Below, one piece after another: positions 1-26,395 of a stretch of 26,395 nucleotides of DNA. The first letter of the stretch is position 1; every line of letters begins with the position of its first letter. The stretch covers positions 1 to 26,395 of the IMG/VR virus record IMGVR_UViG_3300018790_000007; one strand, 5' to 3'. A program made the position numbers and the translations under genes. Origin of the DNA: a virus. The notes under the pieces are model-generated. The model had not been told where the DNA came from. It did not search any database and saw only the letters and a program-made list of their open reading frames with translations.

Positions 1-2268
1 AGGACTCACCTCAGCCTTCAGTCCACCAAACTCATCGAACAAAGCACCTGTCCTAGACTCTGTCTCTGCCCTCCATAGACCCCTGATCTCAGCCTGTACA
101 CCAGCTGGGAGCGTGTCCCAGAAGGCGTGGCCAAGCTCATGGATCATTTCCCTGCGAGCCATAGGCATCGTGGCGAGCTTGTCCGACAAGAAGACCATCG
201 CCTTCCTTCCGTCCGAAGCCCGCTTGTAGTAGGCAACAGCACCCTTTGGAACCTGACCAGATTCAATTAAAGGAGTGATGTCACCCACCTCAAAAGTGAT
301 GGCATTGCGTAGGGCTGGAGATGAGATGCTGTTCCACAGGTTCTGGAAGCCTTGGACAAGCGAGAGCTTCTGAGATGCGCTTGGCGGTGTGTTGCGCTCG
401 GAAGCTAGGATGTATCCCTCTGGTCTTGCCGTTAGTCCACGAAGCTCAGTCTCCCGCATCCCGATCATACGATTAAGTCGGGCTACCCTCTGCGAGGTCT
501 CCTGCTTATTCTCGATCTTGTTACCCTCTGAGTCGTACCTGATAACTTCTCTAGCCGTGTTAGGATCGTACTCGGTTGTGCCAGCGTTAGGGTTTTCGCC
601 GACAAGGATCTGCCTTGCGAGTACACCCTCACGGATCTTGTAAAGCCGTTCGATCTCATTGCTAAGAACAACCTGACGAGCCACGCCACGATCATCTCGT
701 GACACGGATTCTGGGATGATCTGATTGTCTGGGAGAAGTGTTTGATCTGTAACCCTGCCAAGCTGCATCTCACGCTGGGCTTCTGCGATCAGCCTGCGAT
801 CCATCTCCTGCTCTGTCTCTAGGCCAAACTCTTTTGCGATACTGCTGGTTGGAGAGATGATGCGACCCGTGAACTGGGATCGTGTCGCAGTCCTCGGATC
901 TGCTGGGCTAGTGATTGGGTTTAGAAGGGGGCTGTCATCTGTTACGTCACGAACCCTGACTGGCTCACCCGTCCTGAACTCTGCCTCCCACAAAAGACCT
1001 TGAGGGGTATGGAAAGTAAATGTCTCTGTATTGTTTCCATCCGCATCCTGACTAACGCTACGACCAAGGGGTACGCTATTGATCGCAGGGTTCTGGCCAA
1101 TGTCTGGCACTTCTCCAGCAAGCCGATCCCCGAACACAGTCTTGGGGGTTGAGGTTGTCTCAGTTTCCCCAGTCTCAATATCAATCCTCTGCTGTGTGGT
1201 TGTGTTAGCGTTTCTTGCTGCCTCAGTAATCTGTGTCAGTCGTTCTGGAGTTAGTGATGCAGCTAGGTCTGCTTTGCTCTTAAGCTCGTCGGATAGTTTG
1301 TCAGCATAGAAAGCCTCGTTATCACGGGTGATTGCATTCACACCGCCACCGATCAGTCCTCCAGTTACGAGTCCTACCGCACCAGACTGCAGTGCCCCAT
1401 CCATGATTCCCCTGTTCGGATCGTACCCAGCAAACTTAGAGGCAACGAAGTTGTTGGCCATCTGGGCACCAGTCTCCTGTAAGAACTCTTCGGTAGCCCC
1501 CCTGACCACACCACGAAGGATGGATCTCTTGGCAATTCCAGCCGTTAATCTACCAGCAAGACCACCAAGAGGTATTGCCTCTGTCAGTCCGATAGCACCG
1601 CCAGCTAGGGATGATGCCCTCGAAGTAAACTCGTTTGCACCTGCCTGCTTCGCCTCTTCATAGATTGATCCAGCGTTTGTTGCAGCTCCAAGCACAGCTG
1701 CTGTACCAAGTCCGACACCAGTTACTATAGCTGCTGGAGCTTCAGCTGGAACTGCTGCTGCTGCAGCTGCAGCCACACCAAAGAACCCCAGCGCACTTCC
1801 AAGACCTTGGGGCAGTAGGGTATTAATGAAGTCATTGCGTAGGCGAGGATCTTCGATGCCAGTTGTCTGCTTAACACTCTCGTCGATATCCTGTGCGATC
1901 TTATAGATATCACGCTCAGTGACTGGAGTGTTGTCATCGTAGTTTCCGAGAGACTCGCCAATGGCTTGCTGGGCTAGGGCAGCTGCCTTGAAGGCTGATG
2001 TGAAAGTTCCAGATGCGCCCTTGTAGATATTGCCAAGGAATGCAGATCCACGCTCAACCGCACCGAGGTCACCCAGCGCATCCTGCGATGCAATCTTTAC
2101 AAACTCGTCGGAAGCCTGACCAACTTCCTTTTCATCTCTAGGCTCAACCTGCGTGTAATACTCCTGAACGTACTGGGAGTACTTGTTGATCGTATCTACT
2201 TTACCCTCGGTGGGTAATTCTTCGTACCCTACTTGGGCTTTTATGTCATCCCAAGGTGTGATCGCCAT
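1..2268 (-). CDS. Giant internal/ejected virion protein with HELGH metallopeptidase motif (3' end cut by window)
   Basis: This frame is open for 756 codons from ATG at 2268 to base 1 with no stop, so only the N-terminal part is visible. The start lies 2 nt after the stop of the upstream gene. Residues about 151-250 are Ala/Gly-rich and hydrophobic. They are followed by EEFLQETGAQ (about 260-269) and a second Gly-rich stretch (about 291-312). At residues 710-714 is HELGH in the context MIHELGHAFW, the zincin HExxH motif with two zinc histidines and the catalytic Glu. The third zinc ligand would lie downstream of the visible part. Known: very large phage proteins at the end of internal-virion clusters can be packaged and ejected with the DNA (T7 gp16; the polyvalent proteins, some with metallopeptidase domains). 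Inferred: this is such a protein. The frame and the motif are certain; the ejected role is a moderate inference. Confidence 0.85.
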   Translation of the reverse strand, partial: MAITPWDDIKAQVGYEELPTEGKVDTINKYSQYVQEYYTQVEPRDEKEVGQASDEFVKIASQDALGDLGAVERGSAFLGNIYKGASGTFTSAFKAAALAQQAIGESLGNYDDNTPVTERDIYKIAQDIDESVKQTTGIEDPRLRNDFINTLLPQGLGSALGFFGVAAAAAAAVPAEAPAAIVTGVGLGTAAVLGAATNAGSIYEEAKQAGANEFTSRASSLAGGAIGLTEAIPLGGLAGRLTAGIAKRSILRGVVRGATEEFLQETGAQMANNFVASKFAGYDPNRGIMDGALQSGAVGLVTGGLIGGGVNAITRDNEAFYADKLSDELKSKADLAASLTPERLTQITEAARNANTTTQQRIDIETGETETTSTPKTVFGDRLAGEVPDIGQNPAINSVPLGRSVSQDADGNNTETFTFHTPQGLLWEAEFRTGEPVRVRDVTDDSPLLNPITSPADPRTATRSQFTGRIISPTSSIAKEFGLETEQEMDRRLIAEAQREMQLGRVTDQTLLPDNQIIPESVSRDDRGVARQVVLSNEIERLYKIREGVLARQILVGENPNAGTTEYDPNTAREVIRYDSEGNKIENKQETSQRVARLNRMIGMRETELRGLTARPEGYILASERNTPPSASQKLSLVQGFQNLWNSISSPALRNAITFEVGDITPLIESGQVPKGAVAYYKRASDGRKAMVFLSDKLATMPMARREMIHELGHAFWDTLPAGVQAEIRGLWRAETESRTGALFDEFGGLKAEVSP

Positions 2269-2270
2269 GA

Positions 2271-3197
2271 TCAGTTACCAGACTTCAGCTTCTTTTCTTC
2301 CTCGATAATGTCTGCTGCAATTCTACGCATGGCTGCAGTGTTCACATTTCCTTTTGCGTTCTTTTGCCCTTTGACTGATTCAAATTCTTTTTTGAGTGCC
2401 TCGATTTTCATCCTGCTGGCGTTCGCACTTTCAGACGCAATATCTTCTTTGCTACGAACTCGGCGACCAGTGCCACCTCTTGCTGCTGGGTTTTCCGCTG
2501 GTTCAGCAACTCCACTTTCCTGCATCATAGAGTCAACCTGATCACTGGTTGACGAAGGCTTACTTCTCTCAACTGGTACTGGACTCATATCTGCGCCAGT
2601 TGGGGCTGCTTGTCTTGGTGCAGTTGCCTTACTACCAAAGATACCACCAAGAATGCTTGAGTTCTTCTCAGCTGCGATCTCTGGTGCGTTGCCCTTAAAC
2701 ATGGACTTGTAAGCCTCAAGATCTGCAGCGGAATCAAATACTGCCTTAACAGTTGATCCGTCTGCGTCTGTCGTATTGTACTCGAACTTCCCGCCACCAA
2801 GAGACTTTGTCATCATCTTCATTGCATAGTCACTGTTCTGCAGTCGTGCCTGTAACCTTTGCTTTGCAGTGTTATCTTCATCTGTACCGTAGCCACGCTC
2901 CTGCATCATCTTGTCCAGCTTCGACATTTCACCCATAAGGTTAATCTGTTCATCTGAGTGTGCGTTAAGTGCTGCCGTGATTGCCGTGAAAGACCTAGCA
3001 CCCTTTGAAACTGGATCGTTGCCACTGAAAGCACCACCGCCACTAGACCTAGCTGACTGCATTCTTTCTTGAGCTGCAATTCTTTGAGCCTGCATCTCTT
3101 TCTCTGCGTCCAGCTTCCTCTGCGATGTAATCGCATCCAGACCAGAGTTCATCATGTACGCCCCAGCCTGTGCTACTCCTCCGTAATAATCTGGCAT
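2271..3197 (-). CDS. Putative internal virion protein, 308 aa
   Basis: I do not recognise a named family. The N-terminus MPDYYGGVAQAGAYMMNS is followed by a charged helical stretch rich in Gln, Lys and Glu (residues about 28-50). A Gly/Ser loop comes next, then more helical segments, and a Lys/Glu-rich helical C-terminus (EIEALKKEFE-like). There are no signal peptide, membrane span or catalytic motif. It sits between the 342-aa protein and the giant metallopeptidase-motif protein, 2 nt from the latter and 1 nt from the former. That is the position held by internal core proteins gp14-gp16 in T7-like phages. A structural or ejected role is inferred from position and helical composition only. 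Confidence 0.8.
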   Translation of the reverse strand: MPDYYGGVAQAGAYMMNSGLDAITSQRKLDAEKEMQAQRIAAQERMQSARSSGGGAFSGNDPVSKGARSFTAITAALNAHSDEQINLMGEMSKLDKMMQERGYGTDEDNTAKQRLQARLQNSDYAMKMMTKSLGGGKFEYNTTDADGSTVKAVFDSAADLEAYKSMFKGNAPEIAAEKNSSILGGIFGSKATAPRQAAPTGADMSPVPVERSKPSSTSDQVDSMMQESGVAEPAENPAARGGTGRRVRSKEDIASESANASRMKIEALKKEFESVKGQKNAKGNVNTAAMRRIAADIIEEEKKLKSGN

Positions 3198-3198
3198 A

Positions 3199-4227
3199 TT
3201 AAGCTCCGTATCCGCAGATGGCCTTAGCCCTGCGAACTTGTTTTACCTTTGTATCCATCCAGCGTTTGATCCATCCCTTGAGGGTTGCTTTACCACTGAT
3301 GTAATTAGCGATCCGTTCCCCGTGCTTGATGTATCCGTTCAGCATCCACTTCGGTGCCATGCTCAACATCCATTCCCTAAAGATCATCCACTCAGGATTG
3401 TCTTCACCGTAAACCTCACGAGCCACCCAGCACACAAGACCACCGATACCCATTCCCAACCCAGCAATACCTTGAGCTGCGCCAATAATCTGTGCGCCCA
3501 TTGGCTGGTAGGTGGAAGCCTGATAGGCAAGCTGTGCGTTATAGCCAGACATCGCTGTCGAATAGTTCTGTGCGTTGATACCCTGACCCTGCAGATATTG
3601 CTGACCCCCCAAGAAAGCTGCGTTCTGCAGGGGCTGCATTGTGTTAGGCGAGAAGCCAGAGGCACCAGTCGAAGGGCTACCAATCTGTCCGTTGGCAATC
3701 GGGGCGAGTCCAAGATAGCTCTGCGTATTTGCGATCCGTTGCTGTTGGAGCTGTTGGCCTACATTAAACTTAGCAAGAACTTCGGCAGCACTGGCTGCGT
3801 TACCATACATGTTTCCACGAGCTGCCTGAGAGGAGCGGATATCCTGTTCTGCTGTGCGAGCCTGATCGGCTGAGAGGCTAGATCCCAAAGCAAGTTCGCT
3901 AGAGATCTTTTCACCGAGCTGTTGGTTGGCCTTAAACCGCTCGGGGTCTGTCATCTCCAAGATTCTGCGTTGTTCTGCTACTGCATCGGTGCCGTATCTT
4001 TTTGAAAGTGTAATTGCGTTTTCGACCTGTGCGTCTGAGGTCTTACGCATGATATCAATATCTGTGGGTATGCTGGCTTCTTTGCCTTTCCTATATGCTT
4101 CTAGTGTTAATGGATACCCTGTAGTTGCGTAGTATTCCATCGACTCCTTGTTCGCAGCTCCAGTATCTGCGGGAGACACTGAGGGCGGGGGCGGGGGTGC
4201 AGGAGGAGGTGAAGGAGGTGAACCCAT
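3199..4227 (-). CDS. Putative internal virion protein with proline-rich N-terminus and CWVAREVYG C-terminal motif, 342 aa
   Basis: The N-terminus is strikingly proline-rich (MGSPPSPPPAPPPPPSVSP). It is followed by a long helical Gln/Ala-rich region (residues about 40-170), a Gly/Gln/Asn-rich linker, and a short hydrophobic glycine stretch (GAAQGIAGLGMGIGGL). The C-terminal domain starts CWVAREVYGEDNPEW and continues with FREWML and KHGERIA. From memory, similar Cys-x-x-AREVYG blocks end many phage virion-associated proteins, but I cannot name a Pfam entry. The gene lies in the internal-virion cluster, 1 nt upstream of the 308-aa gene. A membrane-active or core role like T7 gp14 is possible from the Gly/Ala stretch and the position, but it is inference. 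Confidence 0.82.
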   Translation of the reverse strand: MGSPPSPPPAPPPPPSVSPADTGAANKESMEYYATTGYPLTLEAYRKGKEASIPTDIDIMRKTSDAQVENAITLSKRYGTDAVAEQRRILEMTDPERFKANQQLGEKISSELALGSSLSADQARTAEQDIRSSQAARGNMYGNAASAAEVLAKFNVGQQLQQQRIANTQSYLGLAPIANGQIGSPSTGASGFSPNTMQPLQNAAFLGGQQYLQGQGINAQNYSTAMSGYNAQLAYQASTYQPMGAQIIGAAQGIAGLGMGIGGLVCWVAREVYGEDNPEWMIFREWMLSMAPKWMLNGYIKHGERIANYISGKATLKGWIKRWMDTKVKQVRRAKAICGYGA

Positions 4228-4240
4228 ATTAGTTTGTTAT

Positions 4241-4684
4241 CTATAACTGTTTAGAAGACGAAAGCAGTCGGGTCAAGCCTTTATAAGAGAGTCTGGATAG
4301 GACTGGAAACGGGTACTCTTTTATAACCCCACCAAGGTGATTCCTTCTGGCAGCAAACTTTGGCCTATCCCCCCATACGGTAAGCAGTAGGTCTATTAGT
4401 CTAGCAAGGTTCTCTGCCTTCGGGGCTATGACCAGCTCGATCCAGCATATGTCGCAGTAGGGGTCGCTGTAGTATGGGTCTTCTATAGCCCTTTGGACGG
4501 TGTCAACAAACCTGACCATAGCCATAGCCTCTATCCCGTCCTTGCCCTTAATGTAGCCAAGCAGCTTGTTTTCACGGTACCACCGCATCCAAGGCTTGAA
4601 GTCGCCCCAACACATTGAGGGGCTGTAGTGTTCCTGAACGAACGACTGAATCGAGTCTAAGTCTTCCTCAAACCCCGAGGCCAC
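4241..4684 (-). CDS. Small virion-associated protein, 147 aa, GTG start (possible T7 gp13 positional analogue)
   Basis: Translation starts at GTG 4684, overlapping the preceding gene by 17 nt. AGAGGA lies a suitable distance upstream, and the next in-frame ATG is 23 codons later, so GTG is preferred. The protein is compact and mixed alpha/beta: Trp/Tyr-rich near residues 25-40, an IELVIAPKAENLARL-type strand-helix near 85-100, and a basic C-terminus. The topology is vaguely reminiscent of GNAT-like small phage proteins, but no acetyl-CoA loop is clear. It sits directly after the nozzle-like gene and the 88-aa gene, where T7-like phages encode gp13. Function unknown; the gp13 analogy is positional only. 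Confidence 0.75.
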   Translation of the reverse strand: MASGFEEDLDSIQSFVQEHYSPSMCWGDFKPWMRWYRENKLLGYIKGKDGIEAMAMVRFVDTVQRAIEDPYYSDPYCDICWIELVIAPKAENLARLIDLLLTVWGDRPKFAARRNHLGGVIKEYPFPVLSRLSYKGLTRLLSSSKQL

Positions 4685-4934
4685 GCTGATCCTCTGGAAC
4701 CGAGTAATCTGTTATAGCAGTCTTACGAAGGGGGTTGGTATCACGGTAGTACTGATTAACCATCTTGTACCACTCGTTGCGCTGGGCATTGGAGGACTCA
4801 ATCATCTCTTTAGTTCTAGGAATGTAAACCTCTTGACGCTCCTTCTCGTAAGCCTCTCTACGCCTCTTTTGATCTGAACGATCATCAACGTAAGGGTCTG
4901 GTGCTGGTGCTGGCGATGATCCTCCTCCTCCCAT
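4668..4934 (-). CDS. Small charged phage protein, 88 aa
   Basis: A short hydrophilic protein beginning MGGGGSSPAPAPDPYVDD, a flexible Gly/Pro leader typical of small virion-associated proteins. A strongly charged helix follows (DQKRRREAYEKERQEV), then a Tyr/Asn/Arg-rich C-terminal half. It overlaps the next gene by 17 nt and follows the nozzle-like gene, so it is part of the tail/internal-protein operon. No catalytic motif, signal or membrane segment is visible. I do not recognise a function. The Gly/Pro leader resembles the proline-rich start of the 342-aa protein two genes downstream. Confidence 0.72.
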   Translation of the reverse strand: MGGGGSSPAPAPDPYVDDRSDQKRRREAYEKERQEVYIPRTKEMIESSNAQRNEWYKMVNQYYRDTNPLRKTAITDYSVPEDQRGLGV

Positions 4935-4969
4935 ATATATGTTTCTGTATGCCTAGCAGTTGGCAGATG

Positions 4970-6574
4970 TCAAGTGACTAGGTATGGCTGCAGGTATGCG
5001 GATATGGACATGCCACGGACGGCCAGATACCCAGAGGCCGAGCTGACCCTGAACATGATCTCCCTGAAGTAGTCCAGATCGATCATAGTGTCACCATGAG
5101 TCTGGATTGGCGGGAAGCCGTCCATGTACTGCGGAAGGTTGAACGGCAGGTTAAGAGGTGAGCTTGCTGTTGGCACAGTGCTGAGTGTCTCCCAGTCCCC
5201 GTTGTCCATTGAGTATTCAATCGTGGCAACGGCATCTGAGTTGTAGAACTCGATCTCGCTCTTGTTACCCAGCTTTCTCGAGCCAGCTTCGGCGAATGTC
5301 ATTCCTCTTGTGGCAATGCTCGTCGGGATTCCGACCCCGCCAGCGTTCGGCGTGGATGCGTCATCAGAATATGTAAGAGCAGTTGAAGAGCCAAAGTTAT
5401 GTCCCCTTCTCCACATGTAAATCCTCCCGCTTCGATCTCCAATCACGAGGCCAGTAAACAGTGCAGTTGCAGCAACTGTATTCGGTAGCGTGATCCCGTT
5501 GGATGCCTGAACTCCAGAATACGGATAGAACCTGCCAGACCACTCACCAACCCAGCATTTGTTGGATGTATCAAAAGCAACTGTGATAGTACCACCTGTC
5601 ACCGTCTTTGCGGAAAGGATCACCGTGTTCTCGTGGAATACCATCGAGATTTCGCTGGGCTGGGTAATATCGATCTGCTTGATCTTATCTTCGATTGGTA
5701 GCGATATCGGAAGACTGACCGCTTGCTCCTGTCCTTGGAGTGTACGACTTAGAAGCCGAACTCCGTCACGGGACATAAACATAACATCAGATCCGACCCT
5801 AAGCGTTGCCGACTGGCTCAGGGCACCGTTGGCGTTCTCAACTGTTTCGACTGAGAAACCACCAGCAGATGTCTGGGTAATACCACTTACAACAAATACC
5901 CTGTTCTCCTTAAATACTGCGATACGGTCACCCGTCCACTCGACGATTGCAGTAATCGGAGAAGAGTCTCCACCTATCCTAATTGCATTTGTTGCGGTAT
6001 CAAAGTTTGATGTCAGGAAATCTCCCACATAAAGCGTGTCTGGGTTACTTGCGGTTACGGCAAATAGCCTTCCCCTCGTACTGATCAGTCTATTAATCCC
6101 AGCGGGTGCTGATACGGCTCCAGAAGTTGCTATAGTTGTTACGGCAGTGCCGTCCCAGAACTTAAGCTGACCACCAGCAGATCCGTCGATAAAGTAGAGC
6201 TTATCTGCTACCGTAGCCGTATAGACCCTGTTACCAGATGTATATGCAGATGATGCGCCCGTCTGCCATCCCGTAGCCCAAGTTGAAAGGTACTTAAGAT
6301 CCCCGCCAAAGAATGCAACCAGCTGTGTTGTGCTTGTATTCCTGTAGGAGGCAAGACCGCTAATATAGGAGTTAACCCCAGTGGAAGGAGTGAGAACAAG
6401 GCCAAGCCTAGTATGAACAAGCCCGTTCTCGTCTAACTCGACATTGACCAGACTTGTACACTGGTTCTCACCCAAGATCCTCGCCTGAGTGTTGGAGTCT
6501 TCCCCACCGCTAAACTGCCTCTGCCCGTCGAAGACCAGAGGCGTATCTAGGGCTTCGTCAAAAATAATAGGCAT
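4970..6574 (-). CDS. Tail hub/nozzle beta-propeller-like protein, 534 aa
   Basis: This large, almost all-beta protein shows successive blade-like strands: LYFIDG near residue 130, GRLFAV near 170, DRIAVFKENRVFVV near 215-230, DVMFMSRDGVRLL near 265, and GRIYMWRRG near 375. Each pairs a short hydrophobic strand with an Asp/Gly turn. That arrangement is characteristic of podovirus tail-hub proteins such as P22 gp10 and the T7 gp12 nozzle, which close the bottom of the tail. Its position immediately after the adaptor-like gene (3 nt gap) and before the internal-protein genes fits. I saw no enzymatic residues. The exact family (gp10-like or gp12-like) cannot be settled by eye, but a tail-nozzle or hub role is well supported. 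Confidence 0.8.
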   Translation of the reverse strand: MPIIFDEALDTPLVFDGQRQFSGGEDSNTQARILGENQCTSLVNVELDENGLVHTRLGLVLTPSTGVNSYISGLASYRNTSTTQLVAFFGGDLKYLSTWATGWQTGASSAYTSGNRVYTATVADKLYFIDGSAGGQLKFWDGTAVTTIATSGAVSAPAGINRLISTRGRLFAVTASNPDTLYVGDFLTSNFDTATNAIRIGGDSSPITAIVEWTGDRIAVFKENRVFVVSGITQTSAGGFSVETVENANGALSQSATLRVGSDVMFMSRDGVRLLSRTLQGQEQAVSLPISLPIEDKIKQIDITQPSEISMVFHENTVILSAKTVTGGTITVAFDTSNKCWVGEWSGRFYPYSGVQASNGITLPNTVAATALFTGLVIGDRSGRIYMWRRGHNFGSSTALTYSDDASTPNAGGVGIPTSIATRGMTFAEAGSRKLGNKSEIEFYNSDAVATIEYSMDNGDWETLSTVPTASSPLNLPFNLPQYMDGFPPIQTHGDTMIDLDYFREIMFRVSSASGYLAVRGMSISAYLQPYLVT

Positions 6575-6577
6575 GGC

Positions 6578-7288
6578 TTATTGGAAGCTGATCGTGCTTC
6601 CCCCGTAGTCCCAGTCATCACGGCTCCACTCACCGTTAAACGCAGCTGAGACCTCGAAGCGGGATGCGCCCTGAGAACGCTCGACGTTGCGGGCTAATGA
6701 TAAAAGAGTAAGGGCTTCGGACTGTTTGGCCTGAGCCTTGGCGTAAGCCTGCTTGTATTCCAGCATGTCGGCCTCGACAAGTGTAAGCAGTGCCTGCTCT
6801 GCGGTATTGATCACACATACATCGTCATCCTGCTCCATCGAGCGGTAGGCAGACACACCGTTGTTTGTTACACGGATCTTAGTCTTGCAGAGGACAGAGA
6901 GTGTTCCCGCTTCGGAAGAAGCACTTAACAGCTGTATTCTGATATTGCCAGCGTCAGACCTTGAAAGGATCACGAAGGATGTTGTATTGCCAGAATCGGT
7001 GAAAGAGCTTGGTGACATCATAAATGCCGAGCCGTAGTTGGCTGGGTCGATTGCGGTTGTGCCGATCTTGACTGCGACAGGAAGATCCATGTTCGTGTCA
7101 GAGATTGTGACAATAGAGCTTCCAGAGCTGATGGCCTGAGTGGTCACGGCCATGCTGTTTGCCCAGAGCTGGCTGTCCCAGATCATCTGGTAGCGGTTCT
7201 TACAAAATGTTTTAACAGCAGCTACGGCACCAGCGGAGGTGTCGTGGGTCTTGATGCAGACTTGGTTGGCGATCTGGTCGAGGGTCAT
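6578..7288 (-). CDS. Head-tail adaptor-like protein (T7 gp11 / P22 gp4-like role), 236 aa
   Basis: The N-terminal helix MTLDQIANQVCIKTHDTSAG, then VKTFCKNRYQMIWDSQLW, is the usual opening of podovirus adaptor proteins, which form a ring under the portal. The middle (residues about 50-140) is beta-rich, and a long C-terminal helix (about 165-205, ADMLEYKQAYAKAQAKQSEA) follows. The C-terminal tail is acidic and aromatic (WSRDDWDYGG). Its length is close to that of known adaptors. It lies directly upstream of the nozzle-like gene, matching the gp11-gp12 order of T7. A head-tail joining role is inferred from fold pattern and order; I saw no diagnostic motif that proves it. Confidence 0.72.
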   Translation of the reverse strand: MTLDQIANQVCIKTHDTSAGAVAAVKTFCKNRYQMIWDSQLWANSMAVTTQAISSGSSIVTISDTNMDLPVAVKIGTTAIDPANYGSAFMMSPSSFTDSGNTTSFVILSRSDAGNIRIQLLSASSEAGTLSVLCKTKIRVTNNGVSAYRSMEQDDDVCVINTAEQALLTLVEADMLEYKQAYAKAQAKQSEALTLLSLARNVERSQGASRFEVSAAFNGEWSRDDWDYGGSTISFQ

Positions 7289-7507
7289 TTATCCCTCGCT
7301 GGGTTCGTCGGTGGGGGTTGCTTCTTCAGCTACTGGAGCTACTTCTTCAACAACAGGCAGTTGGGGTTCGTCAGCAGGGAGCGGTTCGTTGCCTTCGGAC
7401 AGCCATTTTAGGTAGGCTTGGTAGTCGGTGTTGGCTGGGTCGAATGGGACGCAGGCGTTGTCATAAGTTCTCCTTACAACATTTTCAAATAATGTTTTTT
7501 TGTACAT
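7289..7507 (-). CDS. Small phage protein with YxxYLKWLxEGNxP motif, 72 aa
   Basis: The frame extends up to ATG 7540, but the ATG at 7507 lies 1 nt after the TAA of the upstream fiber gene and gives MYKKTLFENVVRRTYDNACV. That matches the usual N-terminus of a widespread small phage protein family, so I prefer 7507. The core FDPANTDYQAYLKWLSEGNE is the recognisable block, seen in many short proteins and leader domains next to phage fibers. The C-terminus is a flexible Pro/Glu/Val/Ala run (EEVAPVAEEATPTDEPSEG). Its position after the last fiber gene suggests fiber assembly or attachment, but the function is not established. Confidence 0.72.
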   Translation of the reverse strand: MYKKTLFENVVRRTYDNACVPFDPANTDYQAYLKWLSEGNEPLPADEPQLPVVEEVAPVAEEATPTDEPSEG

Positions 7508-7508
7508 A

Positions 7509-8597
7509 TTAAAGCTCTGCTGATAATTTCGGTGTTCCATTTAATATCAGTTGTGCTGGTGATATAGCACTTGGGTTTCCAGTAGCTCCAATTCTAAAAG
7601 AGTATTTTGTTAAAGCAAAACTTGATGTCGCAGTATTAAGTGCTGCGCTAGACGTTGCATTCCAAAATGTTCCTACTGTTGTTCCAAATTCACCAGTCGG
7701 CAATGCTCTCATTGTTACTGGGAGCGATAGTGACGCTGATTGGGTATTTCCATTCAAGAAATGTGAGTTAACTATTGTGTCCGTTCCTGTTCCAAATTCA
7801 TAAGCTATAAAATACCTCTGACACAACGCCAACTCCGTACCAATCGGCCTACGCTCAAAGTCGGTTGCGGTTGAGCCTGCTTCGAGTTGGACTCCCGTGA
7901 TGTAGAAGGTGGCTCCGTTAGTGCCGACTACTGAAGTTGCTCCTGTGGTCGAAAGAAAAAAACCACCAGCCCAAGCCCCAGCAGTTCCGCTATTCGTGCT
8001 TCCAGCACCCAGCCCAAGTGCTAACCATATTCCAGCACCATTACCTGTTTCCCATGTTCCAGTTGTATCGCCAGATACTGTTATTGTTTTTTGTTCCCAT
8101 GTATTCGCAGAAGATATGCTGTAACTAAATGGATAAGAACGGTTATTCGCCGAGTTTCTTAGCGATCCTCCAAATGTTCCAGTTAAAGAGCTTCTCACCC
8201 AAAATGACACTGTTACAGTTTTGGCTGACGCTGTACCCCATGCTAAATCAGAGATATTAAGACCTTCAAGAGCGTGTTGCACCAAGAAGAAATCTGACGA
8301 TGTAACCGAATACGAAGATTGTGATGTCACTCCTAGGTAGTTTGTAAACCCACTTGGAGGAGTTACAGATCCAGCATTCTGCTGTGCAATTAACTTTCCG
8401 CTAGTGGATTGAGATACTTGGAATCGGTCGACGACATACCCATTGATTGTATTTGCTGTAGCAGCCCCAGCGAATCTCTGGTCAATCCGCATATCCCCAT
8501 TGATGATACGGTTGCGGAAGCCAGTCTGAGCAGAGGTTTTCTGTAGACTGCCGTCATTGAAGGTTACGCCGTTTGTGCCGTTGATGGATACGCTCAT
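7509..8597 (-). CDS. Tail fiber / receptor-binding protein with carbohydrate-binding-like domain, 362 aa
   Basis: The start MSVSINGTNGVTFNDGS is a typical fiber N-terminal segment. FRNRIINGDMRIDQR (about 27-41) then opens a large jelly-roll-like domain with VSFWVRSSLTG, WEQKTITVSGDTTGTW and an exit motif TDFERRPIGTELALCQRYF (about 245-263). This combination recurs in phage fiber and receptor-binding proteins and resembles carbohydrate-binding modules. A small Ser/Thr-rich beta domain completes the protein. The gene overlaps the 44-aa gene by ATGA and is the most downstream of three fiber genes. Contact with host-surface glycans is an inference from the fold pattern. Confidence 0.85.
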   Translation of the reverse strand: MSVSINGTNGVTFNDGSLQKTSAQTGFRNRIINGDMRIDQRFAGAATANTINGYVVDRFQVSQSTSGKLIAQQNAGSVTPPSGFTNYLGVTSQSSYSVTSSDFFLVQHALEGLNISDLAWGTASAKTVTVSFWVRSSLTGTFGGSLRNSANNRSYPFSYSISSANTWEQKTITVSGDTTGTWETGNGAGIWLALGLGAGSTNSGTAGAWAGGFFLSTTGATSVVGTNGATFYITGVQLEAGSTATDFERRPIGTELALCQRYFIAYEFGTGTDTIVNSHFLNGNTQSASLSLPVTMRALPTGEFGTTVGTFWNATSSAALNTATSSFALTKYSFRIGATGNPSAISPAQLILNGTPKLSAEL

Positions 8598-8728
8598 TGC
8601 TTAGTCCCTGATTCTTCCTTCGCCTGCTCCTGAATCTTCTCAATCACGACAAAGACAGCTTCGTATGGCATGCGCCCGAGTGAGGCTAGGATGGTGTTGA
8701 TTTCGCTTACGGATAGGTCGAGTTTCAT
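8594..8728 (-). CDS. Small conserved phage protein between fiber genes, 44 aa
   Basis: ATG at 8728 starts 3 nt after the TAA of the upstream fiber gene. The stop TGA overlaps the next fiber start as ATGA (8594-8597), so translation is probably coupled. The product begins MKLDLSVSEINTILASLGRM, continues PYEAVFVVIEKIQEQAKEES and ends GTKQ. It is two predicted helices: LSVSEINTILASLG, then PYEAVFVVIEKIQEQ. The pattern closely follows a very common family of 40-80 aa phage proteins (MKLDLTxxEVNxxLxxLGxxPYxxVxxLIxKI). These are usually found near structural genes and have no assigned function. Position and family pattern make the gene secure despite its size. Confidence 0.82.
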   Translation of the reverse strand: MKLDLSVSEINTILASLGRMPYEAVFVVIEKIQEQAKEESGTKQ

Positions 8729-8731
8729 AAA

Positions 8732-9769
8732 TTAGCAAGCCATCAGCACGCAAGGGACGCAATAACTTCCATCCTCGTATGTACAGGTAACATTAGTTGA
8801 GGTTACTTTAGCAATGGTCTTGGATCGGATGATGTCATCGCCTTGAGGCTTGGCTGTTCCATCGCCAGCAGACATTAACAAATCACCACGATTAACGCTT
8901 GTTCCTTGGGCAATGCGGATAACCATATCTCCTGTCATTGCCATATTCAGATCGTATGGATTGTCTTGATCGTCATTATCCCAATTAACAAACACGCCTG
9001 CTGTATTCAAATCGCCTTCAACGTCTGAAATTTTAACTTTGTTTAACTGCTCGTTAGGGAGAAGGTTCCCATCCGCATCTCTCCATTCACACATTGCGTC
9101 AAGATTGGATAATACAGTTCCTTTTTTAATTGCTGGATCTCGCTGTCCATCTAGAAGCTGTGACCATCTGGACAGGTGGCCTCCGTTGTAGGACACTGTT
9201 GTTCCAGAAACCTGTATGCTTCCCTCAGATGTGCCATCTTGGTAGAAATTAATTAATGTACCATCGGTTGTTATTCTATTTATATTTACAACAGGAGAAT
9301 TAGATACTGTAAATTCATTTGCGCCTGTGCTTAATAAAGCTCCAGCAGTTCCTAAGGCTGTTGTTGTTTTTCCAACCATTACAAACCCACTCGAATCAAT
9401 GCGCATACGCTCTGTTTGGCCAGTGCGGATTATTAATGCTTGGGAACTCATTGTCCCAATATAAGATTCGGCTGAGTCTTGTCCAATCATCTGAAGACCA
9501 GTCGTTCCAGCATTTCCAGTAATTTGAATCTGATTTCCTGCGGAAAGAAAAAGAGTTCCACTTACATCTAGCTTACTACGAGGACTCGCAGTCCCCACAC
9601 CAACATTCCCGCTCAAATCAACACTAAGAATATCAGCTGTTGTCGCACCGCTATTGCCCCTCGCCAGCTTGATCGTGTCATCGGGTGAGGATGGGACGGA
9701 GAGAGTGAAGTTTTGGGTGGCAGTTGCTGACTGGCCGATTTGAACTGAGTTGGATTTTAGGAGGCTCAT
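8732..9769 (-). CDS. Tail fiber protein with cysteine-ended C-terminal cap, 345 aa
   Basis: The N-terminus MSLLKSNSVQIGQSATATQN and the blocks GNVGVGTASPRSKLDVSG and RMRIDSSGFVMVGKTT are the repeated strands of phage fiber shafts (G-I/V-G-T-x-x-P followed by LDVSG). The C-terminal 150 residues form a different domain, starting near SRWSQLLDGQRDP and including DGNLLPNEQL, GVFVNWDND and GDLLMSAGDG. It ends with three cysteines in SYCVPCVLMAC. A distant resemblance to fiber-end autoproteolytic or chaperone domains (Peptidase_G2-like) is possible but unproved, because I cannot assign catalytic residues. It lies in a run of fiber genes. A fiber role is firm; the terminal domain is open. Confidence 0.83.
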   Translation of the reverse strand: MSLLKSNSVQIGQSATATQNFTLSVPSSPDDTIKLARGNSGATTADILSVDLSGNVGVGTASPRSKLDVSGTLFLSAGNQIQITGNAGTTGLQMIGQDSAESYIGTMSSQALIIRTGQTERMRIDSSGFVMVGKTTTALGTAGALLSTGANEFTVSNSPVVNINRITTDGTLINFYQDGTSEGSIQVSGTTVSYNGGHLSRWSQLLDGQRDPAIKKGTVLSNLDAMCEWRDADGNLLPNEQLNKVKISDVEGDLNTAGVFVNWDNDDQDNPYDLNMAMTGDMVIRIAQGTSVNRGDLLMSAGDGTAKPQGDDIIRSKTIAKVTSTNVTCTYEDGSYCVPCVLMAC

Positions 9770-9778
9770 AATTATCCT

Positions 9779-10300
9779 TTATCGAAAAACTACAATACCA
9801 TAATTTGAAGAATCACTTCTTGTATTTGCTGTTGTGCCAATTTTGCCTGTGTCGCCAAAATACAATGTAACAGAGCTAGTGCTATAAGTTAAAACTCCAC
9901 CAACAAGAATATGGTCAGATTGTGCGTGATTATTCGATGCAACCACATAATTAACATCTGGCATAGCCACAGTAAAGTTTACTGTATAATTTCCAATGTT
10001 ATTTTTTAGGACGCTTGTGACATTTCCAGAGGCTCGGATCTTTACGTTAGCACCATTTGTAGATGCTCCAGTATCGCCCTCGTTGCGTGTACTATCAAAA
10101 TTAACCCAAGCCCTAGCTCCGTAAATAGGAGCAGAACCAGTCTGCGCTCCATCTAGCTTTGCAGCAGTAATTGATGCAGCATTCACTTTCGCAGTCGTTA
10201 CCGCACTACCAGCAATATCAGCAGTCGTAATGCAATCGTCAGGCAATCCCCCTGCGGAGATTCCAGTAATCGTTCCAGTTCCGTTGATTGCTATAGGCAT
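9779..10300 (-). CDS. Tail fiber protein, 173 aa
   Basis: A short fiber-type protein. MPIAINGTGTITGISAGGLP is a common first segment of phage fiber proteins. It is followed by repeated short strands of the type TTADIAGSAVTTAKV and AASITAAKLDG. A C-terminal beta-sandwich (about 60-173) begins YGARAWVNFDSTRNEGDTG and ends NYGIVVFR, a layout frequent in marine and freshwater phage fibers. The gene lies 1 nt after the 319-aa fiber and 9 nt before the next. There is no enzymatic motif. It probably forms a distinct short fiber or tip subunit, since it has its own N-terminal segment. Confidence 0.83.
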   Translation of the reverse strand: MPIAINGTGTITGISAGGLPDDCITTADIAGSAVTTAKVNAASITAAKLDGAQTGSAPIYGARAWVNFDSTRNEGDTGASTNGANVKIRASGNVTSVLKNNIGNYTVNFTVAMPDVNYVVASNNHAQSDHILVGGVLTYSTSSVTLYFGDTGKIGTTANTRSDSSNYGIVVFR

Positions 10301-10301
10301 A

Positions 10302-11261
10302 TTAAACTATTGTCCAAGTTGAGCCACTGGGGACAGTAACAGTCACTCCATTGGCAAGCGTTATTCCACCAGCAGTCATTGCGTTCTTGCTTGCTGTTAT
10401 TGTGTAGCTCGAGTTGAGAGTAATATCGTTCTCGTAAAACATTCCACCAGCAGCACCAGCAGATGCTGTGGTGGCGTTTGTAATCTGACCCCTAGCATTT
10501 ACGGTAAGCACTGGAACAGTCCCACCAGAACCATAGGTTCCAGCTGGGCTTGGCGATAAATCTGATGGCTGTGCATTAAACGCAATGGCACTTGTTATCC
10601 TGCCCTTTGCATCAACCGTGATCTGCGGAATAGATGTAGCTCCACCATACGTTCCAGCGGTTGCTCCACTGTTCTCTAGCTTTGCTCCAATTACAGAAGA
10701 ATCCGTAATCTGTGCCGTGCTAATCGCATTGGATGCAGTTGTAGTCCAAACTCCAGATGTAACCTTCAGTAACGATCCGTTGTCACCAGATGTTACATTC
10801 GGAAGGTTACCAGCAACTACAGCAATCGAGTCAACATACGCTTTTGTAGTTGCGTCCCCAGATGCAGTTGGTGCGCCAAGGTTTGTGATTTTGCTCGAAC
10901 CCATGTCGAGGACTCCAGACATCGTATCACCAGTTTTAGCGACCTTTGTGTCGGCGTATGTTTTCGTTGCTGCATCTGAACCAACCGTTGGGGTGGCTAC
11001 ACCAGTAATTTTTGTCGTACCCGCATCAAAGATTGCCGAGGCGTTCTTCTTTAGAAAGTTTGAGGCAGCAACCTTGCGGATTGCTGTTGCGCTGTCATCA
11101 GCGATTGGAAGTGTATCGGTATCTGCTACTGGATCTGCAAGAGCTGTGAGGCTTGTGATAGCCGTCACGTTCATGCTCGCATCTTCCACAAGCTGATGGA
11201 GCTTCGTGTTTGTCAGCTCCTCAGTTGAGGTAAATGTCTTCCCTTTGGTAAAATTCGGCAT
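10302..11261 (-). CDS. Tail fiber protein with internal repeats, 319 aa
   Basis: The N-terminal segment MPNFTKGKTFTSTEELTNTK has the helical start usual for fibers attached to a tail hub. Two copies of a shaft repeat follow: ITGVATPTVGSDAATKTY (about 84-101) and ITNLGAPTASGDATTKAY (about 126-143). A second pair comes after: TAGTYGGATSIPQITVDAKG and PAGTYGSGGTVPVLTVNARG. The C-terminus (YTITASKNAMTAGGITL, then TVPSGSTWTIV) is a frequent fiber tip. The repeats are typical of trimeric fiber shafts. It is the first and longest-shafted of the three fiber genes and the best candidate for the one that attaches to the tail. Confidence 0.85.
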   Translation of the reverse strand: MPNFTKGKTFTSTEELTNTKLHQLVEDASMNVTAITSLTALADPVADTDTLPIADDSATAIRKVAASNFLKKNASAIFDAGTTKITGVATPTVGSDAATKTYADTKVAKTGDTMSGVLDMGSSKITNLGAPTASGDATTKAYVDSIAVVAGNLPNVTSGDNGSLLKVTSGVWTTTASNAISTAQITDSSVIGAKLENSGATAGTYGGATSIPQITVDAKGRITSAIAFNAQPSDLSPSPAGTYGSGGTVPVLTVNARGQITNATTASAGAAGGMFYENDITLNSSYTITASKNAMTAGGITLANGVTVTVPSGSTWTIV

Positions 11262-11307
11262 CTCTTGGGTACTCTATTGGTAGCTTCTTAGCAGTCAAGT
11301 GCAGTTA

Positions 11308-11709
11308 TTATAAACCTAAAAGAGACCAGCTGGGACTTTCGCAGTCAGCCCTCCGTACCTGCATGGTCTTCTTTCGCCCCAGTTTAGCTATTGGCATAAT
11401 CATCCAAGACCCAAACGGCTCAAGCCATATGGCCATATGATCAATATCATGTTTTTTGTATACGGCCTTCTTAGATGTCTTATGGCTTACGCATACCCTG
11501 CACCTACTTGTAGACCTAGATCCAACCCTGTTTAACACTGTCATCCAGCTACTTTTAACCTGAACCTTGTAGATTCTACCCCTTGAAACAACCAGCCAAT
11601 CGTATGGTTGGGAGTCTCCGATAGGCTTACAGGGCACCCCGCCCCTCTTGAGAACCTCCAAGCAGAACATCTGTTCGGCCAGCTCGCCGAACTTCTTGCC
11701 CTCTTTCAC
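11308..11709 (-). CDS. PD-(D/E)XK endonuclease of the group I intron type, 133 aa
   Basis: The order of motifs fits the PD-(D/E)XK family typified by intron nuclease I-Ssp6803I (Pfam PDDEXK_5-like). A first helix KKFGELAEQMFCLEVLKRGG is followed by GDSQPYDWLVV with catalytic Asp37 (about), then IYKVQVKSS with the Q-x-K triplet at about 50-52. DIDHMAIWLEPFGSWMIMP matches the conserved closing strands. Length is normal and no intron features flank it, so it looks free-standing. It lies between the 88-aa basic-protein gene and the fibers, among late genes. It could be a free-standing homing nuclease or a host-type nuclease captured for DNA processing. The family call is strong; the role is uncertain. 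Confidence 0.8.
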   Translation of the reverse strand: MKEGKKFGELAEQMFCLEVLKRGGVPCKPIGDSQPYDWLVVSRGRIYKVQVKSSWMTVLNRVGSRSTSRCRVCVSHKTSKKAVYKKHDIDHMAIWLEPFGSWMIMPIAKLGRKKTMQVRRADCESPSWSLLGL

Positions 11710-11976
11710 CTAGCAGTTCCAAGCCCTCAGCGATTTATTGATTCGTGAATCTGGATCTTTGGCTGTCGAGCTAGATGTCAGCTTTTTCTTCATGCCAAGC
11801 ATTCTGGCGCAAAAAGCCTTCCTTCTTTCTCTATCGCTGTCGGTCTTTGGATTGGGTGCTGGTGCCTTTAGATTGCCTCCCGTAGCCCGATTGTAGCTAC
11901 GCCTTCCAGCCTCGTTAAGTCCACCAGATGGATCTTTGCCCTCCTTGCGCTGCCAAGCTGGGCTTTTATACGACAT
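11710..11976 (-). CDS. Small basic phage protein, KSPAWQRKEGK family, 88 aa
   Basis: The product starts MSYKSPAWQRKEGKDPSGGL and carries NEAGRRSYNRATGGNLKAP, then FCARMLGMKKKL, and ends LRAWNC. This run of invariant blocks (SPAWxRKEGKxxxGGLNxxGRxSYNxxTGGNLKxP and FCARMxGMK) marks a family of small basic proteins common in tailed phages. I recall it as DUF6321 but cannot verify the number. Its function is unknown; the basic charge suggests nucleic-acid contact. It overlaps the upstream 95-aa gene by 11 nt, and its stop abuts the start of the nuclease gene (11710/11709). Confidence 0.82.
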   Translation of the reverse strand: MSYKSPAWQRKEGKDPSGGLNEAGRRSYNRATGGNLKAPAPNPKTDSDRERRKAFCARMLGMKKKLTSSSTAKDPDSRINKSLRAWNC

Positions 11977-12253
11977 TTACTGCCGTCCCCTTACGCATAA
12001 CCGTCTTGGTGTCGTGGCTACCCCAAGCCTTTTCAAACACACGCCTTGGGGTCTTGATGAATCCACCCTTGGATTCGATGGCCTTGTACCCTGCCCTGAT
12101 CTTGTTTGCGGTAATTGTGGGATCATAGGCAGTCCCGATAAAAGCTATACTGGAGGGTACGGTAACCCTGTTGGGGAACTTGTCCCTGTCTTCCACTGGA
12201 AGAACTCTGATGGTCTTAGACCCGTCAGCCTCACGATATTCGTATGCTGGCAT
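11966..12253 (-). CDS. Small phage protein, 95 aa, MPAYEYR N-terminus without zinc cysteines
   Basis: The first residues MPAYEYREADGSKTIRVLP recall the start of FmdB-type zinc-ribbon proteins (MPxYEYxC), but the cysteines are absent, so no zinc site is likely. A beta-rich middle (RVTVPSSIAFIGTAYDP) and a basic C-terminus (KAIESKGGFIKTPRRVFEKAWG) follow. It is the first gene after the terminator that follows the capsid gene and overlaps the next gene by 11 nt. The same arrangement, a short YEYR-like protein beside a KSPAW-family protein, occurs in other phages to my recollection, but the function is unknown. Confidence 0.75.
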   Translation of the reverse strand: MPAYEYREADGSKTIRVLPVEDRDKFPNRVTVPSSIAFIGTAYDPTITANKIRAGYKAIESKGGFIKTPRRVFEKAWGSHDTKTVMRKGTAVNVV

Positions 12254-12293
12254 GCCATCTGTTTAGCAGTTATAGCTAATCCTGTAAATAGAA

Positions 12294-12315
12294 AACCCCC
12301 CATTGCTGGGGGGTT
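12294..12315 (-). terminator. Intrinsic terminator after major capsid gene
   Basis: On the minus strand AACCCCCC, loop AGCAAT and GGGGGGTT form a perfect 8-bp stem with six G-C pairs, followed at once by TTCTATTT. The plus strand lacks a T-run after the stem, so the terminator acts on minus-strand transcripts. It lies 49 nt past the stop of the capsid gene, where T7-like phages place a partial terminator to keep capsid mRNA in excess. It is therefore likely to lower expression of the nuclease, fiber and tail genes relative to capsid. Strong by inspection. Confidence 0.9.
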
Positions 12316-12320
12316 CTCTA

Positions 12321-12345
12321 GACTTGCGGGGACGTACCCCAAGTC
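12321..12345 (-). other. Second hairpin between capsid stop and terminator
   Basis: GACTT (12321-12325) pairs with AAGTC (12341-12345), and GGGG (12328-12331) pairs with CCCC (12337-12340). Loop ACGTA and a two-base GC bulge separate the stems. It precedes the terminator in the minus-strand transcript, 19 nt after the capsid stop. It has no T-run of its own. It may protect the capsid mRNA 3' end or assist termination; that is inference. Confidence 0.55.
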
Positions 12346-12363
12346 ACGACTCTAGTTAAAGAG

Positions 12364-13416
12364 TTACGAGCTGATCGTGCGAGTTCTGCTCTTTAGAACA
12401 CGAGCCTTCTTAGCGTTCAACACTTGAACAGCCCAATGCGCTTTCCATCCAGCATAGATATTCTGGTTGAGAATATCAGATTTATCGGGTTTATCCACGA
12501 TAACAACGGAAGGAGCGTAAGGGGACATGCCACCATAATTGACCGTACCAAAGGCACCATTCGTAAGAACATATGTCGAGACCGTGTGTCCAGATGAAGA
12601 ATAAGTTCCTTCAGTGGATTCTTTCCAAGCATTCGTGTGCTGTTGCACATTCACACCATAGATTTGACCGAGCTGGCCTTTGACAATGTCAGAGACACCA
12701 GTTTTGGTATTGTATTGTGCGATGTTAACAACGGTAGAATCCTTGAGCAGATCACCAGCGACAGTCGGATCAACGATAGCGCTAAACTCTTCGTTTAAGC
12801 TGACATTCTTATCCAAGCGGATGAGCGTAGCTGCATCCAAAAGGTCGGAAGGGGTCAGGTAAACGGGGGTAGAGCCTGCACCAGCGGTTGCGAGTGTAGC
12901 GAAATCAGTCGCTGCACCAGCATAGATCTTGCTGACGGTATTGCCGTAGATGTCCTGAGTGCGGGCTGCTGCGATAGTATTTGCGATACCAGCAGCTGCG
13001 GTCACACCCTGAAGGGCATTACGAACAACGGTGTCCAAGTGGAGAGACGCATCAAGCGTCAAAGCACGGATACCTTCCTGCAGGGCTGAGAACAGCTGGC
13101 TGTAGTTAAGGATATCTGTGACCTTGAGTGCTTCACCGACTTGCGTCAGGGGGACGTTGATCTTGCGGAGTCCAACTTCACGATAAGATGAAATCGGGGT
13201 TCCTTTGGTCAAGTTGCTCACCTGAGTGCCGTCAGCTGTGGTATTCCACTGGAACATGGTGATGCTGTTGTTCCCAGTGTTGGTGGGCAGGTCATACTTC
13301 GTTCCGTAATTGTTCAGAACGAGCGTTTCAGCAACGCCGTCCAGAAGTTTTTTCGAGAACAAAGCCTGAAACTGATCCCCCAACGATGCGGGTACACCTG
13401 TAGTCATCATAGCCAT
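12364..13416 (-). CDS. Major capsid protein, N4-gp56 family, 350 aa
   Basis: The protein follows the N4-gp56 family pattern. An N-terminal helix LGDQFQALFSKKLLDGVAET precedes the beta-hairpin arm LPTNTGNNSITMFQWN. GLRKINVPLTQVGEALKVTD starts the main HK97-like fold. A long helix follows (YSQLFSALQEGIRALTLDAS and DTVVRNAL). The strand FSAIVDPTVAGDLLKDS and the C-terminal KAHWAVQVLNAKKARVLKS complete the fold. The 350-aa length is normal for this family. It lies directly downstream of the scaffold gene, 24 nt away, with GAGG before the ATG. A terminator follows. It would form the capsid shell. Confidence is high on motif pattern and context. Confidence 0.9.
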   Translation of the reverse strand: MAMMTTGVPASLGDQFQALFSKKLLDGVAETLVLNNYGTKYDLPTNTGNNSITMFQWNTTADGTQVSNLTKGTPISSYREVGLRKINVPLTQVGEALKVTDILNYSQLFSALQEGIRALTLDASLHLDTVVRNALQGVTAAAGIANTIAAARTQDIYGNTVSKIYAGAATDFATLATAGAGSTPVYLTPSDLLDAATLIRLDKNVSLNEEFSAIVDPTVAGDLLKDSTVVNIAQYNTKTGVSDIVKGQLGQIYGVNVQQHTNAWKESTEGTYSSSGHTVSTYVLTNGAFGTVNYGGMSPYAPSVVIVDKPDKSDILNQNIYAGWKAHWAVQVLNAKKARVLKSRTRTISS

Positions 13417-13440
13417 ATTGTTTTACCTCAATAGAACTGA

Positions 13441-14409
13441 TTAGAAGCCGTCAGCTTGCATCGCCAAGTTCCTGACATAAGACTCAGCTTCCGCTGTACT
13501 CATATCAGTAATCTTCTTGTCGCCCATAGGCGCAGAAGGATTGGAAGATCCAAGTGACATTCTTCCTTTCAGTTTTTGATTTTCGGCCTTTAACCGCTCG
13601 TTCTCTTTCACAACATCCGCAGCAGACTCCCCAGCGAGTTGCAGCTTTGCCAGCGCATTGGCAAGGACAAGACCGTCTGGATGACGGTTCAGGAAGTCCT
13701 TCACCATAGGATCTTGATGTCCCATATAGGACATAGTGGTCTGATATAGATCAGAAGACTTATCCGTTAGGTCTGGGTTCTCTTTTACAAGACTGTCCCA
13801 GTTCTGGCGTACACGACTCTCGAATTTAGCTTGCTGATCGGCTTGGACACGAGACCTGCGAAGGTCATCCTCCTCGATAGTATTTGCTTTTTTGCGAGCT
13901 TCGGCAGCTAGATCATCACGACCTTCGTTCTCCCAGTCCTTAGCGTACTGACGGAGTTCGTCTGGTGTGTAGGCTTCACGGGCATTACGAGGAGGAGCAG
14001 CTCTAAGTTGCTCAACCTCCTGTTCCAGTTTTGCCCGTTGCTCCGCAAACTCCTTCTGCTTTTGATTGAACTGCTCCCAGAGATTGCCGAGACGATCCCG
14101 ACTTTTCTGGCGTTCTTCACCAACATCAAGGCTTTTGATTTCCTTGGTGATTGGATCTTCGCTTTCAGAATCTGTTGCGGATGCTGTGCGACGAGTGGCT
14201 TTTTCAGCCGTTTCCTTCTGACCCGCAGACGGGAGTCCGTCTGTTTTACGGGGAGCTTGTGCTTCGACCTTGGGTTCGGAAAAGCCATCGACCTGTGCTG
14301 CTAGTTTCCCGAGTTCCTGTAACTCAGCATCAATACTCTTACCTGCCCCGCTCGTTTCACCCGATTGAGGTGTCGTTGCTGGTTCGGTTAATACTGCTTC
14401 ATTGGACAT
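13441..14409 (-). CDS. Capsid scaffold protein, 322 aa
   Basis: A hydrophilic, very charged protein with a disordered N-terminal third rich in Ser, Glu and Thr (SIDAELQELGKLAAQVDGF near 25-43). A coiled coil occupies about 110-136 (WEQFNQKQKEFAEQRAKLEQ), and a second lies near 265-283 (VKENERLKAENQKLKGR). A charged helix EDDLRRSRVQADQQAKF lies between them. The composition is classic for podovirus scaffolds that organise capsid assembly and leave before packaging. It is immediately upstream of the capsid gene, as expected. AAAGGA precedes the ATG at 14409. There is no protease motif, so self-cleavage is not indicated. Confidence 0.88.
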   Translation of the reverse strand: MSNEAVLTEPATTPQSGETSGAGKSIDAELQELGKLAAQVDGFSEPKVEAQAPRKTDGLPSAGQKETAEKATRRTASATDSESEDPITKEIKSLDVGEERQKSRDRLGNLWEQFNQKQKEFAEQRAKLEQEVEQLRAAPPRNAREAYTPDELRQYAKDWENEGRDDLAAEARKKANTIEEDDLRRSRVQADQQAKFESRVRQNWDSLVKENPDLTDKSSDLYQTTMSYMGHQDPMVKDFLNRHPDGLVLANALAKLQLAGESAADVVKENERLKAENQKLKGRMSLGSSNPSAPMGDKKITDMSTAEAESYVRNLAMQADGF

Positions 14410-14434
14410 AACGGAGTCCTTTCTTTCCCGAAGT

Positions 14435-14779
14435 TTAGGGGACTAAATGACCGAGATCTGCCATGTCCCCTTCGCTGGCAGGCTCGGAATCTTTACTCAG
14501 ATCACTGGCACCTAGATAGTCTAGGTAACTGACCATCTCTCGACAGCCAATCGACTTACCAGCCTCAAACGGATTGCCACCAGCCATGCAGGCTCGGGCA
14601 TCCCGAAGAGCGCAGTATCCAAGCAAAAGTATTTTCAGTCGTGCGCCAGACCGAGAGTTTAGAAATTGAACAAGTGCGGTACGGTCTTCATCGATCCACT
14701 TTGCTTGCGATGAATTAGAAAAAGAAAAGACACGCCAAGCTGCGGAAAAAGCCCTGATGAATTTGTATAGTGTCGCCAC
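14435..14779 (-). CDS. Conserved phage protein upstream of scaffold, 114 aa, GTG start
   Basis: The start at 14779 is GTG (GTGGCGACACTATAC). The N-terminus YKFIRAFSAAWRVFSF is an amphipathic helix. EDRTALVQFLNSRSGARLKILL and CAGC-type segments (GYCALRDARACMAGGNPFEAG) follow, then CREMVSYLDYLGA and an acidic C-terminus. To my recollection, proteins with this WRVxxF, then FLNSxSGxxLxxxL, then GYxxGxxxMxxYL pattern occur in phage late operons near capsid or lysis genes, with no known function. It lies between endolysin and scaffold and could act in either. No catalytic residues are visible. Confidence 0.72.
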   Translation of the reverse strand: MATLYKFIRAFSAAWRVFSFSNSSQAKWIDEDRTALVQFLNSRSGARLKILLLGYCALRDARACMAGGNPFEAGKSIGCREMVSYLDYLGASDLSKDSEPASEGDMADLGHLVP

Positions 14780-14830
14780 TTGTGGAAAGTGCTACAGCTC
14801 AACTCGCTACTGTCAACTGCTAAACAGTTA

Positions 14831-15355
14831 TTATTTTTGGCGGGGTATCAGCCCTGCTTTTATCTTAGTTTTCTTTTGGGTCTTCTGTACGACTGGCTCC
14901 TGCTTCGGCTCGTTTCGCTCTAGCCTTGCAAGGTCTCTCCAGTCCTTGAAGTACCCGTCCTGCAGATGAGGACGCTCCCATGTAAGTGCCTGAAGGTTAT
15001 AGAGTTTCCCGTTCTCAATCCCCATGCCGTACTTATGGATGTTTCCCCAGTCTGCCTCGTATCCGTCCTCTTTAACTTTTAATACGGGAACCCAATCAAT
15101 CGCCCTTCCGTAGCAATGAAAGCTCTGGGGCACAGGCAAGCCCATCGCATTTGTGACGATGCGCCCAGCCTTTGTCCTACCCTGCTCATACAGATCCTGC
15201 TGCTCCTGTGGTGTCCTGTGACCGCAGTAAACATACGGAATCACACCGCCCGCAATAACCGCATCCCTCCATGCAGCCACCCGAGCTGCGAAGGTAGGCT
15301 CTAATCCCTTGAGGATATCCTGATATATGGACTCTATCTTCGCACGGGTGATCAT
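14831..15355 (-). CDS. Endolysin, peptidase M15 (D-Ala-D-Ala carboxypeptidase / L-alanoyl-D-glutamate peptidase type), 174 aa
   Basis: The zinc-site pattern of M15 peptidases is complete. SFHCYGRAID (about 78-87) supplies His80 and Asp87. WERPHLQ (about 126-132) gives the catalytic Glu127 and the third ligand His130. YCGHRTPQEQQDLYEQGRTK is the usual substrate-side block ahead of them. The length is normal for one catalytic domain without a cell-wall anchor. The C-terminus is very basic (QKTQKKTKIKAGLIPRQK). It cuts peptidoglycan stem peptides or cross-links in the periplasm during lysis and depends on a holin for release, as there is no signal peptide. It overlaps the lipoprotein gene by ATGA at 15352-15355. 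Confidence 0.92.
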   Translation of the reverse strand: MITRAKIESIYQDILKGLEPTFAARVAAWRDAVIAGGVIPYVYCGHRTPQEQQDLYEQGRTKAGRIVTNAMGLPVPQSFHCYGRAIDWVPVLKVKEDGYEADWGNIHKYGMGIENGKLYNLQALTWERPHLQDGYFKDWRDLARLERNEPKQEPVVQKTQKKTKIKAGLIPRQK

Positions 15356-15585
15356 TTGTTTCGCTCGAGTTCGAGCTGGTATTGAAGCTCATTGATTGTT
15401 GAGATTGCATCTCTTGCCCATCCTTTCACATCCTCTCCACTATTCATCACAGCCTTAAACCGATAGTCGGTTGTAAGGAAAGTTACTGTGTCTGGAGGGA
15501 GATATCTCGCACCTGTACTAGCGCACCCACCAAGGGATACCGCTAGTGCCAGTGAAAGCACGATTGATTCTATCCTGATTCTCAT
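15352..15585 (-). CDS. Putative spanin lipoprotein (o-spanin or u-spanin-like), 77 aa
   Basis: The N-terminus MRIRIESIVLSLALAVSLGG with C21 is a lipoprotein signal with lipobox LGGC. The mature part has about 57 residues and ends in a helix (VKGWARDAISTINELQYQLE). Rz1-type outer spanins are small lipoproteins beside the endolysin that link to an inner spanin for outer-membrane disruption. The gene begins inside the 53-aa gene in another reading frame and overlaps the endolysin by 4 nt, matching the nested Rz/Rz1 layout. The helix in the mature part is atypical of proline-rich Rz1. A unimolecular spanin is unlikely, as no C-terminal membrane span is seen. Confidence 0.8.
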   Translation of the reverse strand: MRIRIESIVLSLALAVSLGGCASTGARYLPPDTVTFLTTDYRFKAVMNSGEDVKGWARDAISTINELQYQLELERNK

Positions 15586-15679
15586 CCCTCTTTTTCTTGG
15601 ATGCCGAATCCTTTTGTTCCTTCGGTGTCGGCATCAGCCTCAAGACGAGGTCAATGACGGCTCCGAGAAGTCGAATCAC
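15518..15679 (-). CDS. Small basic protein nested with spanin lipoprotein gene, 53 aa, GTG start
   Basis: GTG at 15679 overlaps the holin-like gene's stop as GTGA. The product begins with fMet, IRLLGAVIDLVLRLMPTP, continues with KEQKDSASKKKRDENQDRIN and ends RAFTGTSGIPWWVR, before TAG at 15518. An amphipathic or weakly hydrophobic N-terminal helix (about 2-16) precedes a very charged stretch. The last 68 nt lie inside the lipoprotein gene in a different frame. That is the Rz/Rz1 geometry, so it could be the inner spanin partner, but it is short, has Arg and Asp in the hydrophobic part, and lacks a clear periplasmic coiled coil. It may otherwise be a pinholin-like or regulatory peptide. Gene reality is supported by coupled starts and stops; function is weak. 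Confidence 0.55.
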   Translation of the reverse strand: MIRLLGAVIDLVLRLMPTPKEQKDSASKKKRDENQDRINRAFTGTSGIPWWVR

Positions 15680-15843
15680 TTGTCGTTGATATGAAGGCCG
15701 AGGGTCTTTAAGAATGAAACGATCTTTTCCAGAACGCCATCATCCGCAGGTGTAGGAGTCAGCTTGACGATTACTCGTGCAAGCACGATTACAGCACCGA
15801 CCACAGCCATGATATTTGCGAAGTTTTCGGTAATCCAGTTCAT
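15676..15843 (-). CDS. Small holin-like protein, one membrane span, 55 aa
   Basis: ATG at 15843 gives MNWITENFANIMAVVGAVIV, then LARVIVKLTPTPADDGVLEK, then IVSFLKTLGLHINDK. One membrane span fits residues about 10-27 (NIMAVVGAVIVLARVIVK). The conserved KLTPTPADDGVLEKI following it occurs in small phage holin candidates to my recollection. It lies 37 nt after the 85-aa gene and overlaps the next gene by GTGA. With the endolysin only three genes downstream, it is the best holin candidate for inner-membrane pore formation and endolysin release. Experimental holin classes vary so much that the label stays a prediction. Confidence 0.75.
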   Translation of the reverse strand: MNWITENFANIMAVVGAVIVLARVIVKLTPTPADDGVLEKIVSFLKTLGLHINDK

Positions 15844-15880
15844 GTAGGTAATGTAAGACTGGTCGGGGGCGAGTCAACTA

Positions 15881-16138
15881 CTATCGGATGCTTTGCAGAT
15901 ATCTTAGAGCAATAGCCATATGAATGACTGCCCCAGTTATGTCTGACTTGGCGTAACCGCTTTTCACTAGGATCGTCCGAATGCGTTCATAGGCAATGGC
16001 ATGCTTGGTTCCACCGTAGTACTCTGTTTCATCCTGCTGCTGGATTTGCATGGATGCCAGCTTGCAAGCCTCGAGAAAGATATTTCTGTCGTGTCGTGGC
16101 AGAAAGAACCAGATGACAGTTTTAACTAGCCAATTCAT
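15881..16138 (-). CDS. Phage LL-H-type holin-like or lysis-associated protein, 85 aa
   Basis: The frame extends to a GTG at 16147, but ATG 16138 overlaps the stop of the 57-aa gene as ATGA and gives MNWLVKTVIWFFLPRHDRNI, so 16138 is preferred. A short hydrophobic segment (NWLVKTVIWFFL) is followed by helices: FLEACKLASMQIQQ, then YYGGTKHAIAYERIRTILVKSGYAK and ITGAVIHMAIALRYL. The second part recalls the C-terminal half of LL-H-type holins (GxxKxxxAxxxIxxxLxxxGxxxxxxxIxxxIxxAV). The hydrophobic part is too short for a normal multispan holin. It sits directly upstream of the 55-aa holin candidate. A lysis role is probable; holin itself is uncertain. Confidence 0.65.
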   Translation of the reverse strand: MNWLVKTVIWFFLPRHDRNIFLEACKLASMQIQQQDETEYYGGTKHAIAYERIRTILVKSGYAKSDITGAVIHMAIALRYLQSIR

Positions 16139-16308
16139 TTTTTCCACCAGTCTGCTGAATCTTTTGCCATAGATTTAATTGCCTTCTGAGCCTCCGATAC
16201 GCTGGTCGTTAGATATACAGAAGGCTTGCCGTCGATATATCCAAGAGAAATAAAGCCTTCGTCGAGGAGGTATTGGAGGGCTTGGATTGCTTGATCGTCA
16301 GTGTTCAT
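16135..16308 (-). CDS. Small hypothetical protein in lysis cassette, 57 aa
   Basis: The product is MNTDDQAIQALQYLLDEGFI, then SLGYIDGKPSVYLTTSVSEA, then QKAIKSMAKDSADWWKK. The start ATG at 16308 overlaps the lipoprotein stop and the TGA at 16135 overlaps the next start, both as ATGA. This chain of ATGA couplings supports a real gene. It is soluble and mostly helical, with a short beta-hairpin (FISLGYIDGKPSVYL), and has no signal or membrane segment. No function is known to me. The layout suggests a winged-helix-like or small regulatory fold, which is speculation. Confidence 0.75.
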   Translation of the reverse strand: MNTDDQAIQALQYLLDEGFISLGYIDGKPSVYLTTSVSEAQKAIKSMAKDSADWWKK

Positions 16309-16427
16309 TTTACATTCATTGCATCCCGAGCCGCTGACATATCAGAATACCTAGGAAGTTGTGAGTCGCTTTCAGTTGGTTTGGGTGAGCAGGAACACAG
16401 TAAGAGCGTGATTAGAAGGAGTGGCAT
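16305..16427 (-). CDS. Small lipoprotein, 40 aa
   Basis: ATG at 16427 overlaps the TAA of the LRR-like gene as TAATG, and the TGA at 16305 overlaps the next start as ATGA. The sequence is MPLLLITLLLCSCSPKPTES, then DSQLPRYSDMSAARDAMNVK. Residues 3-12 are a hydrophobic signal, and the lipobox is LCSC with the lipidated Cys at 13. The mature part has fewer than 30 residues and contains Pro, as in Rz1-type outer spanins. It may thus be the true outer spanin or a superinfection-exclusion-type lipoprotein. The gene is missed by minimum-length calling, yet both ends are coupled. Confidence 0.78.
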   Translation of the reverse strand: MPLLLITLLLCSCSPKPTESDSQLPRYSDMSAARDAMNVK

Positions 16428-17545
16428 TAGTTTGTCGTAAGCGTTACGCCTCTTGTAACCAATGCTTTTGCACTTGCCCCAGCCTTAACAATAGTTGCCG
16501 TTCCAGCACCAGTAGCGGTTTGAGAGGTAATTGTGTAGGTGAATTGATTAGCGTTAACAACAGTTATGCGAGCATATCTGTTTGCATTTGTAAGCGTAGT
16601 TATTCCAGTAATACGAAGCACATCGTCAGTTGCATATCCGTGACTTGTTAGATTCACGGTACAAGTTGTTCCTGCCCCCACAAAGTTTGAGCCAGCAGTT
16701 GTAGTTGAGCCTAGATTAGAAGGAGCAGATGAGGTTCCTGTTATGGTAGCCGTTCTAAGGTTAGTAGAACTAAAAGCCATTGTATTGTTTGTCCCGTCCA
16801 TATAGGCGAGGGCAGATAAGATATTATCTACGGTTGTCTGATTAAAGGCGCAAGAGGATGCGGTAAAGTTTCCATTGAGAACTTTCCAAGTTCCCAATGT
16901 TGGTAGAGTTAGTGTGGTGCAATTCGGTGCAGCAAAACCTAAAGCAGAGCCAATATACACAATAGAAGAAAGATCGACGGAGGTTGCAACATTAAGATTA
17001 AGAGAGCTACCTCCAGCGATGGAAGTAACCACCTTTAATTTGGGCAGACTTAAAGATGATAATGCCGTAAAATTGGAGGGTATGTTTGAAGCAAAAATAA
17101 GTTCTGGCACGTTAAAGGTTGTAAGAACTGATGCGCTAGAAAAACTTGCAAACGAACCACCAACTACTTTTAATTTCGGATAGTTAAGAGTTGTTAAAGA
17201 TGAGTATCCGTTTGGCCCAGCACCGCTAGAAAGACTCCCGCCAACATAAACAAGTTCGGGGCAATCTACGCTAGTAGTTGTTGCTGGGAGGGAAGAAAGA
17301 ATGTCCCCCACAACGCCAGTAAGATCGGAAAATACAAAAGAAGTAGGAAAAACTGAACCACCACCAAACTGAGGATAGTAATTAAAACTTTGAATCCATT
17401 TTCCATTTCTTCCTCCGACTGGTTGATTATCAAAATATATCTCTTGAGAAGGAACTACGGCTACTGTCGGAATGGTGATTGCATTGCCTATCGCAATGCT
17501 GATAGGAGACGGAGATATGTATGCCGTTTGTTTGAAGAGTGGCAT
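16427..17545 (-). CDS. Leucine-rich-repeat-like phage protein, 372 aa
   Basis: Residues about 90-240 contain a run of irregular repeats: LTTLNYPKLKVVGGSF, LTTFNVPELIFASNIP, LSSLSLPKLKVVTSIA, ATSVDLSSIVYIGSAL and CTTLTLPTLGTWKVLNG. The period is about 22-28 residues, with conserved Leu/Pro positions, as in BspA- or receptor-L-like leucine-rich repeats. A C-terminal Ig-like block follows with HGYATDDVLRITG and NANRYARITVVNANQFTY. There is no signal peptide. It sits between the 156-aa structural protein and the lysis cassette. Such repeats usually bind surfaces, so an accessory adhesin or receptor-binding role on the virion is plausible. Position so close to portal argues that it is virion-associated, but this is inference. 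Confidence 0.75.
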   Translation of the reverse strand: MPLFKQTAYISPSPISIAIGNAITIPTVAVVPSQEIYFDNQPVGGRNGKWIQSFNYYPQFGGGSVFPTSFVFSDLTGVVGDILSSLPATTTSVDCPELVYVGGSLSSGAGPNGYSSLTTLNYPKLKVVGGSFASFSSASVLTTFNVPELIFASNIPSNFTALSSLSLPKLKVVTSIAGGSSLNLNVATSVDLSSIVYIGSALGFAAPNCTTLTLPTLGTWKVLNGNFTASSCAFNQTTVDNILSALAYMDGTNNTMAFSSTNLRTATITGTSSAPSNLGSTTTAGSNFVGAGTTCTVNLTSHGYATDDVLRITGITTLTNANRYARITVVNANQFTYTITSQTATGAGTATIVKAGASAKALVTRGVTLTTN

Positions 17546-17554
17546 TGCGATTCT

Positions 17555-18025
17555 CTAACTAATTTCAGTTATCCTTGCCGTACCTGAACTGCCGAAGATT
17601 CCGCTATGTTGAAGGGACTGTTGACCCGCTGGGGCTTCCCAATAATCTCCCGAAAATAACCGCACCTGATACGATGTCGTGCTACAACTTGAGCCAACAT
17701 TTATAAAGAGTGTTCCAGCACCCTCATTGTACACGGTCAGGGATTCCCTATTGGCAGACGCTGGAGCGAGTTCAGCGGATGTGATGCTTGAAAAGTTTGT
17801 GTTAGATACAGATGTGCCTTGTAGCGGATATGTATTTACTGTTCCGCTTATCGACACCCCGTTAGACATGTCAGTCTTAATGATTGCAGTATCCGCAGAA
17901 AGCGTAGTCAGCAAACCAGTGGTCGTGTCGAGCTTACTCTCCACCTGATCGGTATTAAGATTAAGCGTATCGGCATCTACCGATATGTTCCTGATTGCAT
18001 CGAAAAACTCTTGATTGCTGGGCAT
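17555..18025 (-). CDS. Beta-rich phage structural protein, 156 aa
   Basis: The N-terminal half is helical and polar (SNQEFFDAIRNISVDADTLN and QVESKLDTTTGLLTTLSADT), which looks like a short coiled coil. The C-terminal half (about 85-156) is a beta-domain: ANRESLTVYNEGAGTLFINV, then YQVRLFSGDYWEAPAGQQ, then FGSSGTARITEIS. That C-terminal pattern (LTVYNxGxGxLFVxxGxxxxxxxYxVxLxxGDYxExPxGxxGxxxGIxGxAxGxAxVTE) recurs in many phage proteins near head or tail genes. I recall it only as a hypothetical or tail-spike-adjacent domain. It is likely a minor virion component. It lies 9 nt before the LRR-like gene and 4 nt after the 79-aa gene. Confidence 0.78.
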   Translation of the reverse strand: MPSNQEFFDAIRNISVDADTLNLNTDQVESKLDTTTGLLTTLSADTAIIKTDMSNGVSISGTVNTYPLQGTSVSNTNFSSITSAELAPASANRESLTVYNEGAGTLFINVGSSCSTTSYQVRLFSGDYWEAPAGQQSLQHSGIFGSSGTARITEIS

Positions 18026-18029
18026 TGTA

Positions 18030-18269
18030 TTATCCTTTGCTGAAGAACTTGGTCTTGATCAACTCCCAAGATATGGAGACAGCCGTGCCGACGATGGCAG
18101 CTGCTAAGTAGAAATGTCCCTTGAGTTTCTCGAGTGCGGTCACCCGATTCACGAGATCCCCGTAGTTAGAGAGGCTCCGCTCAAGCATGGAACACAGGCC
18201 AACCTGACGCTCTTCCATTCTTGCGAGCCGTTCCCTGATATCCGATATGTCAACGTCTATGATATTCAC
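18030..18269 (-). CDS. Coiled-coil plus membrane-anchor protein (XhlA/holin-accessory-like), 79 aa
   Basis: Residues about 5-46 form a heptad-rich helix (DIRERLARMEERQVGLCSML, VNRVTALEKLKG). A single membrane span follows (about 52-69, FYLAAAIVGTAVSISWELI), with a basic end KTKFFSKG. This topology resembles hemolysin XhlA-like lysis accessory proteins and other small phage membrane proteins. The ATG overlaps the portal gene's stop as ATGA, so translation is coupled to portal. A lysis-related or tail-channel role is possible, but its distance from the endolysin makes the assignment tentative. Confidence 0.72.
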   Translation of the reverse strand: MNIIDVDISDIRERLARMEERQVGLCSMLERSLSNYGDLVNRVTALEKLKGHFYLAAAIVGTAVSISWELIKTKFFSKG

Positions 18270-20104
18270 TGCGGTAACATCTGCTGGAACTGAGCATTCT
18301 TGGTCTCAGTCTGCATAGCCTTCATAATCTGTGCGCCGATCTGCTTGGCGAGGTTCGGGTTGGTCTGCGAAAGGAACTGAATGTGTTGCTGTAAGTGCTG
18401 GGTGTAGGCAGCACCGCTATCCTGAGCGAGCTGCTGTCCACGCTGACCAGCCAACTGCAGTCGATCCATATGGATCTGAACATGCACCTCGTGATCGTCG
18501 GCAGGCTCAACAGCCACAGCACCGAAGCCTTGGTCGAGCAACAGATTCTCGCTTCCAGCTTCTTCAGCCTGCATCTGCTTCTTGAGCTGCGGATCGATCA
18601 ACATGCGGTTGACCAAGTGAGGATCGTCCACCTCCAGCAGATCCTTGCGGAGTTCTGGCTGGTTAATGTACGGATCGTTACGGAGGGTCTGGAACCGCAC
18701 CAAAGCCTTCTGGTACTGCATGACTCGGTTCACACCGTCAGCACTGCCCGAAGGTTTGATCTGGTAATCAAAGATGATCGCCTCTGCGGGCACAGCCGAG
18801 AACTGGTTCTGGTATTCAAAGAGAAGCTGGTCGTGGGCGTACTCAACTAGGATTGCATATGCCTGCTTGTAGATTTCGCTCAACGCCAGCCTGAAAAGTT
18901 TAATGCGGAGATCTGTGTTCACCCCCATCAGCTGTCCGATATTCTGCACTTCGGTTGCCGTGCGGGGCTTGGAGCTTCCGAGTCTTCCCTGCGTCAGGCC
19001 GAAGTCAGGCATCGACACCAAGTACTCAGAGACCTGACGCATCTGCACCATCTCCTGATCAAAGCTGATCGGGGGCTGGGGCATGAGTACTGGCTTAACT
19101 CCCGTGGGCAAGAGAACCCCTGTGCCGAATTTTATATTGTTCACATTGGGTATGTCTTGATCAGAGGAAAACATCGGTGAGTTGTAGAGGCTCATCGCAT
19201 CAGCCTTGGCGTTCATGGTCTTGGTCAAAGCAGCTTCAAACGCTGCAACCGTTTCACAAACTCCACGGCTCGAATAAAAACCTTTGTCTGGAGTAAACTC
19301 CAGCATGCACGGCACGAACGGCATCTGCCCGTGGGCATAGGGAAGCTCGAACTTGGGGCGAATAGGTTCGTCAGGAGCCTGCGGGCTGAAGGTCTCCACG
19401 ATGATCTTCCCCTTGTCATCCCGATAGTAGCACTCCCAGATAATGATGTTATCCCGCATGCTTCCCTCGGTCAGACCCTGCTTGCCTAGCTTGTGCTGAT
19501 CATACGAGCGAACCCCAGCACCAGCCGAGTTCCCCTCGCCTTTGATCCGCTTGATAAAATCATCGTCCTGTTTGTACGCCTCGTTGCGACGATATTGGCC
19601 TTCAGAAATTTCCATGATGTGGCAGATCCGATCACAGCTGTCCATGTCCTTGGTGTAGTACGGGAACACAAGGTACATCGGGTTAACTGCATCAAACTTG
19701 ACCGACCTGTTGGCCTCATCCCAAGAGGTCTTCATAAACGAGATTCCGCAACGCAGCATGGCCGATACATAGACCATCATCTCGGTTTCAAAATTAGAAC
19801 GCTCACGCAGCATGTAGTTGAACCAGCTCTCCGCTGCGTAGCGCAGAGACTGCATCTGGGGTTTGCGTGGGGTAAAGCTGGCCAGATTCTCAGCTGAGTA
19901 AATCTGGTTTATGTAAAACGGTACGAACTTATTGATGATCGAGTTCGCTAAGGGGTAGTGAAGGTCGGCTGCGTTCGGCCAAGGTTTACGCTTACGACGA
20001 AGTCCACCATTGCACATGGTGTACCAAACCTTCTGCCGATCCTCCCAAGTAGTTCGCTTTTTAAGGTCATCGCAAAAAGCATCGTACAGCTCTTGCGTGG
20101 TCAT
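18266..20104 (-). CDS. Portal protein, 612 aa
   Basis: Length, position directly after the large terminase (TAA then ATG, no gap) and fold pattern mark it as the portal, the ring at the unique head vertex through which DNA enters and leaves. Features include a helical N-terminus with WPNAADLHYPLANSIINKFV and FYINQIYSAENLASFTPR (about 40-80). The stem region FMKTSWDEANRSVKFDAVNP and the clip/crown region with PFVPCMLEFTPDKGFYSSRG follow. GSSKPRTATEVQNIGQLMGV is the phage-portal block before the long stem helix (LRIKLFRLALSEIYKQAYAI). The C-terminus is long and Gln-rich (QMQAEEAG, then TQHLQQHIQFLSQT), typical of P22-like portals with a barrel extension. Confidence 0.88.
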   Translation of the reverse strand: MTTQELYDAFCDDLKKRTTWEDRQKVWYTMCNGGLRRKRKPWPNAADLHYPLANSIINKFVPFYINQIYSAENLASFTPRKPQMQSLRYAAESWFNYMLRERSNFETEMMVYVSAMLRCGISFMKTSWDEANRSVKFDAVNPMYLVFPYYTKDMDSCDRICHIMEISEGQYRRNEAYKQDDDFIKRIKGEGNSAGAGVRSYDQHKLGKQGLTEGSMRDNIIIWECYYRDDKGKIIVETFSPQAPDEPIRPKFELPYAHGQMPFVPCMLEFTPDKGFYSSRGVCETVAAFEAALTKTMNAKADAMSLYNSPMFSSDQDIPNVNNIKFGTGVLLPTGVKPVLMPQPPISFDQEMVQMRQVSEYLVSMPDFGLTQGRLGSSKPRTATEVQNIGQLMGVNTDLRIKLFRLALSEIYKQAYAILVEYAHDQLLFEYQNQFSAVPAEAIIFDYQIKPSGSADGVNRVMQYQKALVRFQTLRNDPYINQPELRKDLLEVDDPHLVNRMLIDPQLKKQMQAEEAGSENLLLDQGFGAVAVEPADDHEVHVQIHMDRLQLAGQRGQQLAQDSGAAYTQHLQQHIQFLSQTNPNLAKQIGAQIMKAMQTETKNAQFQQMLPQ

Positions 20105-21529
20105 TTAGTCCCCAGCGTCGAAGCCACTTCTGGCCTCTTCAAAGTTAGTTTGGATTGCATTGCCAAATACATCTGTCTGCAAATGACTACCACCAGCATC
20201 ATTTGAGGTCAAGCTCGGTCTGGTCTTGACATAAGCCCAGATGGCTCCAGCAGCTGCATCCGCACGATCTGGACTGCTTCCACCTGTCCTTTGCTTATAT
20301 TCAGCCTTGGACTCCAGCTTAATGCTTCCGTTAGATGTGCAAAAGAACCTGCGGGTACACAGCTGACCATCCATGATGTCATCCTTGGGCAGGATCACTC
20401 CCCTGTCCTCAATCATCTTGCCAGCCGTAAACAACATCTCTGAAGCCTTGTTGGCGTACCCAGCCAAACCAGCCGTACCAAAGTTCACACGGTTGACGCT
20501 GTACCCCTGCTCGTCCATGCGCCTGATCATGGGCGACCCGATCCCCCCGTTGTCAGCCCAGACCAGCTTGGGGTTAACCTGAAAAGCCCGAAGCTCCCTG
20601 ATCACCCGTCCGACGGTACGCATCTCGTCCCGATCCTTAATAATAATAAGGGGCAACAGCTTGTTCCCGTCCATGATGGCCACGGCAGTCTCATCAACCC
20701 CTGCCCCACCCCAGTCGATAAAAGCCACCCTATCCATCGGAAAGTGGGTTGGGGGTGTAGCCCTGCAGTCATGGATCTTGGTTTCCGAGATGACGGTCTC
20801 GTTATCAGCCTCATCCACAAACTCGTTGTGGATCATGCTCCTGACCAGCGGGTGGTCATCCCCATACAGCTCCTTAAGTCTTCTAATCGACTCGTCCGTA
20901 ATATGTGGGCATTGGCCGATAGGAATAGTGAAAGTCTTCCAGAACTTAGCATGTTCCCTAAAGCACTTGGCAAAGAAGCTGTTTGCTGAACCCGTGCTGC
21001 TAATAGCTAACCAGCGGTTAGGCTGGGTGCGTTCACCTGCATGCCAGATCTCTGCAGGTATGGACTTGGCCTCGTCATAGATCAACATCAGGTTGCCCTT
21101 GCCACCCGTGGTGCTGCCCTCTGGATGCCACCCCTCCATCCGCTGGGGTTCGTCCGTGGTAAAGGCTACCGCCCTACCGTTAATCGGGCTGATCAGCTCG
21201 TTGGAGTTAACCGTCCAGCCCTTCAGCTTAGAGGCGTACTTGTGTACGGTGGCAAACAAGCCTGACTTAATCTGTCTGCCTACGTTAGAAGTTACGATCA
21301 CATAGCTGTTAGGAAATACAGCACAGTGCCAGATGATGGCTGGTACCACCAAGAAGCTGGACTTGCCCGATCCGTTGGGTGCCCTGACAGCTACTCTGCC
21401 ACCAGCATCAAGTGCATCCATGCACTGGATCTGCCAAGGGTAGAGGCTGTCCATCCCAAGGTAGTGGCTGGAGAACCCCGCCAGTGTGGACAGGAACTTC
21501 AGCTTCTGGAGTTCATTCATTTGGGACAT
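20105..21529 (-). CDS. terL: Terminase large subunit (ATPase and nuclease), 474 aa
   Basis: All expected sites are visible. Walker A is APNGSGKSS at about 50-58 and Walker B is LMLIYDEA at about 147-154 with Asp152-Glu153. The nuclease domain carries IDWGG (Asp272), WADNGG (Asp326) and SPDRADA (Asp421, Asp424), the three acidic clusters of RNase-H-like terminase nucleases. The protein pumps DNA through the portal and cuts the concatemer. The start at 21529 is supported by AAGGAG seven bases upstream; M4 is the alternative. It overlaps the basic 76-aa gene by 17 nt and abuts portal. Length is normal and nothing appears broken. Confidence 0.93.
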   Translation of the reverse strand: MSQMNELQKLKFLSTLAGFSSHYLGMDSLYPWQIQCMDALDAGGRVAVRAPNGSGKSSFLVVPAIIWHCAVFPNSYVIVTSNVGRQIKSGLFATVHKYASKLKGWTVNSNELISPINGRAVAFTTDEPQRMEGWHPEGSTTGGKGNLMLIYDEAKSIPAEIWHAGERTQPNRWLAISSTGSANSFFAKCFREHAKFWKTFTIPIGQCPHITDESIRRLKELYGDDHPLVRSMIHNEFVDEADNETVISETKIHDCRATPPTHFPMDRVAFIDWGGAGVDETAVAIMDGNKLLPLIIIKDRDEMRTVGRVIRELRAFQVNPKLVWADNGGIGSPMIRRMDEQGYSVNRVNFGTAGLAGYANKASEMLFTAGKMIEDRGVILPKDDIMDGQLCTRRFFCTSNGSIKLESKAEYKQRTGGSSPDRADAAAGAIWAYVKTRPSLTSNDAGGSHLQTDVFGNAIQTNFEEARSGFDAGD

Positions 21530-21743
21530 TGGACTTCTCCTTGGCTAACCGCTTCGCCTCCAGCTTGGCCTTCTTTCGTCGCTTGCGGGCTTGTATGCGC
21601 CGTTTGACTCGGTGGATGAGTGCGTAGTCTGGATCGTTGCGAACCCTGCGTTTAAGCCATTCTCGGCACTTTGCGTAGAACTGTAATTTGTATGCTTCAT
21701 CGGAGTGAAGGCGGGCTTTGTGTTCGGTGTAATTCCAAGGCAT
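21513..21743 (-). CDS. Small very basic protein between terminase genes, 76 aa
   Basis: The protein starts MPWNYTEHKARLHSDEAYKL and becomes overwhelmingly basic: KCREWLKRRVRNDPDYALIH, then RVKRRIQARKRRKKAKLEAK, ending EKSNVPNE. It is a probable long helix binding nucleic acid. It overlaps the large terminase by 17 nt and follows the G-rich spacer. It may assist packaging or DNA compaction in the head. I know no named family. The upstream sequence (CCTACCCC) is not a clear Shine-Dalgarno site, so the start is only moderately sure. Confidence 0.7.
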   Translation of the reverse strand: MPWNYTEHKARLHSDEAYKLQFYAKCREWLKRRVRNDPDYALIHRVKRRIQARKRRKKAKLEAKRLAKEKSNVPNE

Positions 21744-21933
21744 GGGGTAGGAAATTTAGGGGGTGGGGGTGTAGCCGATAATGCAGGGGGGTGGTAGGTT
21801 GCTCGTCTCTATATATTTAGTGTGACGCATGGGGGGTGGGGTGGTGGTGGGGGGTATCTGGAGAACTCTGAGGAGCTGATGTAAGTCGTTGATTTTCAGA
21901 AAAAGAATATAAAAGATTTGATGCTATAATCTT
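21744..21933. other. G-rich spacer between small-terminase-like gene and basic-protein gene
   Basis: No convincing gene lies here. The plus strand has several G-runs: GGGG at 21744-21747, GGGGG at 21759-21763 and 21765-21769, and GGGGGG at 21785-21790. A cluster follows at 21831-21854 (GGGGGG T GGGG T GG T GG T GGGGGG). These can form G-quadruplex structures on the plus strand, which is the template for the late transcript. Between them is an AT-rich segment (ATATATTTAGT, near 21810). The position inside the terminase region suggests a packaging or regulatory site, but that is inference. Confidence 0.6.
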
Positions 21934-21937
21934 TTAT
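21909..21937 (-). repeat. Perfect 10-bp inverted repeat overlapping small-terminase-like stop
   Basis: ATAAAAGATT (21909-21918) and AATCTTTTAT (21928-21937) are perfect complements with a 9-nt loop. The right arm contains the TAA of the small-terminase-like gene (21934-21936). In the minus-strand transcript the hairpin is followed by ATTCTTTTTCTG. This fits a weak, AT-rich terminator or an mRNA 3'-end stabiliser. Because the stem is AT-rich, full termination is doubtful. Confidence 0.6.
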
Positions 21938-22557
21938 GATGAGTATTGTTGTTGAGTGTCAGGTAGATCGAGAAGAGGTGGTGGTGGTTCTGTTAACGGA
22001 ATAACATCTATGGTCTGCAGTCGTGCCTCGCTCAGTCTCTGACAGATGGCAGATGATACATCCAGCGAGAGAGTGTTAGTCGTTCCACCTGAGACTCTTA
22101 GCTCTGACTTCTGGCTAAACTCCTCGGGGCGAACCCTCTCGAGTAGCCACTGAGCGGATTGAGGCGAGGATTGAGCGTGATTCCTGAGCTTTGTGAGGTT
22201 GTCAGCGATGAAGTTCTCTCGCTCTGCATCTAGCCTCTCGGCAAATTCCCTGCTCTGCTCCTTCATCTCGATCAGCTTCCCGATCCCAATGCCCACAGCA
22301 CCTGCCATAGTTTTCAGACTCATCCCGAGACGAGCGAGTCGGTACAGCTCTTTGATTTTCGTCTGACTGAAGTTTTCAAATGTTGTCCTCGGTTTTCCTC
22401 GTCCTCTTTTTTGCACGACTGGAACAGGAACAGGAACAGGATCGGGAATCTTTTCTGGCATCGTGACAACTGGTGAGCCGTTCACCATTTCAATGCTGAG
22501 ATCTTTATTCGGGTCAACTTTCTTGATCCGCTTTCTACGCATTAATTCTTTCGGCAC
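21934..22557 (-). CDS. Terminase small subunit-like protein (HTH), 207 aa
   Basis: The frame starts at GTG 22557 (MPKELMRRKRIKK) with an in-frame ATG at 22542; neither has a strong Shine-Dalgarno site. A basic N-terminus is followed by a Pro/Val-rich linker (PDPVPVPVPVVQKRGRGKPR). A helix-turn-helix follows (about 64-95, SQTKIKELYRLARLGMSLKT and MAGAVGIGIGKLIE). Helical REFAERLDAERENFIADNL precedes SPQSAQWLLERVRPEEFSQK (about 131-150). The block QWLLERxxPEEF with a preceding HTH is characteristic of small-terminase-like phage proteins that bind the packaging site. The C-terminus is Pro-rich. It lies just ahead of the large terminase module. The call is good on pattern and order. Confidence 0.78.
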   Translation of the reverse strand: MPKELMRRKRIKKVDPNKDLSIEMVNGSPVVTMPEKIPDPVPVPVPVVQKRGRGKPRTTFENFSQTKIKELYRLARLGMSLKTMAGAVGIGIGKLIEMKEQSREFAERLDAERENFIADNLTKLRNHAQSSPQSAQWLLERVRPEEFSQKSELRVSGGTTNTLSLDVSSAICQRLSEARLQTIDVIPLTEPPPPLLDLPDTQQQYSS

Positions 22558-22567
22558 AGATCAGTTT

Positions 22568-22762
22568 TTAATTGCATTCCTTACGCTGTCCACCACTTTC
22601 AGCTGTTAAGCAGTTACTGTCCTCCCAGCGGATGAAAGATCGAACAGAGCCGTGTGGGTTGCGAATCACTCGAGAGCTGGCACTCGTGAACTCCTCCAGC
22701 TCATAATAAATTATGGCGTTTGACTCGATCATTCGAGCGTGAGGGTTGGTGAACCCGAGCAT
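22568..22762 (-). CDS. Possible small protein, 64 aa (uncertain)
   Basis: ATG at 22762 reads MLGFTNPHARMIESNAIIYY, then ELEEFTSASSRVIRNPHGSV, then RSFIRWEDSNCLTAESGGQR, ending KECN. It lies on the same strand as, and 10 nt before, the small-terminase-like gene, and the space before that gene would otherwise be empty. A beta-like pattern (SSRVIRNPHGSVRSFIRW) is plausible, but no family is recognised and the upstream sequence GTTTTTAC has no Shine-Dalgarno site. The palindromic AGCTGTTAAGCAGTT at 22601-22615 lies inside it, which argues that part of the segment may be regulatory instead. Confidence 0.35.
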   Translation of the reverse strand: MLGFTNPHARMIESNAIIYYELEEFTSASSRVIRNPHGSVRSFIRWEDSNCLTAESGGQRKECN

Positions 22763-22812
22763 GTAAAAACAAACACGGCGAGCGGATCATCCCAAGTGGT
22801 GACAACTCCCTG

Positions 22813-22835
22813 CCTTCCCCTCGATGGGGGAGGCT
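22813..22835. repeat. Near-perfect hairpin GCCTTCCCC...GGGGGAGGC
   Basis: GCCTTCCCC and GGGGGAGGC pair over 9 bp with one T-G wobble and a TCGAT loop. There is no adjoining T-run on either strand, so it is not a standard intrinsic terminator. It may be a protein-binding site or an RNA structure in a transcript from the divergent region. Little more can be said. Confidence 0.45.
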
Positions 22836-22946
22836 TCAGCTCGCAGAGTCAAACCCAGTGAGTGAAGCTCTCTCTCACTATGACAACTCTCTCCCCTCTG
22901 GAATCCATCCGACTATCACTCGCAAGAAATACCCAATCGAAACCAA

Positions 22947-22981
22947 GCGAACCCTTTCTGCTTATAAAATAAATGGTTCGC
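22947..22981. repeat. Inverted repeat GCGAACC...GGTTCGC around an AT-rich core
   Basis: GCGAACC (22947-22953) and GGTTCGC (22975-22981) flank 21 nt that include TATAAAAT. This is the shape of an operator pair around a promoter -10 region or of a duplex-unwinding element, though no -35 hexamer at the right distance is clear on either strand. It lies in the divergent region. Confidence 0.45.
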
Positions 22982-23181
22982 ATGATCCGTGCATGAGACC
23001 TGCCCTCCAGTGAAAGCTACCCGCTGTCCCCATACTACCCCGACCCTCAAATCGATTCCTCGGGCATCCTCGTGCGATATTTTCGGCCTTGTGGCGGTGA
23101 TCCCTGTCTTCCCCTGCCTTGTGTCATAAAGCAGATAATTTAACTACAAAGCAGTTGACAGGATAATCATAATGGTGCAAA

Positions 23182-23201
23182 GTGGTGACAGTTCTCACCA
23201 C
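23182..23201. promoter_or_regulatory. Operator-like dyad GTGGTGA-N6-TCACCAC
   Basis: GTGGTGA (23182-23188) and TCACCAC (23195-23201) form a perfect 20-bp dyad with spacer CAGTTC. That size and symmetry suit a dimeric HTH repressor. A consensus-like TTGACA lies at 23155-23160, 21 nt upstream, so the dyad would cover the -10/+1 area of a plus-strand promoter. The hexamer at the 17-nt spacing (CAAAGT) is a poor -10, so the promoter itself is unproved. Confidence 0.45.
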
Positions 23202-23373
23202 AACTTCTACAGGCGATACTAAGTCGTTCGACGCTTCTAAGTGCGTTCCTCGAGGGAAATTCTCCCCACATATCGGAGACTCCCCGCAATCCCGAGACGA
23301 TTAATTGGTGCTGACGATCTTTATGATCGGGTGACCAAAAAGTTTCGAGGTCTAAAATTTGCAACGAGATCAG

Positions 23374-23409
23374 CCGAAAGCGACCTGCAGGGATGCAGGA
23401 AACTTTCGG
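23374..23409 (+). other. Two-part stem-loop (possible structured RNA)
   Basis: CCGAAAG (23374-23380) pairs with CTTTCGG (23403-23409). Inside, CCTGCA (23384-23389) pairs with TGCAGG (23394-23399) around a GGGA loop. The two stems are separated by a symmetric CGA/AAA internal loop. The structure is well formed and purine-rich in its internal loop. It lies about 210 nt before the first plus-strand gene and resembles the hairpin repeated at 25457-25472. It may be a leader element or small RNA; no known riboswitch class is recognised. Confidence 0.5.
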
Positions 23410-23461
23410 AGGGCACTTTGATTCTTGGATAAACTGGACGGCCTCGGGCTAATCACTCGAG

Positions 23462-23492
23462 CGATGCACGACTAGCGGGAGCAGTTGCATCG
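23462..23492 (+). repeat. Hairpin CGATGCA...TGCATCG in divergent region
   Basis: CGATGCA (23462-23468) and TGCATCG (23486-23492) are perfect 7-bp arms with a 17-nt loop. It sits between the two-part stem-loop at 23374-23409 and the long hairpin at 23514-23568, making three hairpins in about 195 nt. Function unknown. Confidence 0.45.
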
Positions 23493-23513
23493 GCTGATTA
23501 AAATTTAAGAACT

Positions 23514-23568
23514 GAATTCATACACTGCACCTCTGGCCTATGTCGGCTCGGGGTGCAGTAATGAATTC
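23514..23568 (+). promoter_or_regulatory. Long hairpin in leader of plus-strand operon
   Basis: GAATTCAT (23514-23521) pairs with ATGAATTC (23561-23568), and ACTGCACC (23524-23531) pairs with GGTGCAGT (23552-23559). That gives about 16 bp with a small asymmetric internal loop. The apical loop can pair further as GCC/GGC. The structure ends 51 nt before the first ATG. An A/C-rich unstructured stretch and AGGAGG follow. It probably shapes the mRNA leader or acts as a protein-binding palindrome. The lack of a following T-run argues against a terminator. Confidence 0.6.
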
Positions 23569-23619
23569 GGCACTGAGTGCTGGGTTCAATACAAAAACAA
23601 CAAAAGGAGGACAGACAAC

Positions 23620-23880
23620 ATGAGCGACACACACGAACTACTAAAACTAAAAGCCGAGGGACTGCACGAATGGCAGATTGAGCTATACGAGCAGGAACTC
23701 AGGTTCTGTTATGTCAACGCCAGATACACTTCCAAGGCATGCGGTGGTCACGGCAAGGCACACCAGAACGAATTGATCGCAGAAAAGTATAAAGAAAAGA
23801 TCAAGGAGTTCGGAGGCAGAGTTCCCACCGAGAAAGAGGTCAATCGGTGGGGCAGGTTCAACGGAGACGGGTCATACTAA
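23620..23880 (+). CDS. Small hypothetical protein, first gene of plus-strand operon, 86 aa
   Basis: A strong AGGAGG ends 9 nt before ATG 23620. The product MSDTHELLKLKAEGLHEWQI continues ELYEQELRFCYVNARYTSKA with a CGGHGKAH segment, then a charged helix IAEKYKEKIKEFGGRVPTEK. It is soluble and mostly helical. One Cys-Gly-Gly-His element is seen, but no complete zinc site. I do not recognise a family. Position at the head of an operon leading to DUF3150 and an AAA+ ATPase suggests an early or middle role rather than a virion part. Confidence 0.75.
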   Translation: MSDTHELLKLKAEGLHEWQIELYEQELRFCYVNARYTSKACGGHGKAHQNELIAEKYKEKIKEFGGRVPTEKEVNRWGRFNGDGSY

Positions 23881-23896
23881 CAGAAAGGAGGAACAC

Positions 23897-24070
23897 ATGG
23901 ACGAAGAGCGATTCCAAGTCGACGAGACTTTGGTGATGCACTCGCCCTTCACCAACGAGGATACCCTTGTAAATTTCAGGGGATTCCTTGGCGGTGACAA
24001 GGCAGTGGTCATCCCACTCCCGAAAGGACTGCAAATGTCAGTCCCAGCGGAGTGGTTGCGAAAGCAGTGA
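23897..24070 (+). CDS. Small hypothetical protein, 57 aa
   Basis: ATG at 23897 follows AGGAGG (in AAAGGAGGAACAC) with good spacing. The reading is MDEERFQVDETLVMHSPFTN, then EDTLVNFRGFLGGDKAVVIP, then LPKGLQMSVPAEWLRKQ, stop TGA at 24068. It is a small beta-rich protein with alternating hydrophobic residues (TLVNFRGFLGG, KAVVIPLPKGLQMSVP), compatible with an SH3- or OB-like barrel. No family is recognised. The start site is secure; the function is unknown. A hairpin-rich spacer follows. Confidence 0.72.
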   Translation: MDEERFQVDETLVMHSPFTNEDTLVNFRGFLGGDKAVVIPLPKGLQMSVPAEWLRKQ

Positions 24071-24080
24071 TCACCCTCAG

Positions 24081-24174
24081 CCCTCGGGAGGAATGCCCCG
24101 AGGGTTGCAGTGATCCCTGAGATCAGGGGGCACACAACAAAAACAAAACGCCCGCAAGGGCAGAAGGAGTAGAC
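24081..24174 (+). promoter_or_regulatory. Leader module A: hairpins, A/C-rich spacer, Shine-Dalgarno
   Basis: CCCTCGGG (24081-24088) and CCCGAGGG (24097-24104) form an 8-bp stem with loop AGGAATGC. CCCTG-AGAT-CAGGG (24115-24128) is a second stem with an AGAT tetraloop. ACAACAAAAACAAAACG follows, then a GCCC-GCAA-GGGC hairpin with a GNRA tetraloop, and then AAGGAG before the ATG. No T-run follows the stems. The same architecture occurs at 25423-25510. The hairpins probably delimit or stabilise mRNA segments and keep the ribosome site unpaired. Confidence 0.6.
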
Positions 24175-24342
24175 ATGAACAACAAAAAACAAAAAGCAAA
24201 AAACCAGATAACAGCAAGTGATGTGGAGCATTGGATTGGCTCTGACACAACTCGTGAGCAGATATTTGATATCATAGCCGAGATTGCAAACGGCAGATAC
24301 AAGCCAGCCCTTCTCAACGAAGAAATCAGATCTTGCGAGTAA
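24175..24342 (+). CDS. Small basic hypothetical protein, 55 aa
   Basis: ATG at 24175 follows AAGGAG with TAGAC spacing. The product is MNNKKQKAKNQITASDVEHW, then IGSDTTREQIFDIIAEIANG, then RYKPALLNEEIRSCE, stop TAA at 24340. A basic Asn/Lys tail precedes a helical core (SDVEHWIGSDTTREQIFDIIAEIANG), a pattern seen in many small phage proteins of unknown role. It shares the ATGAACAA start context with three later genes. No function is assigned. Confidence 0.72.
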   Translation: MNNKKQKAKNQITASDVEHWIGSDTTREQIFDIIAEIANGRYKPALLNEEIRSCE

Positions 24343-24369
24343 AGAAACCAAACAACAGGAGGAACAGAC

Positions 24370-25242
24370 ATGAACAACATAACAACAACGCAACTCAACA
24401 GCTACGCACGGCTGGTCGATCTATCGATCAGGCGTTTCATCGGTGGCAGACAGGATCGTAAAGCCACCAGCGAGGTCGAGGCCAATCACTCGATCTCCGC
24501 TGGGCAGGGCGGGCGATTCGTCAAGGCACTGATCCGTCCCGACTACCTCAAGTCGGTCAATCAGGTTGCCTCTCGGATCAGGGAGAACTTCTACAAGTTC
24601 ACCCTCCCGTGGCGGGGCGAGAGTCGGGTACTCCCGATCTCTCAGTTCCAAGCCTTCACCGAGGCACACAACAGACTGGTCGATGAGTTCAACCGACTCG
24701 CCGACGATCTCTGTGCCCGCTACGACGAGATCAGGAACGAGGCAGAGGTTCGCCTCAACGGACTCTTCAACGCCGACGAGTACCCCTCCAGCTCGAGCGA
24801 GTTTCGCTCCCGCTTCGAGGTGACCTTCGACGCTGAGGCATTCCCTCGGGAGACCGACCTCAACGACCCCCGCCTGCAGGCTCGTGCCCAGCAGGCGATC
24901 TCAGCCCGACTGGCTGACGCTCACAAACAGCTGCTCGATAGGGTGGCTGATGTGGTCGCTCACTTTGGTCGCACCTTGGCGAATCCCAAGGCGATCTTCC
25001 GTGACTCAACTATCACTGCCATCAGCGAGACCATCGAGGAGGCAGAGGCGTTGAACTTCACGGGCAACGCCGAGATTGCACAGGCACTCTCGGACGCTCG
25101 GAAAACTCTGGTCGCATTCAACGACCCGCAAATTTTGCGGGACAGTAAAGCGGTCAGGAAGGATGCGGTGGTCGCATCCAAGTCGGTACTCAGCACCCTG
25201 CAGAGTCTTCAGTCCTCACTCGGGACTGTGGCATCTGCTTAA
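24370..25242 (+). CDS. DUF3150-type phage protein, 290 aa
   Basis: AGGAGG precedes ATG 24370. The recognisable DUF3150 block spans about residues 58-155: LKSVNQVASRIRENFYKFTL, then PW, GESRVLPISQFQAFTEAH, NRLVDEFNRLADDLCARYDE, and LNGLFNADEYPSSSSEFRSR. The protein is nearly all helical and ends in a Ser/Leu-rich tail. Known: DUF3150 proteins in phages lie next to MoxR/CobS-like AAA+ ATPases and often von Willebrand factor A (CobT-like) genes. Here the AAA+ gene follows one small gene later. Inferred: it is a partner of that ATPase, perhaps in protein remodelling. Its actual function is not established. Base composition looks richer in G+C than in the late genes. Confidence 0.82.
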   Translation: MNNITTTQLNSYARLVDLSIRRFIGGRQDRKATSEVEANHSISAGQGGRFVKALIRPDYLKSVNQVASRIRENFYKFTLPWRGESRVLPISQFQAFTEAHNRLVDEFNRLADDLCARYDEIRNEAEVRLNGLFNADEYPSSSSEFRSRFEVTFDAEAFPRETDLNDPRLQARAQQAISARLADAHKQLLDRVADVVAHFGRTLANPKAIFRDSTITAISETIEEAEALNFTGNAEIAQALSDARKTLVAFNDPQILRDSKAVRKDAVVASKSVLSTLQSLQSSLGTVASA

Positions 25243-25269
25243 CAGTACTCAACAGAAAGGAACAGATAC

Positions 25270-25416
25270 ATGAACAAAAGCAAATTGTTGGATGTGCTGT
25301 GCAAAAAACTTTGCACCGCATACGAGGCAAGCCTCGACGAGAACGGACTACCAGTGGTCGATGAGGTCACAGGGAATCTAGCTGAAGCCATCGAGATCAT
25401 TCACCAGAACCAGTGA
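25270..25416 (+). CDS. Small hypothetical protein between DUF3150 and AAA+ genes, 48 aa
   Basis: ATG at 25270 follows AAAGGA with CAGATAC spacing. The product is MNKSKLLDVLCKKLCTAYEA, then SLDENGLPVVDEVTGNLAEA, then IEIIHQNQ, stop TGA at 25414. It is two helices joined by an acidic loop. The 3' end CAGTGATCA matches the end of the 57-aa gene at 24070 and leads into the same type of hairpin module. Its function is unknown. Start context and coupling to the operon make it credible. Confidence 0.72.
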   Translation: MNKSKLLDVLCKKLCTAYEASLDENGLPVVDEVTGNLAEAIEIIHQNQ

Positions 25417-25422
25417 TCATCA

Positions 25423-25510
25423 GCAACGCATCTCCTCGGGGGTGCGTTGCCATGATCCCTGCAGATGCAGGGTGCAGAAACAAAACAAAAACAAAACGGA
25501 GGAATAGACA
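25423..25510 (+). promoter_or_regulatory. Leader module B: hairpins, A/C-rich spacer, Shine-Dalgarno
   Basis: GCAACGCA (25423-25430) pairs with TGCGTTGC (25443-25450) over 8 bp with a 12-nt loop. CCCTGC-AGAT-GCAGGG (25457-25472) gives a 6-bp stem with the same AGAT tetraloop as leader module A. AAACAAAACAAAAACAAAAC then leads to GGAGG and the ATG at 25511. Arms differ from module A while the layout is kept, which points to selection on structure. Confidence 0.6.
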
Positions 25511-26395
25511 ATGAACAACAACATCAACCAAATCAAAATCGGAAGCCTTGCGAGCGATCTCGCAACGGCATTCAAAAACAAAATCTCTTGCCTGCTCATC
25601 GGGCGGGCGGGAGTCGGCAAAACTGCCATCGTGCAGGACGCTTGGAAGCGGGTCGCTTCCGAGATCGGTGGTGACCCCGAGGTCATCGTCGACACACCCG
25701 CCTGCTCTGATCCGACTGACTACAAAGGTCTGCCAGTCGTGATCGACGGGTCAGCAGTGTTCGATCCAATCGGCCTGCTACGCCGACTGCTCAAAGCGAA
25801 GAAGCCCACGCTGTGCTTCCTCGATGACTTGGGGCAAGCCAGTGAGGCGGTGCAGAAAGGTCTGCAACACATCATCTGGGCACGAGAGGTCGAGGGCAAA
25901 CGCATCCCCGACTGTGTGCAGTTCGTCGGAGCGACGAATGCCCGCACGGATCGGGCTGGCGTGGGCTGGCTCATCTCCCCGTTGATCGGGCGATTCGATG
26001 CGACCATCGAAGTTCTGCCCGACCTCAACCACTGGCTGGGCTGGGCTGGCACGGCTGGAATCTCCCCCGAGATTCTCAGCTTCCTCCAGTTCCGACCTGA
26101 TCGGTTCGCTGAAGAACCCACCGCCGAGTTCGCCAAGAAGGTGGCGTGTCCTCGCTCGTGGGAGGCAGTTGACAGACTCGTGAAGGCAAAGCTCACCTCT
26201 CCCGCTTGGCTCACCGCCTCGCTCGGAACGGCTGGCGTTGACCTCCACGGATTCCTCTCGGTCTACGAGGGGCTGGCAACTCTGCCCGACGAGGTACTTG
26301 CGAACCCGACGAAGGCCAGTGTGCCGACCAAGCCCGAGGTTCGTTGGGCTTTGATCGGTGCGTTGACTGCGAGGCTGAAGGCTGACGCTAAGAAC
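25511..26395 (+). CDS. MoxR/CobS-like AAA+ ATPase (3' end cut by window)
   Basis: The frame is open for 295 codons from ATG 25511 to the window's end. Walker A is GRAGVGKT (31-38) and Walker B is LCFLDDLG (101-108), with Asp-Asp in place of the usual Asp-Glu. Sensor 1 is GATN (140-143), and PLIGRFDATIEV (157-168) carries the probable arginine finger. The block FLDDLGQASEAVQ recurs in phage MoxR/CobS-like ATPases. Such ATPases remodel protein partners, typically with a von Willebrand factor A protein. It follows DUF3150 and a 48-aa gene. A partner may lie beyond the right edge. Its C-terminus is not visible. Confidence 0.85.
   Translation, partial: MNNNINQIKIGSLASDLATAFKNKISCLLIGRAGVGKTAIVQDAWKRVASEIGGDPEVIVDTPACSDPTDYKGLPVVIDGSAVFDPIGLLRRLLKAKKPTLCFLDDLGQASEAVQKGLQHIIWAREVEGKRIPDCVQFVGATNARTDRAGVGWLISPLIGRFDATIEVLPDLNHWLGWAGTAGISPEILSFLQFRPDRFAEEPTAEFAKKVACPRSWEAVDRLVKAKLTSPAWLTASLGTAGVDLHGFLSVYEGLATLPDEVLANPTKASVPTKPEVRWALIGALTARLKADAKN

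What the first reader, a model, noticed from the sequence alone, without database searches (positions are those of the whole stretch)
1..2268. Very large ejected-protein candidate with a zinc-metallopeptidase motif at the window edge
The last gene of the internal-virion cluster is open for 756 codons without a stop and carries HELGH at residues 710-714. Its hydrophobic Ala/Gly regions with EEFLQETGAQ between them resemble polyvalent and ejected phage proteins, some of which carry metallopeptidase domains. In T7-like phages the equivalent protein carries a lytic transglycosylase. A peptidase here would imply that the phage injects a protease into the host or uses it during entry or maturation.
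Basis: partly seen in the sequence, partly recalled or inferred. Interest (0 to 1): 0.72.

Follow-up and report, generated by a model that had tools for sequence, protein, structure and literature searches.

The report
Giant modular phage protein with built-in protease
The window's edge cuts a 2,555-residue phage protein that is probably carried in the virus particle and injected into the bacterium; it holds a zinc-protease domain followed by exchangeable protein modules whose borders nearly all carry the same short tag, S-(T)-R-G, a possible cutting site.

Summary
Confirmed and extended. The minus-strand gene (window 2268 down to 1) is open for 756 codons with HELGH at 710-714. A 99.98%-identical contig shows the full protein: 2,555 residues. 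The missing third zinc ligand lies just beyond the window edge (E764 in QEFFSE). It is invariant in relatives at 62-74% identity, and a partial AlphaFold2 model matches the anthrax lethal factor protease domain best (weakly, Z 5.2). The C-terminal 900 residues are related to a Cellulophaga phage protein detected in virions by MS/MS. It is therefore a phage-type 'polyvalent' ejection protein, not a T7 gp16 equivalent.

What I did not find described: between constant ends, near-identical phages carry different payload modules. 62 of 73 homology breakpoints (about 5 expected; pairs not independent) lie within 20 residues of an S-[TIVAR]-R-G tag. Tag codons vary freely (serine by TCN and AGC, arginine by CGN and AGR), so selection acts on the peptide, not on DNA. 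My reading, not proven: the zincin, or another protease, cuts at the tags to release modules. New variant of a known kind.

The parts
1..2268 (-). Residues 1-756 of a 2,555-residue polyvalent ejection protein; the rest is seen only in L002:12269-17668
   Evidence: Open frame; full length in L002 and relatives; 99.98% DNA identity to L002
979..2268 (-). N-terminal domain, residues 1-430, with Ala/Gly-rich hydrophobic segments; related to the N-terminal domain of N4-type virion RNA polymerases
   Evidence: phrog_2206 E 6e-9 and phrog_10691 E 6e-9 in L020, similar in L112; reversed control best 0.026, locally shuffled control nothing; hydropathy
1345..1512 (-). Residues 253-308 including EEFLQETGAQ (260-269, window 1462-1491): the stretch that aligns with N4 vRNAP residues 384-437
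   Evidence: hhalign E 2e-4, probability 47%; hmmsearch 2e-4 against N4 vRNAP
1..408 (-). Zincin-like metallopeptidase domain, N-terminal part (residues 621-756); it continues beyond the window to about residue 830
   Evidence: More conserved than the N-terminal domain (64-74% against 49-51%); AF2 core and VIA-align match; weak ATLF and Reprolysin_3 hits in relatives
127..141 (-). HELGH zinc-binding motif, residues 710-714; third ligand candidate E764 lies 8 residues beyond the window edge (L002:12290-12292)
   Evidence: Direct reading; alignments

Best explanation
It is a phage-type polyvalent ejection protein. The chassis is an N-terminal domain of the N4-vRNAP kind (probably membrane-inserting), then a gluzincin-type metallopeptidase (HELGH 710-714, E764), then two to four exchangeable payload modules, then a constant C-terminal region of about 900 residues that belongs to a widespread virion protein family. 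The protein is packaged in the head and expelled into the host as beads on a string (inferred by homology). Modules are joined by short linkers of consensus P-E-V-x-A-S-T-R-G-E-Q. I propose that the linkers are recognised as peptides, most simply as cleavage sites (by the embedded zincin or another protease) that release the modules as separate effectors, and that the same linkers serve as tolerant seams at which phages swap modules. Shown here: full length, domain order, ligand conservation, module swaps, the tag at module borders, and protein-level constraint on the tag. Inferred: virion location, ejection, zinc binding, and cleavage at the tag. Probabilities: polyvalent ejection protein with a genuine zincin fold 0.9; tag a functional processing site 0.4; the embedded zincin is the enzyme that cuts it 0.3.
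For: Full-length gene. HELGH and QEFFSE invariant across L002, L003, L005, L007, L008, L020, L110 and L112. AF2 core at pLDDT 57-91 over HELGH through E764; five of the seven top VIA-align rows, including the top four, are the lethal factor catalytic domain (Z 5.2, 81 residues, rmsd 3.8). N-terminal relation to N4 vRNAP; N4 vRNAP is expelled last, its N-terminal domain is likely membrane-spanning and it carries an HExxH domain (PMC12633501). C-terminal relation to phi18:3 gp123, annotated from MS/MS, and to a protein of Pseudoalteromonas phage Y3 whose neighbour carries ddrB-ParB, ART-PolyVal, LPD1 and LPD5. Module exchange: L002 and L003 are 97% identical on both sides of a completely different 560-residue stretch and of a 134-residue insertion; the same modules recur in other combinations in L017, L018, L020, L021 and L112. 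62 of 73 internal homology ends lie within 20 residues of a tag, 4.8 expected. STRG occurs 3 times in L002 against 0.06 expected; 23 distinct tag instances, with five Ser and five Arg codons among those tallied. Iyer et al. 2017 predicted zincin processing of polyvalent proteins on general grounds (PMC5512222).
Against: No proteomics of this phage. The AF2 model is poor overall (mean pLDDT 38); the structural match is only Z 5.2, with one superfamily at the top but a low margin, and Foldseek alone gave nothing. Pfam and PHROGs do not recognise the zincin above threshold. N4 vRNAP, which also carries a zincin, is packaged uncut (PMC5512222). One module border (M4/M3 in L112) has no tag. The breakpoint pairs are not independent: about eight to ten distinct borders underlie the 73. 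Some tag conservation could reflect duplication of linkers together with modules.
Confidence: 0.72

Rival explanations
1. The tags are only flexible linkers and recombination seams. No protease reads them; they persist because short homologous DNA at module ends lets phages swap modules by recombination, and the full protein works uncut as in N4.
For: Borders coincide with tags; the L003 insertion is flanked by a direct repeat of the tag region, and the L003 border at 1424 combines a left flank like one L002 border with a right flank like another. N4 vRNAP is packaged uncut (PMC5512222).
Against: The tag is conserved as peptide, not as DNA: Ser by TCN and AGC, Arg by CGN and AGR, all four Gly codons. 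A pure recombination seam should conserve DNA, and a mere flexible linker should not keep Ser-x-Arg-Gly.
Confidence: 0.35
2. The zincin is an effector that cleaves host proteins after injection (for example defence factors), and the tags are unrelated to it.
For: The fold matches an effector protease family; Iyer et al. list host targeting as an alternative (PMC5512222).
Against: The zincin belongs to the constant part present in every full-length relative that keeps this N-terminus, more conserved than the N-terminal domain, while the presumed effectors are the parts that vary; effectors under host pressure would be expected to vary.
Confidence: 0.2
3. The zincin is degenerate or purely structural, as may be the case for the HExxH domain of N4 vRNAP, serving packaging rather than proteolysis.
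For: In N4 the region with the HExxH domain is needed for encapsidation and no cleavage is seen (PMC5512222; PMC12633501 shows the C-terminal domain regulating the polymerase).
Against: All three presumed zinc ligands and the catalytic Glu are invariant in all relatives.
Confidence: 0.2
4. Chance HExxH in a helix of a structural protein (no zincin at all).
For: HExxH can occur by chance in proteins of this size; no library model reaches its cut-off.
Against: Helix-E764 pattern, invariance, the zincin order of strands and helices in the model, and repeated top matches to one zincin.
Confidence: 0.06

Closest known systems
Phage-type polyvalent proteins with a zincin-like MPTase (Iyer et al. 2017, PMC5512222)
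   Same: Giant multidomain protein at the end of the virion gene cluster, zincin plus unrelated modules (a GNAT in L018; ART, ParB and methylase domains in distant relatives), phage context
   Different: This zincin matches no library model above cut-off; modules are exchanged between near-identical phages; the S-x-R-G border tag is not described in the passages of that paper searched
Escherichia phage N4 virion RNA polymerase gp50 (Schitoviridae)
   Same: Related N-terminal domain, an HExxH domain, position as last virion gene, beads-on-a-string giant ejected protein (PMC12633501)
   Different: No RNA polymerase domain found; the zincin lies upstream of the payload, not downstream; the C-terminal region is unrelated by hhalign
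Cellulophaga phage phi18:3 gp123 / phi19:3 gp129 (phrog_22602, virion structural protein)
   Same: C-terminal 770 residues homologous (24-25% identity); phi18:3 protein annotated from MS/MS
   Different: phi19:3 gp129 (1,871 aa) has no HExxH motif; phi18:3 was not scanned for one
Anthrax lethal factor protease domain (ATLF family), named only as a structural yardstick
   Same: Best structural match to the zincin core, Z 5.2, 17% identity; weak Pfam ATLF hit in L020
   Different: No sequence relation above cut-off, different protein and context; fold resemblance says nothing about its targets
DarB-like giant proteins of Bcep22-like podoviruses and phage P1
   Same: Weak N-terminal profile match (phrog_10089, E 4.5e-5); JC1 gp69 (4,515 aa) found in virions by MS (PMC9144972)
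   Different: P1 DarB carries a DNA methylase-helicase payload (PMC5512222); no such family was found here

Membership tests
Zincin-like metallopeptidase (gluzincin type) | HExxH in a helix | tested here: met
   HELGH 710-714, in a predicted helix
Zincin-like metallopeptidase (gluzincin type) | Third ligand Glu in a second downstream helix | tested here: met
   E764 in QEFFSE, invariant in 8 loci down to 62% identity, in a predicted helix; actual zinc binding not testable
Zincin-like metallopeptidase (gluzincin type) | Zincin fold | tested here: inconclusive
   Partial model, VIA-align Z 5.2 to lethal factor; Foldseek alone not significant
Zincin-like metallopeptidase (gluzincin type) | Proteolytic activity | not testable with these tools
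   Needs purified protein
Phage-type polyvalent protein | Several domains of unrelated activity in one giant polypeptide | tested here: met
   Zincin, DUF7178 in L003, L020 and L112 (only sub-threshold DUF7178 in the window's own protein), L5 gp82-like, weak GNAT (L018), second HExxH module (L017, L020, L112); the activities themselves are mostly unknown
Phage-type polyvalent protein | Carries domains on the published polyvalent list | tested here: inconclusive
   A zincin and, in one relative, a weak GNAT only; named polyvalent Pfam domains (ddrB-ParB, ART-PolyVal, LPD1/5/23) occur in phages or proteins sharing the C-terminus (Y3, L080), not in this protein
Phage-type polyvalent protein | Packaged in the virion and injected | not tested
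   Inferred from homologues: phi18:3 MS/MS, JC1 (PMC9144972), N4 vRNAP (PMC12633501)
N4-type virion RNA polymerase | N-terminal vRNAP domain | tested here: met
   phrog_2206 E 6e-9 in relatives L020 and L112; N4 hhalign E 2e-4
N4-type virion RNA polymerase | Single-subunit RNA polymerase domain | tested here: not met
   No polymerase family in Pfam at E<=1; phrog_2206 matched only over its N-terminus
T7 gp16-like internal virion protein | Lytic transglycosylase domain | tested here: not met
   No such family in Pfam, PHROGs or NCBIfam for the full protein

The most novel reading that the evidence does not exclude
The S-x-R-G linkers are cleavage sites of the protein's own zincin: a self-cutting, cassette-built payload polyprotein that the phage injects, in which any module fitted with the tag at both ends can be swapped in. 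A P-[DE]-[IV]-R-[FY]-S-R linker in distant relatives (9 found, 0.85 expected) would be the same device in other phages, giving the processing site that the polyvalent-protein hypothesis lacked.
Probability: 0.3. Interest if true: 0.82.

Novelty: new variant of a known kind. Interest (0 to 1): 0.6.

Why it matters
It has been proposed since 2017 that embedded zincins cut polyvalent proteins into working units, but no cutting site was proposed in the papers I could read. A recurring peptide tag that marks nearly every module border gives a concrete, cheap test of that proposal. The exchange of whole payload modules between otherwise near-identical phages also shows in real populations how the set of proteins a phage injects changes, and it gives a natural way to find new modules (whatever lies between two tags).

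Tried and rejected
T7 gp16 transglycosylase: no hit. Chance HExxH: rejected on ligand conservation and model. Module chimerism by misassembly: unlikely, because modules recur in independent contigs, M4 in L003, L018 and L112, M6 in L017, L020 and L112. DNA-level recombination site as sole explanation: tag codons are not conserved. 'Virion-associated RNA polymerase' label of StenR_269, whose C-terminus is homologous (hhalign E 1e-18): not used, as no Pfam or PHROG polymerase match supports the label. Tag as a substrate in other virion proteins: S-x-R-G occurs only once each in two window proteins (4970-6574 and 18266-20104), not informative. AF2 of modules M2+M3 failed (mean pLDDT 32), so no fold for the payload. 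Foldseek on the zincin model gave nothing significant. hhalign of this zincin with the other zincins of the family matched only the HExxH helix. The zincin has no relative in the phage collection nor, by two conserved peptides, in 85,000 genomes. The C-terminal region is not the N4 C2 region by hhalign.

Full report
Observation. The finding gives no strand; the gene is on the minus strand, ATG at 2268, open to base 1, 756 codons, HELGH at residues 710-714. The window is an IMG/VR fragment. A tblastn-confirmed scan found the same virus as contig L002 (99.98% over 12.3 kb, one gap) and nine more relatives at 88-97%. L002 continues the frame to 2,555 residues; L003, L005 and L008 give 2,701, 2,551 and 2,555. 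Nothing in the phage collection matches the first 756 residues by tblastn.

The peptidase. HELGH and QEFFSER are invariant in L020, L110 and L112, whose zincin region is 62-74% identical while the N-terminal domain is only about 50%. Pfam gives only weak zincin hits, in relatives: ATLF E 0.19 in L020 and Reprolysin_3 E 0.083 in L112, both across the right region. AF2 on eight sequences is poor overall (mean pLDDT 38) but the stretch from HELGH through E764 reaches 57-91, with two strands (themselves of low confidence), the HExxH helix and the Glu helix in zincin order. Foldseek was not significant; VIA-align puts the anthrax lethal factor catalytic domain at ranks 1-4 (Z 5.2, rmsd 3.8, 81 residues, model 103-202). 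Iyer et al. reached the same superfamily for the N4 vRNAP zincin (PMC5512222).

The N-terminal domain. Residues about 60-400 match three giant virion or injected protein families in PHROGs (E 6e-8, 4.5e-5, 4.9e-4). In the relatives L020 and L112 the N4-type virion RNA polymerase family rises to E 6e-9, while a reversed copy gives at best 0.026 and a locally shuffled copy nothing. Compared directly with N4 gp50, the stretch around EEFLQETGAQ aligns with vRNAP 384-437 (hhalign E 2e-4, probability 47%; hmmsearch 2e-4). Each comparison is modest alone; together, with controls, they support homology. N4 vRNAP is ejected, its N-terminal domain is thought to span the membrane and stay with the ejectosome (PMC12633501), and it is also the last gene of its virion cluster.

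The C-terminal region. Residues about 1,876-2,529 match phrog_22602 'virion structural protein' (E 4e-37). tblastn finds the region from about 1,670 to 2,540 at 24-29% in Cellulophaga, Pelagibacter and Pseudoalteromonas phages; the phi18:3 protein is annotated from MS/MS. A profile scan found at least 556 viral stretches that encode it. The complete proteins carrying it run to about 1,250-4,000 residues, many with some HExxH domain of several different types, and some with, or next to, the classic polyvalent Pfam domains. So the constant C-terminus is a shared chassis of phage polyvalent proteins.

Modules and tags. L002 and L003 are 97% identical over residues 1-861 and over the last 900, but L002 residues 862-1425 are unrelated to the matching stretch of L003, and L003 has 134 extra residues at 1651. 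Module orders, with M numbers of my own, are: L002, L005, L008: N|SIRG|M1|STRG|M2|STRG|M3|STRG|C. L003: N|SIRG|M4|STRG|M3|STRG|M5|STRG|C. L017 (5' cut): M2|STRG|M6|STRG|C. L018 (5' cut): M4|STRG|M7, GNAT-like|STRG|STRG|M8|STRG|C. L020: N|SVRG|M1|SARG|M9|SRRG|M6|STRG|STRG|C. L021 (5' cut): M2|SVRG|C. L112 (3' cut): N|SARG|M4, M3 without tag between|STRG|M6|STRG|C. M4 and M9 are DUF7178 (E 7e-16 and 3e-27) and M2 is weakly DUF7178-like (E 0.06 in L002, 6e-4 in L005), so different versions of one domain type sit in the first slots; M3 is weakly L5 gp82-like; M6 is a second HExxH module.

Of 73 internal ends of local alignments between ten family members, 62 lie within 20 residues of a tag; uniform placement would give 4.8. 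Pairs share events, so this is about eight to ten distinct borders, still far from chance. STRG occurs three times in L002 against 0.06 expected; the wider tag four times against 0.12 in shuffles. The extended consensus is P-E-V-x-A-S-T-R-G-E-Q. In 19 tag instances whose codons were tallied, serine is written with five codons, including TCN and AGC that are at least two changes apart, arginine with five and glycine with four. This is conservation of a peptide. It argues for recognition as protein, hence a processing site as first guess, and against a pure DNA recombination seam; the modules are nevertheless exchanged there, and the border at 1424 in L003 looks like a hybrid of two tag flanks.

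Distant relatives with the same C-terminus have a comparable linker, roughly P-[DE]-[IV]-R-[FY]-S-R (9 against 0.85 in shuffles, seven proteins, two of them sharing the same linker). The pattern was refined after looking at examples, so the enrichment is suggestive only. In L080 one lies five residues after an ART-PolyVal domain. The polyvalent-protein paper mentions no such linker in the passages searched, and literature searches found none; the library lacks most subscription journals, so absence of a report is not proven.

Mechanism and verdict. Most likely: head-packaged, expelled late through the ejection channel, anchored by the N-terminal domain, with the zincin or another protease cutting at the tags to free the modules. 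Steps shown: architecture, ligand conservation, swaps, tags, peptide-level constraint. Steps inferred: virion location, ejection, metal binding, cleavage. The counter-example is N4 vRNAP, which stays uncut.

Noticed in passing
L002:18383-19375 (minus), beyond the window: Phage integrase (Pfam E 1e-17) downstream of the giant gene on the opposite strand: the phage may be temperate.
   Followed up: no
L017, L020, L112 (module M6): A second HExxH module (HEVAH/HETAH/HETIH) bounded by tags; third ligand not identified.
   Followed up: partly
L018 residues 335-440: A GNAT-like acetyltransferase module between two STRG tags (Pfam E 0.004, below cut-off).
   Followed up: no
L003, L020, L112; weakly L002, L005: Different DUF7178-type domains occupy the first module slots; function unknown.
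   Followed up: partly
L080, L043, L045, L057, L063, L071, L032: P-[DE]-[IV]-R-[FY]-S-R-like linkers in distant polyvalent proteins, enriched about tenfold over shuffles.
   Followed up: partly
window 4970-6574: One ORF of 534 residues here is split into 424 + 110 residues in near-identical L002; the two contigs differ by a single gap over the whole overlap, probably an assembly or sequencing error.
   Followed up: no
window 11308-11709: PD-(D/E)XK endonuclease (PDDEXK_5, E 1e-15) inside the structural gene region.
   Followed up: no
window 14831-15355: VanY/M15-like peptidase, a likely endolysin (weak Pfam hit).
   Followed up: no
window 25511-26395: AAA ATPase (AAA_5 above its cut-off) on the plus strand.
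   Followed up: no
window 20105-21529: Terminase closest, at about 31%, to Akkermansia phages; the phage is far from any cultured relative.
   Followed up: no
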